The position numbers were made by a program, and so were the translations under genes. The notes under the pieces are model-generated. The model did no database searches. It was not told the DNA's origin and saw nothing but the letters and a program-made list of their open reading frames with translations. From Hymenobacter sp. YIM 151500-1 (GTDB lineage: Bacteria > Bacteroidota > Bacteroidia > Cytophagales > Hymenobacteraceae), in NCBI RefSeq assembly GCF_025979885.1, contig NZ_CP110139.1, positions 4,112,001-4,176,000 on the forward strand: a stretch of DNA of 64,000 bases, in the 5' to 3' direction. Positions 1 through 64,000 of this stretch are shown here, in pieces. The stretch's first letter is position 1, and the number at the start of each line of letters is the position of its first letter.

Positions 1-2172
1 GGCGTGTACACGGTGCGGGCCTATACCAGCTGGATGCGCAACGCCGGCGAGCAAACCTTCTTCAACCGGCGCGTGCCGGTGTGGCAGGCCGTACCGCCTG
101 CTACGGCCGGCTCTGCCACGGCCAGCACCAGCGCACCGGCTGCCGCGCCCAGCCGCGCCGGGGCCCGCCGAACCGCGGCCACTCCGCCCGATGTGCAGTT
201 TTTTCCCGAGGGCGGTGCCTACGTGGCCGGCCTCGAAACGGTGGTGGGCGTGAAGGCCGCCGACGCCAGCGGCCTGGGCCTGGCCGTGCAGGGCGTTGTC
301 CTTGACGACCAGAACCAGGAGGTTATCCGCTTTCAGACGCCCGCCCTGGGCATGAGCGCCTTTCCGCTGACGCCCGCGCCGGGCCGCCGCTACCGGGCCC
401 GCGTGACCCTGCCCGAGGGTGGCGGCACCCGCGAGTATCCGCTGCCGGCCGTGCAGCCCAGCGGCTGGGTGCTCAACGTGCGCGAGGTGGGCCCCAACTT
501 CCTGGTGCTGGTGCGGCGCCAGACTGCGCCGGGCACGGCTGCAGCGCCCGAGGCGCTACAGCTGGTGGCCCACGTGCGGGGCCTGCCCGTGTACGCCGGC
601 CAGGGCCAGATGGAGCCGGGCCGGACGTTTTCGGCCACTATTCCGCGCAGCAAGTTTCCGGCCGGGGTGGCCCACTTCACCGTGTTTGACGGGCAGCAGG
701 TGGCGCAGGCCGAGCGCCTGGCCTTCGTGGCTCCGCCGCCCGGCCTGCGCCTGAGCCTCCGGCCCGACAAGGCCAGCTACGGCCCGCGCCAGCTCGTGAC
801 TCTGAGCCTGGACGTGCGCGACGCGGCCGGGCAGCCCGCGGCAGCCAACCTCTCGGTGGCCGTTACCAACCAGGCCGGCCTGCCCACCGCCGGCACCGAC
901 AGTAACACCCTGCTTTCTCACCTGCTGCTGACCTCGGAGGTGAAAGGTTACGTGCAGGACCCCGGCTACTACTTCCGCGCCCCCAGCTACGAAACGGCCC
1001 GCGCCCTCGACCACCTGCTGCTCACCCAAGGCTGGAGCCGTTTTGTGTGGCGCGAGGTGCTGGCCGGCACCAACCCGGTGCTGACCTACCCGTTTCCGCT
1101 GGAGCGCCAGGGCCTGACCCTGAGCGGGCGGGTGGTGCGGGCCGGGGCTGCCACGAAGCCGTTGCCCAACAGCGCCCTGACCTTGTTTATGGCCAATGAA
1201 AAAAGCGTCATTGCCACCAACGCCAATGCCCAGGGCGACTTCCTGTTCATGGGCTTTCCGGGCAAAGACACCACCCAGGTACTCTTGCAGGCCCGCTCCG
1301 AAAAAGGGGCCCGCAACGCCCTGCTGCGCCTCAACGACCTATGGCCCGCGCCAGTGGCCCTGCCGCCCGCGCCGCCCCTGCCGGCGCCTTCACCCGAAGT
1401 GGCTCAGTACGGCCAGCGCAGCCGCCAGCAGCAGGTGCTGGAACGCCGCTTCCGCCCCGACTCCACCGGCACCATTCTGCTGCGCAACGTGACGGTGAAG
1501 GGCCAGAAGCCCGCCCCGCGCCCCGACCCCCGCGCCCTGCACGGCAACTCTGCTGATGCCGTACTCCGCCCCGACGCCATTCCCGGCTCGGCCTCGTTCA
1601 CCAACGTGCTGGAGCTACTTCAGGGCCGCGTGGCGGGGGTGCAGGTGCTGCGGCAGGGCGCTTCGTACCAAGTGCAGATTCGGGGGGTGAGTAGCATTAT
1701 GGGGTCCTCGCAGCCGCTGTTTATTATTGATGGCATTGCGGTGAGCGACGTGGACGCCGTGGTGGCTATTCCGGTGATGGACGTGGAGCGGGTAGAGGTG
1801 CTGAAAGGAGCCTCGGCGGCCATCTACGGCAGCCGCGGAGGCAATGGCGTCATTGCCATTTTCACCAAGCAAGGCAACCCCGACTACGACTACTCCAAGC
1901 AGCCGGCCGCGGGCGTGGCCACCCGCCGCCTGCCAGCCTACTACCGGGCCCGTGAGTTCTACGCGCCCCGCTACGAGCGAGCTTCCTCTCAGCCCGACCC
2001 CCGCGCCACCACGCTCTTCTGGGCTCCCACGGTACAAGTGCCCACCTCCGGCCAGGCCCAGCTCACCTTCTATACCGCCGACCAGGCCGGCACCTTCCGC
2101 GTGGCCGCCGAAGGCCTCACGCCCACCGGCGACGCCCTTGGTGCTGAAGCTGTGCTGGCGGTAACGAAATAA
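1..2172 (+). CDS. TonB-receptor plug-domain protein with macroglobulin-like N-terminal part (5'-truncated by window)
   Basis: The frame is open from base 1, so the gene starts upstream and only about 723 C-terminal residues are seen. The visible N-terminal part (LRAYT/W-type motif, then an FFPEGG segment near residue 65) resembles the alpha-2-macroglobulin-like beta domains of large Bacteroidota envelope proteins. A carboxypeptidase-like regulatory domain follows at about residues 370-440. A TonB-receptor plug domain sits at about 525-625, with the typical LLQGRVAGV, FIIDG and VEVLKGASAAIYGSRGGNGVI motifs. There is no beta-barrel after the plug: the protein ends about 95 residues later. Such plug-only proteins are probably anchored at the outer membrane and take part in surface assembly or uptake; the substrate is unknown. 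The family is clear, the function is not. Confidence 0.85.
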   Translation, partial: GVYTVRAYTSWMRNAGEQTFFNRRVPVWQAVPPATAGSATASTSAPAAAPSRAGARRTAATPPDVQFFPEGGAYVAGLETVVGVKAADASGLGLAVQGVVLDDQNQEVIRFQTPALGMSAFPLTPAPGRRYRARVTLPEGGGTREYPLPAVQPSGWVLNVREVGPNFLVLVRRQTAPGTAAAPEALQLVAHVRGLPVYAGQGQMEPGRTFSATIPRSKFPAGVAHFTVFDGQQVAQAERLAFVAPPPGLRLSLRPDKASYGPRQLVTLSLDVRDAAGQPAAANLSVAVTNQAGLPTAGTDSNTLLSHLLLTSEVKGYVQDPGYYFRAPSYETARALDHLLLTQGWSRFVWREVLAGTNPVLTYPFPLERQGLTLSGRVVRAGAATKPLPNSALTLFMANEKSVIATNANAQGDFLFMGFPGKDTTQVLLQARSEKGARNALLRLNDLWPAPVALPPAPPLPAPSPEVAQYGQRSRQQQVLERRFRPDSTGTILLRNVTVKGQKPAPRPDPRALHGNSADAVLRPDAIPGSASFTNVLELLQGRVAGVQVLRQGASYQVQIRGVSSIMGSSQPLFIIDGIAVSDVDAVVAIPVMDVERVEVLKGASAAIYGSRGGNGVIAIFTKQGNPDYDYSKQPAAGVATRRLPAYYRAREFYAPRYERASSQPDPRATTLFWAPTVQVPTSGQAQLTFYTADQAGTFRVAAEGLTPTGDALGAEAVLAVTK

Positions 2173-2263
2173 GAGCTACAAGCTGCAAGCCGTAAGCTGC
2201 AAGCTCTACACTAAAACGAGCTTGTGGCTTACGGCTTGTGGCTTACGGCTTGCAGCTTTAGCT
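2173..2263. repeat. Tandem and inverted repeat between convergent genes
   Basis: Short units of the type GCTTGCAGCTTACGG occur in tandem on the right half and inverted on the left half, so the transcript can fold into a long stem. The element lies exactly between the stop codons of two convergent genes and may act as a bidirectional terminator. It has no T-tract, so the terminator role is an inference. Confidence 0.55.
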
Positions 2264-2746
2264 GCGAAACGGGTGGCGGCCGGCGGCCAGGCGGGTCACC
2301 AGCTCCACGGTGCGCCGGGCCCGGGTTTCGGCCTGGCGGGCCGAGGCCACGTGGTAGGCCACGGCGCGGCGCATGCCGGCCGTAAGCCGCTGGAAGCCGG
2401 CCTCGGCTTCGGGCCAGGCGGCCAGGGCTTCCGTCAGCTCCTCGGGCAGGTCGATGTGGTCGGGCTGCGGGTCGGGGGCCAGTGCCACGGTGACGCGCTG
2501 ACCCACCTGGATGCCGGCGCTGCGGCAGAGGTCTTTGTTCAGCATCAGGTAACGGCCGCCGCCCGCCTGGCACAGCAGCCCCAGCCGCACCGGGTAGCCG
2601 TTGACGGTACCTGTTACCCGTTTGATGCCCTTGCCGCCCAGCGCTTCGAGCACCAGTGAGGGCACCTGGACCACTTGCGTGGGCATAAAGCTGGGCCCAC
2701 CGGCTTCCAGCGGGGCTTCAAACGTATAGGGTAGCGGTTCGGGCAT
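2258..2746 (-). CDS. YdeI/OmpD-associated family protein with DUF1905 domain
   Basis: This 162-residue cytosolic protein has an N-terminal DUF1905 beta-barrel (about residues 5-95, from YTFEAPLE through the GYPVRLGLL and RYLMLNKDLC strands). A short helical YdeI/OmdA-type tail (about 100-160) follows, with the pattern LPEELTEAL, then AWPEAEAGFQRLTAGMRRAV. Proteins of this build are common in Bacteroidota and are annotated as bacteriocin-protection or OmpD-associated, but their biochemical role is not established. The start ATG at 2746 opens directly with the domain. It appears to be a single-gene unit convergent with the upstream plug protein. Confidence 0.75.
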   Translation of the reverse strand: MPEPLPYTFEAPLEAGGPSFMPTQVVQVPSLVLEALGGKGIKRVTGTVNGYPVRLGLLCQAGGGRYLMLNKDLCRSAGIQVGQRVTVALAPDPQPDHIDLPEELTEALAAWPEAEAGFQRLTAGMRRAVAYHVASARQAETRARRTVELVTRLAAGRHPFRS

Positions 2747-2867
2747 ACGCGGCAGAAAGGTCGGGTCAGGGAAAGAGCTTGGTCAGCTGAATTGTATGGA
2801 CAGTTGATGTGAGAACGTCATGCTAAGCGCAGCCGAAGCATCACGCGTGCTGACCTTGCAGTGGTAT

Positions 2868-2987
2868 AGTCATGCTGAGCGGAGCCGGAGGCGCAGTCGA
2901 AGCATCTCTACCGCTTCGTCTGCACGGTTGAGGTTAGCCAGAGGTAGAGATGCTTCGACTGCGGCTACGCCTTCGCTCAGCATGACT
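2868..2987. repeat. Palindromic intergenic repeat, family A
   Basis: Two inverted arms of about 45 bp begin AGTCATGCTGAGCG and end with the reverse complement CTCAGCATGACT; the shared core reads CAGTCGAAGCATCTCTACC. A degraded, single-arm copy lies just upstream at about 2816-2845. A second full copy with an insertion is at 17407-17551. It lies in the 375-bp gap before the DsbA-like gene, in which no other feature was seen. Confidence 0.8.
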
Positions 2988-3121
2988 GTTCTTCTTGTTT
3001 AACTCTATCAACTGTTCGCCCGGTCTAGCTGAGTTACGGGCTGAAAGCGGGCTATGCGGGCGGGGTGAAACATTTTAGTGGCTGATTTCCTTATACCTCG
3101 TCTCACCCCAAAATTGCCGCC

Positions 3122-3820
3122 ATGAAAATAGAAATCTGGTCCGACATTGCCTGCCCGTTCTGCTACATCGGTAAGCGCCACCTGGAGGCAGCCCTGGCCC
3201 GCTTCCCGCACGCCGACCAGGTGCAGGTGCACTGGCGCAGCTTTGAGCTGCAGCCCGAGGCCCGCACCACGCCCGAGCGCAGCCTCTACGAAGCCCTGGC
3301 CGAAAGCAAAGGCCAAACCGTAGCCTGGGCCAAGCAGATGACCCAGCAGGTAGCCGGCATGGCCCGCGAGGCCGGCCTCAACTTCCAATTCGACAAAACA
3401 GTACCCGCCAACACCTTCCGGGCCCACCGCCTCATCCACCTGGCCGAGGCCCACGGCCGCCAGGATGCCATGAAGGAGCGCCTGCTGCGCGCCTACTTCA
3501 ACGAGGGCCGCAACATCGACGACCTGGCCACTTTGCAGGAGCTGGCCGCCGACGTGCAGCTGGCCGCCGACGAAGTAGCCCAACTGTTCACCTCCGACCG
3601 GTACGCCCAGGAAGTGCGCCACGACGAGTACCAAGCCCGCCAGATTAACGTGCGCGGCGTGCCCTTCTTTGTATTCGAGGACAAATACGCCGTGTCGGGG
3701 GCCCAGCCGGCGGAGCTGTTTGAGGAGGTGTTGCAAAAGGTATGGGCCGAAGCCCAGCCGGCGCCCATTCCTGTAGCCGGCTCCGGCGGGGCCGCCTGCG
3801 ACATTGACGGCAACTGCTAA
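3122..3820 (+). CDS. DsbA family oxidoreductase (FrnE-like)
   Basis: 232 residues with a thioredoxin-fold start (MKIEIWSDIACPFCYIGKR) and a CPFC active site at Cys11 and Cys14. The helical insertion of the DsbA/FrnE group follows, and the cis-proline loop is seen late in the chain as GVPFFVFE. No signal peptide is present, so this is a cytoplasmic FrnE-type disulfide oxidoreductase or isomerase rather than periplasmic DsbA. FrnE relatives have been linked to polyketide biosynthesis and oxidative-stress tolerance; the substrate here is unknown. The C-terminus has an extra Cys pair in GGAACDIDGNC, unusual as a tail and possibly a metal-binding or redox site. A strong hairpin follows at once. 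Confidence 0.88.
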   Translation: MKIEIWSDIACPFCYIGKRHLEAALARFPHADQVQVHWRSFELQPEARTTPERSLYEALAESKGQTVAWAKQMTQQVAGMAREAGLNFQFDKTVPANTFRAHRLIHLAEAHGRQDAMKERLLRAYFNEGRNIDDLATLQELAADVQLAADEVAQLFTSDRYAQEVRHDEYQARQINVRGVPFFVFEDKYAVSGAQPAELFEEVLQKVWAEAQPAPIPVAGSGGAACDIDGNC

Positions 3821-3830
3821 AGCACTCCTT

Positions 3831-3887
3831 AGCAAAACACCCCGCCCCCAACTAGCCAGGTGCGAGTTAGGGGCGGGGTGTTTTGCT
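3831..3887. terminator. Hairpin terminator after DsbA-like gene
   Basis: Perfect 17-bp arms (AGCAAAACACCCCGCCC and its complement), with further pairing inside. The right arm ends in TTTTGCT and the left begins AGCAAAA, so the hairpin can terminate transcription from both sides of this convergent junction. Confidence 0.85.
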
Positions 3888-3959
3888 GGAAGTGAATTGG
3901 GTAAGATGGTGGGTCGAAGTGCCCGCCGTCATCTTCCAGCTCAGGCCTGGCTTAGATGC

Positions 3960-4310
3960 CTACTGGCCGCGGCCGGCGTTGGAGCCGGCGCCGGAGTTGG
4001 GCTTGCTGGCCCGGCCCTGGCTGTTCTTGCCCATCGTCTCGATGTTGTAGCTGCCGGTGGCGCTGCCCTGGTTAACGGACTTTTTGGTGGAGCTGGAGCG
4101 CGACGCCCGCGTGGGGCCGGTGGCCGGGTGGGTCGAAACAGTTTTGCCGGCGTTGCGCTGGGCCATGGTGGTTTGGGGCGTGCCGGTGCCTTGGTGCTGG
4201 CGGCGGCTGGGAGTGGCGGTTTGGGGCGTGCCGGGGTGGGTGCCCGATTGCGCTACGGCTTCACAGGAAAAGGCGGCCACGGTGGCGGCCAGCAAAAGCA
4301 ATGATTTCAT
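3960..4310 (-). CDS. Small secreted low-complexity protein
   Basis: 116 residues with a clear signal peptide (MKSLLLLAATVAAFSCEAVAQ, likely cut after the AVAQ stretch). The mature part is rich in Ser, Thr, Gly, Gln and Asn, with no hydrophobic core. The PGTPQT / GTGTPQT segments are loosely repeated. No known domain is recognised; it is probably an unstructured periplasmic or surface protein. The signal peptide and codon pattern support a real gene. It converges on the DsbA-like gene and shares its terminator. Confidence 0.6.
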   Translation of the reverse strand: MKSLLLLAATVAAFSCEAVAQSGTHPGTPQTATPSRRQHQGTGTPQTTMAQRNAGKTVSTHPATGPTRASRSSSTKKSVNQGSATGSYNIETMGKNSQGRASKPNSGAGSNAGRGQ

Positions 4311-5023
4311 ACAAGCGACGGTGAGGACTATACAACGTGGGCCCGCAGCAGTGGGGCCCGTGGGGCGTACGGCAAAAGCCCTGGCAGTGTTGGTGTCGGG
4401 CTGAATGAGCCCTGGCCGGCCCCGGCGTAACCAGCACCCGGAAGCAGGTGGCGTTATTGGTTGGGGTGCCGGAAGGTGCAGAGGCGCGGGAGGCGGAGGC
4501 TTCCCAATTCAGCATGAAGCAGTTTGCAGTGGCTCCAAAACAGCGCCGCCGCCGGGCGGGACGGAGAGTGACAGGTGCTCTACCCCCGCGGGGGCGGGGC
4601 GTTTGGGCAAGGCACAAAAGCGGGGCGGGGGCTACTTGCGGCAGTAGTACCAGCCCCTGGCCAGCGGACCCAGCACGCGGGAAGTGCGCATACGCAGTGA
4701 CACCAAAAGCGAAACGACCTGAACTCTAGCCGATAAGCACGGAAATATGAATGATTTCCGCAACTCCTTCACCTAAGCATAACCTGGCGGCCACCCGTTC
4801 CACAGCTCGCGCGCCTGACAGGCTGCGTGCATGCCCGAAGCATCTTACGCCGCCACTTTGCTTCGCAGGCAGACGCTGTGTTGCCTGCATACGTCGTGAG
4901 ACAGGAGTGCTCGAATGCTACAAACCAAGGCAGACAACTTCCAGTAAGAAAATCTGCGTTAAGAAAAGGCCTGCCTACCGCTAAGCGGGCTGTGTGTTTT
5001 CCGCTCACCTTCACTTGCTCACT
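4311..5023. other. Gene-poor stretch
   Basis: About 710 bases with only short, unconvincing open frames on both strands. A small hairpin (GGGCCC arms) lies near 4338-4365. No tRNA, repeat family or clear promoter was seen. Confidence 0.5.
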
Positions 5024-5833
5024 ATGCGTCGTCGTCTTTTTCTGCTGCCGTTGATAGTGCTGGGACTGGCCGGGGGCCGCTGCAGCCCCAAAGCCACCGA
5101 ACCAACTACGGCTACCCCACCGCCCGCGCCGCCCGCCCCGGCCGACCCCGCCCGCCTGGGCGGCACCTGGCTGGTAGTGCGGCTTAATGGGCAACCGGTG
5201 CCGGCGCCGGCGGAGGCCCGCTTGGCGCCCCAGCTCGTTTTTGATGCGGAGCAGGGGCGGGTGAGTGGCTTTACGGGCTGCAACCGCCTGATGGGCAGCT
5301 ATACCGTAGCGGGCAGCACCATCCGCTTCGGGCAGGTGGCCAGCACGCGCATGGCCTGCGCGGGTCCCAACGCCGAGCCAGAGCTACTGGCCACCCTCAA
5401 CACAACCGAAGGCCTCACCTACGAGCTGAGCGGCGACGCCCAGCTGACGCTGCGGCAGGGGAGCACGCCGGTGCTGGAGCTGAGCCGGGCCGTGGACCCG
5501 GCTCATAATTCGCGCAACTCCCTCGACTGGGCCGGCACCTACAGCGGCACCCTGCCCTGCGCCGACTGCCCCGGCATCCGGACGGAGCTGACGCTGAACC
5601 AGGACCTCACTTACCGCCTGCGCACCCTGTATTTGGGCAAAGGCACTGGCAAACCCATCGAGGCGACGGGCGTCTTCCGCTGGGACGACGCCGGCCGCAC
5701 CGTGCGCCTGCCTGGCCTCGATGATCAGCCTGCGCACTACCTAGTGGGCGAAAATCAGCTTATCCAGTTAGATAAGAACGGGCAGCGCATCACGGGCAGC
5801 CTGGCCGAGAAGTACGTGCTGCGCAAGCAGTGA
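5024..5833 (+). CDS. META domain + NlpE N-terminal domain envelope protein
   Basis: From ATG 5024 the protein has 269 residues. A hydrophobic leader (MRRRLFLLPLIVLGLAGGRC) ends at a Cys that may be lipidated, although GGRC is a poor lipobox. A Pro/Ala-rich linker is followed by a META/HslJ-like domain at about 42-155 (GTWLVV, FTGCNRLMGSYT, TRMAC). An NlpE N-terminal copper-resistance type domain comes next at about 165-265 (WAGTYSGTLPCADCPGIRTEL with its CxxC, then a barrel ending YVLRK). The META+NlpE arrangement is widespread in Bacteroidota and is associated with envelope stress or metal tolerance. An upstream in-frame start at 4994 would place charged residues before the leader and is less likely. 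Confidence 0.85.
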   Translation: MRRRLFLLPLIVLGLAGGRCSPKATEPTTATPPPAPPAPADPARLGGTWLVVRLNGQPVPAPAEARLAPQLVFDAEQGRVSGFTGCNRLMGSYTVAGSTIRFGQVASTRMACAGPNAEPELLATLNTTEGLTYELSGDAQLTLRQGSTPVLELSRAVDPAHNSRNSLDWAGTYSGTLPCADCPGIRTELTLNQDLTYRLRTLYLGKGTGKPIEATGVFRWDDAGRTVRLPGLDDQPAHYLVGENQLIQLDKNGQRITGSLAEKYVLRKQ

Positions 5834-5959
5834 GCGGGGCCGGGTGGGCCGCCTAAGCAAGCTCAGGCATAGAGAAAACAGCAGAATATCAACCAACTAG
5901 GGTTGCGACTGATGCGTAAGGAAAAGTCGTTTTCACCTGTTCTTTCCGTTGCTCACCCC

Positions 5960-6232
5960 ATGGCTCAATCCAACCACCCGACGCCCGATTCTGGCTGGGC
6001 AGTGCCCGGCGGCCTGTCGCCCATCGTCAAAGAAGAACTGTACCGCGTCCTCGACGAGGAAAATATCCAGGAAGCCGACTTGTCCGGGAAGGCGCCCTAC
6101 CTGGCCGACAAAATCCGGGACACTTTCGAGAAGGTGTCCGGCGAAAAGCTGACCCCCGACCACCAGGAGGCGTTTCAGGCGCTGGTGAGCCGCGAGTCGC
6201 AGGAGTGGCTTTCGCGCCGGCCCCACGTGTAG
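5960..6232 (+). CDS. Small acidic conserved-looking protein, unknown function
   Basis: From ATG 5960 (MAQSNHPTPDSG) the product has 90 residues and is predicted soluble and mostly helical. A core of about 60 residues (IVKEELYRVLDEENIQEADL through VSGEKLTPDHQEAFQALV) looks like a folded helical domain. An upstream in-frame ATG at 5903 would add 19 residues with no leader character, so the shorter form is preferred. No family is recognised. Confidence 0.6.
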   Translation: MAQSNHPTPDSGWAVPGGLSPIVKEELYRVLDEENIQEADLSGKAPYLADKIRDTFEKVSGEKLTPDHQEAFQALVSRESQEWLSRRPHV

Positions 6233-6254
6233 GGGCTTTGAGGGTATCTGATGC

Positions 6255-6351
6255 AGAGACGCACTAGCGGGAGTCTCGTTGCCCGCGCCGGCAGAACACT
6301 GGTTGTTCAGGCGGTGTCGCTCAACGAGGAGATTCCCGCTAGTGCGTCTCT
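6255..6351. repeat. Palindromic repeat, family C
   Basis: Inverted arms of about 26-29 bp read AGAGACGCACTAGCGGGA on the left and the complement TCCCGCTAGTGCGTCTCT on the right, with a 42-bp loop. It is independent of the adjacent 6378-6582 element. Confidence 0.75.
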
Positions 6352-6377
6352 ACGACGTTCTCGAAACAGCTCTAACT

Positions 6378-6582
6378 AACCCACGTTGCGCAGGGCTTGC
6401 GGAGCCGCGTAGCGGCTGAAGGATTGTAGCTCGACGCCTGCTGCGCCGCCCGCGCCGCGTAGCGGTGCCAGAGTGCCCCAGCCTTTTCTGGCACCGCTAC
6501 GCGGCGCGAAGGTCTTTTCCGCTCGCCGTACTACAACCCTTCAGCCGCTACGCGGCTCCGCAAGCCTTGCGCAACGTGGGTT
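6378..6582. repeat. 205-bp foldback element
   Basis: Outer arms of about 42 bp (starting AACCCACGTTGCGCAGGGC, ending with its complement CTTGCGCAACGTGGGTT) enclose a second nested pair of arms (GCCGCGTAGCGGTGCCAG / CTGGCACCGCTACGCGGC). The whole region can fold into one long hairpin. The motif CCGCGTAGCGG recurs in both stem layers. No ORF was seen, and the build resembles a MITE or REP-cluster sequence. Confidence 0.75.
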
Positions 6583-6695
6583 AAGTAGTTGTTGACGCTT
6601 TCTCAACCAGCTTCTCTAGCAGAAGCAAATAGGTGGAAGCGCCTTGCAGAAACCGACCGGTCGGGCATCCTGGCTACGGGGACGGATGCAGCGCC

Positions 6696-7433
6696 TTAAG
6701 GGTGGCTGGGCGGCGCGGCTTTGGCGGCTTGCTCGATGCGCTTGGCTTCGTCCAGGGTCATGGGCTTGTACTGGATGCCCAGGCGCTGGGCGTTGGCTTC
6801 TACGGTGGAGTCGAAGCCGGCTTTTTTGCGCCGCTCGTTTACGTGGGCGGCATCTTTGATGGGCCAGATGAATTTTATCCAGTCGTGCTGGCCGGTGGTG
6901 GGGTTGGGTACGCTGTAGCCGCAGCCCTGGGTGCCATAGATCTGCTCCTGGCCCTGGTACATGAGGTGGCGGTCGAGCATGCGGGCGTAGAGGTAGAAGT
7001 CCACTTCGCCTTTATCAGCCATGTGCTTGACCAAGGGCAGGTACTGCGGGATGCGGGTGGAGTGCTGAATGACGAGCAGGGCTACTTCGTTGGTGGGCGT
7101 GCCCACGAGCGTACGGCCGGGGTAGCCGTACTGGTCGATGATTTGGGCAATGCGCACCACGTTGGTCGAGTCCTGAGCACTCATGCGCCGGCTTAGGTAA
7201 GGCCCCACCTGCTCGGGCGGGATGCCGGCAGCCCGCGCTACCGAATCGAAGCGGCTGTTCATGGTGGTGCCACCCATCATGAGCTTGCGGTAACGCTGGT
7301 CTACCACCTCAATGCTGTCCAGCTCCCGCTTCAGGCGTAGGTTGAGCGTGGGCTGGGTAGGGGTGGAGCGGCAGGCTGCGCACAAGGCGGGGAGCAGGAC
7401 AGTGAGGATAAGCGCGAGGCGGATGGTGGGCAT
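6696..7433 (-). CDS. DUF6624-type lipoprotein
   Basis: From ATG 7433 the product has 245 residues. The leader MPTIRLALILTVLLPALCAAC ends at a likely lipidated Cys. The body contains the pattern of the DUF6624 group: DSTNVVRIAQIIDQYGYPGRTLVG, then LLVIQHSTRIPQYLPLVKHM, then a basic YLYARMLDRHLMYQGQEQIYGTQ segment. Such proteins are common and uncharacterised in Bacteroidota. The C-terminus is Lys/Ala-rich. The 8-residue longer start at 7457 is unlikely because it puts a His/Pro stretch before the leader. Confidence 0.72.
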   Translation of the reverse strand: MPTIRLALILTVLLPALCAACRSTPTQPTLNLRLKRELDSIEVVDQRYRKLMMGGTTMNSRFDSVARAAGIPPEQVGPYLSRRMSAQDSTNVVRIAQIIDQYGYPGRTLVGTPTNEVALLVIQHSTRIPQYLPLVKHMADKGEVDFYLYARMLDRHLMYQGQEQIYGTQGCGYSVPNPTTGQHDWIKFIWPIKDAAHVNERRKKAGFDSTVEANAQRLGIQYKPMTLDEAKRIEQAAKAAPPSHP

Positions 7434-7583
7434 AGGAGGAAGATGAAGAGGATACACTGAAGGTTGGCTACTGCCTCGCCGCTGGCTAAGCTAGCGGTTG
7501 TTTGTCATGCTTTTACCTAACCCATACGCGTAGAAAGTAAGCAGGAGTGAGGCCAAGGCCAGCAGGATACCTAGAATAACAAA

Positions 7584-7611
7584 CGGCCGCTCCTGTAAAG
7601 AAGAGCGGCCG
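7584..7611. terminator. Hairpin downstream of the 7635-8324 gene
   Basis: A 9-bp GC-rich stem (CGGCCGCTC / GAGCGGCCG) lies 24 bp past the stop of the minus-strand gene. On the minus strand it is followed by TTTGTTATT, as expected for a weak intrinsic terminator. Confidence 0.55.
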
Positions 7612-7634
7612 GGGCAGATAGTGGAATAAGGGAG

Positions 7635-8324
7635 TTAGAGGGGAGCCGGTGCGGTGGGCTTCTCTGAGCGGGTGGCCGTGTTGATAACCTGGCGGGCCGA
7701 CTGGTAGGCGGCAAAGAACTGGGGCTGGGGGCGGCGGTAGCGCAGCAGAAACTTGTCGATGCGGTTGCGGAGCAGGGCGGTGGCCTGGCGCAGGTCGGCG
7801 GTGATTTGCTGCTTGAGGGCCTTACTGCTGGCGATGGTGGTGCGGGGCGCGGTCATCTCCGCCCGGAAGGCGTCGAGGGCGGCTTGCAGCTCGGTCAGCT
7901 CGGCGGGCGTCACGGCCTGGGCGGCCAGGGCCTGGGCGTGCTCGGTGGCGCGGGCATGGATGTTTTTGGCGATGCGCAGCAGGTCGTTGTCGGTGGCGCG
8001 CTGGAGCTGGCGCTCGGTGTAGTCAGCGTCGGTGTGGAGGCTGATGTTCTGGGTTTCGTCGGCCAGGGCGAGCAGGGCGGCGGCTACTTCGGCGGTGCGC
8101 TCGGCCAGCAGGTTCTTGGTGGCTTTCTTCACGGCGCCGGGGCTTTCGGTGCGGGCGGCACCCTGCTGGATGGTAGCGGTGGGGTCCAGGTCCTGCACCA
8201 GCTCGGCCAGGGTGGCGCGGGCCTTGGTCAGGGCCGTGTTGGCGGCGTAGAGGTCGGCGTGCTGGTTGAGCACGGCCAAGGTGGCCTGCATCATGGCGAG
8301 GCGGGCGCGTTGGCTATCTTTCAT
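7635..8324 (-). CDS. Helical protein of unknown function
   Basis: 229 residues, nearly all helix-forming: Ala, Leu, Gln, Arg and Glu in heptad-like order with few aromatics until the C-terminus. There is no signal peptide and no transmembrane segment, so it is probably a cytosolic coiled-coil or four-helix protein. The C-terminal part (DKFLLRYRRPQPQFFAAYQSARQVI) is the only stretch with aromatic residues and is the most likely conserved core. Codon use is typical of the window. No family is recognised. Confidence 0.65.
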   Translation of the reverse strand: MKDSQRARLAMMQATLAVLNQHADLYAANTALTKARATLAELVQDLDPTATIQQGAARTESPGAVKKATKNLLAERTAEVAAALLALADETQNISLHTDADYTERQLQRATDNDLLRIAKNIHARATEHAQALAAQAVTPAELTELQAALDAFRAEMTAPRTTIASSKALKQQITADLRQATALLRNRIDKFLLRYRRPQPQFFAAYQSARQVINTATRSEKPTAPAPL

Positions 8325-8496
8325 GCGGATAAAGGGGTTAAAGTACCGGGGAAATATAGAAACATACCGGTGTTATTGACTATACAGGGGTAGAAATAGT
8401 GTCGGCAGCCGGCGCAGGCGCTGCTGCCGCTGCGTCAAGGCACTGGGCCAGGGTGGCAATGCCTCAGATCAGCGTGCCAAGGCGCCGTACCGATGC

Positions 8497-8728
8497 GGCA
8501 ACGCGTTGGGACAAGGTGTCAACGCGTTGGGATGGCGTGGCAAGGCGTTAAACCGTGGTGTCAACGCGCTTAGTCGGAGGTGTCAACGGCTTGGATGGAG
8601 GTGGCAAGTCGTTGAAACGGCGCGGCAGCTCGGTAGGCGGGGGCGTCAAGTCGTTGGAACGGCGCGGCAACTGCTGCGGACGAAGCGTCAAGCCGCTGGG
8701 AAGGGGTGGCAGCCTGCGTGACAGAGGT
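8497..8728. repeat. Degenerate 21-bp tandem repeat
   Basis: Eleven consecutive units of 21 bp (one is 22) begin GGCAA/GTCAA and end GGT/GGC, for example at 8497, 8518, 8539, 8560, 8582, 8603, 8624, 8645, 8666, 8687 and 8708. Units alternate between GGCA- and GTCA-type starts, so there is a hint of a 42-bp higher-order unit. Less regular units extend upstream to about 8450. Short ORFs pass through on both strands and encode seven-residue repeats, but none looks like a normal gene. The region 8325-9040 otherwise holds nothing recognised. Confidence 0.75.
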
Positions 8729-9040
8729 GGGCAGTTGGTGTATTCTACTGGATGCTGGTTGCCCGTGCTCCGCTGGTTTCTGGTGTTTCTGCCTGGCACA
8801 AGCCGGCTGCGTGGGCCTTGCTTGTCGTGAGACTGGGCTCCACCCAGCCAGCACTACTGGCGCGGCCCCGGCTTGCCGCGTGGCGGCAAAGAAGGTGCGG
8901 CTTCATCGTCAGAATAGGCACGCGGGCTACAAGGTGGCGGCAGGTGAAAGTAGCAAGTCGCGTGCTGGTTGAAACTAGCTCGTAAGTCAACTTATAAAGA
9001 AACTTTCTGGTACTTTCGTTGCGTATCTACCTGCAACGGC

Positions 9041-9394
9041 ATGAGCGTACCGATTACCGTTAAGATGAGTGACGAGGCGCGGGCGTTCGTGCGGGCCTTG
9101 GATGAAGAAACCCGCATCCGATTAGACGTGAGCATCCGGCGCACGCAGAATGGAGAGCAGGGCAACTGGTGTAAGAAGCTGGCTGGCACGGATGGTATCT
9201 GAGAATTTCGGGTAGACGGACCGCAGCACACCTACCGGCTGTTTGCCTTTTGGGACAAGACAGGTCCCGAGCCCACGCTCATCTTCTGCACCCACGGCCT
9301 CGACAAAAAAACGCCCAAAACCCCGGAGCGCGACAAGCAAAAGGCCGAACGCATGAAGCGCGAATACTTCGAGCAGAAGCCGCGCGCCACCTAA
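9041..9394 (+). pseudogene. HigB/Gp49-like RelE-superfamily toxin interrupted by a TGA stop
   Basis: The reading frame from ATG 9041 to TAA 9392-9394 has 117 sense positions but an in-frame TGA at 9200-9202 (codon 54). Both sides match one toxin family: before the stop, ARAFVRALDEETRIRLDVSIR and WCKKLAGTDGI; after it, EFRVDGPQHTYRLFAFWDK, then the hallmark LIFCTHGLDKKTPKTP and a basic helix (RDKQKAERMKREYF). In intact relatives the stop position lies in the GLWELR-type turn, so TGG to TGA is the simplest change. The truncated product would lack the catalytic C-terminal half. The antitoxin gene follows 57 bp downstream. Confidence 0.75.
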
Positions 9395-9451
9395 GTCATG
9401 CTGCGGGCTCTTGCCGTGCAGTAGTTTTCACCTGTTGTTTCCGACTTCATT

Positions 9452-9751
9452 ATGGCCACCACTTACACCGATTACAACGACCTGGAAGACGAGTTCTTCG
9501 GCCCGCCCGGCTCCCCGTTGCGGGTGCGCTACGAAGCGGCTCTGGACCTGGCCGCCATACCCGCCGCCATCCGCGACTACCGCCGCCAGCACCACCTGAC
9601 CCAAGCCGAGCTGGGCGCACGCATCGGCGTAGGCAAAGCGCAAATCTCCAAGCTGGAACGCAGCGCCCTCAACGTGACTATCGACACGCTGCAAAAGGTA
9701 TTCGGGGCGCTGGGGACGGTGGTAAAGATTAAGCTGGAGCCGGCGGGGTAG
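9452..9751 (+). CDS. XRE-family HTH antitoxin (HigA-like)
   Basis: 99 residues. A helix-turn-helix of the Cro/C1 type occupies about 42-95 (IRDYRRQHHLTQAELGARIGVGKAQISKLERSALNVTIDTLQKVFGALG). The N-terminal 40 residues probably contact the toxin. The toxin-first order and close spacing are typical of HigBA pairs, in which the antitoxin both neutralises the toxin and represses the shared promoter. Because the toxin frame is broken, this gene may now be an orphan antitoxin or repressor. Confidence 0.85.
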   Translation: MATTYTDYNDLEDEFFGPPGSPLRVRYEAALDLAAIPAAIRDYRRQHHLTQAELGARIGVGKAQISKLERSALNVTIDTLQKVFGALGTVVKIKLEPAG

Positions 9752-9845
9752 CGTTTTCCGCCGTGGCGTTGGGTGCGTAGCTGAGGCAGTGGATGGGTTG
9801 GTAGCTACCACCGGCTTCCCGGTATGGTTGGTAAAGCGCTGCGCC

Positions 9846-10067
9846 ATGTATTACTCCTCCTACATTTCCATTAACCCTGAAATTCGTTTTGGGCGGCCGT
9901 GTAGTACGGGCACGCGCATCAGCGTGGCCGATGTGCTGGGCTGGCTAGGCAGCGGGCAGACCATACCAGAGATTCTGGAGGACTTTCCGGAGCTAACGCA
10001 GGAGCACATCCACGCCTGCCTGCTCTACGCCGCCGACCGGGAACGGCACCTGCGCACCGCTGGATAA
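9846..10067 (+). CDS. DUF433 antitoxin-like protein
   Basis: From ATG 9846 the product has 73 residues and fits DUF433 end to end: an N-terminal strand (ISINPEIRFGRPCSTGTRISVADVLGWLGSG), then the helix pair QTIPEILEDFPELTQEHIHACLLYAADRE. DUF433 proteins bind DNA with a winged-helix fold and are usually paired with a DUF5615 PIN-like toxin directly downstream. Here the next thing downstream is a terminator, so the partner is missing. The longer frame from 9789 has no homology-like content. It is 94 bp after the HigA-like gene and could be in the same transcript. Confidence 0.85.
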   Translation: MYYSSYISINPEIRFGRPCSTGTRISVADVLGWLGSGQTIPEILEDFPELTQEHIHACLLYAADRERHLRTAG

Positions 10068-10092
10068 CACTACTGCCGGACGGAGACGTGGA

Positions 10093-10132
10093 AAGCACAA
10101 GAGCCACCCGCTACCGGGTGGCTCTTGTGCTT
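10093..10132. terminator. Bidirectional hairpin terminator
   Basis: A perfect 18-bp stem (AAGCACAAGAGCCACCCG and complement) with a 4-base loop, between the DUF433 gene and the convergent 10151-10378 gene. It ends in TTATTCTT on the plus strand. Confidence 0.85.
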
Positions 10133-10150
10133 ATTCTTACCAGGATGATG

Positions 10151-10378
10151 CTAGGCAGCGTTCTTCGGGCCGGGGTTTTCGAGGTTGCCGAGGCGGGTAT
10201 CGTGCTCGGACAGCTTACGGAGCATAGCCGTGTTGGTATCAGTTTGCTGCATCAATGCCTGTAGCATCACCTGCTGCCGCTGATCGGATTGCCGCAATTG
10301 CTCCAACGTGTTGTCGATTCGTTTGAGGGCTTCGGACATCATTTCTTCGAGTTGGCTAATACGCTCGTTATTGGTCAT
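10151..10378 (-). CDS. Small coiled-coil protein
   Basis: 75 residues starting MTNNERISQLEEMMSEAL. A continuous amphipathic helix with heptad spacing of Leu, Met and Ile runs to about residue 60 and ends in a polar tail. No signal peptide or known domain is seen. It resembles in style the small helical product at 13185-13528 on the other side of the AAA/DUF4276 genes (short, Gln/Arg/Leu-rich), but common ancestry cannot be judged by eye. The function is unknown. Confidence 0.6.
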   Translation of the reverse strand: MTNNERISQLEEMMSEALKRIDNTLEQLRQSDQRQQVMLQALMQQTDTNTAMLRKLSEHDTRLGNLENPGPKNAA

Positions 10379-10583
10379 AGGGAATACGCGTGAAGAGGCT
10401 TACGAATATACGGAGCGAAGAACTTTGTCCATCAGCGCCGCCCTGGCCGCGTTGCTACGGCAGCTTTGAGCTACAGGAGAAGCGAAGCTGACGCCGGAGA
10501 CGGAAACGTATTGTTTGACGCTGCACGGGAAGGTGTGGTAGTGATAATAGATGCGGGCGGAGGCGGGAGCGACAAGGTTGTTT

Positions 10584-11150
10584 TTATGTAAGACGCATTC
10601 CTTGCTTTTCCAACTCGGCCGCGCCTGGCAGCACTCCGCGGCTTCCGAATTTATACACGGCCCATTTTGTGTGTACTAGGTACTTGAGCTGCCGGGCGGT
10701 CCGGTGTATCTCCGTCCAGTTCCAGGCGGCTACCTGATTAACGGTAGAGAAACCTGCTGCTTCTTGCCCTAACGCTCCTTTCTCGTTAAAGTGACCTATG
10801 TGCGAGTGGGCTAACTCGCCATTCTGCAATCCGCCAAAATAGAGCTGAATGAGGCCCCAGCCGATGGTACGGTAGCGGAATGTATGGCCTTTACAGTAGC
10901 GCGGATTCAACTCAACGCGCCTGAACTCCGGCGGCGCGCCAAATCTGGGCGACCAAAGCTGAAACGTAGCCGCAAAAGAGCCGCCAGAGTTCAGATCAAC
11001 GTTCTGCGCCACCTCATCCGCACTGCTGTATTCACTGATTTCCTGGCTGTAGGCAGAGGACAGATCATACATGCGCAGGTCGGTTTCGGTAAATAGGTAG
11101 GCTAGCAGATGCAGCTTGTCAGTTGTGCCGGCGTAGAAGTTGTAGTTCAT
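10584..11150 (-). CDS. Hypothetical protein, unknown function
   Basis: 188 residues from ATG 11150 (MNYNFYAGTTDKLHLLAYLF). It has many aromatics (WGLIQLYFGG, AAWNWTEIHRTARQL, HTKWAVYKFGSRG) and reads as a compact soluble alpha/beta protein. There is no leader or transmembrane segment. Its GC content is somewhat lower than the flanking core genes, in keeping with the accessory character of this region. It diverges from the AAA ATPase gene with only 92 bp between starts, so the two may share a control region. No family is recognised. Confidence 0.65.
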   Translation of the reverse strand: MNYNFYAGTTDKLHLLAYLFTETDLRMYDLSSAYSQEISEYSSADEVAQNVDLNSGGSFAATFQLWSPRFGAPPEFRRVELNPRYCKGHTFRYRTIGWGLIQLYFGGLQNGELAHSHIGHFNEKGALGQEAAGFSTVNQVAAWNWTEIHRTARQLKYLVHTKWAVYKFGSRGVLPGAAELEKQGMRLT

Positions 11151-11242
11151 GATGCGAGTATACTCACGCTGAGTGAGGGCGTATGTGTTTTACCTACGTT
11201 TTGGCAAACCCGCGTACTTTGTAGCCACACCCCTGCCGCCCT

Positions 11243-12487
11243 ATGTCCGACTTTGCCGCCCCTGCTGGTTTCCCCCGCCTCACGTATCTGCGCATCCGCA
11301 ACTACCGCGCCCTGCGCGACGTGGAGCTGCGCGACCTGACGCCGCTGACGGTGCTGATTGGCCCCAACGGCAGCGGCAAGTCCACGGTGCTCGACGCGCT
11401 GGCGTTTCTGGCCGAAGCGGTAAGCGGCAACCTGCAACAAGCCTGGGAAAAGCGGAACCGGTTTGCGGGGATGCGGACGCGGGGGCAGGAGGGGCCGATT
11501 GAGTTTGAGGTGGAGTATTTTATCAATCCTGAAGCGCCACGACTTCGGTATATGCTAAGCATAGATGAAGCTGACGGATTAGTATTTATTTCTAATGAGA
11601 GTTTGACTGAATTTGGAGCAGAGCCAAGAATATTAATTAATTGGATAGACGCTGAGCCAAACCCACTCCGCTACTATGGTTATGGAAACGTCTTTAGAAA
11701 CAATATCTACCAACAGGGCTCCAGCCCTTCTGACATAGCATTTATTGCCCGCTTGGGTTATTTTCCAGAGCACATAGGCAAGGAATGGCCTGTATCATCC
11801 TTGGTGCTGAGCGTTATACAATCTTATCGTCGTATTAACCTGAGCGACGACAAACGAGAAAAAGAAGAAAAAGGGTACTCCGACGCCGGGCCGCGGGAGA
11901 AGCTGTCGGCCAACGGGGACAACCTGCCCAACGTGCTGTACTACCTGCACACCAAGCACCCGGAGGTGCTGGCGCGCATCGCGGCGCAGCTGCGGCGGTG
12001 GGTGCCGCAGCTGGCGGAAGTGGTGACGGAAATTACCTCGGATGAGCGGCTGCTGCTGCGGTTTAAGGATGCGCCGTTTGAGAAGCCGCTGCCGGCGCAG
12101 TATATGTCGGAGGGCACGATGCGGCTGGCGGCCCTGCTCACGCTGCTGTATGAGCCCAATGCTACCGGGCTGCTGGGCCTGGAGGAGCCGGAAAACGAGC
12201 TGCACCCGCGCCTGCTGCCGCGCCTGGCCGAGGAGCTGGTGAAGGCCACTGAAACGCGGCAGCTGCTGGTGGCTACTCACTCGCCGTTTCTGCTGGATGC
12301 GCTGGAGCCGGAGCAGGTCTGGATTCTGCACCGGGGCCCGGATGGCTATACCCAGGCTACGCGCACGGCTGATATTCCGCAGGTGAAGGAGCTGGTGGAG
12401 GATGGCTCGCCGCTGGGCTACTTGTGGACCAGCAACTTCTTCCGCCTCGGCGACCCGCTGGCTCCCCGCACCTCAGCCGCGCAGTAG
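11243..12487 (+). CDS. AAA family ATPase of the OLD-like/AAA_21 type (putative defense ATPase)
   Basis: 414 residues. The opening LRIRNYRALRDVELRDLTPLTVLIGPNGSGKSTVLDAL is the ABC/SMC-like N-terminal lobe, with Walker A at residues 40-48. The second lobe carries Walker B at about 307-316 (GLLGLEEPENELHP) and the H-loop ATHSPFLLDAL at about 343-353, preceded by a signature-like YMSEGTMRLAALLTLL. This is the arrangement of stand-alone OLD/RecF-type ATPases found in anti-phage systems. The stretch coding for about residues 95-215 is clearly AT-richer than the rest. A DUF4276 gene starts one base after the stop codon, so the two are almost certainly co-translated and work together. Confidence 0.85.
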   Translation: MSDFAAPAGFPRLTYLRIRNYRALRDVELRDLTPLTVLIGPNGSGKSTVLDALAFLAEAVSGNLQQAWEKRNRFAGMRTRGQEGPIEFEVEYFINPEAPRLRYMLSIDEADGLVFISNESLTEFGAEPRILINWIDAEPNPLRYYGYGNVFRNNIYQQGSSPSDIAFIARLGYFPEHIGKEWPVSSLVLSVIQSYRRINLSDDKREKEEKGYSDAGPREKLSANGDNLPNVLYYLHTKHPEVLARIAAQLRRWVPQLAEVVTEITSDERLLLRFKDAPFEKPLPAQYMSEGTMRLAALLTLLYEPNATGLLGLEEPENELHPRLLPRLAEELVKATETRQLLVATHSPFLLDALEPEQVWILHRGPDGYTQATRTADIPQVKELVEDGSPLGYLWTSNFFRLGDPLAPRTSAAQ

Positions 12488-12488
12488 G

Positions 12489-13094
12489 ATGCACATTGAG
12501 TTCTTGCTGGAAGAAGAGTCGGCGGAGGCGGCGCTGCACGTTCTGCTGCCGAAACTGCTGGCGCCCGATGTGACCTATCAATGCTACCCGCATCGGGGCA
12601 AGACGGACTTATTGCAGCGCCTGCCGGGCCGGCTGAAGAACTACGCCCGTCGGTTGCCCCAGGAGCCGGGGTTGCGGGTTGTCATCCTGATGGACGCCGA
12701 CACGGATTGTCGGCGGCGCAAGGCCGAGCTGGAAAAGATAGTAGCCGAGGCAGGCCTGCTCACCAAAACCACCGCTGGTTCCGAACAGCCGTACCACACC
12801 ATCACCCGGTTAGCTATGCAAGAACTGGAAGCGTGGTTTCTCGGTGACCGGGAGGCTATTCAGGCCGCCTACCCACGGGTGCGGCCCCAGCACTTCAGCG
12901 GCCTGCCCCACGACCCCGACACCATTGCTGATACCTGGGAAACGCTGTGGCGCGTGTTGCAGGAGGGCGGGTATTACCGAACGGGCAAGGCCAAAATAGA
13001 GTGGGCCGAAACCATAGCCCCGCACCTGAACCCGGAGCGGAATATGTCGGCCAGCTTCCAGTATTTCCGGCAAGGCCTGGCGCAACTGCAATAA
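12489..13094 (+). CDS. DUF4276 family protein (Toprim-like partner of the ATPase)
   Basis: 201 residues. The family motifs are in order: an N-terminal acidic cluster FLLEEESAE (Glu8-10, Glu13), the acidic triad VILMDADTDC (Asp69, Asp71, Asp73), and RLAMQELEAWFLGD at about 107-120. These match the glutamate and DxD positions of Toprim-like nucleases. DUF4276 genes recur beside AAA ATPases in putative defense loci; by analogy with OLD and PARIS the ATPase would sense infection and this protein would act as effector. That role is inference. The start ATG 12489 is fixed by the one-base gap to the ATPase stop. A strong terminator closes the operon. Confidence 0.82.
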   Translation: MHIEFLLEEESAEAALHVLLPKLLAPDVTYQCYPHRGKTDLLQRLPGRLKNYARRLPQEPGLRVVILMDADTDCRRRKAELEKIVAEAGLLTKTTAGSEQPYHTITRLAMQELEAWFLGDREAIQAAYPRVRPQHFSGLPHDPDTIADTWETLWRVLQEGGYYRTGKAKIEWAETIAPHLNPERNMSASFQYFRQGLAQLQ

Positions 13095-13096
13095 TG

Positions 13097-13158
13097 CCCC
13101 ACCACCGCCCGAGCCGGCCTGCCACGTCAGTAGCAGGCCGGCTCGGGCGGTGGTGGGG
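13097..13158. terminator. Long bidirectional hairpin after the ATPase/DUF4276 operon
   Basis: A perfect 26-bp stem (CCCCACCACCGCCCGAGCCG... and complement) with a 10-base loop begins two bases after the DUF4276 stop. The convergent gene 13185-13528 ends just beyond it. Confidence 0.8.
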
Positions 13159-13184
13159 GAGCGGCTTGGTGGGCCTGATGGGTA

Positions 13185-13528
13185 TTACTTACGGTTGGTG
13201 CGGGCTTCAAGTCGCCGGAAAGCAACTGTCAGGTTCATAGACCGCTGCATGAGCAGGCGGAGCATGGCGTCTTGGCGTTTGTCCGCTCGGCGGCGCTGTT
13301 CATCATCACGCAACAAGAGTTTTTCAAACTGTTGGGCTGATTTATTTGGTGAAAGCGCAATTGCTGATGCTTCTCCGAAATGCTTGTCTGCTACGCTTCG
13401 CTTCATCGACTGTAATACGTCCGCTAGGGCTTGGCTGGCACGCGCTTGGTCGGCAGCAAGTTGAGTTAAACGACGCTGCAACTCGTTTTGACGCTTTCAA
13501 AATCTTCGGGCGATTCAGGATTACTCAT
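13185..13528 (-). pseudogene. Small helical protein gene with a probable one-base frameshift
   Basis: The long frame encodes a 98-residue helical protein (QRRLTQLAADQARASQALADV...) but has only a TTG start at 13481 and a stop a few codons upstream. An ATG at 13528 in another frame gives MSNPESPEDFESVK and then runs into the coding part. Adding one A to the AAAA run near 13488-13491 would join the two as ...ESVKNELQRRLTQL. The intact protein would have about 113 residues, helical, Gln/Arg/Leu-rich, with no known domain. This is either a real frameshift or a homopolymer read error. If not shifted, translation would need the TTG. Confidence 0.5.
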
Positions 13529-13662
13529 GGTGCGGTGAAGTTGAAAAGTATATCAAGATAGGTTTTCCAACGACGTGGGCGGGTCGCCGAACTGGAGCTT
13601 ATCCTCGGGTAATGCTTATGAACTTCATAAAGCTTGGAACGAGTTGGACATGGGGCCATAAA

Positions 13663-13697
13663 CGGACACGGGCGGACATCATGTCCGCCCGTGTCCG
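13663..13697. terminator. Palindrome downstream of mfd
   Basis: A perfect 17-bp inverted repeat (CGGACACGGGCGGACAT and complement) separated by one base lies 20 bp past the mfd stop codon. It probably acts as a terminator, but its near-zero loop also fits a cruciform or protein-binding site. Confidence 0.6.
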
Positions 13698-13717
13698 CTT
13701 ATGTCCGGGACTTTTCC

Positions 13718-16700
13718 TTACACCCCGACCGTTTCCTCGCTGCCCAGCTCGCTCAGTATCCGCTGGGCCTGTTGCACGCTCCGCACATCTTCGAAGGTGA
13801 TGATGAGCTGTTCTTTGCGCTCCTTCATGGAGGCCGTGCGAGGGTGGGTTTGCACGTAGCTGAGAATGTTGCCGAACGTGTCGCCCTGGAAGTAGGCCTC
13901 GTTGCCCGTGGCCGGGATGTAGCCTTTCAGCTGGTTTTTCTTCAGCGTCAGCTTCTCGAAACCCAACTGGCAGCCCTGCCAGCGCAAGCGCACGATGTCG
14001 GCCAGCTGCTCTACTTCGGGGGGCAGGGGGCCGAAGCGGTCCACGATGCCAGCCAGCAGCTTGCGTAGGTCCTCGGGGTTTTTGGCCCGGTCGAGCTTGC
14101 TGTAGAGTTGCAGGCGTTCCGAGACGTTGCTCACGTAGCGGTCCGGGATGAGGACCTGGAGGTCGGTTTCGATGTTGCACTCCTTGGGGCCGCTGGTGCC
14201 GGCGGCTTCTTGCAGGCGCTGGGTGGGGTCGCCGAGGAACAGGTCGCGGAACTCGGTTTCCTTCAGCTCCTGCACGGCTTCGTCCAGAATCTGGTGGTAG
14301 GTCTCAAAGCCCAGGTCGTTGATGAAGCCGGATTGCTCGCCACCGAGCAGGTTGCCAGCCCCGCGGATGTCCAGGTCGCGCATGGCCACGTGGAAGCCCG
14401 CGCCCAGGTCCGAAAACTCTTCGAGCGTGCTTAGGCGCTTGCGGGCGTCGGAGGGCAGGCCGGCCACCGGGGGCGTGAGCAGGTAGCAGTAGGCCTTTTT
14501 GTTGGAGCGGCCCACGCGGCCGCGCATCTGGTGCAGGTCGCTCAGCCCGAACAAGTGGGCGCGGTTGATGATGATGGTGTTGGCGTTGGGAATGTCGAGG
14601 CCCGATTCGATAAGGTTGGTGCTCACCAGCACGTCGTACTCGCCATCCACGAACTTCATCATACGCTTTTCGAGCAGGTCGCCCTCCATCTGGCCGTGGA
14701 TGTAGGTGACGCGGGCATCGGGCACGAGGCGCAAAATCATGTTGGCCAGCTCCTCGATGTCCTTCACGCGGTTGTGCACGAAGAACACCTGGCCGCCGCG
14801 CTTGATTTCGCGGGCCACGGCGTCGCGCACCAGCAGCTCATCGAACACGTGCAGCTCGGTTTGCACCGGCTGGCGGTTAGGCGGGGGCGTGGCAATAACT
14901 GACAGGTCGCGGGCACCCATGAGGGAGAAGTGCAGGGTGCGCGGAATGGGCGTGGCCGAGAGAGTAAGCGTGTCCACGTTTACCTTCAACTCCTTGAGCT
15001 TGTCTTTGGTTTTGACCCCAAACTTCTGCTCCTCATCGATGATGAGCAGGCCCAGGTCCTTGAACTTAATGTCCTTGTTGGTGAGGCGGTGGGTACCGAT
15101 GAGGATGTCGGTTTTGCCCTCGGCCACGCGGGCCAGCGTCTCCTTGATCTGCTTGGTGCTCTTGAAGCGGTTCACGTACTCCACCGTCACGGGCAGAGCC
15201 GCCAGCCGCTCCCGAAACGTTTTGTAGTGCTGCATGGCCAGGATGGTGGTGGGCACCAGCACGGCCACCTGCTTGCCGTCGGCCACGGCCTTGAAGGCCG
15301 CCCGGATGGCTACTTCCGTTTTGCCAAAGCCCACGTCGCCGCACACCAGCCGGTCCATGGGGTGGGGCACCTCCATGTCGCGCTTCACATCTTCGGTGGC
15401 CTTGGCCTGGTCGGGGGTGTCTTCGTAGATAAAGCTCGACTCCAGCTCAGCCTGCATGAAGGAGTCGTGGGCGAAGGCGTGGCCGGGTGCGGTTTTGCGC
15501 TTGGCGTAGAGCCGAATCAGCTCGGCGGCAATGTCCTTGACCTTTTTCTTAACCGACTTTTTCTTGTTTTCCCACTCCGGCGAGCCCAGCTTGCTCATGG
15601 TGGGCGGCGTGCCCTCGGCCCCCGAGTACTTGGCAATCTTGTGCAGGGCGTGGATGCTGACGGTCAGCACATCGTCGTCGCGGTACACCAGCCGGATGGC
15701 CTCCTGGAGCCGGTCGTTGATGGTAACCTGGGTGAGGCCGGCGAAGCGGGCAATGCCGTAGTCCTGGTGTACCACGTAGTCGCCGGGCACCAGGGTGCGC
15801 AGCTCTTTCAGCGTCAGCGCCTTTTTCTTGGAGAACTTGCGTCCCTCCTGGGCCCGGTAAAACCGCTCGAACAGCTGATGGTCAGTGTAGATTACCAGCT
15901 TGAGCTGTTCGTCGATGTAGCCTTCGCGCAAGCCGAGTAGCAGGTGCTGGAATTGCACGTTGTTGTCCAGCTCGTCGAAGATGGTGCGCAGGCGGTCGGC
16001 CTGGCGCACCTGCTCGGCGGCAATGATGTTGGTGTAGCCTTTTTCCTGGTTTTCGTGCAGGTTCTTGACGAGGCGGTTGAAGTCCTTATTAAAGGAAGGC
16101 TGGGGCTTGCTGCTGAACTGGAACTCCTCGGCCCCGGTCTTGTAATGAAACCGTTTGCCGAACTCCACCACCGAGAAGGCATCGAGCAGCTTCTTGAACG
16201 TCTTGCCCGACTCAAACAAATCCTCCGGCTTGCTCACAATCTGCACACCCCCCGACGATTCCAGCAGCTCCTTGAAACCCTGCTCGGCCCGGTCAAACGA
16301 CTCTTCCACCACGTCCAGGGTCTGGCGCACGTCCTTGGCCCAGATGGCGGTGTTGCGGGGAATGAAGTCCAGAAAGGCCTCCCGCGTTTCTTGCAGCAGC
16401 TTGGTTTGCACGTTCGGGATGATGCTCACCTGCTGCCGCTTCTCCACCGACAGCTGCGTCTCAGGGTCAAACGTCCGAATCGTCTCCACCTCATCCCCGA
16501 ACAGCTCAATGCGGTACGGCAGCTCGTTGGCGTAGGAGAAGATGTCCACGATGCCCCCGCGCACGGCAAACTGCCCCGCCTCGTACACAAAGTCGGTCCG
16601 CTCGAAGTCGTACTCGGCCAGCATGTCGCTGATGAAGTTGACATCCAGCTTATCACCGATTTTCACCAGGAAGGTGTTAGCCACGAGGCTTTTCTTGTTG

Positions 16701-17335
16701 ATAACCTTCTCAAACAAAGCCTCGGGGTAGGTGACGATGAGGGCGCCTGGGGCCTCACCCCCCGGCCCCCTCTCCTTCAGAGAGGAGGAGCCTGACGATT
16801 CACGTCCGCTCCTCGCGTCTGGCTCCCCCTTCTCTGTAGGAGAAGGGGGTTGGGGGGATGAGGCACTACGGTGGGTATTCAGCCGGTTCAGCACCTCGGC
16901 CCGCATGAGCACGTTGGCGTTTTCCGTCTCGTCGAAGGAATACGGGCGCTTATAGGAGCTGGGAAACAGCAGCGGCTCTTCGCCAGGTAGCAGGTGCTGG
17001 AGGTCGGCGAGGAAGTAGGCGGCCTCGTCCCGGTCGTGGAGGATGAAGAGGTGGTGCTGATCGGGAAACTCACGGTGCAGGGCGGCGGCCAGCACGGCGT
17101 CCTGGGAGCCCACCAAGCCGCGCAGGTACAGGCGCACCGGGGCTGTTTCGGCCGCGGCCCCGGCCCGCAGGCTATTGCGCGTGGCCGGGTTCAGGCGGGC
17201 CCCAACGGTCAGCACGGTGGGGTCGAGAGCGTAGAGCTTGAGAAAATCGGAGACCTTCAAAACGTAGTTCGGCTGGGGAGAGAAGCAAAGGTAGAAGCCC
17301 GGCCGGATGGTTTTCCGGTCGGGCAGAGGTGGCAC
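13718..17335 (-). CDS. mfd: Transcription-repair coupling factor Mfd
   Basis: Up to 1205 residues. Order: UvrB-like N-terminal module (to about 370), RNA-polymerase-interacting CarD-like domain (about 510-600, LVPGDYVVHQDYGIARF), RecG-like translocase motor with GDVGFGKTEVAIRAAF (Walker A), LLIIDEEQKFGV (DEEQ) and STNLIESGLDIPNANTIII...QMRGRVGRS, and the C-terminal TRCF domain. It removes stalled RNA polymerase and recruits UvrA to template-strand damage. The annotated start may be too long: the family-like sequence begins near LKVSDFLKLY, where a TTG at 17260 could serve. About 37-43 residues near 156-198 are encoded by a palindromic repeat inserted in frame. Confidence 0.97.
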   Translation of the reverse strand: MPPLPDRKTIRPGFYLCFSPQPNYVLKVSDFLKLYALDPTVLTVGARLNPATRNSLRAGAAAETAPVRLYLRGLVGSQDAVLAAALHREFPDQHHLFILHDRDEAAYFLADLQHLLPGEEPLLFPSSYKRPYSFDETENANVLMRAEVLNRLNTHRSASSPQPPSPTEKGEPDARSGRESSGSSSLKERGPGGEAPGALIVTYPEALFEKVINKKSLVANTFLVKIGDKLDVNFISDMLAEYDFERTDFVYEAGQFAVRGGIVDIFSYANELPYRIELFGDEVETIRTFDPETQLSVEKRQQVSIIPNVQTKLLQETREAFLDFIPRNTAIWAKDVRQTLDVVEESFDRAEQGFKELLESSGGVQIVSKPEDLFESGKTFKKLLDAFSVVEFGKRFHYKTGAEEFQFSSKPQPSFNKDFNRLVKNLHENQEKGYTNIIAAEQVRQADRLRTIFDELDNNVQFQHLLLGLREGYIDEQLKLVIYTDHQLFERFYRAQEGRKFSKKKALTLKELRTLVPGDYVVHQDYGIARFAGLTQVTINDRLQEAIRLVYRDDDVLTVSIHALHKIAKYSGAEGTPPTMSKLGSPEWENKKKSVKKKVKDIAAELIRLYAKRKTAPGHAFAHDSFMQAELESSFIYEDTPDQAKATEDVKRDMEVPHPMDRLVCGDVGFGKTEVAIRAAFKAVADGKQVAVLVPTTILAMQHYKTFRERLAALPVTVEYVNRFKSTKQIKETLARVAEGKTDILIGTHRLTNKDIKFKDLGLLIIDEEQKFGVKTKDKLKELKVNVDTLTLSATPIPRTLHFSLMGARDLSVIATPPPNRQPVQTELHVFDELLVRDAVAREIKRGGQVFFVHNRVKDIEELANMILRLVPDARVTYIHGQMEGDLLEKRMMKFVDGEYDVLVSTNLIESGLDIPNANTIIINRAHLFGLSDLHQMRGRVGRSNKKAYCYLLTPPVAGLPSDARKRLSTLEEFSDLGAGFHVAMRDLDIRGAGNLLGGEQSGFINDLGFETYHQILDEAVQELKETEFRDLFLGDPTQRLQEAAGTSGPKECNIETDLQVLIPDRYVSNVSERLQLYSKLDRAKNPEDLRKLLAGIVDRFGPLPPEVEQLADIVRLRWQGCQLGFEKLTLKKNQLKGYIPATGNEAYFQGDTFGNILSYVQTHPRTASMKERKEQLIITFEDVRSVQQAQRILSELGSEETVGV
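16753..16863. repeat. Family B palindromic element inside mfd
   Basis: The segment begins CCTCACCCCCCGGCCCCCTC and ends with the inverted counterpart GAAGGGGGTTGGGGGGATGAGG, i.e. two head-to-head copies of the family B element also seen at 17449-17490 and 62116-62158. It stays in frame with mfd, and the encoded residues (SSPQPPSPTEKGEPDARSG... then ...SSLKERGPGGEAPG) are unlike Mfd. They fall in the loop between NRLNTH and ALIVTYPEALFEKV. Confidence 0.85.
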
Positions 17336-17406
17336 AAGGCACGGTACCCAATACCATGACTGGCCGCTGAAAGTTTCTTGGGGTTGGGGTGCTGGGGTAC
17401 AGGTCT

Positions 17407-17551
17407 GTCATCCTGAGCGGCGCGAAGCATCTCGTCCGCTTTGTTGGACCTCACCCCCCGGCCCCCTCTTCAAAAGAGAGGGGGAGCCTGATGATTGAAG
17501 TTAGCCAGCGGTAGAGATGCTTCGACTCCGCTGCGCTGTGCTCAGCATGAC
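17407..17551. repeat. Family A repeat carrying an inserted family B element
   Basis: The outer arms (GTCATCCTGAGCGGCGCGAAGCATCTC and the complement of GAGATGCTTCGACTCC...CTCAGCATGAC) are family A, as at 2868-2987. In its loop, at 17449-17490, lies a family B element (CCTCACCCCCCGGCCCCCTC...GAGAGGGGGAGCCTG). Sequence on both sides of B (CCGCTTTGTTGGA and GAAGTTAGCCAG) continues the family A loop. Confidence 0.85.
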
Positions 17552-17560
17552 GTTCTACTT

Positions 17561-17652
17561 GTCACCTGTCACCTGTCACCTGTCACCTGTCACCTGTCAC
17601 CTGTTACCTGTCACCTGTCACCTGTCACCTGTCACCTGTCACCTGTCACCTA
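17561..17652. repeat. Heptamer tandem repeat (GTCACCT)n
   Basis: About thirteen head-to-tail copies of GTCACCT, with one GTTACCT variant near 17622. The tract ends where the promoter-like TATCTTTG of the next gene begins. Such short-unit tracts can change copy number by replication slippage. Confidence 0.9.
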
Positions 17653-17658
17653 TCTTTG
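17651..17658 (+). promoter_or_regulatory. Bacteroidetes -7 promoter element
   Basis: TATCTTTG matches TAnnTTTG and lies 25 bp before the GTG start of the membrane hydrolase gene. The place for a -33 element falls within the heptamer tract, which contains no TTG. Confidence 0.5.
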
Positions 17659-17682
17659 CACTCGTTTTTTTATGTATCTGAC

Positions 17683-18423
17683 GTGCGCGGTTCTTCTCAC
17701 CTGGCCATTGGCCTGATTACCGGCGTGGCTATTGGCGGCCTTGTCACTGGGGTGCCGTTTTCGCCGGCGGGCATTGCCCTGGCGGGCTTTTCGTCCCTGG
17801 CTCCCGACCTCGACCACCCCGGCTCCCGGCTCAGCAAGCGGCTGGGGTTTACCCAGCAATATGTGCGCTGGGCCTTTGTGCTGGTAGCGGCGGGCCTGGC
17901 CTTGTACACGCACTTTCTGGTGCCGCCCGGCCCCGACCGGCGCATGGGCTTCACGGCGGCCCTGGCGTTTGGCCTCATTGGCGCGGCCATGCAGGGCGAC
18001 TCTACCCGCAAACTGGCGCTGCTGTTTACGGGGCTGTGCACGGTGGTGGCGGGCCTGTACACGGGCTACGTGTGGCTGAGCATGCTGGGCTGCTTTGTGG
18101 CCGTAGCGCCATTTACCTCCCACCGCTCCTGGACCCACACCATCTGGGCGGCCGGCCTCTGGACCTACATCGGCCACCTGGCCAACCAAAGCCTGGGCTG
18201 GCACGGCGTGGCCTTGTTTGCGGGCGGCGGCTACGTCTCGCACCTACTGGCCGATACGCTCACTAAGGCCGGCGTGCGGTGGCTGCTGCCCCTCACCGAC
18301 CGCGCCCTGAAACTTCCGCTTATTCGCACGGGTTCGGCCAGTGGCAATGTGCTGGAGGTAGCCATCTGCATCGGCTACGCCGCGTTGGTACTGGGGCTGG
18401 TAGTAGGGCGCATGGGCTTTTAG
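17683..18423 (+). CDS. Metal-dependent hydrolase of the YdjM/DUF457 membrane family
   Basis: From GTG 17683 the product has 246 residues and starts MRGSSHLAIGLITGVAIGG. It carries the family hallmarks: His in SSHLAIG, the FSSLAPDLDHPGSRLSKR motif near residue 45, the SHRSWTHTIWAA motif near 145, and a late VSHLLADTLTKAGVRWLLPL. These His and Asp residues form the presumed metal site. Six to seven hydrophobic segments place it in the inner membrane. The family is named after E. coli YdjM (LexA-regulated); its substrate is not established. No in-frame ATG precedes the conserved region; GTG gives the best N-terminus, TTG 17656 is the alternative. Confidence 0.85.
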   Translation: MRGSSHLAIGLITGVAIGGLVTGVPFSPAGIALAGFSSLAPDLDHPGSRLSKRLGFTQQYVRWAFVLVAAGLALYTHFLVPPGPDRRMGFTAALAFGLIGAAMQGDSTRKLALLFTGLCTVVAGLYTGYVWLSMLGCFVAVAPFTSHRSWTHTIWAAGLWTYIGHLANQSLGWHGVALFAGGGYVSHLLADTLTKAGVRWLLPLTDRALKLPLIRTGSASGNVLEVAICIGYAALVLGLVVGRMGF

Positions 18424-18906
18424 CGGCGGGACCCTGGCCACCGTTGAGGTGGCAGAGCGCCCGTACAGCCCTCGTTTGTGCTGCGTTATAGCCGGCAAAG
18501 GTGTACCTTGCCGAAAGTTTATATCCTATTAGGTCGGACAGGCGCCGCCATCCGAACGGTTACCTTTCGCAACAGCCCGGAACTTGCCTTTTTCAACGGA
18601 CTCCTCCGCCGGAGGAGACGGGTAATTACTGGACAGCTGTACCTAAAAAGATATAATTTGCTTAACCTTGTGGTACGTGTTGTGGAAATAAGTGGATAGG
18701 TCACAGAATAGCTCGTCTGCTGCGGGGCAGAAGCATCTGTACGCAAAGTTATCTTGCTTTATCCCAATTTAGGAAGCCCGTCAGGCCTCCGCCTTTTTCG
18801 TTGCTCTACTCGCTACTGCTACCCTATTGCACTTGTCCGTTGCACCTTTCATTCTCTAAAACTTTGCCATCATGATTTATTGTCTTTCTGAAAGAAACAC
18901 AGATAG
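18424..18906. other. Intergenic stretch without a gene
   Basis: About 480 bases with no convincing ORF. A short hairpin (CTCCTCCGCCGGAGGAG) lies at about 18600-18616, and the region from 18640 onward is comparatively AT-rich. Nothing else was recognised. Confidence 0.45.
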
Positions 18907-18947
18907 TATCTTTGGTCGAGGCGACGCCCGACGTCGCCTCGACCGAA
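18907..18947 (+). promoter_or_regulatory. Promoter overlapped by a perfect inverted repeat
   Basis: TATCTTTG (18907-18914) fits the Bacteroidetes -7 element. Its last bases start a stem GGTCGAGGCGACG / CGTCGCCTCGACC (18914-18926 and 18932-18944) with a 5-base loop, extendable outward by three more pairs. The hairpin would be the first thing transcribed, about 60 bp ahead of the NYN gene. It could be an operator or a 5'-UTR stem. Confidence 0.55.
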
Positions 18948-19002
18948 CCAATGTACCCGCTCCCGCTCACACACACCTTTTTGCGCACAAACCGCTTCTC
19001 GT

Positions 19003-19998
19003 ATGAACCAGATGAATAGCCCTCTGATTAGGATAGGCGTCTTCTATGACGGCAATTATTTCCTGAAAATCAGTGATTACTACTACTTCCAGCACGAACG
19101 TAAGGCCCGCATCAGCCTGGAAGGTCTCCATGAATTTATCCGGCACCAGGTAGCCGAAGAAGAAGACGTTGACGTGCGTCTTAGCCAGATTACGGATGCC
19201 CACTTTTTCCGCGGCCGGTTGTCGGCCACGGAAGCCCGCGACAAAGACCGGCTGTTCCACGACCGGCTGCTCGACGATATTCTGATGAATATGGGCATCA
19301 CCACGCACTACATGCCCCTGAAAACGCGCGACGGCCGTTTGCAGGAAAAAGGCATCGACGTGTGGCTGTCCCTGGAAGCCCTGGAACTGGCCATGCACAA
19401 GAGCTTCGACGTGATTGTACTTATCGCCGGCGACTCCGACTACGTGCCCCTGATTAAGAAGCTGAACACGGTAGGCACCCGCGTGATGCTGCTCAACTGG
19501 GACTTCAAGTACGTGGACTTCAAGGGTGAAAACCGCGTGACGCGCGCCTCCCAGCAGCTGCTGGAGCACGCTACCTACCCCATCCAGATGCACGACCTCA
19601 TCGACCAGGGCCTGAGCACGGGCGACGACGTAATTGAGGGCATGTTCGTGAATACCCCCGAGCCGGTGGCCTATCCCACGCCCAAGCCGGTGCGCCCCAC
19701 GGGCCCCACGGCCGCTGGTCCGGTGGGCACGGTGGGCATCAGCACCATCAAGAACCTGAAAAACGGGTTCGGCTTCGTGGTAATGCCCCCGAACAACCTG
19801 TTCTTCAGCTACGCCGACATGGCCGAGGGCGACTTCAACGACCTGCGCGAAGGCGACTGGGTGGAATTCACGGTGGGCCGCAACCACCGCGACGAAGACT
19901 GTGCCCGCAACGTGCGGAAAGTGCAGCCCCCGCAGCTCAACGACGAGTACGACGGGGAGCCCGAGCACGAGTCGGCCGTCTCGCCCGAACGTTTATAA
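19003..19998 (+). CDS. NYN-domain ribonuclease-like protein with C-terminal cold-shock-like domain
   Basis: 331 residues. The N-terminal NYN (PIN-like, LabA/DUF88) domain spans about 8-200: RIGVFYDGNYF supplies the first Asp, KGIDVWLSLEAL the second, and DVIVLIAGDSDYVPLIKKL the third acidic patch. These are the metal-binding residues of the fold. A Pro/Thr-rich linker leads to a cold-shock/S1-like beta-barrel at about 245-310 (GTVGISTIKNLKNGFGFVVMPPNNLFFSYADM). The pairing suggests an RNA-binding nuclease. The alternative start at 19012 (MNSPLIRIG) would only trim three residues. A promoter with an inverted repeat precedes the gene and a terminator follows. Confidence 0.88.
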   Translation: MNQMNSPLIRIGVFYDGNYFLKISDYYYFQHERKARISLEGLHEFIRHQVAEEEDVDVRLSQITDAHFFRGRLSATEARDKDRLFHDRLLDDILMNMGITTHYMPLKTRDGRLQEKGIDVWLSLEALELAMHKSFDVIVLIAGDSDYVPLIKKLNTVGTRVMLLNWDFKYVDFKGENRVTRASQQLLEHATYPIQMHDLIDQGLSTGDDVIEGMFVNTPEPVAYPTPKPVRPTGPTAAGPVGTVGISTIKNLKNGFGFVVMPPNNLFFSYADMAEGDFNDLREGDWVEFTVGRNHRDEDCARNVRKVQPPQLNDEYDGEPEHESAVSPERL

Positions 19999-20033
19999 TC
20001 TGACCTCTTTTCTCTATCGGTTCGGTATTTGAA

Positions 20034-20074
20034 AACCCGCCGGATGGCCTCAGGGCCGTCCGGCGGGTTTTTTT
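20034..20074. terminator. Intrinsic terminator after the NYN gene
   Basis: Arms AACCCGCCGGA / TCCGGCGGGTT with additional inner pairing, followed by TTTTTT on the plus strand. The convergent thioesterase gene ends 16 bp beyond. Confidence 0.9.
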
Positions 20075-20089
20075 AGAGCCCTTCGGCAG

Positions 20090-20560
20090 CTACTCTTCGG
20101 CCGGAAACAATAGGTCGTGGAAGTCGCGCTTGGAGGCGGGGTAGCGGTTGAAGGTGCCCAAGCCACGGGCCACCACCAGTCCGTCGCGGGCGGGGCAGGT
20201 AATGGTAGCGCTGCTCACGATGAGCGTTTTGCCGGAGTGCTCCACCGCACCATGCGCCACAAGGTAATCGTGCAGGTGCACGGGGTGCAGGTAGTTGATT
20301 TTAAACTCGACCGTGGACACCAGCTCGCCGGCCGTAAACGCCAGCGACAGGGCCGCCGCGCCCAGGGCCGCGTCCATGAGGCCAGCCAGCACCCCGCCGT
20401 GGCAGGTACCCGGCGAGGAGAGGTGGTCGGGGCGCACGGTCATGGTGTACTGCACCTGGCCAGGCCGGGTCAGCAGCAGCTCCATGCCGTTGGTGCGGCC
20501 GTAGGCGTTTATTTGGTTGTAGATGGCCAGCAGCGCGGCCACGTCGGGCAGTTGTTCCAT
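20090..20560 (-). CDS. PaaI-family hotdog thioesterase
   Basis: 156 residues with the hotdog-fold hallmark GTCHGGVLAGLMDAALGAAALSL at about 50-72; the HGG and following Asp are the usual thioesterase site. The strand EFKINYLHPVHLHDYLVAHGAVEHSGKTLIVSSATI matches the central sheet. It likely hydrolyses an acyl- or aryl-CoA ester in the cytosol; the substrate cannot be told. It diverges from the Mpo1-like gene with 85 bp between start codons. Confidence 0.87.
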   Translation of the reverse strand: MEQLPDVAALLAIYNQINAYGRTNGMELLLTRPGQVQYTMTVRPDHLSSPGTCHGGVLAGLMDAALGAAALSLAFTAGELVSTVEFKINYLHPVHLHDYLVAHGAVEHSGKTLIVSSATITCPARDGLVVARGLGTFNRYPASKRDFHDLLFPAEE

Positions 20561-20645
20561 ACCGGGAGGTCAGGGCAATAAAGCAAGTCAAAAGCACAGG
20601 CAAGAGTGGGAAAAGGTAGTTACTTTAGGAAAAACCCTCCCGCAT

Positions 20646-20954
20646 ATGGCCGCTCCCGATTCACTTACCTTCGCTGAGTTCTACCCCCGGTACCTGCGCG
20701 AGCATAACCGCCGCGGCACCCGCATTCTGCACTTCATCGGTACCAGCCTGTTCTTGCTGGCTCTGGGTTTGGCCGTGGCCTGGCAGCGCCCCTGGCTGGT
20801 GCTGGCGGGCGTGGTGGCAGCCTACGGCCTGGCCTGGGTGGGGCACTTCTTTGTGGAGCACAACCGCCCCGCCACCTTTCAGCACCCCTGGCTTTCCCTG
20901 CTCGGCGACTTCCGCCTGTACTGGGACCTGCTGCGCGGCCGGGAGAGGTTTTAG
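20646..20954 (+). CDS. Mpo1-like/DUF962 membrane protein
   Basis: From ATG 20646 the product has 102 residues. The family signature YPRYLREHNRRGTRILHFIGTSLFL lies at about 12-36; two hydrophobic segments follow (LFLLALGLAVAW, LVLAGVVAAYGLAWV), then the conserved HFFVEHNRPATFQHPWLSLLGDFRLYWDLL. Yeast Mpo1 is an iron-dependent dioxygenase of 2-hydroxy fatty acids, and the His residues seen here are the presumed metal ligands; whether the bacterial protein shares the activity is unknown. The frame opens upstream at 20523, but that part overlaps the divergent thioesterase. Confidence 0.85.
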   Translation: MAAPDSLTFAEFYPRYLREHNRRGTRILHFIGTSLFLLALGLAVAWQRPWLVLAGVVAAYGLAWVGHFFVEHNRPATFQHPWLSLLGDFRLYWDLLRGRERF

Positions 20955-20976
20955 CAAGCCTCCCGGAGGCTGTATT

Positions 20977-21017
20977 CGCCCGAGTGCCCCGAAGCTCAGC
21001 TTCGGGGCACTCGGGCG
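20977..21017. terminator. Perfect 20-bp palindrome
   Basis: CGCCCGAGTGCCCCGAAGCT and its complement are separated by one base, 22 bp past the Mpo1-like stop. It ends just before the promoter element of the yajQ-like gene, so it may insulate the two units. Confidence 0.7.
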
Positions 21018-21025
21018 AGCTTGTG

Positions 21026-21033
21026 TATCTTTG
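21026..21033 (+). promoter_or_regulatory. Bacteroidetes -7 promoter element
   Basis: TATCTTTG matches TAnnTTTG, 72 bp ahead of the YajQ-family start. No good TTG is seen at the -33 distance. Confidence 0.5.
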
Positions 21034-21104
21034 GCCCCCAACCTAGCGCGGCGCCCTGCGTAGCCTGGGTTTTCGTCCTGCCTTTCTCTTCCCTTGCCTT
21101 CCGC

Positions 21105-21596
21105 ATGGCTTCCTTCGATATCGTAAGCAAAGTAGACCCGCAAGTCCTGGAAAACGCGGTGAATACAGCCAAAAAAGAACTCCAAACCCGCTACGACCTG
21201 CGCGACACCAAGGGCGGCATCGAGCTGGACAAGAAAGCCAACCTGATTACGCTCAGCTCCGAAAACTCCATGCGTATTAAGTCGCTGGAAGACATCTTGC
21301 TGGCGCGGGCCGTCAAGCAGGGCATCGACGGCACCGCCCTCGACTTCACGGCCGAGGAGCAGGCCAGCGGCGCCCTGGTCAAGAAAGTGGTGAAAGTAAA
21401 AGCCGGGGTAGACAAGGAAGTGGGCCGCAAAATCATTAAGGCCATCAAGGACGGCAAGCTCAAGGTAGAAGCCCAGATGCAGGACGACCAGGTGCGCGTG
21501 TCGGCTAAGAAGATAGACGACCTGCAAGCCACCATTGCCCTGCTCCGCCGCACCGACGTTGGCCAGCCCCTGCAATTCGTTAACATGAAAAGCTAA
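21105..21596 (+). CDS. YajQ family nucleotide-binding protein
   Basis: From ATG 21105 the product has 163 residues, the usual YajQ length, and fits the family throughout: MASFDIVSKVDPQVLENAVNTAKKEL, then TRYDLRDTKGGIEL, and late DDQVRVSAKKIDDLQATIALLR. YajQ proteins have two ferredoxin-like domains; members in Xanthomonas and Pseudomonas bind cyclic di-GMP and act as transcriptional co-regulators. Whether this protein binds cyclic di-GMP is inference. The frame extends upstream to 21021, but that segment lies across the promoter region. Confidence 0.93.
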   Translation: MASFDIVSKVDPQVLENAVNTAKKELQTRYDLRDTKGGIELDKKANLITLSSENSMRIKSLEDILLARAVKQGIDGTALDFTAEEQASGALVKKVVKVKAGVDKEVGRKIIKAIKDGKLKVEAQMQDDQVRVSAKKIDDLQATIALLRRTDVGQPLQFVNMKS

Positions 21597-21719
21597 GGCG
21601 CAGTGTGCGCGAATGTGGAAATGCGAGAAAGGCGCCTAGTTGTTGTGGCAGGTCCTTTTTCGCACTCATTTTATTCCTAGCACAGTCTTCTCATTTCAAC
21701 ATCTCTCACATTCTCCCGG

Positions 21720-22490
21720 ATGGACTTCGACCTCTCTGTTTTTTCCAACCCCCAGACCTGGGTGAGCCTGCTCACGCTCACGTTCATGGAAATCGTGCTG
21801 GGTATCGACAATATTATCTTTATCTCTATCATCGTCAACCGCCTGCCAGCCGAGCAGCAGCCCCGCGGCCGCAGCATTGGGCTGATACTGGCGCTGCTGT
21901 TCCGCATTGGGCTGCTGCTGAGCATTTCCTGGATCGTGAGCCTGAAGCAGCCGCTGTTTACGGTGCCCGTGCCCTGGATAGAGGGCGGCTGGGGCGTGTC
22001 GGGCCGCGACTTGATTCTGCTGGCCGGCGGCTTGTTCCTGATTGGCAAGAGCACCACCGAAATCCACACCAAGCTGCAGGGCGAGGAGGAAGATGAGCAC
22101 AATACCGGGGGCCGGGCCACTATGCAGAGCGTGGTCTTTCAAATCATCCTCATCGACATCGTGTTCAGCTTCGACTCTATCCTGACGGCTGTGGGCCTTG
22201 TTGATAACGTGATGATTATGATTCTGGCCGTCATCTTATCCATGGGCGTGATGCTGGCCTTTTCGGGTGTGGTGGCCAACTTCGTCAACCGCAACCCCAC
22301 TATCAAAATGCTGGCCCTGTCCTTCCTGATTATGATTGGGGTGATGCTAGTGATGGAGGCCTTCCACAAGGAGATTGAGAAGGGCTACATCTACTTCGCT
22401 ATGTTCTTCTCGCTGATTGTCGAGCTGCTCAACATGCGTCTGCGCAAAAAAGCCGAACCTATTCAGCTGCGCGAGTCGCGCTACGACTAA
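21720..22490 (+). CDS. TerC family integral membrane protein
   Basis: 256 residues with about seven to eight membrane helices. The conserved acidic transmembrane motifs are visible: LTFMEIVLGIDNIIFISII at about 20-38 and the related IILIDIVFSFDSILTAVGLVDNV at about 143-165, plus AGGLFLIGKSTTEIH. TerC proteins form part of tellurite resistance or membrane metal-transport complexes; recent work links relatives to manganese export that supplies secreted metalloenzymes. The gene stands alone here, 123 bp after the YajQ-family gene, with its own terminator. Confidence 0.92.
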   Translation: MDFDLSVFSNPQTWVSLLTLTFMEIVLGIDNIIFISIIVNRLPAEQQPRGRSIGLILALLFRIGLLLSISWIVSLKQPLFTVPVPWIEGGWGVSGRDLILLAGGLFLIGKSTTEIHTKLQGEEEDEHNTGGRATMQSVVFQIILIDIVFSFDSILTAVGLVDNVMIMILAVILSMGVMLAFSGVVANFVNRNPTIKMLALSFLIMIGVMLVMEAFHKEIEKGYIYFAMFFSLIVELLNMRLRKKAEPIQLRESRYD

Positions 22491-22515
22491 GCACCAGGTA
22501 ACCTACCCGGACAAT

Positions 22516-22549
22516 AAAAATGCCCGCTGCTTCGGCAGTGGGCGTTTTT
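22516..22549. terminator. Intrinsic terminator after TerC gene
   Basis: Arms AAAAATGCCCGCTGC / GCAGTGGGCGTTTTT with a 4-base loop and terminal T-run, 25 bp after the stop. An outer CCCGG/CCGGG pair extends it. Confidence 0.85.
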
Positions 22550-22570
22550 GTTGGCCGGGTAACCGGCGCT

Positions 22571-23011
22571 TCAGGCGTCCGATGCGGCCAGCAGTGCCGC
22601 TACGGCAGAGGCTTGGTCTTGCACGCGGCGCACGGCCAGCTCCAGCAGGCGGCGGTTTACCTCGGCCCGCTGGCTGCGGTAGAAACGCATTTCGGCTGCG
22701 GTGAACAGGCCCGTTACCAGTCCTACAATGGTGTAGCGCAGCTTCACGTTGCGGGTGAGCAATTCGGCCAGCAGGCGCTGCTGTTCAGCGGGCCCGGCCA
22801 CTTGGAAAGGCACGTGGTGGTCGAGCAGAAAATCGGCAGTAACGGCCAGCAGCCGCGGATTCTGGAGCTTGAGCAGGGGGCGCAGCGTGCGGTGCAGAAA
22901 GTCGGCGGTGGTGGCGGCAGGTTCCGCGGGCAGCTCAGCCGCCACGGGTGGGCGCAAGGCCAGCAGGGCCGCGTCAAGAGCCGCAGGAGCAGAAGAATCA
23001 GCAGTAGACAT
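22571..23011 (-). CDS. Hypothetical helical protein
   Basis: From ATG 23011 (MSTADSSAPAALDAALLALRP) the product has 146 residues. It is Ala/Leu/Arg-rich and helical, with the most conserved-looking block at about 35-110 (TADFLHRTLRPLLKLQNPRLLAVTADFLLDHHVPFQVAG, then RYTIVGLVTGLFTAAEMRFYRSQRAEVNRRLLE). VGLVTGLFTAA is mildly hydrophobic but too short and charged around for a sure membrane span. No family is recognised. It converges on the TerC gene. Confidence 0.6.
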   Translation of the reverse strand: MSTADSSAPAALDAALLALRPPVAAELPAEPAATTADFLHRTLRPLLKLQNPRLLAVTADFLLDHHVPFQVAGPAEQQRLLAELLTRNVKLRYTIVGLVTGLFTAAEMRFYRSQRAEVNRRLLELAVRRVQDQASAVAALLAASDA

Positions 23012-23184
23012 ACGCCAGCAACAACGCAGACGCACCGAAGGTTAGGGGCTATGGCAGCTACCGTAGCAGCAGGCTGCATTGCATTTTGCTCGTGAGATAG
23101 AGCGCCACTACTACCCGCTACACAGCACCGCCCGCATGGCCGAAGCCAAGCGGGCGGTGGGGTAAGAGAAGAAGCGCGTTGCTA

Positions 23185-25863
23185 CTACTGCACTACAACC
23201 TTTTTGGTGATAGTACCCTCCGAGGTAGTCAGGCGCACTACATACACGCCCGCCGATACATCGTTCAGGGGCAGCTGCACACCTTCCCGTTGCAGTTTGG
23301 CGGCCGTCACTTCGCGGGTGCGCAGCGTCTGGCCCAGTAAGGATACCAGCTCAACTTGCACCGGCGCCTTGCTGCTTACCTGCGTGCGGATGGTGAGCTG
23401 GTGGTGGGCCGGGTTGGGGTACAGCTCTAGCAGCTCCTCGCTCAGCTTTTTCTGGGTGCTGAGCACGCGGGGCAGGTCGGTGGCCGCTACCTGGTCGGTG
23501 AGGCTGTTGCTGCTGCCCTGCCGGGCGCTGAAGCCCATACCCCGCCGCGCAAACACACGCCAGATGATAGCGGAGTTAGCAGCATTATTGGTGATGGAGT
23601 CAGCCTTCAGGATGGCGTCGCGGCCATCAATAAAGCCGGGGTTACAGGGCTGCAGCTTCAGGCCGTCGATGACGAGTTGCAGGGCAATGTTGTTGCCGCC
23701 GGTTTTGGCGCGCAGGTCCTCGTTGTAGCCATACTTCTCAATCAGCGCCCAGTTCAGGTCCCATAGCGCGCTGGCCCAGATGTAGCCGATGGCGTGTACC
23801 CGCGGTCTGTTATCTGCGTCAAGATTAAAGTTTACACCTCCTATCGTCTTGCCTACCCAGTCGTAGGTGGAGGGGTTGATGCTAACATCAGTGCTGTAAC
23901 GCGTAGGCCGAATGCCGCCGCCCGTAGTAGGCTCAAAGGAAGCGTACGTGCCAATGCCGCGGCCCGTTGTGCCTTTGTCGCCAGGCCTAGTTGTTATCCA
24001 CAGCCCGAAAAAGTCGCTCCAACCTTCGCCCATTTGCTCGGCGCTGCGCAAGCATGAAGCGTTGGAGGCCCCCCCGGCTAGGCGGGTTGAGATACCGTGG
24101 CCGTACTCGTGGGCGACAATGCCGTTATCGAAGTCGCCGTCCCGGTAATATGTAATGGTTTCCGTCAACGTCACCGACACTTGATTGCCAGCCTGCAGCG
24201 CCGCTTTGATACGGTTGCCATCAGCTTGTGAAATCATAACGCCTGGAATACGAACCCCTGCTGTGTCGGTTATTACACCAAAAGAGAAGGGTGGAGCGGT
24301 GGTATTTTGTATAATGATGATAGCACGGGCACCTGCAGCCTGCGCATTTCGCACTTTGGTAATATTAGTGCAATTTCCAAGATCTACTAAAGCGAAGTTT
24401 CCTTGTACGTCCGCTGCATTCGAGTAGGCAGCACATCCTGCTTGGGGCGTAGCAGTACCATCGTTTACCAATACCAGATTACCGCTTACCGGGCCGGTTT
24501 TTGCTAGTTTGCGCGTGACCGTACCCTCTGTTGCTACCAGCGGGCCAGCCAGGCTGGCCGGCGCCGTAATGCTGGCTTTGGTTTCATTGGCGTCCCACAG
24601 GTACATCTGCATGCGAGGCGCAAAGCCGTCGGGCGGGGTACCAAAGTTGGCGTTGTTTAGTCCGCCGCCATCCTGGGCTTCGGCCTGCACGGCGTCGCCG
24701 CTGGCGCCTTTGCCCGTGTAGTTGGTAGTCTGGAAGTTGCCAGCGCCCTCCGTGAAACCTTTGCGCGCCATGATGTCGTGCATCAGGTTGTTCCAGTAGA
24801 ACAGATTGGTGATGGCGGCGTCGAGGTTAGCGCGGGGGTTGGCCGCTATAGTGTTGTCGAAAGGAAAATCAAAGATTTGATTAGGGCCACCCTTGGGTGC
24901 ATAGCCCACGGTCCAGGGGTTGTTGCCGGTGTTCTTGTTGCTGCGGTCCTCGTAGGCTGTCACGTTGTTGCCGGCGGTGCGCAGGGAGTCGGCGCCGGCC
25001 TTGCCGTCTACGTCGTGCCAGCCAAAGGGCGAGGCTACTAGGTCGGCGGGGGCAGTTACCACTTGGCGGGCGCCGTGGGTGGGACTTTCTATCGTAACGG
25101 GCCACACGTGGTAGCTATTGGCGGCGGTGGTGCCGCTGGGCCGGGCGGGCGTAGGCGTCGAAGCCGCGGCCAGCGAGGCAATGGGCTGCCGCAGCGGGGC
25201 CATGCTGAACTCCTCCTCAATCACGTAGTCGTGCTTGTCGAGCAGCTCGCCGGTGGCCGCGTCTACGCGTACGCTCCAGTAGTTGCGGGCGTGGTGCGGG
25301 TACAGCATCACATCCCACACCAGGCGCAGTTCCCCGCTCGGCATGGGCAGGTACATGAGCTTCACCGGAATGCGCTCCAGCGAGATACCGCCATTCGTAA
25401 ACTCCAGGCCTGCGGCCGGGGTGCCAGCCTTTTGCACGCGCAGGCCGCTAGGGGCCGCCATTGCCAGGGCGCGGGCCGCCGCGCCCACTGCTTGTTCGGC
25501 CGTGAGGGCTGGCGTAGCCGGGCGGGCCAGCACGGCGGCGTTGCTCACAAAGCGGCTGTTCAGACCTACTACCCGGCCCGTCGGGGCCAAGTGCACATCG
25601 GCCACGCCATTATATACTTCTACTCCTTGGTAGCGCTGGCGCAGGTACACGTGAGTGACGCCACTGTGCTCATCAGTAAAGGAATTGGTGACAACCGGGT
25701 CCGATACGTCGGCCGGTTTCAGGCCCAGGGCCTGGGTACGAACTTGCAGGGCCGTCCGGGCCAGATCGGCAGAGGTGGTTTGGGCTGCCAGCAGGCCGGG
25801 CAGGGCCAGCAGGCCCGCCGTAAGTAGCGCACGCGAGAGGGGAGCAGGTAAGGGTAATTTCAT
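23185..25863 (-). CDS. Secreted M36 (fungalysin-like) metalloprotease with PA domain and type IX sorting tail
   Basis: From ATG 25863 the product has 892 residues. Order: signal peptide (MKLPLPAPLSRALLTAGLLALPGLLAAQ), an FTP-type propeptide (to about 210), the M36 catalytic domain with HEYGHGIS at His585-Glu586-His589, a PA (protease-associated) insert at about 450-560, and a C-terminal type IX sorting domain of about 80 residues (LYPNPAHHQLTI, ending TKKVVVQ). The enzyme is therefore probably exported through SprA and anchored or released at the surface, where it degrades proteins. The PA insert is AT-richer than the remainder. The frame extends to 25959, but 25863 gives the correct signal peptide. 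Confidence 0.93.
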   Translation of the reverse strand: MKLPLPAPLSRALLTAGLLALPGLLAAQTTSADLARTALQVRTQALGLKPADVSDPVVTNSFTDEHSGVTHVYLRQRYQGVEVYNGVADVHLAPTGRVVGLNSRFVSNAAVLARPATPALTAEQAVGAAARALAMAAPSGLRVQKAGTPAAGLEFTNGGISLERIPVKLMYLPMPSGELRLVWDVMLYPHHARNYWSVRVDAATGELLDKHDYVIEEEFSMAPLRQPIASLAAASTPTPARPSGTTAANSYHVWPVTIESPTHGARQVVTAPADLVASPFGWHDVDGKAGADSLRTAGNNVTAYEDRSNKNTGNNPWTVGYAPKGGPNQIFDFPFDNTIAANPRANLDAAITNLFYWNNLMHDIMARKGFTEGAGNFQTTNYTGKGASGDAVQAEAQDGGGLNNANFGTPPDGFAPRMQMYLWDANETKASITAPASLAGPLVATEGTVTRKLAKTGPVSGNLVLVNDGTATPQAGCAAYSNAADVQGNFALVDLGNCTNITKVRNAQAAGARAIIIIQNTTAPPFSFGVITDTAGVRIPGVMISQADGNRIKAALQAGNQVSVTLTETITYYRDGDFDNGIVAHEYGHGISTRLAGGASNASCLRSAEQMGEGWSDFFGLWITTRPGDKGTTGRGIGTYASFEPTTGGGIRPTRYSTDVSINPSTYDWVGKTIGGVNFNLDADNRPRVHAIGYIWASALWDLNWALIEKYGYNEDLRAKTGGNNIALQLVIDGLKLQPCNPGFIDGRDAILKADSITNNAANSAIIWRVFARRGMGFSARQGSSNSLTDQVAATDLPRVLSTQKKLSEELLELYPNPAHHQLTIRTQVSSKAPVQVELVSLLGQTLRTREVTAAKLQREGVQLPLNDVSAGVYVVRLTTSEGTITKKVVVQ

Positions 25864-26028
25864 CTGGGGAAGGAGAAACAGGTGAAATAAGGTGGAAGAA
25901 AAAGGATGGAAGGAAATGAACGCGCAAACAGGCCACTTCCAAGAAAATGGCTCACTCAAATGTAAATAGGAAATCCGAAATCTTGTGGATAAGCTATTAG
26001 TAAACAGTCAGCTATTTCGTCAAGATTG

Positions 26029-26583
26029 TCAGGTAATGGCCGTGCCGGGCGTCGTCCAGCCCATTTTGCTCAGAAAATCCCACAGTACTACACCCGCCGC
26101 CACGCTTACGTTCAAACTGTGCTTAGTGCCAAACTGCGGTATCTCCACGGCTGCGTCGCAGAGGGCTAGCACCTCGTCATCCACCCCAAACACTTCGTTG
26201 CCCATAATCAAGGCGTGGGGCCGGGCCGGGTCGGGCCGGAAGGCGGGCAGGGGCTGGGAAGCGGTGGTTTGCTCCACGGCCACCAGCGCGTAGCCAGCCG
26301 CCTTAAGCTGGCGCAGGGCTTCCAGTGTAGTGGCCGCATACTCCCAGGCCACCGACTCCGTAGAGCCCAGGGCGGTTTTGGTGATTTCGCGTTGGGGCGG
26401 CCGCCCGGTGATGCCGCAGAGCCATATTTTTTCAATGGCAAAGGCGTCGGCAGTGCGGAAGGCAGCCCCTACGTTGTGCAGGCTGCGCACGTTGTCGAGC
26501 ACCAGGGTAAGGGGGAGTTTTCGCGTATTTTTGAAGTCTGCCACCGTCAGCCGGTTCAGCTCTTCCATGGAGAGTTTGCGCAT
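26029..26583 (-). CDS. SpoU/TrmH family RNA 2'-O-methyltransferase
   Basis: 184 residues. The three SpoU knot motifs are present: LDNVRSLHNVGAAFRTADAF (about 28-47), LIMGNEVFGVDDEVLALCD (about 128-146), and IPQFGTKHSLNVSVAAGVVLWDF (about 152-174). The trefoil knot binds S-adenosylmethionine and methylates a ribose 2'-OH, in tRNA or rRNA; the target cannot be predicted. It lacks the extra RNA-binding N-terminal domain of RlmB. It is divergent from mutS with a GC-rich inverted repeat between. Confidence 0.9.
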   Translation of the reverse strand: MRKLSMEELNRLTVADFKNTRKLPLTLVLDNVRSLHNVGAAFRTADAFAIEKIWLCGITGRPPQREITKTALGSTESVAWEYAATTLEALRQLKAAGYALVAVEQTTASQPLPAFRPDPARPHALIMGNEVFGVDDEVLALCDAAVEIPQFGTKHSLNVSVAAGVVLWDFLSKMGWTTPGTAIT

Positions 26584-26715
26584 GTGGCGGTAGCTTTAGC
26601 GTAGCTCCGCGGACCTTCGGTTGCGCCGTCGCCTAATTATAAGAAAGGCTGCGGCGGAGCTAATTCCAGAAACCTGATGTTTAACGGCGCAAGCTACAGC
26701 TTACGCCACATTTCC

Positions 26716-29505
26716 ATGCCCAAACTCGCCTCTCCCGACAAAAAGCCCATTCGCACGCATGGCTCCCTGGGGCCCGCGCCCGTGGCCGATACGCCGCTGA
26801 TGAAGCAGTATTACCAGCTCAAGCAGCAGCACCCCGGCGCCGTGCTTCTGTTTCGGGTGGGCGACTTTTACGAAACCTTCGGGGAGGACGCCGTGACGGC
26901 TGCCCGCATCCTCGACATTACCCTGACCAAGCGCGGGGCCGGTACCTCCTCGGAAACGCCCCTGGCTGGCTTCCCCCACCACGCCCTCGACAACTACCTG
27001 CCTAAGCTGGTGCGGGCCGGGCAGCGCGTAGCCATCTGCGACCAGCTCGAAGACCCCAAGCTGGCCAAGGGCCTCGTCAAGCGCGGCATCACGGAGCTGG
27101 TGACGCCCGGCGTGAGCCTGCACGACAACGTGCTGGAGCGCAAAAGCAACAATTATCTATGTGCCGTGCACTTCGGCAAGCAGGAGGCGGGTATTTCGTT
27201 TCTCGACATCAGCACCGGCGAGTTTCTGGTGGCTCAGGGCAGCACCGAGTACTTGGGCAAGCTGCTCCAGAACTTTCAGCCGGCCGAAGTGCTGTTCTGC
27301 AAGAAAAGCCGCCGCGAGTTCGAGGAGAGCTTCGGGCCCGACTACTGCCACTTTGCCCTGGATGAGTGGGTGTTCGGCTTCGACTACTGCCACGACACGC
27401 TCACCCGCCACTTCAACACCACCTCACTGAAAGGCTACGGCATCGACGGGCTGCGGGAGGGAATCACGGCGGCCGGCTGCATCCTGCACTACCTGGCCGA
27501 AACCAAGCATACCGACGTGGGCCACATCGGCAGCGTCGGGCGCCTGGAGGAGGATAAGTACGTGTGGCTCGATAGATTCACCGTTCGTAACCTGGAGCTG
27601 GTGCAGGCCCAGCACCCCGGCGGCGTGCCCCTGATTGATATTCTGGACCAAACCGTGACGCCCATGGGTGCCCGCCTGCTGCGTAAGTGGGTGGTGCTGC
27701 CCCTCAAGGAGCCCGCCCAGATTCAGCGCCGCCTCGACACGGTGGAAGGCCTGCTGCAAGCCCCCGAGCTGTTGGAAGACCTCTTGCAGCACCTGCGCCA
27801 GATTGGGGACCTGGAGCGGCTGATTTCCAAAGTGGCCGTGCGCCGCATCAATCCGCGCGAGCTGCTCCAGCTGGCCCGCGCCTTGGAGGCCATTGGGCCC
27901 ATCTGGGAGCAGCTGGCCGCCTCCGGCATCCGCGCCCTGCACAAGCTGGCCGACCAGCTCAACCCTTGCGCGGCGCTGCGCGAGGAAATCCAGGCCAAAA
28001 TCAAGCCCGATGCGCCCATCCTGACCAACCAAGGCGGGGTGCTGCACGATGGCGTGGACCGGGAGCTGGACGAGTTGCGCCAGCTGGCGTTTTCGGGCAA
28101 AGACTACCTGTTTCAGCTCCAGCAGCGGGCCATTCAGGAAACCGGTATCGGCTCCCTGAAAGTGGCCTATAATAAAGTGTTTGGTTATTACCTCGAAGTC
28201 ACCAACGCTCACAAAGACAAGGTGCCGACCACCTGGATTCGGAAGCAGACGCTGGTGAATGCCGAGCGCTACATCACAGAGGAGCTGAAAACCTATGAGG
28301 AAAAGATTTTGCACGCCGAGGAGCGGTTGTTCATCATCGAGCAGAAAATCTATTCCGACCTCGTGCTGACTGCCGCCGAGTACGTGGCTCAGATCCAGCA
28401 GAACGCCCGCGCCATCGGCGTCACCGACTGCCTGGCCTCCTTCGCCGCCACGGCCCGGCAGCACCGCTACGTCAAGCCCACCGTCGACGACAGCACCGTG
28501 CTCGACATTAAGGCTGGCCGCCATCCCGTTATTGAGCGGCAGCTGCCCCCCGGCGAGCAGTACATTCCCAATGACATCTGCCTCAACCAGGACGAGCAGC
28601 AGATTGTGGTGATTACCGGTCCCAACATGGCCGGCAAGTCGGCCCTGTTGCGCCAGACGGCCCTGATTGTGCTGCTGGCCCAAATCGGCTCCTTCGTGCC
28701 CGCCGACGCCGCCCACGTCGGCGTCATCGACAAGATATTCACCCGCGTCGGCGCCTCCGACAACCTGAGCAAGGGCGAGAGTACCTTCATGGTGGAGATG
28801 ACCGAAACGGCTTCTATTCTCAACAACTTATCGGACAGAAGTCTGGTGCTCATGGACGAAATCGGGCGCGGCACCAGCACCTACGACGGCATCAGTATTG
28901 CCTGGGCCATTGTGGAGCACCTGCACAACTCGCCCAAGGCGCGGGCCAAAACCCTGTTTGCCACCCACTACCACGAGCTAAACCAGCTGGCCGATGACTG
29001 CCCGCGGGTGCGCAACTACAACGTGGCCGTGAAAGAAGCCGACGGCCGCATCCTGTTTCTGCGTAAGCTCCAGGAAGGCGGCTCCGAGCACTCCTTTGGT
29101 ATTCACGTGGCCCGCATGGCCGGCATGCCCACCTCGGTAGTACTACGCGCCAACGAAATCATGCACCACCTGGAGCAGGAACGGACCTCTGCCGGCATCG
29201 ACCCCGAAACAACCACCGAGTTTGACGAAGTGCTGGCCGGCCTCGACGGCACCGCGGGCGGCAAAGTGGTGGCCTTACATGCCGCGCCCGAGCCGGCGGC
29301 ACCAGCTCAACGCGGCCCTACACCCCAGCCGGCCGCAGCCGTGCACTCGGCGCCTCGGTCTAGCTTGCAGCTCAGCATGTTTGAGCCCGCCGACCCGGCC
29401 CTGGAACGGGTGCGGGAACTGCTCGATAAGCTTGATGTCAACGCCATGACACCCATCGAAGCCCTACTCAAGCTAAATGAGCTGAAGCTGGCCATTGGTA
29501 AGTAA
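26716..29505 (+). CDS. mutS: DNA mismatch repair protein MutS
   Basis: 929 residues from ATG 26716 (942 from ATG 26677; the extra 13 have no family character). The mismatch-binding motif [12 protein letters not shown] is at about 56, followed by connector, lever and clamp domains. The ABC ATPase has Walker [14 protein letters not shown] at 635-642, the [11 protein letters not shown] signature, Walker [17 protein letters not shown] and the switch [12 protein letters not shown]. The C-terminal helix-turn-helix dimer region follows a variable Pro/Ala linker. It detects mismatches and recruits MutL. The length and motif set are complete, so the gene is presumably functional. Confidence 0.97.
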
Positions 29506-29700
29506 TGTGGCCTGCATCGGTTGAGAAGTGTTGCTGCTGACCCCCCTGTTAGCGGCACGGCGCACATCAGTCGGGTAAGCTCAACAAAATCAGCGCGTAC
29601 GCTGCGTAGATACAGATTTTAAATGAAAATTTTTCTCTCTGGAAATCAGGAAAAAAGGCCTGTTGGAAGTATCACCTGCTGATTTTTTTAGCCCTGCCTC

Positions 29701-29730
29701 TTGACTTCAGACATTCATGTGCTACCTTTG
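29701..29730 (+). promoter_or_regulatory. Promoter of tRNA-Gly
   Basis: TTG at 29701-29703 and TACCTTTG at 29723-29730, with a 19-bp spacer, match the Bacteroidetes -33/-7 consensus TTG-N(17-23)-TAnnTTTG. The tRNA starts 40 bp downstream. It is the best-formed promoter seen in the window. Confidence 0.75.
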
Positions 29731-29769
29731 TCACATCAAAACGCCTCCACGGCGTCAAGATCGAAGCAA

Positions 29770-29845
29770 GCGAGAGTAGCTCAGTTGGTAGAGCGCGACC
29801 TTGCCAAGGTCGAGGTCGCGAGTTCGAACCTCGTCTCCCGCTCCA
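29770..29845 (+). tRNA. tRNA-Gly(GCC)
   Basis: Full cloverleaf: D-arm GCTC...GAGC, anticodon stem CGACC/GGTCG with loop TTGCCAA (anticodon GCC), T-arm with TTCGAAC, and an encoded CCA end. The acceptor stem GCGAGAG/CTCCCGC pairs at six of seven positions; position 4 is an A:C mismatch. A terminator follows at once. Confidence 0.93.
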
Positions 29846-29846
29846 A

Positions 29847-29876
29847 AAAAGACCCTGCTGTAAGGCGGGGTCTTTT
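29847..29876. terminator. Terminator after tRNA-Gly
   Basis: AAAAGACCCTGC pairs with GCGGGGTCTTTT (one mismatch or bulge), ending in a T-run. Confidence 0.8.
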
Positions 29877-29913
29877 GCTTTACGGCAGTCTTCAAGCCCC
29901 CAGTCATTATCGT

Positions 29914-30408
29914 GTGGCCGCCCGGCGTAAACACCATGCCACCGATGAGCAGTTTCGACAACTGGTAGCCGAATGTCTGTCGGTGGCACAGGTGCTGGGC
30001 CGCCTAGGGCTGGTACCGGCCGGCGGTAATTACAAAACCGTGCAGACCCGCATCACGAGGCTGGGCCTGAGTACAGCCCATTTCACGGGTAGCGCCTGGA
30101 ATGTGGGCGGGCGGTACCGAGCTTTTGGTCGTCGGGCCACATGGGAAAGTATCCTTCAGGAAAATTCAGCTTATACTTCCAGTAATCGGCTGAAAAATCG
30201 TTTACTACGCGCTGGTTATAAGCAAGCTGTTTGCGAACAGTGTGGTTTGGCTCAATGGCTGAACAGACCTATTCCCTTGGAGCTTCATCACGTAAACGGC
30301 ATCAGCAATGACCATCGTTTGGAGAATTTGCAGTTACTTTGCCCCAACTGTCATGCCTTAACACCAAGTTATCGAGGCAGAAACCAAGCCCGCGCCAGAG
30401 TGGTGTAA
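29914..30408 (+). CDS. HNH endonuclease overlapping tRNA-Leu
   Basis: From GTG 29914 the product has about 164 residues. The N-terminal half holds a short helical DNA-binding-like segment (DEQFRQLVAECLSVAQVLGRLGLVPAGGNYKTVQTRI). The C-terminal half is an HNH zinc-finger nuclease: CEQCGLAQW, LELHHVNGISNDHRLENLQLLCPNCHALT, giving two CxxC pairs and the HH-N catalytic core. The frame is open far upstream across tRNA-Gly, and no in-frame ATG exists, so the start is uncertain. Its last five codons and stop (30394-30408) lie inside tRNA-Leu. Position between two tRNAs suggests a transferred or homing-like gene. Confidence 0.8.
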   Translation: MAARRKHHATDEQFRQLVAECLSVAQVLGRLGLVPAGGNYKTVQTRITRLGLSTAHFTGSAWNVGGRYRAFGRRATWESILQENSAYTSSNRLKNRLLRAGYKQAVCEQCGLAQWLNRPIPLELHHVNGISNDHRLENLQLLCPNCHALTPSYRGRNQARARVV

Positions 30409-30477
30409 CAGGTAGCCACGCGGCACTTAAAATGCCGTTTCCGAAAGGAAGTACGGGTTCGAGTCCCGTCTCTGGTA
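30394..30477 (+). tRNA. tRNA-Leu(TAA)
   Basis: Cloverleaf with a long variable arm typical of class II tRNAs: acceptor GCCAGAG/CTCTGGT (G1:T72 wobble), anticodon stem CGGCA/TGCCG with loop CTTAAAA (anticodon TAA), variable arm TTCC GAAA GGAA, T-loop TTCGAGT. No CCA is encoded. It reads codon UUA/UUG. The 5' end overlaps the HNH stop codon. Confidence 0.93.
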
Positions 30478-30498
30478 CAAACATTTACAACCGGAAAG

Positions 30499-30546
30499 CC
30501 CGGAAAATGCCTTCTCAGTTAGCAGAAGGGGTTTTCCGGGTTTTTT
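30499..30546. terminator. Terminator after tRNA-Leu
   Basis: CCCGGAAAATGCCTTCT pairs with AGAAGGGGTTTTCCGGG (with wobble), followed by six T. Confidence 0.9.
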
Positions 30547-30711
30547 GCGTTCAGGGCAATCGGTACTCTGCAACGCGAACTATGGACTCTGCAAAGGGAG
30601 GTTCGCCACTACCTGAATGACGCTAGGCTGGCTGCGCACGTAGCTCTTACAGTGAATAGAGTGCGTTGGCGCAAATAAGGATTTGGTGTCCAAAGCCGCC
30701 GGGTAGCAGCT

Positions 30712-31290
30712 TCACAACTGGGCCAGCACTTTGCCTGCAAACTCTCGCAGGTGTGGGTTGGGCGAGTGGGTGGCCAGCCGGCGAATGTCATCGGAAAGCT
30801 CCGGCCACCGAAGTTGTTGCGCGGCTATCAGGGCTTTTTCCACCACCTCGACGAGGGGCGAGGCTAGGGCCCGTTGCAATAGCCGGGCTGTGCCGGCCTC
30901 ACTCTGGTGGACTTGCTCCAGCAGGCCCAGGTGCGTTACATACGCAGCGTGGCCCTCCAGGTCTTGCTCTAGCAGGTGCTTGACTTCCCGTAAGGAGGGC
31001 GCGCCTATTTCACGGCGCAGCCAGTCTGTTATGAACTTCACTGCTGAGTCAGGCATCTGCTGCAAGGACACGTAGGCCAGGTTGTTCAGGTAATCGTCTA
31101 CCAGGACCAGGCGGGCACTGCTTTGCTGGTCCAGGAACGTGAACTGCACGAAGTCGCTCAGCACTTCTGTGGCACCCTCATACGTGAGAGACAGTCCGTG
31201 AAGCGCCGCCAGACCAGCTAGTTGGGAGACTTTGCGTCCCGTTAGCAGGTCACCCGCGGTTGAATGAAGAACGATGATGTGCTCGTTCAT
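30712..31290 (-). CDS. Hypothetical protein with HEAT-like C-terminal helices
   Basis: From ATG 31290 (MNEHIIVLHSTAGDLLTGRK) the product has 192 residues. The C-terminal half has two to three helical hairpins of the HEAT type (ASPLVEVVEKALIAAQQLRWPELSDDIRRLATHSPNPHLREFAGKVLAQL). The N-terminal half is mixed alpha/beta. No signal peptide. A longer frame from 31314 adds eight residues of poor quality. It appears to be a lone gene; function unknown. Confidence 0.6.
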   Translation of the reverse strand: MNEHIIVLHSTAGDLLTGRKVSQLAGLAALHGLSLTYEGATEVLSDFVQFTFLDQQSSARLVLVDDYLNNLAYVSLQQMPDSAVKFITDWLRREIGAPSLREVKHLLEQDLEGHAAYVTHLGLLEQVHQSEAGTARLLQRALASPLVEVVEKALIAAQQLRWPELSDDIRRLATHSPNPHLREFAGKVLAQL

Positions 31291-32034
31291 GATGTTCTGG
31301 CCGGAAAAGCCCACTGAGTGTTCGGTCTGGACCGCTGCGGCTGCACCCGTGACCCACTTGCAGCTTCCTGATCCTAGCGGAAGCCACTTGCCGCGCGGGC
31401 AAAGCTACTGTCGTGGCCTGAATCATCCCTAGATCTAAGCTTAGGATAATCCTGGTTAGCCGCCAGTTCGCAGCGCAGAGGTGTGGCTTCGTTGCACTCT
31501 GTAGCATCATAGCCGACGAAACAGTATTTACAAAAAAGCTCAATACGCAACGTACAAAGCTTTTTCTCGGAGGGCGGCACTGGCTTACTCGATCTGTACT
31601 TCTTGGCTGGTAGTGGGGCCGATAGTGCGAAGCCGGAGTACGTAGAGCTTGGTGGGCCAGCCGGTGCAGTCGGGCACTGCGGCGGCCTGGGTGCGGGCTG
31701 GTACAGCGTGGCCGTGCCGTGAGAGGTGTGCAGGGTAATCAGCCGGACCGTAACTTCCCGAAGTCGGATGGGGAAACACCGGGAGGCTGGAGCCGCTGCC
31801 GGAAAAGGCCGATGCGGACCACGAATGAGCCCAATAAAAATTGAACGTAAGACATAGGTAAGGCACCTGAAATAAGAAATCGAATATCCTGACAGAACTA
31901 CTCTGTAGACAGCAGGAGAGAAGGAGCAAGCTTGGGAAAGCAGGCCCGCAGCCGGCGAAATTCGCGTTGTGGCGACCTGCCCTCGGTGCGTTTTGGCTAC
32001 CTTTAGATGTGCCTGATTAACTTCTGCTTGCCTT
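31291..32034. other. Gap with a possible gene remnant
   Basis: About 740 bases without a convincing intact gene. A minus-strand frame at 31585-31929 ends in GWPTKLYVLRLRTIGPTTSQEVQIE, which reads like the C-terminus of a real protein, but its upstream part (Ser/Phe/Cys-rich) does not. It may be the decayed end of a lost gene. No repeat family seen here. TACCTTTA at 31998-32005 is a one-mismatch -7 element for moxR. Confidence 0.35.
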
Positions 32035-33018
32035 ATGATGCCTTTGCAAACGGCTCCCGCCCCCGACTACCAACAGAAAATCAAGCAGGTATTTGCCGAA
32101 GTTGGTAAGGTAGTGGTGGGCCAGCAGTACATGGTCAACCGCCTCCTGATTGGCCTGTTCACGGGCGGGCACATCCTGCTGGAAGGCGTGCCGGGTCTGG
32201 CCAAGACGCTTACCATCAGTACGTTGTCGAAGGTGCTGGACCTGGACTTTCAGCGCGTGCAGTTCACGCCCGACCTGCTACCTTCTGACTTGGTGGGCAC
32301 CATGATTTACAACCAGAACCAGTCGGAGTTTGAGGTGAAGAAGGGGCCGATTTTCGCCAACCTCATTCTGGCCGACGAAGTGAACCGCTCCCCGGCCAAG
32401 GTGCAGAGTGCCCTGCTGGAAGCCATGCAGGAAAAGCAAGTAACCATTGGTGAAACCACGTACCCGCTGGATTTGCCGTTTCTGGTGCTGGCCACCCAAA
32501 ACCCGGTGGAGCAAGAAGGCACCTACCCGCTGCCCGAAGCCCAAGTCGACCGGTTTATGATGAAGGTGTACGTCGACTATCTGAAGAAAACCGACGAGCT
32601 GGAAGTGATGCGCCGCATGGCCAACCTCAGCTACGTGGGCGAGGTAAGCTCCGTGCTCAGCAAGGAGGACATCTTCGGCATTCGGGGGCTGATCAACCAG
32701 GTGCAGATTTCGGAAACACTGGAGAAGTACATCATTGAGCTGGTGTTTGCTACCCGCAAGCCTGCCGAGTACGACCTCACCGAGTTTCAGCAGTACGTGC
32801 AGTTTGGGGTGAGTCCGCGGGCCAGCATTGCCCTGCACCGGGCTGCCAAGGCCGTGGCCTTCCTGGATGAGCGTGACTACGTGCTGCCCGAAGACATCAA
32901 GGCCGTGGCCGCCGACGTGCTCAACCACCGCATCCTGCTCAACTACGAGGCCGAAGCCGACGGCATCCGCACCCAGGACATGATTGAGGCCATCCTGCGC
33001 AAAGTGCCGATTAGCTAA
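32035..33018 (+). CDS. MoxR family AAA+ ATPase
   Basis: 327 residues. Walker A EGVPGLAKT at about 50-58, Walker B and sensor region LILADEVNRSPAKVQSALLEAMQEKQVTIG at about 111-140, then ATQNPVEQEGTYPLPEAQVDRFMMKV. The C-terminal lid contains VSPRASIALHRAAKAVAFLDERDYVLPEDIKAVAADVLNHRI. MoxR proteins act as chaperone-like ATPases, usually with a DUF58/VWA partner encoded next to them. Here no such gene follows; the downstream genes are on the other strand, so the partner is elsewhere or absent. Confidence 0.93.
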   Translation: MMPLQTAPAPDYQQKIKQVFAEVGKVVVGQQYMVNRLLIGLFTGGHILLEGVPGLAKTLTISTLSKVLDLDFQRVQFTPDLLPSDLVGTMIYNQNQSEFEVKKGPIFANLILADEVNRSPAKVQSALLEAMQEKQVTIGETTYPLDLPFLVLATQNPVEQEGTYPLPEAQVDRFMMKVYVDYLKKTDELEVMRRMANLSYVGEVSSVLSKEDIFGIRGLINQVQISETLEKYIIELVFATRKPAEYDLTEFQQYVQFGVSPRASIALHRAAKAVAFLDERDYVLPEDIKAVAADVLNHRILLNYEAEADGIRTQDMIEAILRKVPIS

Positions 33019-33118
33019 GTAGGGGCGCGTCGCACGCGCCCGGCCGTTGAACGAAAAGACACCAGACGGTAAGTCTCCAAACGGAGCGCCCCGCCAAACT
33101 GAGCAGCTTATCGAAGCC

Positions 33119-34393
33119 CTACTTCGGCCGAACCGGCAACAGCTGCCGCAATGGGGCCAGGTCGGCGGGCCGAGGCAGCAGGGCCCGTACTCCGGCCCCG
33201 GTTGCCCGCCGGAAGTGAAAAAACAGAAACCCCGCCGACGCCAGATACGACAAGCTGCTGGCGGCCGCAGCCCCCCGAATGCCCAGGCGCGGAATCAGCA
33301 GCCAGCAGGCAGGCACCGTCACGAGCAGGCCGACCAGGGCCGCCAGGTTGTTGATACGGTAATGAGCCCGGCCCGCGAAGTAGCTGCTGCACAGCATCTG
33401 CACCGTCACCAGCAGCACGCCCGGCGCCAGCAGCAGCAGCACGGGCCGCGCCGCCGCAAACTCCGGCCCGAACACCCCGCCGAGCACGGCCGGCGGCAGG
33501 GCTACCAGCCCCAGTACGGCCGCCCCGGTGCCCAAGAGCGTAAGCCGGGCGGCGGCCAGCTGCGGCCGGCCCTGCCCGGCGTTGTGCACCAGCTCCACGT
33601 ACTGCACCAGGGCCGTGCTGCGCGGAATCAGCCACACGGCCTCGGCCAGCGCCACCCCCACCGACAGCACCCCCACGGCCTGGGCATCGGCGTAGTGCGC
33701 CACGAAGTAGTAGCTCAGGCGGTAGTTAATGAAGGTGAGCAGGTTAGACAAGTGGGCGCCGCGGCTGTGGCGGGCCAGCTCGCGGGCAGTGGCCCGCAGG
33801 CGCCGCCAGCGGCGCCTGCGCGGGTCGGGCAGGCGTAGCAGGGCTACACTGCTAGCCAGCAGCGGCAGGCCATAGGCCACGTAAGCGGCCTGAAAATACA
33901 CGGCCACCGATGCGTGCCCGCCGGTAAATGCCGCGCCGAGCAGCAGGGCCAGCAACCCTACGTGCGTAACCGTCAGGGCATTATACAGCCGCTCCTGCCG
34001 GCGCCCCAGCAGCAGAGAAGTATTGATGGAAAACAAAGCCTGGAGCAGAGCCAGGGCCGCCAGGTGCAGCCAGTAGGCGGGAGGCGCGGCCCGCACCTGG
34101 GCCAGCAGCCCCGCACCGGCCAGGCACACCAGCGTGGCCCAGCCGTAAGCCGGTAGCAGCAAGTGCCACACGTTGCGGCGCGGGGCCAGGTAAATCAGGG
34201 AAGAGCCGCCCAGCAGGCCAATAAACAGCAGCAGCAGCGCACAGTCCGTCACAAACAGGCTCACCGCCCCTCGGCCGGCTGCCCCCAGGTAGCGGGCCGT
34301 CAGCCACACCACCCCGAAGTTGAGCAGGGCCGTAGCCAGCCGGGCCGCAAAGTTGTGCAGGATGCGCTGAAGCACGAGGGAGGGGAGAGGCAA
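33119..34393 (-). CDS. Polysaccharide flippase (Wzx/MATE-like membrane protein)
   Basis: 424 residues with about 12 predicted membrane helices from the first residues (HNFAARLATALLNFGVVWLTARYLGAAGRGAVSLF is the characteristic N-terminal helix pair). It belongs to the oligosaccharide flippase/RfbX group of the MVF superfamily and would move lipid-linked sugars across the inner membrane. It lies 73 bp downstream of a GT4 glycosyltransferase on the same strand, so both probably build or export a surface glycan. No ligase or polymerase gene is in the window. Confidence 0.85.
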   Translation of the reverse strand: MPLPSLVLQRILHNFAARLATALLNFGVVWLTARYLGAAGRGAVSLFVTDCALLLLFIGLLGGSSLIYLAPRRNVWHLLLPAYGWATLVCLAGAGLLAQVRAAPPAYWLHLAALALLQALFSINTSLLLGRRQERLYNALTVTHVGLLALLLGAAFTGGHASVAVYFQAAYVAYGLPLLASSVALLRLPDPRRRRWRRLRATARELARHSRGAHLSNLLTFINYRLSYYFVAHYADAQAVGVLSVGVALAEAVWLIPRSTALVQYVELVHNAGQGRPQLAAARLTLLGTGAAVLGLVALPPAVLGGVFGPEFAAARPVLLLLAPGVLLVTVQMLCSSYFAGRAHYRINNLAALVGLLVTVPACWLLIPRLGIRGAAAASSLSYLASAGFLFFHFRRATGAGVRALLPRPADLAPLRQLLPVRPK

Positions 34394-34466
34394 GAAGTGA
34401 AAAGGCGCTTTATCCAGCAGGCCACAAGGCGGAGTCTGATGGGCGGGCTAGCAGCGAAAATACAAG

Positions 34467-35678
34467 CTAACGGCCCAGCACCTGCGCGTATACCTCGGCA
34501 AACTGCCGGCCCACGGCGGCCGTGCTAAACTGCTGCACCGCCCGTTGCCGCAAGACCTCGGCACTCACCAGCCCAGGATTGTCCAGCAGGGTAGTCAGCG
34601 ATACGGCCAGCGCCGCTTCGTCGCGCGGCGGCACGAGCAGGCCGCAGCTGCCATCTTCGGGAAGCAGCTCCGGCACGCCTCCCACGCGGGTAGCCACGGC
34701 GGGCAGGCCACTGGCCTGCGCTTCGATAAGCACGCAGGGCAAGTTTTCGTAGTTGCTGAACAAGACCAGGCAGGCGGCCCGGCGCATTTCCTCGGCCACC
34801 TGAGCCGGCGGCAGCTTGCCCAGGAACGCAACCGTGCCATCCTCCAGTAGCCCCAAGGAAGCAGCCAGCTCCCGCAGCTGCGCTTCGGCTGGTCCGTAGC
34901 CGGCCACGCGTAGCCGCACGGTTGGCCGGGAGAGCCGCAGCCGGGCCACTACCCGCAGCAGGCCACTCAGGTTTTTGGCCTGCTCATTGAACGCCGCCAC
35001 GTGCAGCAGATACCCGGCAGGGCAGCCCGGAGCATCCCGCTCCGCCGGTGCGGCCGGCCGAAACAGGTCCGTGTCCACTACATTAGGTAGCAGCACAGTC
35101 CGGCTATTGCGGATGCCCAGGTCCGCCAGTGCCTGCTGCAAGTTGTCCGACACGGTATGCAGGGTAGCCGCGTGCCGCACCACCAGCTGCGTCAGCCTCC
35201 GGCGTAGCCGGCCGATGCGGTGGGCATTGGCGGGCAGGTAGCGGGTCCAGTGCTCGGTTACCACGTACGGCAGGCCGCGCGTAAGGCGCAGCCACCCCGC
35301 CCACAGGCCCGTGCGCAGCAACACGTGCACGTGTACCAGCTGGGGCGGGCCGCCCCAGTGGCGGTGCAGCCGGCGGTAGCCCTGGTGCATACTTATAGTA
35401 TAAAGGAGTAGCTTGAGCAGCTTATCCAGCAACGGCAGGCCGGTAAGGCGGGCGCGGTAATAGTAGCGCAGGGTAGGAACGGGGCCGGTTAGCTCGGCTT
35501 CACACGTGAGCAGCGGCCGTTGCGGGCCACGGGCTACGGTGGCAAACAGCACAGCCACCTCGGCGTTGGGCGCAATGGCGGCCACGTGCCGGGCCACAAA
35601 ATCTCCGTCCTGGTCATCGTAGCGGTTGGGGTACCACTTGGGCAGCATCAGGACGCGGGGCCGGTTCACGAGGTGCAA
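34467..35678 (-). CDS. Glycosyltransferase family 4
   Basis: 403 residues of GT-B fold. N-terminal acceptor domain: RVLMLPKWYPNRYDDQDGDFVARHV, with a long loop and VTEHWTRYLP near residue 140. C-terminal donor domain: VAAFNEQAKNLSGLLRVVARLR, RLRVAGYGPAEAQLRELAASLGL, and the nucleotide-sugar site VLIEAQASGLPAVATRVGGVPELLPE with its EX7E-like pair. The donor and acceptor are unknown. The adjoining flippase gene suggests a role in cell-surface glycan synthesis. An alternative start is possible a few residues downstream (RPRVLMLPKW). Confidence 0.9.
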   Translation of the reverse strand: MHLVNRPRVLMLPKWYPNRYDDQDGDFVARHVAAIAPNAEVAVLFATVARGPQRPLLTCEAELTGPVPTLRYYYRARLTGLPLLDKLLKLLLYTISMHQGYRRLHRHWGGPPQLVHVHVLLRTGLWAGWLRLTRGLPYVVTEHWTRYLPANAHRIGRLRRRLTQLVVRHAATLHTVSDNLQQALADLGIRNSRTVLLPNVVDTDLFRPAAPAERDAPGCPAGYLLHVAAFNEQAKNLSGLLRVVARLRLSRPTVRLRVAGYGPAEAQLRELAASLGLLEDGTVAFLGKLPPAQVAEEMRRAACLVLFSNYENLPCVLIEAQASGLPAVATRVGGVPELLPEDGSCGLLVPPRDEAALAVSLTTLLDNPGLVSAEVLRQRAVQQFSTAAVGRQFAEVYAQVLGR

Positions 35679-35775
35679 GCTACGGGTTTTGTGGGCTGCT
35701 TCATGAGGGCAGTAAGTAATGATTTGGTAATAATTCGGACAGATTCATGTAATACGAGAAGGAGAGCTTTGCCCC

Positions 35776-38673
35776 ATGATTTCAACGCAGACGGCAATGC
35801 TTTTCAGACGGGTCTTTTTTCTGATTTTCATGTGCTTAGCTGGCGCACTTGGCGCCGCTCAAGCCCAGACTGGTACCATTAAAGGCACCATTCGAGACGA
35901 GAAAACCAAGGAAGCCATCATTGGTGCCAGCGTAGGCATTGAGGGCACCGGCTTAGGTGCCGCCACCGACCTCGACGGCTCTTTCGAGATTGGCAAAGTG
36001 CCGGCCGGTACGCACACACTGGTCGTCAACTACGTGTCGTACCAGCGCAAAACCATTCCCAACCTCCAGGTTGATGCCGGCAAGGTCGTCGTCATTAACA
36101 CGGCCCTCACCGAATCGGCCAACCAGCTCGGCGACGTAGTAGTAACCGCCCAGCGCCTGACTAACACCGAAGTAGCCGTCATCACCGAAGTAAAGAACGC
36201 CCAACTGGTAGCAGTGGGCGTTTCTTCTGAACAGATAGTGAAGTCCCAGGACCGCGACGCCGCCCAGATTGCCCGCCGCGTACCCGGCGTATCCATCCAG
36301 GATAACCGCTTCGTGCTGGTGCGCGGCCTCACCCAGCGCTACAACGCCGTAATGCTGAACGACGTGCTCACGCCTAGCTCGGAGGTTGATACTCGCGCCT
36401 TCGCGTTCGATATGATTCCAAGCAACATCATCGACCGAATGCTGATTTTCAAGTCGGGCTCGGCCGAGCTGCCGGGGGACTTTGCAGGTGGAGTAATTAA
36501 AGTATATACCAAGCGGGCACCCCAGGAAAATTTTACTAACGTAAGTTTCGGGGGGGGCTACCGCTTTGGAACCACTTTTAGCGAAGTGCAGAAGTACGAA
36601 GGTGGCAAGTATGATTGGCTGGGCTTCGATAGTGGTAAGCGCACTATCCCTGACAACTGGCCTGCCCGGCTTAGCGACAACAGCTTCTCGCCGGAACTAC
36701 GAGCCGCTTTCGGCCGGCAGTTGCCTAACCGGTGGGACGTTAATACTATCAAGGCCGCGCCTGATGCACGGCTCTCTTTTAATCTAGGACGCCGCTACGA
36801 CATCGGAGAAAAGCAGTTTGGCATATTGACCAGCCTGAACTATGGCAACTACCACTTGGCCACAAGTCCGCGCCTGACCTCTTATGAGCTTGGGGAAGAC
36901 CGCAGCCAAGTATCCGTCGCGTACAATGATCAGCTATATAACAATGAGGTGCGCCTGGGTGTAGTACAGAATTTCTGGCTGCGCCTCAACAACCGCAATT
37001 CACTGGAGTTTAAAAACCTCTTTAATCAGTTAGGAGCAGCTGAAACGGTAGTTCGTCAGGGCCGGAATATTACGCAGACCAGTAATGATGAGCTAGCCTA
37101 TTCGCAGCGGTTTGAAAGCCGTAGTATTTATTCTGGTCAGCTGATTGGCAATCATGAACTAGCTAACGACAAAACTAAACTGGACTGGGTGGGTGGATTT
37201 GCTTATACCTACCGCACCGAGCCAGACTGGCGCCGGGCCCGTTATACTCGCCCAATCGGCGCTACCAATGGTGATGGTACGCTGGTGCCTTTCGCGCTAG
37301 TAACTCCTGCTGAGCCTAATCCCACAGATGCTGGCCGTTTCTTCTCCAAGCTTAACGAGCGGGTCGGCACCGTAGCCCTAAATGCCCAGCACACTTTCCG
37401 AGCCGATTCGTCCAATCGTGAAGGAGGCTTCAAAATGAAGGCCGGAGTATATGGCGAACGGAAAGACCGTGACTTCAATGCCCGCTTCTTCGGTTATAAC
37501 TACATCGGCGGTCCGAACAGCACCGCTCGCACCTTGCCTATCGGACAAATTTTCGCTCCGGAAAACTTAACGGGTCGTCCAGGGGCCTTCTCTTTGGAGG
37601 AAGGCACCAACCCTTCTGATGAGTATACCGCTACCAGCACGTTGCTGTCTGGCTATGCAAGTGTTACGCTGCCGGTAGGCAAGTTTACCGGTACAGTAGG
37701 TTTCCGTGGAGAGTATATGGACCTTGCTGTTAATGGCATATTGCTAGACCGCAGACCCGGACGAGGAGGCTTTACGCTGTTTAGCCCTCTGCCCTCCGTA
37801 AACCTGACCTACGATTTGAATGATCGGATGCTGGTGCGTGCTGCATACTCGTCCACCATCAACCGGCCTGAGTTTCGCGAGCTAGCGCCATTTCGCTACT
37901 ACGACTTCAACCTTAACGGAGACATTCAAGGCAACCTAAGTCTCCGCACAGCCCGCATCCAGAATCTGGATTTACGTTGGGAACTGTACCCGTCCAGCGG
38001 AGAGCTGGTTACTGTTGGTGCTTTCTATAAGCGCTTTACTGATCCAATTGAGAGCTTCCTGAGCTTTACAGCAGGTGGGCCAAGCACCTTGGGCTATGCT
38101 TTTATAAATGCACAAGGAGCTACCAGCTACGGCACCGAAATTGAAGTGCGCAAATCATTAAGCTCGCTTACCAGCTCCACCCTATTGCGCCGTCTCTCGC
38201 TAGCTGGTAATGCCTCGTTTATTATCAGCCGTGTAGATCTAGGTAACCCGGTACTAGTACCCGACGCAGGTGGAGTAGTAACGCCGATTGATCCGGGTGA
38301 CACGCAGATTATTAATCGTCCGCTACAAGGGCAGTCGCCTTACCTGATCAATCTGGGAACCTATTACTCCAGTGAGGACAACAGCACCCAGGTTAGCCTG
38401 CTGTACAATGTAGTAGGCCCCCGCATTTTCGCTGTCGGCAATAAGCTTAACCCAACAGTATTTGAGGTGCCGCGCAACGTTATGGATATAATCGTAACTA
38501 AGCGTTTGGCTAAAAATTGGGAATTGCGTGCTGCTGTGCAGGACGTCTTCAACCAACCCGTACAGCTTGATCAGGATACTGACCGCAACGGCAAACACTC
38601 CAGCGGTGACAATACTGTGCGCACCTATCGGCGAGGCTCTTACTCGTCGGTGGGCCTCACTTACACGTGGTAG
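35776..38673 (+). CDS. TonB-dependent receptor with N-terminal carboxypeptidase-like domain
   Basis: 965 residues. Signal peptide to about residue 31 (FRRVFFLIFMCLAGALGAAQAQ), carboxypeptidase-like regulatory domain at about 33-115 (TGTIKGTIRDEKTKEAIIGASVGIEG), plug domain at about 120-235 (VVVTAQR, RVPGVSIQDNRFVLVRGLTQRYNAVMLNDV), then a 22-strand barrel ending in aromatic SVGLTYTW. It lacks the SusC N-terminal extension, and no SusD follows; the partner is a beta-helix lipoprotein 73 bp downstream. Substrate unknown. ATG 35797 is an alternative start. From about 36480 onward the gene is less GC-rich than most of the window. Confidence 0.93.
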   Translation: MISTQTAMLFRRVFFLIFMCLAGALGAAQAQTGTIKGTIRDEKTKEAIIGASVGIEGTGLGAATDLDGSFEIGKVPAGTHTLVVNYVSYQRKTIPNLQVDAGKVVVINTALTESANQLGDVVVTAQRLTNTEVAVITEVKNAQLVAVGVSSEQIVKSQDRDAAQIARRVPGVSIQDNRFVLVRGLTQRYNAVMLNDVLTPSSEVDTRAFAFDMIPSNIIDRMLIFKSGSAELPGDFAGGVIKVYTKRAPQENFTNVSFGGGYRFGTTFSEVQKYEGGKYDWLGFDSGKRTIPDNWPARLSDNSFSPELRAAFGRQLPNRWDVNTIKAAPDARLSFNLGRRYDIGEKQFGILTSLNYGNYHLATSPRLTSYELGEDRSQVSVAYNDQLYNNEVRLGVVQNFWLRLNNRNSLEFKNLFNQLGAAETVVRQGRNITQTSNDELAYSQRFESRSIYSGQLIGNHELANDKTKLDWVGGFAYTYRTEPDWRRARYTRPIGATNGDGTLVPFALVTPAEPNPTDAGRFFSKLNERVGTVALNAQHTFRADSSNREGGFKMKAGVYGERKDRDFNARFFGYNYIGGPNSTARTLPIGQIFAPENLTGRPGAFSLEEGTNPSDEYTATSTLLSGYASVTLPVGKFTGTVGFRGEYMDLAVNGILLDRRPGRGGFTLFSPLPSVNLTYDLNDRMLVRAAYSSTINRPEFRELAPFRYYDFNLNGDIQGNLSLRTARIQNLDLRWELYPSSGELVTVGAFYKRFTDPIESFLSFTAGGPSTLGYAFINAQGATSYGTEIEVRKSLSSLTSSTLLRRLSLAGNASFIISRVDLGNPVLVPDAGGVVTPIDPGDTQIINRPLQGQSPYLINLGTYYSSEDNSTQVSLLYNVVGPRIFAVGNKLNPTVFEVPRNVMDIIVTKRLAKNWELRAAVQDVFNQPVQLDQDTDRNGKHSSGDNTVRTYRRGSYSSVGLTYTW

Positions 38674-38746
38674 GTGCTGCCACAACCGTCTCAATAACGT
38701 GTAACACGTCACACCTTTTGCCTGCACCTTCCTCAACCCCTATTCC

Positions 38747-40180
38747 ATGAAACGCTTCCCAAAACTGCTGCTTTTGGCTATGCTTGCCGTTACATCGTCG
38801 GCTTCTCTGAGTAGTTGCGAAGACAACAACGACAATGCGCCTGACACGAGCAATCAGCCCAGTGGCCCAACCGATCCTACTGGCCGCGTTATCTTGTCAG
38901 GTGACATTACCGCCAACCGTACGCTTCGGGCCAACGAGAAGTATTTGCTGCAGGGTTTTGTGCGGGTGAAAGATGGCATCACGCTGACTATTGAACCTGG
39001 AACGAAAATCTTTGGCGACCAAGACACGAAAGGTACCCTGGTTGTTGAGCGCGGTGGGAAAATAATAGCTGAGGGCACCCAGACGAATCCTATTGTATTC
39101 ACATCGGCCAAAGCGCCCGGCAGCCGTAAGTATGGCGACTGGGGCGGAGTGGTACTCGTAGGACGGGCACCTATCAACCAGCCTCTGACTACAGAGATGG
39201 AAGGCGGTATTGGAATTGGCTTTGGTGGCACTGTGGCCAACGACAACTCCGGCAGCCTAAAATATGTGCGTATCGAGTTTGCTGGTATTCCGCTTTCAAC
39301 TCGGGATAATAGCGAAATCAATGGTCTTACCCTGTATGGTGTGGGTTCGGGCACTCAAATTGACTACGTGCAAGTATCCTATAGCGGCGACGATTCTTTT
39401 GAATGGTTTGGGGGAACCGTCAACGCCAAGCACTTGGTAGCACACCGCGGCTGGGACGACGACTTTGACACGGACTTCGGCTACACTGGTAAGGTGCAGT
39501 ATGCAGTTTCGCTGCGCGACCCTGCTTTTGCTGACTTTTCAGCGTCAAACGGCTTTGAGTCCGATAATTTCAACCCTGGCACTCCAGCCACCGGTGACAA
39601 TGCTGGTTTTCCGCTCACGGCGCCTATATTCAGCAACGTCAGCGTGTTCGTGACCGGTGGTACTCCTCCTACTACTCAAGCATCAGGTAGCGGCGTGTAT
39701 CAGTCTGCAATGCACATCCGCCGTAACACGGCTATTAGCATCTATAACTCTGTATTTGTTGGTCAGCCTGAAGGCTTACGCATGGATGGCGTAGCCACGT
39801 GGGCAAACGTGCAGTCCGGAGCTGTTAATCTGAAGGGTGTTGTTCTAGCTAATAATAACACGCCTTTAGCTGTCCGTAACAACACTGGTAGTGGCAGCTT
39901 CACGGCCGACGATTTAACTACTTGGTTTAACGCGGCTGGCAAAAACAACTCTATAATACCTTCCGCTAGCTTGTCTTCATTGGGACTAAATACCGCTTCC
40001 TTCAGTTTAACGACTCCTTCTTTCCTACCTCAGACCGGATCATCGCTACTCACCGGTGCTATCTTCGATGGCAAAGCCAGTGATGCTTTCTTTGATAAAG
40101 TGACGTTTAAGGGCGCATTCGGAACCGAGAATTGGATGCAGGGCTGGACAAATTTCGATCCGCAGAATACAGCGTATTAA
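38747..40180 (+). CDS. Surface lipoprotein with right-handed beta-helix-like repeats
   Basis: 477 residues. Lipoprotein leader with SLSSC lipobox (Cys24), then an Asp/Asn/Pro-rich linker. The body has repeated short strands and turns (TLTIEPGTKIFGDQDTKGTLVVERGGKIIAEGTQTNPIVFTS; SLKYVRIEFAGIP; GLTLYGVGSGTQIDYVQVSYSGDDSFEWFGGTVNAKHLV), consistent with a parallel beta-helix. The pairing with the TonB receptor suggests a surface substrate-binding component similar in role to SusD but unrelated in fold. Some homologues are mis-annotated as multidrug transporters. Codon use is AT-richer, like the receptor, so the pair travels or is expressed together. Confidence 0.8.
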   Translation: MKRFPKLLLLAMLAVTSSASLSSCEDNNDNAPDTSNQPSGPTDPTGRVILSGDITANRTLRANEKYLLQGFVRVKDGITLTIEPGTKIFGDQDTKGTLVVERGGKIIAEGTQTNPIVFTSAKAPGSRKYGDWGGVVLVGRAPINQPLTTEMEGGIGIGFGGTVANDNSGSLKYVRIEFAGIPLSTRDNSEINGLTLYGVGSGTQIDYVQVSYSGDDSFEWFGGTVNAKHLVAHRGWDDDFDTDFGYTGKVQYAVSLRDPAFADFSASNGFESDNFNPGTPATGDNAGFPLTAPIFSNVSVFVTGGTPPTTQASGSGVYQSAMHIRRNTAISIYNSVFVGQPEGLRMDGVATWANVQSGAVNLKGVVLANNNTPLAVRNNTGSGSFTADDLTTWFNAAGKNNSIIPSASLSSLGLNTASFSLTTPSFLPQTGSSLLTGAIFDGKASDAFFDKVTFKGAFGTENWMQGWTNFDPQNTAY

Positions 40181-40198
40181 AAATTGTGTGTGTGATAT

Positions 40199-40229
40199 AA
40201 AAAGCCGGAGCCACTGCTCCGGCTTTTTT
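40199..40229. terminator. Terminator of receptor/lipoprotein operon
   Basis: AAAAAGCCGGAG / CTCCGGCTTTTTT with a 6-base loop, 18 bp past the stop codon. Confidence 0.9.
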
Positions 40230-40349
40230 GCTCTCTGGGCACTTCAAGAGACTTGTGAGCAGTGCGGTGAATCGTCGGGCCAGGAGAAGGATTCGGAGTG
40301 GAAGCTGTATGTTTATAGTTTATTAAGCTGCTACTTACCTGCGTTTGCT

Positions 40350-41246
40350 ATGCTTCACTCCATGACTGGCTATGGCCTGGCCCAGCGCGAAACCGACCGG
40401 TATTCCGCCAGCGTTGAAATCAAGTCGCTGAACTCTAAAACGCTGGACCTGACGCTGCGGCTGCCACGGTTTCTGCAGGACCACGAGCTGGAGATTCGTA
40501 ACGTAGTGGCCAAGAGCTTGGTGCGGGGCAAGGTCAACCTGAACCTGGACTTTGTTCGGCAGCGCGCCACGGGCTCCCAGGGCTCCATTGTAAACAAAGA
40601 GGTGCTGGCAACCGCGTGCCGGGAGTTGCAGGAGTTGACGCAAGTAGTAGGCTTGTCGCTGGAACAGCTGGCGGCTGTGGCCCGCGCCCTACCCGGTGCC
40701 CTGCGAATTCCCACTGATGCCCCGGCTAGCATAGCGGACGAAGAGGAAGTGCCGTGGGAAGAACTGCTGCCCGTGTTGCAGGAAGCTCTGGACCGGGTAA
40801 ATCAGTTTCGCCGCGACGAGGGGCAGGCATTGACCAGTGAAATCCTGGGGTACGTGGACCGAATCCGGATGCTGCTGGCCGAGGTGGAACGCCACGACCC
40901 CACGCGCATCGAGCAGGTACGCCAGCGCCTGCTCAGCCACGTGGCCGAACTGGCGGGTACTGAGCAGTTCAGCTCCGGGCGCTTTGAACAAGAGGTACTG
41001 TATTATATTGAGAAGCTGGATATTGCTGAGGAAAAGGTCCGGCTAGTCAATCATTTACACTACTTCGCCGAAACTGCCGGGCTGCCCGAGCCAACCGGAA
41101 AGAAACTCGCTTTTATCTCCCAGGAAATCGGGCGCGAAATCAATACCATAGGGTCCAAAGCCAACGATTCAATCATCCAGCATCTGGTAGTCGGGATGAA
41201 GGAAGAGCTTGAAAAAATTAAAGAACAGATCAACAACATTCTTTGA
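40350..41246 (+). CDS. YicC family endoribonuclease-like protein
   Basis: From ATG 40350 the product has 298 residues. The family signature MLHSMTGYGLAQRETDRYSASVEIKSLNSKTLDLTLRLPRFL opens the chain. The C-terminal DUF1732 domain ends with GRFEQEVLYYIEKLDIAEEKVRLVNHLHYFAETA and FISQEIGREINTIGSKANDSIIQHLVVGMKEELEKIKEQINN, the conserved Glu/Arg helix pair. E. coli YicC is an endoribonuclease that promotes decay of the small RNA RyhB. The frame opens at 40188 over the preceding terminator, so the internal ATG is preferred. The usual guanylate kinase neighbour is missing. Confidence 0.92.
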   Translation: MLHSMTGYGLAQRETDRYSASVEIKSLNSKTLDLTLRLPRFLQDHELEIRNVVAKSLVRGKVNLNLDFVRQRATGSQGSIVNKEVLATACRELQELTQVVGLSLEQLAAVARALPGALRIPTDAPASIADEEEVPWEELLPVLQEALDRVNQFRRDEGQALTSEILGYVDRIRMLLAEVERHDPTRIEQVRQRLLSHVAELAGTEQFSSGRFEQEVLYYIEKLDIAEEKVRLVNHLHYFAETAGLPEPTGKKLAFISQEIGREINTIGSKANDSIIQHLVVGMKEELEKIKEQINNIL

Positions 41247-41580
41247 GCGTCTCCGAAGCTATAAGGCGTCCGTAAAACATGAATTGGACTTTTTCTTGGT
41301 ATTTTATCATATGCTATTTTCGATATAAAGCTGAGCTTTCTGAAGAACTTGCCGGAGAGACAAGATTTTTTCTCAAAGTATTAAAAATGGCCTTTTGGTG
41401 CTTTAAACGGGGTTTTTATAGCTAGTGGAGACCTGTTTGAAGGGTCATCAGGAAATTATTTTCGGGCGGAGTATTGCCACTTTGGTTTTTCTGCGTAAAT
41501 TGTGTTATCCAAACAGAGTGACTTGTTTACTCTCTAGTCTCAGACCTGCCTTGAAATCCACCTTTTTTCAGTTTATAGCC
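41247..41580. other. AT-rich intergenic stretch
   Basis: 334 bases noticeably AT-richer than the surroundings, with T-runs and no convincing ORF. It probably holds the promoter of the following gene. No repeat or hairpin stands out. Confidence 0.45.
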
Positions 41581-42126
41581 ATGAAAAAAGTCCTACTCGC
41601 CGCCCCCATACTTTGCCTGATGCTGTTGCTGATGGCTGCTCGTCCTTTCGCTGAGGTAGAGCTAATCAAAAAGCGTGTGCTAAGCGAACGGGTTGAAATC
41701 CTCATCCCCAAAGGCTTTGAAATAATGAGCGAACAGCAAATGGACTTTAACTACGCTAAAGCCCAGAGCCGTCCGAGCGTTATCTACACCAATAACAAGG
41801 AAGCCAGCATCTCCTTCGCCTACACCGATAACACGGCTGATCAGGACATGATTGAGATGTACGAGGCGACGTTCTACAAAACCTACACCAAGCAGTTCAA
41901 AGAAGCAAAGTGGTTTAACCACGGTGTGAAGGAAGTGAACGGCCGCAAGGTAGGCTACCTGGAGCTGATGAAGCCTGATGTAAACCGTGAGGTGTACACG
42001 CTGGTATTCTTCAGCGACGTGGAAGGCAAGCTGCTGATGTGCACCTTCACCTGCGCCGACCGCCAGAAGCCCGAATGGGAAAATGTAGCCAAGCAGATCA
42101 TGGCTTCCTTTAAAGCCAATGGCTAA
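41581..42126 (+). CDS. Small exported protein, DcrB/Mog1-like in style
   Basis: From ATG 41581 the product has 181 residues. The signal peptide MKKVLLAAPILCLMLLLMAARPFA is followed by a compact domain: EILIPKGFEIMSEQQMDFNYAKAQSRPSVIYTNNKEASISFAYTDN, FKEAKWFNHGVKEVNGRKVGYLELMKPDVNREVYTLVFFSDVEGKLLMCTFTCADRQ. The order of strands and the late cysteine pair of residues recall PsbP/DcrB/Mog1-like folds, but the match is by eye. It is probably periplasmic. The 52 extra codons upstream (to 41425) are AT-rich and leaderless. Confidence 0.65.
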   Translation: MKKVLLAAPILCLMLLLMAARPFAEVELIKKRVLSERVEILIPKGFEIMSEQQMDFNYAKAQSRPSVIYTNNKEASISFAYTDNTADQDMIEMYEATFYKTYTKQFKEAKWFNHGVKEVNGRKVGYLELMKPDVNREVYTLVFFSDVEGKLLMCTFTCADRQKPEWENVAKQIMASFKANG

Positions 42127-42160
42127 TCAAACTAGCTGAGCGGGTTTTCCCGCGAGGTAT

Positions 42161-42206
42161 ATAATCCCGGAGTTATCTGGCTTGTTCCAGATGATTCCGG
42201 GATTAT
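42161..42206. repeat. Inverted repeat downstream of exported protein gene
   Basis: ATAATCCCGGAGTTATCTGG pairs with CCAGATGATTCCGGGATTAT over 20 bp with two mismatches. It lies 35 bp after the stop and may be a terminator without a strong T-tract. Confidence 0.6.
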
Positions 42207-42277
42207 GACTTTCTATGGGTTATGCAGTAGTGAGCCCGATATGCTAGTGTAGGAGTATCGTCGCATTCCAGCAGCTG

Positions 42278-43612
42278 CTAGTTGGCCGAGTGGGCGCCCA
42301 AGCCATTTAAGAACTCGCGCAACAGAGAGTACACCCCGGAAAACGCCGTGAGGGGTAAGGTCTCGGGCCGGTCCTGCACGTCGTGGTAAGCGGAGATGCC
42401 GCCGCGGGTATAGACAAAAAAAGCGGGTACGCCGCGCTCCGAAAAAGGGAAATGGTCGGAGTTGGCGGCCCGGCCGCGGGCAGCCACTGAAGGCACGTAC
42501 CGACCCGTTTCGTTGAGGCGTTGTAGCTGCTGGAAAGCCGCTGGCAGCAGGCGGCCATTCACAACAGTCAGCCCTTCGTCGCCGGTGCCTACTAGGTCCA
42601 GGTTAACCAAGAACCGGATCCGGCTCAGGGGCACTGGGGAATGCTCAGTGAAGTATGTGGAGCCAACAAGGCCGGCCTCTTCGCCTCCGCAGGCGAGAAA
42701 AACCAGGGAGTAGGCGGGCCGGTTTTCGGGGCGGGCGTAGTGAGCCGCCAGCTCCAGCAGCATGGCCGTACCGCTGGCATTGTCGTTGGCGCCCGGAAAG
42801 AAGGTGTGCCGGCCCATACGACCCAAATGGTCGTAGTGCGCCGAGACAACCAAAAAGGAATCGGGCTGAATGCGGCCGGGCAGGAATCCGACTACATTCT
42901 GAGATGAATACCGCTCAAGCAGCCGGGCCTGAACCTGCACGCTGGCGTTGGTTGGCCGCGTAGCAGCGGCCAGCAGCGCGGGCTGAGGCAGCGCTTCGAG
43001 CCGTACCTGCCGGCTCTGTACCGGGGCCAGGGAGGCAGTGAGCTTGGAAACCAGCGTAATCAGGGCCGCAGCCGAATCGACACGCTGGCGGATGGCAGCC
43101 GGGTATTGGGGCAGCTGGCGCGCCGTGCGACTCTGGAGTACCACCAAGCCTGGCTGCGTGGTGAGGCGCAGAAATCGGTGCTGGGCTTCGGCATCCGCTA
43201 GCACGGTGCTGTCGAGGTAGACGAGAGGGCCGTGCACGAGGCCGGAGCCGGAGGTAGCAGCCGCAATAAAGTCGAGGCCGGGACGCAACCGGATGGGGCG
43301 GGCTCCCGGCGTAGTCAGCTGCAACTGCAACTGGCCAGGGAAGGTGTTGACAGACAGCAGAAACGGCTGCAGAAAATCGGGTGCCAGGGGCTGCAAGCCC
43401 AGCTGCCGAAAACGCCGCTGCACATACGCGGCGGCTAGCTGGTCGCCGTGCCGGACGTAGCCGCGCCCATGCAACCGGGGCGCCGTGAGCTGCCGGATAG
43501 TAGTTCGGACCCGCGCCATGTCCTGAGCAGCTGCCGCAGGGCCGCCCAGCGCCAGCAGACCCGTAGCCAGCCCCACGGCAAGCGGCTTGCCGATGCTCCG
43601 GAGGCCAGTCAT
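42278..43612 (-). CDS. Secreted M28 family metallopeptidase
   Basis: From ATG 43612 the product has 444 residues. The signal peptide MTGLRSIGKPLAVGLATGLLALGGPAAAAQ is followed by an N-terminal lobe with a PA-like insert and the M28 catalytic domain: VVSAHYDHLGR (His, first zinc ligand), FFPGANDNASGTAML (Asp), VFLACGGEEAGLVGSTYF (catalytic Glu pair), FLVNLDLVGTGDEG (Asp), and SDHFPFSERGVPAFF with its late His. The full set predicts a two-zinc aminopeptidase. The ATG overlaps the TGA of the upstream vanZ-like gene (ATGA), so the two are translationally coupled. Confidence 0.9.
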   Translation of the reverse strand: MTGLRSIGKPLAVGLATGLLALGGPAAAAQDMARVRTTIRQLTAPRLHGRGYVRHGDQLAAAYVQRRFRQLGLQPLAPDFLQPFLLSVNTFPGQLQLQLTTPGARPIRLRPGLDFIAAATSGSGLVHGPLVYLDSTVLADAEAQHRFLRLTTQPGLVVLQSRTARQLPQYPAAIRQRVDSAAALITLVSKLTASLAPVQSRQVRLEALPQPALLAAATRPTNASVQVQARLLERYSSQNVVGFLPGRIQPDSFLVVSAHYDHLGRMGRHTFFPGANDNASGTAMLLELAAHYARPENRPAYSLVFLACGGEEAGLVGSTYFTEHSPVPLSRIRFLVNLDLVGTGDEGLTVVNGRLLPAAFQQLQRLNETGRYVPSVAARGRAANSDHFPFSERGVPAFFVYTRGGISAYHDVQDRPETLPLTAFSGVYSLLREFLNGLGAHSAN

Positions 43613-44016
43613 TGCCACTGCCGCTTCAGCAGCCACATACCGCCCAGGCCGGCCACGGTCCCCAGCGAGTCGCTGATGACGTCCGACCATTCGCCGTGGC
43701 GGCCCAGGGCCATGCTCGTCTGCATAACTTCAATCGAGGCCCCAAATATCAGGCAGAAAACCAGCACCAGGGGCCAGGCCCAACGCCGCCCGGCGGGCCA
43801 CACCGCTTGCCGCCGCACGGAGAAGATGAGCAGCCCGGCCAGCACCACAAACACAAAGGCATGGGCGGCCGTGTCGAAGGACAGCAGCTCCCAGTGCGGG
43901 GTGCGGGGCAGGTGGGCGGTGGGGCTCAGGGTGAGCCACAACACCAGCGCCGCCCACGCCAGCGGCAGGACGGCAAAGGTCCGGCGACGAGACGGAGGCG
44001 GCGCGGAAACAGGCAC
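43609..44016 (-). CDS. VanZ-like membrane protein
   Basis: 135 residues with four hydrophobic spans. The family motifs are FDTAAHAFVFVVLAGLLIFS, then VFCLIFGASIEVMQTSMALGRHGEWSDVISDSLGTVAGLGGMWLL, matching the VanZ core (Glu-Gln helix followed by an Asp-Asn/Ser turn). VanZ confers teicoplanin resistance in enterococci, but the general role of VanZ-like proteins is unclear. Position next to gcvH and sprA is conserved in Bacteroidota. Its stop codon overlaps the start of the M28 peptidase gene. Confidence 0.85.
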   Translation of the reverse strand: MPVSAPPPSRRRTFAVLPLAWAALVLWLTLSPTAHLPRTPHWELLSFDTAAHAFVFVVLAGLLIFSVRRQAVWPAGRRWAWPLVLVFCLIFGASIEVMQTSMALGRHGEWSDVISDSLGTVAGLGGMWLLKRQWQ

Positions 44017-44037
44017 GACCGTAGAAAAAGCGCGAAG

Positions 44038-44418
44038 TTAGGCGCCCACCAGCTCTCCGTAGGTTTCGGCGGTGAGCAGGGCATCCAGCTCCGAGGGGTT
44101 GGCCACCGACATCTTAATCATCCAGCCTTGGCCGTAGGGGTCGGAATTTACCAGCTCGGGGCTGCCATCCAGGGCGCTGTTGATTTCGAGCACGGTACCG
44201 GTGATGGGGCTGTACAGGTCCGAAACCGTCTTTACGGCCTCCACGGTACCGAACACTTCGTTTTGGGCCACCTCTTTATCGAGCGTATCAATGTCGACGT
44301 ACACGATGTCGCCAAGTTCCTTCTGGGCGTGGTCGGTGATGCCGATGTAGGCAACGTCGCCTTCGATGCGGATCCATTCGTGTTCTTTCGTGTACTTCAG
44401 ACTGGCGGGCAGATTCAT
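44038..44418 (-). CDS. gcvH: Glycine cleavage system H protein
   Basis: From ATG 44418 the product has 126 residues. The fold opens [41 protein letters not shown]. The lipoyl-lysine sits in [17 protein letters not shown] (Lys63), and the C-terminal [14 protein letters not shown] closes the barrel. H protein carries the aminomethyl group between P and T proteins in glycine cleavage. Its genes gcvP and gcvT are not nearby; placement between sprA and vanZ follows the conserved Bacteroidota neighbourhood. The frame extends upstream to 44472 with no family match. Confidence 0.95.
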
Positions 44419-44557
44419 GGGTGCGGGTAAGGGTGAGGTGAGGAAGAGCGGCGCCGAAACGCACGACGTCAAAAGTACGAGTTGAAGGGGAGTTTACGTG
44501 CGTGCCAGGGCAGGAAGATGCCAACCAGCCTTGACTAGCGGATTGCAGCGGCTCGTT

Positions 44558-45127
44558 TCAGAAGATGCTCAGCTTTTTGCCGCGCACCACCCAGTAGCCC
44601 AGCAGGCCGCGTTGCAACGTGAGGCGGATGGTGCGGGCCGCAAGCGGCGACTGGTGCCTGGCATCCAGCGCAATGCGCTGCCGCACGCCGTCCACCTCCA
44701 CTTCCACAAAGGCATCTTGTGCGCCGTAACCAGAACGGTTCACGATGGGCAAGGTTAGCTGGCGAATAGGGCCGGGGCTGAGGTAGGCGTTGAGGTTGAG
44801 CAGGACCACCGCCACCAACATGCCGAAGGCAACAGCAGTGTACACCAGCAGCACAGCCGCCGTCGTCAGCACATCTGCCAGCTGAGCCGGCGGCAAACCA
44901 CTCTGGCGGCGGCGCCAGGCCAACCAGGGCATCAACCCCGCAGTAAGCAAAGCCGCACTGCCCAGCACCACCGCCCACAGCGTCCCCACCGAAACGAGCG
45001 TACCGGGGGCCAGCCGTAGCATACCCGCGCCCCACCCGATTCCCAGCAGAAACCAGCCCGCTCCCAGCAGCACGATACGGCTGGAGCCTGACGCTTTAGG
45101 AGCAGTGGCGGAGGAAGAAGTTGGCAT
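44558..45127 (-). CDS. Hypothetical membrane protein
   Basis: 189 residues from ATG 45127. Three to four membrane spans in the first 120 residues (IVLLGAGWFLLGIGWGAGML, SVGTLWAVVLGSAALLTAGLMPWLAW, LTTAAVLLVYTAVAFGMLVAVVLLNLNAYL) precede a soluble C-terminal domain with beta-strands (SGYGAQDAFVEVEVDGVRQRIALDARHQSPLAARTIRLTLQRG). No family is recognised. It lies between gcvH and sprA on the same strand and may be in the same transcript. Confidence 0.65.
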   Translation of the reverse strand: MPTSSSATAPKASGSSRIVLLGAGWFLLGIGWGAGMLRLAPGTLVSVGTLWAVVLGSAALLTAGLMPWLAWRRRQSGLPPAQLADVLTTAAVLLVYTAVAFGMLVAVVLLNLNAYLSPGPIRQLTLPIVNRSGYGAQDAFVEVEVDGVRQRIALDARHQSPLAARTIRLTLQRGLLGYWVVRGKKLSIF

Positions 45128-45195
45128 TCGAGGCGCGCGGAACAGGTGACAGAATCAGCCCCAAAATAGACCACTAGCCCGCAGAAAAACCAACG

Positions 45196-45220
45196 GCCCA
45201 CCGACACGCAGTCGGTGGGC
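45196..45220. terminator. Hairpin after sprA
   Basis: GCCCACCGAC / GTCGGTGGGC with a 5-base loop, 26 bp past the sprA stop; on the minus strand it is followed by GTTGGTTTTTCTGC, as in an intrinsic terminator. Confidence 0.8.
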
Positions 45221-45246
45221 GTGCAGGCCTGATGGCTACGGCACTG

Positions 45247-48200
45247 CTACTGCGACAGGCTGTAGCGGAGCTGTAGGCCGCCTTCGGTGGTGGTGTTGCG
45301 GAAGGCGTTTTGCACCCGCGGTTCGGTTATGTTCTTGGTGAAAAAGAACTGCAGGTTCAGGCGCTGGTTGAGCACGTAGTCGACCGTGGGGCGCAGCTGT
45401 ACCTGGCGGGTGCCGTTGGTGGTCTGGCTGGAGGCGCGGCCCGGTTCGCCGGGGGTGCTGGCCGTAGGCTCCACCACATCCAGGATGGCCCGCTGAATGG
45501 CGAAGTTGTCCCGGATGCTCAGGTCGAGGCGGGCCGTCAGCTCGTTGCGGAGCACGCGCTGCTCGCCGCCAATGCGGAAGGGCAGCTTCAGGCGGTTGGT
45601 AACGTAGCCAAAACCCACCACGATTTCCTTGGAGTGCAGCTCCGTCACCTGGGCATTGGTGGTGTTCAGGCCCAGGTTCCGGTCGATGCGGTACTCCAGG
45701 CGGCCGGTCATCTGGCCGGTGGTCTGGAAGTTGAGGCCCACCAGCGGGGCCAGCCGCTCGGCAATGGTTACCTGGCTAATCACGTAGTACGGAATGAACT
45801 GCCCGCTGGCGTTGGTGAGGTAAGACAGCTGGCTGGGTTCCTCACCGTACACCGTGGCCGTGGTGAAGCCATTGATGTTGTAGGTCGAAGAATATGCGTG
45901 GTTCAAGGTGATGGAGCGGAAGAAACGCTGCATCAGCGGCAGGTTGGCCAGGCCGTTGTAGTCGATGCGCCAGTTGGGCACGGGCAGCAGCGCAAAGGGG
46001 TTGAACTTCTTCGGCTTGTAGTTGTCCGACGACTTGCCGCGGTACGCATCGAGGAAGGCTGGTAGCAGCACGTCCTGGGAGTTGTAGCTATAGGAGCCAT
46101 TCACCTCCTGACCATCGGCGTTGAGGTTACCGGGCGCATCGGCCAGCCGGTCGCGCACCACCACCCGGTTCTGCACGAATCGGTTAAACGCCTTCGACCG
46201 TTCCCCCTTGGCACTCAGGTCCCCGAAAAGGGTCTGGATGGAGATAAACGAGGTGCTGAACGTGCCCGAGCCCAGCGGCTGCCGCGGCGCCAACCTGAAG
46301 CCACCCAGCGCGGTGGGGTCCGCTATGGGCTCCAGAGTTGTTTCATCCAGCAGGTTGCGGAAAAACTCTTCCCGGTTGAACACCTTCGTGCGCCGGCCGT
46401 CTAATTGAATGTTGAAGTCGCGGAAGGGCTCCAGGGCGGTGCGCAGGGTCAGGTTTTCGGTGAGCAGGGAGGAGAGAGGCGTGTTCAGGTACTGGCTATT
46501 GGTAGTGTACCAGCCGCGGGAAGCAGCCCGCTCGTGCAGCTCGTTCAGCGGATACTGGTACCCCAGCAGGAAGGGCACGCCCGGCGCATCGAAGTCACTG
46601 TTGAGCCCGAAGAAGCGGGTACCGGGCAGGTAGCCGGGCAGCAGGGTGCCGTTGGAGCGGGTGTAGGTGAAGTTCAAAGAGCGGGCCGTCATCAAGGAGC
46701 GCAACACCGCTTTCAACGCCCGCAGCTCCGGGCCGCGGGCCGAGTCGGCGCCGGCTACCCCGGTCCGGGCCGTATCGGCGGCAGCGGGGCGGCGCACCCG
46801 GCCGGTGGCATTGCCCCGGCCGGCGTCACCCTCGGGGCGCGGGGCAGGCGGCGGGGCATTGTTGATGATGTTCAGGAAGCGCACCTTGTTGTAGAGCTTT
46901 ACCAGGTCGATGCGGCCATTGGCGCTCAGCTCCCCGTTGTTCTGAATGGTATTGCCCAGGTCCAGGGGTACGGTAGTCGTATCCGTTGGGTCACCGGGGC
47001 GGACCGGGGCGCGCAGGGCCGTGGAGGCAGCTTGCCAGGAGTAGTTGGCCGCGTAGCGCAGGTCGGCCGAAAGCCAGTCGGTGAGCGGGAACTTGTCCAG
47101 GGGCAGGCGGTAGGTGGCCGCCACGGTCTGGTTGAAGTTGGTGGTGCGACCCCCGCGGCGGAACAGGTTGTCGCGCAGCAGCTCCCGGTTACGCTCGGCC
47201 TCAGCCGAACTGCCGATGCTACGGCCGGGTCCTTCGTCCACCACGGCGCGGTTGGTGGCCGTGTAGTCCAGGGCCAGTCCCTTGGTCAGGTCCCAGCGCA
47301 GGTCGTAGATGCGGTTGAAGAAGAAGGCCTTCTGGAACACGCCCGGAATGCCATCCGTCACGGGCACCTGGCCGGGCTCCAGGGTGCGCTGCAAAAACCG
47401 CTCGTTGTAGCGGCGGTCCAGGTCGGCGCGGAAGGAGAAGCGCGAGGGCAGGGGCGTGAAGTTCACCTCTTGCAGCATCTTCAGGTAGGGCGAGTCGAAA
47501 GCCTTCACCTTGGCCAGGGGCGTGTAGCTGCGCGGCGTGGCCTGGTACACGTAAGCCAGGGCCCCGGTGTAGGTGCGGGTGTAGTCCCGGTCGGTGCGAA
47601 TGTCGGTGTGTAGGCGCTCCGTGATAGAGTAGCTCACCGCAAAGTTCTCAATGTCGTAGGGCCGCACCTTTTTCTCCTGGTTGGTGCGCTCCTTACGCAC
47701 ATTCAGCAGGCTGATGCTGCGCTGGCTGGTTTGGTCCACTACTTCGCGGCGGTAATTGGCCCGTTCCTCGGCGGTTTCAAACTTCTGCAACGACTGGGTC
47801 AGGCGCGTGTCGGGGTCGAGCGGGTCGAACTCGGGGGCGCGGCTTTCCACCCCGGCTTGCACCAGCACCGGAATACGCAACCCCAGCTTCTCGGGCAGCA
47901 GCTTGTCGGCGGCCACGGTGGCGTTCAGGTCGCCGCGGGTAATGTTGTCGAGGGAGCGTTGCTGCACCCGGTCCTGCAAGCCGCCGAAGCCGTAGCTCAC
48001 GAAGCTGCCCGTCGCCGTAATGTTGGCCAGGTCGGCCAGCTTGGCGTTGAAGCGGGCGGTGGCGGCCCAGCCGTTTTCCCGCTCAAAGTCAAACACGCGC
48101 AGCTCATTGGCCCAGATGCACAGGCTCTTGCTTGCGTTGTCGTCGCGGGGGTTCAGCACCCCAATCATCACGCCCTGCACCGCCGAAAAATCGGGGTTGC

Positions 48201-51200
48201 CTACCACGGTGATGGTAGCGCCGTTAGGCAAGGTGCGGCTGAAGGGCTTGGTGTAGTCTACGGCCCCGGCAGCCTGGGCATTACGGGCCGCCTTCACGTC
48301 CACGAAATCCTGAAAGCCCACGTCCACGCGGTTGGCTTCGGGCCAGATGGCATTGTCGGTCGTGGCTCCGCGCTCCGTTAGCACCAGGGGCAGCGAGTAC
48401 TCGTAGTAGTTCTGGGTGTAGTCGGTGCCGATGCGCACGAAGCCCCGTACCTGCCCGCTGCGCACGGTTTGGTCGTCGCTTTCGGCGTGCAGAAACAGGC
48501 GCAGGCGCTTGTAGCGCAGCATGTTCAGGGTCACGTTCTTGTACGCTGCCTTGGCAAAGCCGTCGCGCAGGCCTTCCACGCACATGCGCAGGCTCTGCTC
48601 GTTCTGCTGGCGGTTCACCGTACCCGCGCCGTACTCCCGGTCGCGGCGGATGCCGGGCGGCGACACGTACGGAATGGCGTCGGTCTGGGCCTGCCCGCTC
48701 ACGGCGCCGTTTTCCTCGATGCTGACCGTGGAAATATTGAAGGCGTCGGCGTCGGTGTCGGGGTTGATGATGGGCTGGGTGGGGTCGGCAATCTTGGTGA
48801 GGAAGCGGCGCCACTGGTTGGCCACAAACTGCGGCTGCACCATGCGCAGCACCACCGGCTGCTCCCAGCGCGTCAGGTACAGGCGCATAAACCGAATCGA
48901 CTTGAACCCGAAGTCCTGGCCCGGCGGCACACCCACCACGCCCGTAGGCTGGCGCACCGGAATCCGGAACTGATACCAGGTTACTTCCTCGCCATTGGTG
49001 TCGGAGTTCTTGTTCGTGACTTTATCCACGATGTAGTTCTGGCCCACAGCCAGCTGGCCGGGGCGCAGCGTCATCCGGTACTCGTAGTACCGCTCCGTGT
49101 CCGTAATTACGTTGTCGCGGTTCAGGTCCTCTTTGTCGGGAAAAGCCGTCGACGACAGCTGGCTGTCCTCGGGCGAGTTGCCCTGCAAGCCATTGAAGTT
49201 TTTGTAGCGGGCCAGAATCTTGGCGTCCTGCTGGTCGTAGCTGGGGTCGAGGTGGTGGCGGAAGTTGTCGCGGGCCGGGTCCGGGCCGTACACAGCGTTG
49301 AAAAACGCCTGCTCGTCGGAGTCGCCGATGCCGTCGAGGCCCACGTCCTGCCGGGGCCGGGCGCCGGGCGCCGCACTGAAGGCGTCGGTGAGGAAAGGCT
49401 GGCGCGTCACGCGGCCCCACACGGTGCGCTCCGTGTCGGTTTGGTCGTCGGTGATGGGCAGGCCCTGCTCAAACTCATGGCGGTTGCCGTCCTTCAGCAC
49501 ATCTTCCGACACCGAGCCCAGGTTCAGGACCAGCTCCCCGCCGGTGGTGTTGTTTTCGTCGGTGCCTTCCTGGTCGAGCACGCGGCCGTTTTCGCCCTGA
49601 ATGAAGGGGTCCATCAGCCAGAACTCCAGAAACTCCACGTTGGCATTGTCAAAGTCCGTGTCGAAGGTGATTTCGCGGGCAATGCCCCCGAAACGGGCGG
49701 CATTGTCGGCCGCGCCAGTGCGGGCAAACCGCCGCGGGTCCGTGCTCGATACGTTGGGCGTGAAGTTGTACTGGCCCCGCTCGTCGGGGAAGTAAGCCAG
49801 GTCCAGGGAGTACTCGAAGGAATTGCCGGCGGCGCCCAGCTCCCGCTTCGGGAAGATTTCGGTGCGCTTAATGCCGCGGGTATAGTGGTTTTTCAGGCTG
49901 ATGTCGGAGCTGGCAATGTTGTCGGGCCGGCTCTGCCCGCCGGTATAGTAGGTCTGATCTACGGTGTACCAGGCCAGGTGGGCCCGGTTGTAGCCCGCTG
50001 CCAGGCCCGTGAGCGTGCCCCCCAGCCGCGGCGGCGCCGAAGCCAGCCGCCACACCACGGCCGCGTTCTGCCCGCCCAGGGTGTAAGGCGTGCGGGCATT
50101 CTCGAAGTCGTCGATGTACGACACGCCATTTTCGCCCCCGGTGTCGCCGTCGCCCAGCTTGGAGCGGCCCGGCAGCAGCTGGGCAAACTCCCCGCTGAAC
50201 GCCACCGACGACGGCTCCTTGGTCGAAATCAGCGGCAGCATGTCGAGGTAACGCGTAATGGCCCGCGACTCGCGCCGCAGGTTCACGTCGAAGCCGTAGA
50301 GGGTGTTGTTGCCGGGCTCGTCGCCCAGGTTCACGCGGTTGATGCCGGGGGCCTGGTTTTCGCGCAGGTGCAGCACCGTGGCGCCCAGGTTTATGTCCGG
50401 CGACACCCGGTAGTCGAACCTAGCGCCCAGCAGGCGGCGGGGCTGCACCTGCACCAGGGCGTTTTTCTCGAACTGCACCCGCAGCTCATTGGCTGAGTTC
50501 AGGTAGCTGGCATTGAGGATTTTGACAATGGCCTGGTCGTAGAACACCTGGTAGTCGACGCCTTCTTGCAGCAGGGTGCTGCCCGCGTACACCCGCACCG
50601 AGCCCTCGGCCACGCCAATGCCGGGCAGGTTGATTTCGTTGGTAGCCGTGGCCTGATAGCGCCCGCGCAAAAAGAACTTGTCTTTTTCCTGGCGCTGCTG
50701 GGCGTCGCTCTGCACCTGCGTGTACAGCTCCCGGTACACGTAGCGCCGGGCCAGGTCCCGCTCCGTAATCGAGTTGGCCGTGTCAAACTGCGCGGCCAGG
50801 TAGGAGCCAAACGGCTCCACGTTCGGGAAAATCACCCGCCCCAGCTCCGGGTCGATGGTGATGCCGGGGAAGAAGTCGAAGTTGCCGTCGGGGTTCCGGT
50901 CGTTGTTGGGGTTTACGTTGTCGAGGTTGAGCACCTCAATCAGCGGGCGGTTGACAATGTTCTGTCCTTCCTTCAGGGAAATCAGGTCAACCCCCGTGAT
51001 GTCGTCTTTGTAGACGATTTGCAGCTGGAAATTGTCGCGGTTGAGCTGGTTGGCGTTCAGCGGGTAGATGTTTTTCATCATCAGGTCCCACGTCGGCAGG
51101 TTGCGGGTCCGCAGGTTTTCGTTCTGCGGGTTCTGGCCGGGGTCGGCCAGACCCACGGCGGGGTTAGTGGCCTTCAGCAGCTTCAGAAAAATAACGTCGT

Positions 51201-52773
51201 TCTGGCCAGCCGTGGGGCCGTAGTCGTCCACGGTTTCGCCCACCTTGTACACCTTGCCGTTGAAGAGGTACTCGTACGACACGGCCAGCACCTGCTCGGG
51301 CAGCAGCTGGGTGTTCAGGGACAGGTAGCCGAGCTGGGCGTTGAAGGTGTACTCGCGCGGGTCCAGCTTGCGCGCCCGAATACGCTCATAGTCAATGGTT
51401 TTCTGCAGCTGCAGGTTTCCTTCCAGATAAGCGTCCACCTGCAAGTCGGAGCGGGTGCCGGCCAGTACCTGGCTGAACAAGGTGTTGGCCGCGTTTTGAG
51501 CCGGGGCGTTGGCGCCCGGCAGCTGAGCTTGCAGGAAACGGCTCCGGTACACGCGGCGCGGCTCGCCCACGTCCATGAGGCCCACCACGTTGCGCAGGTT
51601 TTCGGACGAGCGGTTGTCGTTGGTCACGTACACCTCCAGGCGGCGGATTTCCACCCCGCTCTGCACGGTAGGCAGGTTGCGCAGGGCCGCGTCGTACCGG
51701 TCGCGGAAAAACTGGCTCAGGAAGTAATGCCGGTCCCGCTCGTACTGGCTGGCTTTCAGCTCAAACGGCCGGCTCTGGCCCCCGTTCTGAATGCGCACCT
51801 CATCGGCCTGCCCGCGCAGGGTGCTGGCCACGGCCGTCACGGCCATGCGCCCGAACTGGAGCTGGGTTTTCACCCCGAACAGGTTTTGCCCACCCTGAAT
51901 CAGGGAGTTATTCAGGGGCAAACTCACGTTGCCCAGCTCAATCTTGCGGATGATGTCGGTGTCGAAGCCCGTGTAGTCGAGCTTCATATTGTTCTCGAAG
52001 TCGAAGGCCGCGCGCGTGTCGTAGTTGAAGGTCAGGCGCAGCTTCTCCCCAATCTGCCCGGTCAGGTTCAGGTTGAGGTTCTGGTCGTACTGGAAGTCGC
52101 CTACGCGCTGCTGGCGCAGGGTTAGCGTGGGGTTTTCGTTTTTGTTGAACCGGGCGCCCAGGCGCAGGGTCACGGCTCCCTGGGGCCGGATGTCCACGTA
52201 GGAGCCCCCAAAAATCCGGTCGGCCATGGGGCCCAGGTAGATTTTCGGAATAAGGCGGCGCGCGACGGCCGAGCCCGAGTCGCCGACAACACCGCCGGCC
52301 GAGCGCTGGCGGAAGTAGTTGCGTACCGCTTGCTGCTGCTGCCAGCGCGAGTACTCCTGAAACGACATGCGGCTCGGGTCGCGGTAGTCCAGGCTTTCGC
52401 CCAGCCGCTCCCGGATGTCGAAGTTTTTGAGGCTGTCGTCGGGCTGCACGTCCAGCTGCACGTTGTTGGGCAGGGGCAGCACCAAGGGCGAGCGGCGGCG
52501 CTGCGGCGCCAGGGGCGTGCCCTGCCGGTCTTGGGGCGCCACGCGGGGGCGGCGGCTGGGGCGGTAGCGGGTGGTGTCGGTGCGGGGCGTGTCGGCAGCA
52601 AACGGAGCCTGGCGACCAAGCCGACCAGTGGGCCTAGCGGCGGGCAGCCAGGCCCACAGCTGCTCCATGGCAAAAGGCTCGGGGTTTCCGGTAGGTTTGG
52701 CCTGCGACCACCAGGCCAGCAACGACGCCGCGGCCACAATCGACGCCGCAAAAGACTTTTTACCGGTATTCAA
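45247..52773 (-). CDS. sprA: SprA, outer-membrane channel of the type IX secretion system
   Basis: 2508 residues, the size expected for SprA. A short N-terminal hydrophobic signal (FAASIVAAASLLAWWSQA) is followed by a basic Pro/Arg-rich stretch. The long body has repeated beta-strands with turns of Gly, Asn and Asp, SprA motifs such as FGVKTQLQFGRMAVTAVASTLRGQ, NLTGQIGEKLRLTFNYDTRAAFDFENNMKLDYTG and SVAFSGEFAQLLPG, and ends in strand-rich LQLRYSLSQ. SprA forms a 36-strand barrel that exports proteins with C-terminal sorting domains, such as the M36 protease here, and supports gliding. Long shadow frames on the plus strand are not genes. Confidence 0.95.
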   Translation of the reverse strand: MNTGKKSFAASIVAAASLLAWWSQAKPTGNPEPFAMEQLWAWLPAARPTGRLGRQAPFAADTPRTDTTRYRPSRRPRVAPQDRQGTPLAPQRRRSPLVLPLPNNVQLDVQPDDSLKNFDIRERLGESLDYRDPSRMSFQEYSRWQQQQAVRNYFRQRSAGGVVGDSGSAVARRLIPKIYLGPMADRIFGGSYVDIRPQGAVTLRLGARFNKNENPTLTLRQQRVGDFQYDQNLNLNLTGQIGEKLRLTFNYDTRAAFDFENNMKLDYTGFDTDIIRKIELGNVSLPLNNSLIQGGQNLFGVKTQLQFGRMAVTAVASTLRGQADEVRIQNGGQSRPFELKASQYERDRHYFLSQFFRDRYDAALRNLPTVQSGVEIRRLEVYVTNDNRSSENLRNVVGLMDVGEPRRVYRSRFLQAQLPGANAPAQNAANTLFSQVLAGTRSDLQVDAYLEGNLQLQKTIDYERIRARKLDPREYTFNAQLGYLSLNTQLLPEQVLAVSYEYLFNGKVYKVGETVDDYGPTAGQNDVIFLKLLKATNPAVGLADPGQNPQNENLRTRNLPTWDLMMKNIYPLNANQLNRDNFQLQIVYKDDITGVDLISLKEGQNIVNRPLIEVLNLDNVNPNNDRNPDGNFDFFPGITIDPELGRVIFPNVEPFGSYLAAQFDTANSITERDLARRYVYRELYTQVQSDAQQRQEKDKFFLRGRYQATATNEINLPGIGVAEGSVRVYAGSTLLQEGVDYQVFYDQAIVKILNASYLNSANELRVQFEKNALVQVQPRRLLGARFDYRVSPDINLGATVLHLRENQAPGINRVNLGDEPGNNTLYGFDVNLRRESRAITRYLDMLPLISTKEPSSVAFSGEFAQLLPGRSKLGDGDTGGENGVSYIDDFENARTPYTLGGQNAAVVWRLASAPPRLGGTLTGLAAGYNRAHLAWYTVDQTYYTGGQSRPDNIASSDISLKNHYTRGIKRTEIFPKRELGAAGNSFEYSLDLAYFPDERGQYNFTPNVSSTDPRRFARTGAADNAARFGGIAREITFDTDFDNANVEFLEFWLMDPFIQGENGRVLDQEGTDENNTTGGELVLNLGSVSEDVLKDGNRHEFEQGLPITDDQTDTERTVWGRVTRQPFLTDAFSAAPGARPRQDVGLDGIGDSDEQAFFNAVYGPDPARDNFRHHLDPSYDQQDAKILARYKNFNGLQGNSPEDSQLSSTAFPDKEDLNRDNVITDTERYYEYRMTLRPGQLAVGQNYIVDKVTNKNSDTNGEEVTWYQFRIPVRQPTGVVGVPPGQDFGFKSIRFMRLYLTRWEQPVVLRMVQPQFVANQWRRFLTKIADPTQPIINPDTDADAFNISTVSIEENGAVSGQAQTDAIPYVSPPGIRRDREYGAGTVNRQQNEQSLRMCVEGLRDGFAKAAYKNVTLNMLRYKRLRLFLHAESDDQTVRSGQVRGFVRIGTDYTQNYYEYSLPLVLTERGATTDNAIWPEANRVDVGFQDFVDVKAARNAQAAGAVDYTKPFSRTLPNGATITVVGNPDFSAVQGVMIGVLNPRDDNASKSLCIWANELRVFDFERENGWAATARFNAKLADLANITATGSFVSYGFGGLQDRVQQRSLDNITRGDLNATVAADKLLPEKLGLRIPVLVQAGVESRAPEFDPLDPDTRLTQSLQKFETAEERANYRREVVDQTSQRSISLLNVRKERTNQEKKVRPYDIENFAVSYSITERLHTDIRTDRDYTRTYTGALAYVYQATPRSYTPLAKVKAFDSPYLKMLQEVNFTPLPSRFSFRADLDRRYNERFLQRTLEPGQVPVTDGIPGVFQKAFFFNRIYDLRWDLTKGLALDYTATNRAVVDEGPGRSIGSSAEAERNRELLRDNLFRRGGRTTNFNQTVAATYRLPLDKFPLTDWLSADLRYAANYSWQAASTALRAPVRPGDPTDTTTVPLDLGNTIQNNGELSANGRIDLVKLYNKVRFLNIINNAPPPAPRPEGDAGRGNATGRVRRPAAADTARTGVAGADSARGPELRALKAVLRSLMTARSLNFTYTRSNGTLLPGYLPGTRFFGLNSDFDAPGVPFLLGYQYPLNELHERAASRGWYTTNSQYLNTPLSSLLTENLTLRTALEPFRDFNIQLDGRRTKVFNREEFFRNLLDETTLEPIADPTALGGFRLAPRQPLGSGTFSTSFISIQTLFGDLSAKGERSKAFNRFVQNRVVVRDRLADAPGNLNADGQEVNGSYSYNSQDVLLPAFLDAYRGKSSDNYKPKKFNPFALLPVPNWRIDYNGLANLPLMQRFFRSITLNHAYSSTYNINGFTTATVYGEEPSQLSYLTNASGQFIPYYVISQVTIAERLAPLVGLNFQTTGQMTGRLEYRIDRNLGLNTTNAQVTELHSKEIVVGFGYVTNRLKLPFRIGGEQRVLRNELTARLDLSIRDNFAIQRAILDVVEPTASTPGEPGRASSQTTNGTRQVQLRPTVDYVLNQRLNLQFFFTKNITEPRVQNAFRNTTTEGGLQLRYSLSQ

Positions 52774-52899
52774 GCGTCAATAGAATGGAATTCGGTTGAA
52801 GGGTTTCGCTTCTCGTATCCTGTTCGCAATAGCGCTGTAGCAGCCGGCCTGCCCGAGCAAGCCGAAACGAACAGCAAATAGGAAAAAACGAATAAATAC

Positions 52900-53505
52900 T
52901 TAGTGCGACTTAAGAGCGAATTTAATCAATTCCTCCACGCTCAGGTCGTTGCCGTGCTTGTTTTGGATCTGGTCGAGGGTTTTCTCGGCCGCGGCCCTGG
53001 CAAAACCCAGCGTCACTAGTGCGGCTAACGCTTCGGTGCGGTTTGTATTGTGTGCTTTAGCCAGCGGCACGGTGTCAATACCAGCTTTGGCCAGCAGCTC
53101 GTCTTTGCGCAGCTTGTCTTTCAGCTCCAGCACCACCCGCTGCGCAGTCTTCGGCCCCACGCCCTTAATGCTCTGAATGGCGCGCACGTCTTCTTGCACA
53201 ATGGCCTGCCGGATTTCGCCCACGCTCATGCTGCTCACCATCACAATGCCCGTGCCCGGCCCAATACCAGACACCGAAATCAGCTGCATGAACAAGGCCT
53301 TTTCGTTGGGGTCGAGGAAGCCGTACAGCGCCTGCCCGTCTTCTTTGATGTGCTGGTAGGTGTAAAGCTTAGCCTTTTCCCCATCGGCCGGCAGCTTGGA
53401 GTAGGTTGCCAAGGAAATCCGGATTTCGTAGCCGATGCCATTCACGTCGAGAATGGCCTGGGTGGGGTCTTTGTAGGCGAGCGTACCGTCAACGTAGGCA
53501 ATCAT
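52900..53505 (-). CDS. ruvA: Holliday junction branch migration protein RuvA
   Basis: 201 residues. Domain I OB-fold (MIAYVDGTLAYKDPTQAILDVNGIGYEIRISL), domain II with two helix-hairpin-helix motifs (LISVSGIGPGTGIVMVSSM and AIQSIKGVGPKTAQRVVLELKDKL), and domain III C-terminal three-helix RuvB-binding part (EALAALVTLGFARAAAEKTLDQI). RuvA binds four-way junctions and loads RuvB. It lies upstream of sprA on the same strand, 126 bp apart, in the typical Bacteroidota order; ruvB is not in the window. Confidence 0.96.
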   Translation of the reverse strand: MIAYVDGTLAYKDPTQAILDVNGIGYEIRISLATYSKLPADGEKAKLYTYQHIKEDGQALYGFLDPNEKALFMQLISVSGIGPGTGIVMVSSMSVGEIRQAIVQEDVRAIQSIKGVGPKTAQRVVLELKDKLRKDELLAKAGIDTVPLAKAHNTNRTEALAALVTLGFARAAAEKTLDQIQNKHGNDLSVEELIKFALKSH

Positions 53506-53618
53506 GCAGGCAGAATAAGGAGTAGGAGCAGTTTCAACAACCCGAATACTGAATTTGTGCCAACCTACTTAGGATTCTAACTAGGTTAGTTAGGGTTGTG
53601 GCAAGTTATTTACAGAAG

Positions 53619-53724
53619 TTAGAAGTGAGTACTGAGCAGTGAAAGGTGAGACTCTTGTTCTGGCGGCCCGGTTGGATTGCTAGAACGAGAGTCTCACCTC
53701 TCACTGCTCAGTACTCACTTCTAA
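53619..53724. repeat. Inverted repeat, family E
   Basis: Arms of 43 bp (TTAGAAGTGAGTACTGAGCA... and complement) with two mismatches around a 20-bp loop. It sits just past the malic enzyme stop codon and upstream of ruvA. It may be a repeat element doubling as a terminator. Confidence 0.8.
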
Positions 53725-53728
53725 TCTA

Positions 53729-56005
53729 TTACAACCCCTTGCCGCCGGGGTGCTGAGCGTCGGCTACGGCAATTGCGGCCATGTTCACGATTTCGCGGAC
53801 TGAGGCGCCCAGCTGAAGGATGTGCACCGGCTTGCGCATGCCCATCAGCACCGGCCCGATTACCTCGGCACCCCCGATTTCCTGGAGCACTTTATAGGCA
53901 ATGTTGCCGCTAATCACGTTCGGGAAGATGAGCGTGTTGGCCCCGCCGTGGGCAGCCAGCTCCGAGAAGGGGTACTGCTCCTGAAGCAGGTCGGGGTTCA
54001 GGGCAGTGTTGGCCTGCATCTCGCCGTCCAGAATCAGGTCGGGGAAGCGCTGCTTGGCCAGCTCGGTGGCACGGCGGGCTTTGTCGGGCAGCTCGCCGGG
54101 GTTGGAGCCAAAGTTGGAGTAGCTGATGACGCCCACCCGCGGCTCGGTGTCGAAGAAGCGCACGGCGCGGGCCGTGAGGCCGATGATTTCCACCATTTCC
54201 TCGGCCGTGGGGTCGATGTTGACGGTGGTATCGGCGAAGAAGTAGGGTCCCTTCTTATGCTGGATGATATACATGGACGCCACCCGCTTCACCCCGTCTT
54301 CCACCCCAATCACCTGCAACGACGGGCTGATGCTCTTGCCGTAGTCCTTGCTCAGGCCGGTGATGAAGGCATCGGCCTCGCCGGTTTCCAGCATCATCGA
54401 GCCAAAGTAGTTTCGCTCGCGCAGCAGGCGGCGGCCTTCGTAGAGCGTGATGCCGCGGCGCTGGCGCTTCTGGTACAGCTTCTGGGCGTACTCCTCGCGC
54501 TTGGCTTCCTGCTGCAGAATGTCGATAATCTCGCAGCCTTCCAGGTCCAGGGAGTTTTCCTGGGCAATGCGCGCAATCTTGTTGCGGTTGCCGAGCAAAA
54601 CGGGCTGGGCAATGCCTTCGTCGTGCAGAATCTGGGCCGCCTTCAGGATTTTGTAGGTGTCGCCCTCGGCAAACACCACGCGCTTGGGGTTGGAGCGGGC
54701 CGCCTGCGTGATGCGGTTCATCAGCTTCTGGTTCACGCCGAGGCGGGCGCGCAGCTCGTCCTCGTAGGCCACGAAGTCATCAATCTGAATGCGGGCCACA
54801 CCGCTTTCCATGGCCGCCTTAGCTACGGCCGGGCTCACCGTCGTAATCAGGCGCGGGTCCAGGGGCTTGGGAATCAGGTAGGTGCGGCCAAAAGCCAGGG
54901 TGTTGTCGCCGTAAGCCCGGTTTACCATGTCGGGCACGGGCTCCTTGGCCAGGTCGGAGAGGGCGCGCACGGCGGCCAGCTTCATGGCCTCGTTGATTTC
55001 GGTGGCGCGCACGTCCAGGGCCCCGCGGAAGATGTAGGGGAAGCCCAGCACGTTGTTGACCTGGTTGGGCGTGTCGGAGCGGCCGGTGGCCATAATCAGG
55101 TCGGGGCGGGTGCTGGTAGCCAGCTCGTAGCCGATTTCGGGCTCGGGGTTGGCCAGGGCAAACACGATGGGGTTCGAGGCCATTTTCAGCAGAAAACCCG
55201 CCGGCAGCACCTTGGGCGCCGACAGCCCCACGAACACGTCGGCGCCTTCCATGGCCTCCTCCAGGGTCCGGATGGGGCGGGTAGTGGCAAATTGCAGCTG
55301 CAAGTCGGCCAGGTCGGTGCGGGCCGGCGTGATGATGCCGTCCTTGTCGAACACCACCACGTTTTCGATTTTCAGGCCCAGAGCCACGTACAGGCGCAGG
55401 CAGCTGATGGCCGCCGCGCCGGCCCCGCTCACCACCATCTTCACGTCCTCAATCCGCTTGCCCACCAGTTCCAGGGCGTTGAGCAGGGCCGCCGACGAAA
55501 TGATGGCCGTGCCGTGCTGGTCGTCGTGCATGAGCGGAATGTTCATCTTCTCGCGCAGCTCCGTCTCGATGCGGAAGCACTCCGGGGCCTTGATGTCCTC
55601 CAGGTTGATGCCCCCAAACGTGGGCTCCAGAGACTTCACAATGCGAATGAACTCGTCGGGGTCGGTGGCGTCGATTTCAATGTCGAAGCAGTCGATGCCC
55701 GCAAACTTCTTGAACAGCACGCCCTTGCCTTCCATCACCGGCTTGGAGGCGTCGGGCCCGATGTTGCCCAGGCCCAGCACGGCCGTGCCGTTGCTGATAA
55801 CGCCCACCAGGTTGCCCTTGGCCGTGTACTTGTACACTTCTTCCCGGTTGGCGGCAATTTCCTTGCAGGGCTCGGCTACGCCCGGCGAGTAGGCCAGGGC
55901 CAGGTCGAGCTGAGTGCTGACGGGCTTGGTGGGCACCACCTCAATCTTGCCGGCGGGGTTCTGGGAATGGTAGTTGAGGGCGTCCTGTTTGTTTATTTTC
56001 AGCAT
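53729..56005 (-). CDS. maeB: NADP-dependent malic enzyme with C-terminal phosphotransacetylase domain (MaeB type)
   Basis: From ATG 56005 the product has 758 residues. The N-terminal malic domain (about 1-180) has TQLDLALAYSPGVAEPCKEI and MHDDQHGTAIISSAALLNAL. The NAD(P)-binding domain (about 160-420) contains MVVSGAGAAAISCLRLYVALGL. From about 430 the C-terminal half resembles phosphotransacetylase (KRVVFAEGDTYKILKAAQIL; FADTTVNIDP; GVISYSNFGSNPGELPDKARRA). The PTA part is usually regulatory and catalytically impaired in these hybrids. The enzyme makes pyruvate, CO2 and NADPH from malate. The frame extends to 56143, but MLKINKQDALNYH is the natural start. Confidence 0.95.
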   Translation of the reverse strand: MLKINKQDALNYHSQNPAGKIEVVPTKPVSTQLDLALAYSPGVAEPCKEIAANREEVYKYTAKGNLVGVISNGTAVLGLGNIGPDASKPVMEGKGVLFKKFAGIDCFDIEIDATDPDEFIRIVKSLEPTFGGINLEDIKAPECFRIETELREKMNIPLMHDDQHGTAIISSAALLNALELVGKRIEDVKMVVSGAGAAAISCLRLYVALGLKIENVVVFDKDGIITPARTDLADLQLQFATTRPIRTLEEAMEGADVFVGLSAPKVLPAGFLLKMASNPIVFALANPEPEIGYELATSTRPDLIMATGRSDTPNQVNNVLGFPYIFRGALDVRATEINEAMKLAAVRALSDLAKEPVPDMVNRAYGDNTLAFGRTYLIPKPLDPRLITTVSPAVAKAAMESGVARIQIDDFVAYEDELRARLGVNQKLMNRITQAARSNPKRVVFAEGDTYKILKAAQILHDEGIAQPVLLGNRNKIARIAQENSLDLEGCEIIDILQQEAKREEYAQKLYQKRQRRGITLYEGRRLLRERNYFGSMMLETGEADAFITGLSKDYGKSISPSLQVIGVEDGVKRVASMYIIQHKKGPYFFADTTVNIDPTAEEMVEIIGLTARAVRFFDTEPRVGVISYSNFGSNPGELPDKARRATELAKQRFPDLILDGEMQANTALNPDLLQEQYPFSELAAHGGANTLIFPNVISGNIAYKVLQEIGGAEVIGPVLMGMRKPVHILQLGASVREIVNMAAIAVADAQHPGGKGL

Positions 56006-56115
56006 GAAACAAGGCAGTAGGTGAGGCCTCCGGCCGGAAGCCGGAAAGCAAGATGCGGCAAATACTACGCGGCCCCAAAGGTACGGACGGGCTCGGGGAT
56101 AGAAACAGAAAAGAA

Positions 56116-56142
56116 TGCCCCGAACCAGGCTGGCTCGGGGCA
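56116..56142. terminator. Terminator after the lytic transglycosylase gene
   Basis: TGCCCCGAACCA / TGGCTCGGGGCA (one wobble) with a small loop; on the minus strand it is followed by TTCTTTTCTG. Confidence 0.7.
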
Positions 56143-56181
56143 ACTAAAACGGGTAAGCGCCGACAACGGTAACGGCAGCAG

Positions 56182-58245
56182 CTACCCTTTCACAATCAGC
56201 TTCTGGCCCGGCTTCACCTCGTCCGATTTCAGGTTGTTCAGCTCCCGCAGCTTTTCCACCGTCAGGCCCTGGTAGCGGCGGGAAATGTTGTAAAGCGTGT
56301 CGCCAGGCTGCACCAAGTGTACCTTGGGGGTGGGCACTGGCTTTTCACTCGCCGACAGGGCCGCGCGCCGCACGGGACCCTGCGCGGCAGCAGCCGTTTC
56401 GCGGGTAGCGGCAATCAGTTGCTCAGCATCCGGCAAGGCCCGCAGGCGCAGCGTCTGACCAGGGGCCAGGGTTTCGGCGGTAAGGCGGTTCCAGCTCATA
56501 AGCTGGGCTACGGTGAGGCCGTGGGTGCGGGCTATTTTCTCCAGAAAGTCGCCCGGCCGCACCACGTACGAAGCAGGCAGCGTATCATCGGCCGCAACAG
56601 CGGCTACTGCGGGCCGGCTTTCCGCTTCCTTCACGGGCCGAGCTGCCGCGCGGGCCGCCGGCCGGGCTGCCTCAGCCGCTTGGCGCGGCCGGCTAGGTGC
56701 TACGGCCGCTAGGGCTGCCGGTACGGCGGTGGTATCAGCGGCTTTCGTGCTACCTGATGCCGCGGCAGCTTCCGCCGGTGCTGAGGCTGCTGCGGGCACT
56801 GCTACGTGCGCCGGAACCACCACCGGGCGGCGCACCGGAGCAGCTGCCACTGCTGGAGCGGTAGTGGCAGCGGGCGAAGCAGCGGGCAAGGGCACAAACA
56901 CCACCAGCTGCCGCCGCGGCGCCAGGGCCGTGCCTTTCTTCAGGCCATTCCAGCGGCGTACCTCGGTGGGGCTTACGTCGTAGCGGGCGGCTACTGAGGC
57001 CACGGTTTCGCCGCGCTTCACGGTGTGGCGCAGGCGGCGGTGGCGGGGCTGGGGCTGTTGAGGCGCTTCGCGTGGGGCGCCTTCCGCCAGCAGGCTCCGG
57101 GTGGGGAACGGCTCGACGCCCAGCAGCTGCACGGAGCGCGGGGCCACGGGGCGGGGCAGCTCGGCCAGGGGCCGGCAGTAGTCAAACAGCGTTTCGCGGT
57201 CCACCACGGTCAGGGCCGGGCGGGCGGCAGCGGGCAGCTGCACGGCGTAGGGCCGGTAGCCCTGGGGCAGCCACGGCTTGCGCAGCTCGGAGTTGTAGCG
57301 CAGCAAAGCCGATGAGTCGGTATAGCCGCAGGCGCGGGCCAGGCGGGTCAGGTCGAAGGCGCGGCCGCCGAGGTGCAAGGTGTCGAGCTGCTCGGCGTAC
57401 TGGTAGCGCAGCTCCGGTGCGTGCAACTGGTGCTGCTGGGCGTACTTCATGGCGTACATAATGGCCGTGAAGGTGGGCACGTAGTTGCGGGTTTCAGCCG
57501 GCAGGTGGCTGTGCACGTCCCAGTAGTTTTTCTTGCCGGTGCGCCGCAGCACCCGCTGCATGTTGCCGGCGCCCCAGTTGTAGGCAGCCAGCACCAGTTC
57601 CCAGTCATGGAATACGCCGTAGAGGTAGCGCAGGTGCTTGCAGGCCGCCTCGGTGGCTTTTTCGGGGTTCATTCGCTCATCTACCCACTCGTCGCGGCGC
57701 AGGCGCAGGTCGTTGGCCGTGGGGCCCATGAACTGCCAGAGCCCGGTGGCACCCACCCGCGACTTAGCCGTCGGAATCAGCGCCGATTCCACCACGGCCA
57801 GGTACTTAAGGTCGGTGGGCAGGTTGTACTTGGCCAAGTACTTCTCGAAAAGCGGAAAGTAAAGATTTTCGCGCTCCAGCACCCGCTGCGTGTAGGTCCG
57901 CTGCCGCTCCGTGAACAGGCGCACGTAAGCCAGCACGTGCCCATTAAAGACGTGGGGCACGTCCGTCTCGAAGCAGCCGATACGGTCCGCTACCAGGTCG
58001 CGCAGCTCGGGCGGGGTGCGCAGCCAAGCCAGCTTCACCGAGTCGATGGGCGGAACGGCTACCAGCGTGTCGGGCAGCAGCTCCAGCGTGACCTGTAGCG
58101 AATCGGTGGGCAGGGGAGAAGAGGTAGCCGGCTGCGGCTCAGCGGGCGGCTGGGGCACTTCGGGCCGGACCTGGGCCTGGGCCGGACGCCCCAGCACCGA
58201 GGCCAGCAACACGGGAACAGCGGCGCGCAGCAACAGCTTCTTCAT
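56182..58245 (-). CDS. LysM-containing lytic transglycosylase (MltD-like)
   Basis: 687 residues. Signal peptide MKKLLLRAAVPVLLASVLGRPAQAQ. The SLT domain at about 130-260 carries LKYLAVVESALIPTAKSRVGATGLWQFM, with catalytic Glu153, then LAAYNWGAGNMQRVL. Three LysM repeats follow: at about 408-458 (HTVKRGETVASVAARYDVS), about 575-620 (YVVRPGDFLEKIARTHGLT) and at the C-terminus (HLVQPGDTLYNISRRYQGL). A Pro/Ala-rich linker lies between the first and second LysM. The enzyme cleaves peptidoglycan glycan strands and is held on the wall by LysM. No lipobox, so it is likely soluble periplasmic or released. Confidence 0.94.
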   Translation of the reverse strand: MKKLLLRAAVPVLLASVLGRPAQAQVRPEVPQPPAEPQPATSSPLPTDSLQVTLELLPDTLVAVPPIDSVKLAWLRTPPELRDLVADRIGCFETDVPHVFNGHVLAYVRLFTERQRTYTQRVLERENLYFPLFEKYLAKYNLPTDLKYLAVVESALIPTAKSRVGATGLWQFMGPTANDLRLRRDEWVDERMNPEKATEAACKHLRYLYGVFHDWELVLAAYNWGAGNMQRVLRRTGKKNYWDVHSHLPAETRNYVPTFTAIMYAMKYAQQHQLHAPELRYQYAEQLDTLHLGGRAFDLTRLARACGYTDSSALLRYNSELRKPWLPQGYRPYAVQLPAAARPALTVVDRETLFDYCRPLAELPRPVAPRSVQLLGVEPFPTRSLLAEGAPREAPQQPQPRHRRLRHTVKRGETVASVAARYDVSPTEVRRWNGLKKGTALAPRRQLVVFVPLPAASPAATTAPAVAAAPVRRPVVVPAHVAVPAAASAPAEAAAASGSTKAADTTAVPAALAAVAPSRPRQAAEAARPAARAAARPVKEAESRPAVAAVAADDTLPASYVVRPGDFLEKIARTHGLTVAQLMSWNRLTAETLAPGQTLRLRALPDAEQLIAATRETAAAAQGPVRRAALSASEKPVPTPKVHLVQPGDTLYNISRRYQGLTVEKLRELNNLKSDEVKPGQKLIVKG

Positions 58246-58440
58246 CTTCGTTATTTACTACTCGTCAACTCAGCCGGACCCACAACCTGCTGAGTTGCAG
58301 CTCAGCGCATCGCCAAAAATAGAAGAGAAGCGGAAAAATGCCAAACCGGACCAATACCCCGGCGCTGGACGCCGGCCCGCGTGCACAAAATCATCCTGAA
58401 TTGGACTGACAGGCCGTTGCCCTGCATCGGGGTACTGGTT

Positions 58441-59880
58441 TTATGCGGGCGTAGCCGCCAGGGTTTCGGTAAACGAATTGGCAAACGCCAGCAGGTGCTC
58501 CTCGCGGAAAGCGCCGCTCAGAATCTGCAAGCCGATGGGCAGGCCTTGGGAATCCTGGCCGGCGGGCACCGAAATGGCCGGTACGCCAGCCAGGGAGGCC
58601 TGCACGGTGAAAATGTCCGCCAGGTACATAGCCAGCGTGTCCTTGTTCACGTCGCCGATGTGGAAGGCCGTGGTGGGCGTGGTGGGCAGCACCAGGAAAT
58701 CGTACTGGCGCAGCAGCTCGTCGGTGGTGTCCTTGATCAGGCGGCGCACCTGCTGGGCTTTGGTGTAGTAGGCGTCGTAGTAGTCGGCCGACAGCACGAA
58801 GGTGCCCAGCAAAATCCGGCGCTGCACCTCGGGCCCGAAGCCCTGGGCGCGGGTTTTCTTGTAGAGCGACTCCAAGTCGGTGGCTTCGGGGGCGCGGTAG
58901 CCGTACTTCACCCCGTCGTAGCGGCTCAAGTTGGAGGACGCCTCGGCCGTAGTCAGGATGTAGTACGTCGGGACAATGTAGTCCAGGTAGGGAAACTCCA
59001 CAGCTTCTACCACGTGGCCTTGCCCGCGCAGCAGGTCCAGGGCCTGCTCGGTGGCGGCTTTGATTTCCGGGTTCAGGCCCGGCCGCTCCAGGCAGTCCCG
59101 GATGTAGCCGATGCGGTAGTGGGGCGCGGGCGTCAGTAGCTGGCTGTAGGCCGGCACCGGGCGCTGGCTCACGGTGCTGTCAAAATTGTCGGGGCCGGCC
59201 ATGACTTCCAGCAGCAGGGCCGCATCTTCCACCGAGCGGGTCAGCGTGCCAATCTGGTCGAACGACGAGGCGTAGGCAATCAGCCCGTAGCGCGAAATGC
59301 GCGAGTAGGTAGGCTTAAAGCCGACAATGCCGCAGAAAGCCGCCGGCTGCCGCACCGAGCCGCCCGTGTCGGAGCCGATGGAAGCCAGGCACATATCGGC
59401 CTGCACCGCCACGGCTGAGCCCCCCGACGAGCCGCCGGGCACTCGCTCCGGGTCGATTTCGTTGCGGGCCGGGCCGAAGTAAGACGTTTCGTTGGAAGCG
59501 CCCATGGCAAACTCGTCGCAGTTCTGGCGCCCAATCAGGATGGCGTCCTCGTCGAGCAGGCGCTGCACGGCCGTGCCCGTAAACAGGGACTTGAAGCCGT
59601 CGAGGATGTGGCTGCTGCTTTGCAGGCTGTGGCCTTCGTAGGCCAGCACGTCCTTCAGCCCAATCACCATGCCGGCCAGCTTGCCGGCCGTGCCGGCGGC
59701 GAGCTTGGCGTCCACGGCCTCGGCCTGGGCGCGGGCCTCCTCGGGCCACACTTCCAGAAAGGCATTGAGGTGTTGTTTGCGCTGGATGTTATCCAGATAA
59801 TACTCCACGAGCTGACGACAGGTCGTGGTGCCTGCCGTCAGCTCGTGACGAACTTCCGTGAGCGAGTTGAAGCGTCTCAA
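58441..59880 (-). CDS. gatA: Aspartyl/glutamyl-tRNA amidotransferase subunit A
   Basis: 479 residues. The amidase signature and triad are complete: Lys76 in GMVIGLKDVLAYEG, Ser151 in VPGGSSGGSAVAV, Ser175 in GSDTGGSVRQPAAFCGIVGFKPTY. These correspond to Lys79, Ser154 and Ser178 of S. aureus GatA. GatCAB converts mischarged Glu-tRNA(Gln) or Asp-tRNA(Asn) to Gln/Asn-tRNA. gatB and gatC are not in the window. The gene starts 13 bp after the stop of an upstream tatA-like gene, so it is probably in an operon with two TatA proteins. Confidence 0.95.
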   Translation of the reverse strand: MRRFNSLTEVRHELTAGTTTCRQLVEYYLDNIQRKQHLNAFLEVWPEEARAQAEAVDAKLAAGTAGKLAGMVIGLKDVLAYEGHSLQSSSHILDGFKSLFTGTAVQRLLDEDAILIGRQNCDEFAMGASNETSYFGPARNEIDPERVPGGSSGGSAVAVQADMCLASIGSDTGGSVRQPAAFCGIVGFKPTYSRISRYGLIAYASSFDQIGTLTRSVEDAALLLEVMAGPDNFDSTVSQRPVPAYSQLLTPAPHYRIGYIRDCLERPGLNPEIKAATEQALDLLRGQGHVVEAVEFPYLDYIVPTYYILTTAEASSNLSRYDGVKYGYRAPEATDLESLYKKTRAQGFGPEVQRRILLGTFVLSADYYDAYYTKAQQVRRLIKDTTDELLRQYDFLVLPTTPTTAFHIGDVNKDTLAMYLADIFTVQASLAGVPAISVPAGQDSQGLPIGLQILSGAFREEHLLAFANSFTETLAATPA

Positions 59881-59893
59881 ATCGAAAAGAAGG

Positions 59894-60277
59894 TTAAGCG
59901 AGTTGGTCGAGGCGGGGCCGGTCTTCGGGAGTGTGCGAAGGCGGCGGCGTGGCAGCGTCAGGAGCTGCGGGCGTTACGACCGGCGGGGCGGGCACATCCT
60001 GGGCCGAGGGCGCCGGAATGGCCGGCTGCACGGGCTCTTGGGTGTAGGCGTGCGGCTGCTGAAACTGCTGCTGGTAGGGCGACTGGGGCTGGCCGGCGTT
60101 TTCAAACTCGCTGCGAATCTCGCGGGAGGCGTCTTTGAATTCCCGGATGCCCTTGCCCAGGCCGCGCGCCAGTTCCGGAATCTTGTTGGCCCCGAAGAAA
60201 ATCAGAATGACAACCAGGATGAGCATAATCTCACCGCCGCCCAGGTCGCCCAGAAAAAGAAGAAAAGGCGTACTCAT
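59894..60277 (-). CDS. TatA/TatE-like twin-arginine translocase subunit (long form)
   Basis: 127 residues. A single N-terminal membrane helix (GGEIMLILVVILIFFGANKIPELARGLG) with the FG hinge is followed by the amphipathic helix KGIREFKDASREIRSEFENAG. A Gln/Pro/Ala-rich tail of about 70 residues is longer than in most TatA proteins. TatA oligomers form the passage for folded proteins with twin-arginine signals. A second tatA-like gene lies 12 bp upstream. No tatC is present in the window. Confidence 0.9.
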   Translation of the reverse strand: MSTPFLLFLGDLGGGEIMLILVVILIFFGANKIPELARGLGKGIREFKDASREIRSEFENAGQPQSPYQQQFQQPHAYTQEPVQPAIPAPSAQDVPAPPVVTPAAPDAATPPPSHTPEDRPRLDQLA

Positions 60278-60289
60278 GGCACAGGCAGA

Positions 60290-60514
60290 TTAGTAGCGCG
60301 GGGCTGTGGGGTCGTTGGGATTCGCCGGCCGGTCCCGGAACTCGGGTTTCTCCTCCTTCGAGGCGTCCTTGAACTCCCGAATGCCCTGGCCCATGCCGCG
60401 GAACAGCTCAGGAATGCGCTTCGCGCCGAACAGGAGGATAATGGCGACGATAATGAGGAGGATTTCGGTGGTGCCGAGTCCGCCAAATGCAAGCAGAAAA
60501 GGGGCAGAATTCAT
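60290..60514 (-). CDS. TatA/TatE-like twin-arginine translocase subunit (short form)
   Basis: 74 residues. The membrane helix and FG hinge are present (GTTEILLIIVAIILLFGAKRIPELFRGMG), followed by QGIREFKDASKEEKPEFRDRP. It is very similar to the downstream TatA-like protein in the first 50 residues, which points to a tandem duplication, but it lacks the long tail. The two proteins are probably co-expressed; which acts as TatA and which as TatE/B cannot be told from sequence. Confidence 0.92.
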   Translation of the reverse strand: MNSAPFLLAFGGLGTTEILLIIVAIILLFGAKRIPELFRGMGQGIREFKDASKEEKPEFRDRPANPNDPTAPRY

Positions 60515-60808
60515 GGGTCAATGGCTGGCTAGCCGTTTGGAGTGGCAAAGCTTCCTATACGCAGTGCAGAGCACAAAAGGATTGGTAAAGGTACCCGATA
60601 ATTTTCAAATCAGTTCCTCGCTCCCGCCATTTCAACGAGCCTGTGGGCCCTGCTTGGCAAATGGTTGGGTTGGCCGGGCAAATGAGGAGCTTCAGCGGAT
60701 TGAGAGCTGCTAACCCTCAATTCGTGTGCTATTTGCTAGTCGGTTTGGTGGGCTTTGCTGGCAGTGAGCAGCAAGTCGCTCTACTTCTTACTTGCTATTT
60801 CTTACCCG

Positions 60809-61777
60809 ATGACTGCTAAAGCGGCGCGTTCTGCCGGAGCCCGGCCGGCCACACTATTCTCTGCCCATTCCCTGACTCCCGAACCGCTACGGCCGGAAGC
60901 ACCGCACTCTTACGTTACGCTGCCAGCCCTGCCCGAAAACAGCTTGGACAATGTAGTGGAGCTGGCCGCCATCTTCTGCCAAGCGGCCGGAGCGGTACTG
61001 CTGCTGGCCGACGACACCCCAGGGCCGCGGGCAGCACAGCAGATGCCGGGCGGCGCGGAGGTTGAAGCTTGGCTCGGAAAAGTTGTCTGGCACCACGCCC
61101 GGTTGACTTCGGATGTGTTTGAGGTGGAAGAGGCTGCGTTGGAGGCGGGGCTTCAGAGTGAGCCGGCCGCCAGCCAAGCGCCCCGCCGGTTTTGCGCCGG
61201 AGCACCGCTGGTAGCAGCCGATGGCCGGTTGCTGGGCGTGCTCTGCGTCCTCGACACAGTGCCGCGCCGCCTGCTGGAGCCGCAGCGCCACGCCCTGCGC
61301 GTGCTGGCCCGCGAAGTGGTGGCGCACCTGGAGCTGCGGCGGGCCCACCGGCAGTTGGAGCAGGAGCAGGGCCGGCTGGAAAACCTGCGGCACCTGGTGA
61401 TGACGGCTTCTGAGGCGCTGCGTTTTGCGGGCGGCCCCGCCGACGTGTTCATCAAGCAAGACCACAAACTCATGCGGCTGAGCACGGCCGACATCCGCTA
61501 CGTGGAGGCTTTGGGCGACTACGTGAACATCTACACCCGCTACGAGCGGTACACCGTGTACAACACCATGAAAGAGCTAGAGGCCAGGCTGCCCGCCCAC
61601 GACTTCGCCCGCGTCCACCGCAAATATATTGTGCGCCTGGACCGGATTGTCGCCATTGAGTCAGATGCCGTGGTGGTGGAAGCCAGCCGCAGCACCGAGG
61701 CCGCAGCCGGCGTTATTTCGGTACCCATCGGCAACTCGTACAAGGCAGCGCTTCTGGGACGGATTAGCTTGATTTAG
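60809..61777 (+). CDS. GAF-like + LytTR family transcriptional regulator
   Basis: From ATG 60809 (MTAKAARSAGARP) the product has 322 residues. A GAF-like sensor region spans about 30-195 (LVAADGRLLGVLCVLDTVPRRLLEPQRHALRVLAREVVAHLELR). A short coiled coil (HRQLEQEQGRLENLRHLVM) leads to the LytTR DNA-binding domain at about 222-322 (FIKQDHKLMRLSTADIRYVEALGDYVNIYTRYERYTVYNTMKELEARLP, RVHRKYIVRLDRIVAIESD). Such one-component regulators sense a small molecule or redox state; the ligand is unknown. No histidine kinase is nearby. The longer frame from 60755 has no domain. Confidence 0.88.
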   Translation: MTAKAARSAGARPATLFSAHSLTPEPLRPEAPHSYVTLPALPENSLDNVVELAAIFCQAAGAVLLLADDTPGPRAAQQMPGGAEVEAWLGKVVWHHARLTSDVFEVEEAALEAGLQSEPAASQAPRRFCAGAPLVAADGRLLGVLCVLDTVPRRLLEPQRHALRVLAREVVAHLELRRAHRQLEQEQGRLENLRHLVMTASEALRFAGGPADVFIKQDHKLMRLSTADIRYVEALGDYVNIYTRYERYTVYNTMKELEARLPAHDFARVHRKYIVRLDRIVAIESDAVVVEASRSTEAAAGVISVPIGNSYKAALLGRISLI

Positions 61778-61880
61778 GCATCGCCTTACCTATTGCGCCC
61801 GCTGCTCCGGAAAAAGAACATTTCAACGAGAAAAACTAACCTTTCAGCGAATTTGATACACGAAATGCTTCCCCGTAGGC

Positions 61881-62020
61881 TATCTTTCGTCATGTTATCG
61901 GGGATTGCCCCAGAGTTGCTTCGTCTAGTTACTAGGCAGCGGCTCGGGGGGAGGGATTACTGATAGCTAAGTTTGTTTTCATAGCTCAGAAAGACACCGC
62001 ATCCTATGCGGTGTTTTTTT
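61881..62020 (+). ncRNA. Candidate small RNA or leader transcript
   Basis: A promoter-like TATCTTTC at 61881-61888 is followed by about 105 bases without a convincing ORF (a 23-codon frame starts at ATG 61892), then a strong intrinsic terminator: ACACCGCAT / ATGCGGTGT with a 3-base loop and seven T (61994-62020). The preceding gene ends at 61777, so the terminator lies far from it. Either this is an independent short transcript or a long 3' UTR. Confidence 0.35.
61994..62020 (+). terminator. Strong intrinsic terminator
   Basis: Perfect 9-bp stem ACACCGCAT / ATGCGGTGT, loop CCT, then TTTTTTT. The T-run makes it directional for the plus strand, so it ends either the LytTR transcript or the candidate small RNA. 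Confidence 0.9.
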
Positions 62021-62039
62021 ATGCCCGATGGTGGTGAGT

Positions 62040-62292
62040 TGTCATTGCGAGGCGGAGCCAATCCGTCCTTCTCCGGGCGCTAAGCGTCCGACCTAGCTAA
62101 AGCTTTGCCGTGGCGCCTCACCCCCCAGCCCCCTCTCCGAAAAAGGAGAGGGGGAGCCTGGCGTCATATTATACAACTGGTTCCTGACTTCTAGCAGATG
62201 TCAGGGGTTTTTCGTACTCGGTTGCTTGGATAGAGAAAAGGACGGCTTGACGCCGCTTGATGCGCGGAATGTCCTGCCTCCGCGCAATGACA
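62040..62292. repeat. Composite repeat: family F arms with inserted family B element
   Basis: Outer arms begin TGTCATTGCGAGGCGGAG and end with a divergent inverted counterpart (CCTCCGCGCAATGACA); both arms share CCGTCCTT..CTC further in. Inside, at 62116-62158, is a family B element (CCTCACCCCCCAGCCCCCTC to GAGAGGGGGAGCC) flanked on both sides by TGGCG. It lies downstream of the envC-like stop codon. Confidence 0.75.
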
Positions 62293-62297
62293 GCGGG

Positions 62298-63659
62298 CTA
62301 CTTGCGGCCCAGCCAGTTTTCGGGGTTGAGGTTGGAGCTGTTGTGCCAGACTTGAAACTGGACTTCGGCCGTGCCTTCGGCGTCGGTGTAGACGGTGCCG
62401 ATGGGTTGGCGGGCCTGGATGGTCTGGCCTTCGCTTACGCTTACGCTGCGCAGCTTGGCGTACACCGTGAAGTAGTCGCCGTGCTGCACCATCACAATGG
62501 TGTTCATGCCGGGCACGCTGGCTACGGTCAGCACCTTGCCGTCGTAGACGGCGCGTACGGGCTCCCCGGAGGTGGTCTGGATGTCGACGCCGCGGTTTTC
62601 GACCACCACGTTTTTCAGCACGGGGTGGTTGTGGCGGCCGAAGCGCTGGCTGATGAAGCCCCGGCCCACGGGCCAGGGCAGGCGGCCCCGGTTTTCGCGG
62701 AAGGAAGAGGCCAGCTCGGCGGTTTCGGGGGTGAGCGTAACCCGGTCGGTGCGCTCAGCGGCCGTTTCGGCAGCGGCTTCGGCGGCGGAGCCGGTGCGGG
62801 AGGTGGCGCCGGGGCTGCGTGAGGGGCTGGTAGCACCGGATGAGCGGCGGGCCGTGGCGGCACCGCGGGCGGCGGCTCGCCGGGCGGCGCGGGCAATTTC
62901 TTCGCGCACCCGCTGGGCAATCAGGTTGTCGAGGCGACGCACGCCCTGCTGGCGCCGGGCCAGCTCCTGGCGCAGGTTCTGCTCCTGCTGGGTCAGCTTG
63001 GTAACTACCTGGTCCTGCTGGGTTTTCAGCGTCAGCAGGTTGCGCTTCTCCGACAGCTGGGTGTTGAGCAGCTGGCCTTTCTCGTTCTGCTTCACCCGCA
63101 GGCCGGTAAGCTGGGTGCTCAGGCGCTGCTGGGTGTTGCTGATTTGGGCGGCCTGGGCCTTGCGCACCTCGGCGTACTGCTGAATGTAGCGCAGGCGCAG
63201 CATAAGCTGGTTGAACGACTCCGACGCAAACAGGAACATGATGCGGTTGTAGCCGTTGGCCGTTTTGGAGCCGGCATAAATCAGGCGGGCGTACTCGGCC
63301 TTGAGCTGCTCCAGGCTCTGGCGGGTGCGCTGCACCTGGGTTTCGGTCTGACGCACGTCGGTTTCCAGGTAGCGCAGCTCGTTGCTGATGTCCTTGATGA
63401 CATTCTGCTGCACGTTCAGCTTTTCCTTCAAGGCGTTCAGCTGGCCCACGGAGGCTTGCTTCTGGCGCTGGGTCTGCTCCAGAATGCGGCTGGTTTCGCG
63501 GATGCGCCGCAGGGTGTTGCGCCGCTCCCGCTCCAGCTGGGCCTTGGTTTTGCGGCCGCTGCGCTGGGCCGCTGCTTCCGTCGGCAGCAGCAACAGGAGG
63601 ACGGCCCAGCACAGCAGCAGAAGCGGCAGCAGCTGCCCGAATCTACTTTTTACGCGCAT
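62298..63659 (-). CDS. EnvC-like murein hydrolase activator with degenerate LytM domain
   Basis: 453 residues. Signal peptide (QLLPLLLLCWAVLLLLLPTEAAAQ), long coiled coil (about 30-280), then a LytM/M23 domain (about 320-453: RFGRHNHPVLKNVVVENRGVDIQTTSGEPVRAVYDGKV). The M23 zinc-binding His of the HxxxD motif is replaced by Asn355 (NRGVD), and the usual HxH near the C-terminus reads EVQFQ (Gln434). The domain is therefore probably not a peptidase but an amidase activator, as in E. coli EnvC. It shares a 17-bp overlap with the upstream DUF4292 gene, so translation is coupled. Confidence 0.9.
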   Translation of the reverse strand: MRVKSRFGQLLPLLLLCWAVLLLLLPTEAAAQRSGRKTKAQLERERRNTLRRIRETSRILEQTQRQKQASVGQLNALKEKLNVQQNVIKDISNELRYLETDVRQTETQVQRTRQSLEQLKAEYARLIYAGSKTANGYNRIMFLFASESFNQLMLRLRYIQQYAEVRKAQAAQISNTQQRLSTQLTGLRVKQNEKGQLLNTQLSEKRNLLTLKTQQDQVVTKLTQQEQNLRQELARRQQGVRRLDNLIAQRVREEIARAARRAAARGAATARRSSGATSPSRSPGATSRTGSAAEAAAETAAERTDRVTLTPETAELASSFRENRGRLPWPVGRGFISQRFGRHNHPVLKNVVVENRGVDIQTTSGEPVRAVYDGKVLTVASVPGMNTIVMVQHGDYFTVYAKLRSVSVSEGQTIQARQPIGTVYTDAEGTAEVQFQVWHNSSNLNPENWLGRK

Positions 63660-64000
63660 AGCCTTTGGGCACCGAAAACGGGAAGGAAAGCCGTTCCTTG
63701 TCCAGGTCGACGTTGCGGTATTGCACCGACACGGTGGCCGGCTTGCCCTGGGGCTGCTTCAGCTGAAGCAGGGTAGCGTGGGCAAACAGCTGGTTACGTG
63801 GGGGCAGGGGCTGGAAGGCGGAATAGTCGACGGTGAGGCTGTTCTGGGTTTGCTGGTCCTGCACCGAGAGCTGCTGCACCCGGCCCTTGGCAATGTCGAT
63901 GAGCTGCTGCACCAACAGGCCACGCTGCTCGTACTGCACCCGCTGCATAGGGCCTTCGGTGGCCACAGTGGGCGCCACCTCGCCGGCCGGGGTGACGGGC
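63643..64000 (-). CDS. DUF4292 family protein (5'-truncated by window)
   Basis: The frame is open to the window edge; about 119 C-terminal residues are seen. The part present (RVQYEQRGLLVQQLIDIAKGRVQQLSVQDQQTQNSLTVDYSAF, then ATVSVQYRNVDLDKERLSFPFSVPKGYARK) matches the C-terminal beta-rich part of DUF4292, an exported LolA/LolB-like family of Bacteroidota. The downstream envC-like gene begins before this one ends. The neighbourhood DUF4292-EnvC is typical of the phylum and suggests an envelope role. Confidence 0.85.
   Translation of the reverse strand, partial: PVTPAGEVAPTVATEGPMQRVQYEQRGLLVQQLIDIAKGRVQQLSVQDQQTQNSLTVDYSAFQPLPPRNQLFAHATLLQLKQPQGKPATVSVQYRNVDLDKERLSFPFSVPKGYARKK

Follow-up and report, generated by a model that had tools for sequence, protein, structure and literature searches.

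The mfd gene of Hymenobacter sp. YIM 151500-1, which encodes the transcription-repair coupling factor, carries an inverted pair of REP-like repeats inside its reading frame. The window analyzed here is a stretch of 64,000 nucleotides from this 4.9 Mb genome (contig NZ_CP110139.1, positions 4,112,001 to 4,176,000), in which mfd occupies 13718–17335 on the minus strand as an open frame of 1205 codons with a GTG start (the true start may differ); Mfd is identified by the NCBIfam model TIGR00580, matched at 982 bits against a cut-off of 800, and by Pfam domains. The pair lies at 16753–16863 with the frame kept, just as a preliminary description of this DNA had it, and the length check proposed there gives a clear answer: 111 nt is a multiple of three, i.e. 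37 codons' worth, in a frame that is free of stops and that encodes Mfd residues ∼158–195. The insert begins with CCTCACCCCCCGGCCCCCTCTCC and runs on into a diverged inverted partner. Its first arm (16753–16800, plus strand) is of the type that we call CGG, with CCTCACC on the outside and GAGCCTGACGA (CGTC on the other strand) on the inside; its second arm (16818–16863, minus strand) is diverged, with a CCCCCTTCTCC variant that is also present in the Mfd linker of genome G066, the ends of both arms having been set by eye. Housing the dimer is a hypervariable linker of 48 residues (residues 151–198; 16742–16885, minus strand).

The same arm is found again at two further places, which places the mfd insert in one repeat family with them, as the preliminary description held. 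A single intergenic copy adjoins the start of mfd at 17449–17499 (plus strand; 84% identical to the first arm over 17446–17501), and a further arm match lies at 62116–62158 (plus strand). With at most three mismatches, the window thus holds three arm matches, compared with none in 100 shuffles, and the mfd linker hairpin of this genome has z = −5.9 against dinucleotide shuffles; the hairpin at 16753–16863 is not a product of chance. The surroundings of the copy upstream of mfd are themselves repetitive: a tandem 7-bp repeat, (CACCTGT)n, lies beside it at 17557–17651, and an 18-nt inverted repeat, 89% complementary, flanks the 17449 copy at 17423–17440 and 17507–17524 and is perhaps a second, nested repeat family.

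What does the insert become in the protein? In an AlphaFold2 model of Mfd residues 21–348, which is of moderate quality (mean pLDDT 66), residues 157–193 have pLDDT below 50 and form a coil that connects a long helix to a strand; five other stretches also fall below 50. The strand after the linker aligns by sequence with chain 2b2n_A, a solved Mfd fragment from E. coli, from position 104 onward; the portion of that chain to which UvrB chains are similar as well begins shortly after. The stretch encoded by the insert is predicted to be disordered and lies upstream of the UvrB-interaction domain.

The repeat family and its host genes in the source genome

A strict arm pattern for this family (family B) finds 122 copies genome-wide and none with a reversed control, and as a regular expression it misses diverged copies. 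Among 100 of the 122 copies, neighbours less than 600 bp apart stand in plus/minus order in 30 of 32 cases and in minus/plus order in none; the typical form is a dimer whose outer ends carry CTCACC. There are two arm types: the CGTC tag occurs in 32 of 56 distinct monomers of the CGG type (36 of 115 distinct monomers overall), and 51 of 52 distinct monomers of the TAG type have CTAG as their inner flank. In 18 of 30 pairs (again from 100 of the 122 copies) the loops of the two arms are identical; size-stratified shuffles average 7.9 such pairs, and 18 was reached in none of 5000. Such matching means either that pairs spread intact or that their arms correct one another. We infer that the dimer moves as one unit; palindrome correction after insertion could be an alternative source of the match. 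The 46 dimers outside the eight host genes described below (simply those absent from the eight gene loci) measure 99–280 and 342–428 bp, and several of the long ones look, by eye, as though they directly adjoin gene ends. Longer structures also occur: at L003:1501-1897 and similar loci among L002–L030, a long composite of nested palindromes with inner CCGCGTAGCGG repeats is delimited by family B arms, several such composites being ∼340–430 bp long and some seeming, by eye, to abut the stop codons of neighbouring genes.

The family has also entered other genes. Eight in-frame sites with coding signal on both flanks, mfd included, emerged from 86 element-site tests in the source genome, an incomplete survey that covered 100 of the 122 copies plus some added places and in which some tests are duplicates from overlapping loci. 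The hosts are mfd, menD (with three arms), ispG, metH, an NFACT/RqcH-like gene, an AddB-like PD-(D/E)XK gene, pnkp, and a DUF5682 gene, the seven others than mfd being named by Pfam/NCBIfam. Repair genes as the exclusive target are therefore rejected for the source genome, given that menD, ispG, metH, the NFACT/RqcH-like gene, and the DUF5682 gene are among the hosts. Additionally, the coding copies follow a frame rule: all ten coding dimers measured (eight in mfd, two in ispG) end with GAG on a codon boundary, the pattern having missed two of ten Mfd and two of four IspG dimers, and the 46 dimers outside the eight genes fall into length classes of 16, 17 and 13, an even spread over the three. 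This frame pattern is the one predicted by selection for surviving insertions, with the proviso that several of the ten dimers come from related species and are not independent.

The Mfd linker in Hymenobacter and its relatives

We searched 120 genomes of the genus, source included, all of which have an mfd match; the linker was read in 119, G108 being dropped for its fragmentary mfd. An in-frame palindromic pair is present at the Mfd linker in nine of these 119 genomes (G000, which is the source, G066, G054, G051, G003, G088, G059, G001, and G021). The carrier species, as named from coordinates or identical linkers, include H. rubripertinctus, H. piscis, H. perfusus (G051), H. aerophilus, H. 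sp. ISL-91, H. psychrophilus, H. actinosclerus, and H. daecheongensis (G021), and a tenth carrier, H. gummosus, is found among 80 named loci, many of which are of the same species. The expectation that relatives would be free of the insert is thus correct for 110 of 118 genomes and incorrect for eight, which carry pairs. Folding separates the two groups: for 51 Mfd linkers of at least 84 nt that were compared with shuffles, z lies between −5.9 and −13.4 in the ten carriers and between −1.4 and +1.8 in the other 41, and for the remaining linkers of the 119 the classification rested on the peptide and the fold energy. Arms and spacers vary between species, the Mfd arm of G021 being of the CCCCTCCCC type.

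What occupies this position when there is no pair? In many pair-free close relatives it is a comparably long Ala/Glu/Lys linker, GPKTTAEQ...KETAG (or KDTAG); without a pair, linkers range from 10 to about 51 residues and are non-palindromic, and in Pontibacter and Rufibacter the length is 10 residues in 12 of 12 loci. Since pair-free kin have non-palindromic linkers of similar length, the dimer would have entered, and partly replaced, a linker that was already variable, and parts of the old linker do seem to have been exchanged for dimer sequence. Two earlier statements need adjusting accordingly. The pair is indeed an in-frame segment, as was claimed, but 'adding 37–43 residues' overstates the case where close relatives without it often have a linker just as long; and the supposed loop of the UvrB-like module is a segment of predicted disorder directly ahead of the UvrB-interaction domain, in a pre-existing linker rather than a new loop. 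As for the supply of repeats, family copies number 19–122 per genome in the nine carriers from the genome search, and of ten hand-picked non-carriers five have none and five have 4–53, with G075 (53 copies) an example of a family-rich genome that has no mfd insert.

How many insertion events are represented? On trees made without the linker, one of protein (63 chosen rows) and one of DNA (55 chosen rows), both quick and with several open forks, the carrier state requires at least seven changes by parsimony. H. gummosus has the dimer and its near kin do not, its flanks being 89–98% identical to those of the pair-free L224; H. gummosus and G021 carry their pairs in far-apart clades, and G021 has a different arm sequence. 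Both trees place G054 closer to the insert-free G075 than to the carrier G051, and the 100-nt windows adjoining the linker give 94/91% identity for G054 with G075 and 90/86% for G054 with G051, with a mixed picture farther out; local transfer of the Mfd linker between G054 and G051 is unsupported, as the linker-side windows favour insert-free G075. The inserts of G000 and G066 have the same odd second-arm variant, and those of G051 and G054 have flanking bases in common. Just left of the linker, G000 is 90% identical to G066 and 84–86% identical to three other genomes, a slight excess that may reflect linker transfer between G000 and G066. In other words, because of the arm and flank details common to G000/G066 and G051/G054, some of the seven changes may instead stem from common ancestry or gene transfer, and we count four events as safe and leave seven as the parsimony figure. 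The safe events are one in H. gummosus, one in H. daecheongensis (which has its own arm type), one in the H. aerophilus group, and one for the remaining four carriers together.

The IspG and MenD linkers

Mfd is not the only enzyme with a recurrently filled linker. For IspG and MenD, we considered the best 30 loci each of the 120 genomes searched, together with 20 additional IspG regions. Among 33 folded IspG linkers, a set that excludes short, empty ones, a family B dimer is present in four (G000, G075, G012, and G074), G005 has the CCCCTCCCC type, and some of the others hold inverted pairs that belong to two or three heptad-like types; z is −4.8 or lower in 21 of the 33 and lies between −3.0 and +0.6 in the other 12. 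By eye these repeat types are dissimilar, and two of the heptad types may be related. The heptad-like pairs of L326–L352 and L370–L372, of GTTGTCA, AATTAGT, and AGCTGTT types, are unlike family B. The GTTGTCA type, as taken from G054, is dispersed in G054, G063, G085, and G075, with 92, 81, 61, and 26 matches in the four genomes (a palindromic place may count twice), and has none in the source genome; with a type dispersed in its own genomes and absent from the source, the IspG linker seems to reflect the local repeat pool. Empty sites are available as well: in 14 of 15 regions picked for an expected short linker, the IspG linker has 42–43 residues (the remaining one, L362, was unparsed), compared with 73–82 residues in five C-rich filled linkers. 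By eye, no target-site duplication is seen at the IspG filled/empty pair, the one site compared, and TGAGGT at the right junction is common to the target and the element end, which hints at microhomology.

In MenD, arm cores, sought in all 30 loci, occur in five at one linker, within open frames of 649–688 codons; parsing of the MenD linker itself left out 19 of the 30. At G075:C1:3433854-3435702 the menD match is split, the second half containing one TGA and one TAG, which could be due to a frame-breaking insertion or to a sequencing fault. Additionally, MenD linkers among L374–L401 contain odd peptides, QGFEP and DATRVA, that are common to several species and are perhaps yet another dispersed repeat.

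Origin and relation to known palindromic elements

We put at roughly 80% the probability that a REP-like dimer spreads in Hymenobacter, that its in-gene copies survive in tolerant linkers, and that several lineages have been hit. A non-autonomous palindromic dimer would be moved or copied through these genomes as an inverted pair and would usually land between genes; a copy inside a gene would persist only if its length keeps the frame, if its arms are read in a stop-free phase, and if it sits in a linker where additional or swapped residues are tolerated. The linkers of IspG and MenD, like that of Mfd ahead of the UvrB-interaction domain, would offer just these conditions, and would for that reason be struck repeatedly, in different lineages, by the repeat families of each genome. 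The insert is probably neutral, or nearly so, for the host protein, and the survival of the repeat in a repair protein of an essential type, to which the preliminary description drew attention, holds in the sense of an intact frame. That the repeat is mobile, also suggested there, is implied by its recurrence, the movement itself being a matter of inference with no instance observed within a species. The mover might be a trans-acting enzyme or replication-linked template switching. RAYT, a tyrosine transposase, was considered and rejected: PF01797 (Y1_Tnp) is matched at 18 loci in eight of nine genomes, and the 1.5 kb around each is free of family B arm cores; a single locus shows no more than a lone GGGGTGAG string. 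Y1_Tnp was the only transposase family sought, a profile search finds no match to it in H. perfusus (G051), and the genome of L204 lies outside the nine.

Could the pairs instead descend from one old insertion in an ancestor, inherited vertically with the arms kept alike while diverging, and lost in most lineages? The second-arm variant common to G000 and G066 and the flanking bases common to G051 and G054 fit such a history, and parsimony counts do not separate gain from loss. We nevertheless regard it as improbable: the insert-free kin have one homologous-looking linker, the GPKTTAEQ type, which simple loss would not restore, the 12 Pontibacter and Rufibacter loci have linkers of only 10 residues, and the carriers H. 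gummosus and G021 sit in far clades, the latter with a differing arm sequence. Spread of a dimer into an already variable linker leaves a different question, namely whether the inserts are kept because they do something, either through an RNA hairpin with a tuning effect on the translation or decay of mfd or through a modified repair protein. The hairpins predicted on the coding strand are very stable (−88 to −134 kcal/mol with RNA parameters), and repair genes are hit here, in mfd, the AddB-like gene, and pnkp, and are named as REP hosts in the available text of Di Nocera et al. (PMC3733652), who speculated on mutator effects of REPs in repair genes. Retention for function is unlikely all the same, in view of hosts such as menD, ispG, metH, the NFACT/RqcH-like gene, and the DUF5682 gene, of an IspG linker filled by different repeats in different species, and of Mfd arms and spacers that vary among species.

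It is also conceivable that there is nothing here to explain beyond a low-complexity linker arisen by chance, or a fault of assembly or annotation, since many relatives have linkers with simple, GC-rich codons. The shuffle z-scores, the 122 genomic copies against none in the control, a like structure in ten genomes, and coding signal on both sides make this very improbable indeed, and we return to a spreading dimer that survives in tolerant linkers as our preferred reading.

The best-known case of palindromic elements within proteins is that of Rickettsia, an intracellular parasite. Going by the accessible portions of two reports, these RPEs are hairpin elements of 105–146 bp that lie between genes and are fused in frame into conserved genes (PMC2229807, PMC10969869), and one RPE-bearing enzyme was reported to be translated and active, with work on an RPE-bearing Gmk cited in the same source (PMC2229807). 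The analogy drawn at the outset stands: the Hymenobacter repeat likewise occurs outside genes and in frame within conserved genes and is absent from the same gene in relatives. It differs in being GC-rich, in being a pair of REP-like units, in its host phylum, Bacteroidota, and in recurring at one linker across species, and the likeness, drawn with no RPE sequence aligned, would be one in the way of working. A second comparison is with the REPIN/RAYT system of GTAG REPs, in which inverted dimers are dispersed through the genome. Family B dimers are inverted and dispersed in the same manner, whereas they flank none of the 18 Y1_Tnp loci from eight of nine genomes.

Also close are the REPs described by Di Nocera et al. 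in 2013, in the part of that paper available (PMC3733652): GTAG and CGTC REPs that are often dimers, some of them intragenic and many of these in replication or repair genes. For CGTC REPs, the same text reports that inverted dimers predominate without a dedicated transposase, mostly downstream of genes; that uvrA, uvrB, and recB are among the genes that contain them; that Bacteroidetes are among the phyla named; that recB of two Xanthomonas has different REPs at about the same site; and that the super-family has an 8–9 bp stem beginning with AT pairs and a CCA tail (PMC3733652). Family B resembles these repeats in being mostly inverted dimers without an associated transposase (only Y1_Tnp having been sought), but it has the CGTC tag in a minority of its monomers, the TAG type having CTAG instead; by eye, its stem is C/G-rich and the CCA tail is absent; and its hosts are Mfd, IspG, and MenD, with the same linker struck in several lineages. 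We found no publication on palindromic or REP repeats of Hymenobacter or on intragenic REPs in Mfd, in a search outside which most subscription journals lay. An intragenic REP or Rickettsia palindromic element is a known kind of thing; what is new is that a single linker has been struck again and again within a genus, and by different repeats.

Palindromes inside proteins are seen here within a genus with genomes from at least 120 species: mfd, ispG, and menD each have them at one linker in several species, and relatives offer both filled and empty sites. Two questions become testable in this setting: are REPs in repair genes selected or merely tolerated, and can short palindromes travel as dimers when they have no transposase of their own? 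More tentatively, and against somewhat unfavourable odds, we consider that a general process indifferent to sequence may operate in Hymenobacter, perhaps in the family, setting dissimilar inverted pairs in frame into the same few linkers of core enzymes. If so, what the inserts have in common would be their paired inverted structure, arising through template switching in replication or repair, and not membership of one transposon family; the linkers would mirror the repeat pool of each species and would give these bacteria a steady supply of new protein sequence.
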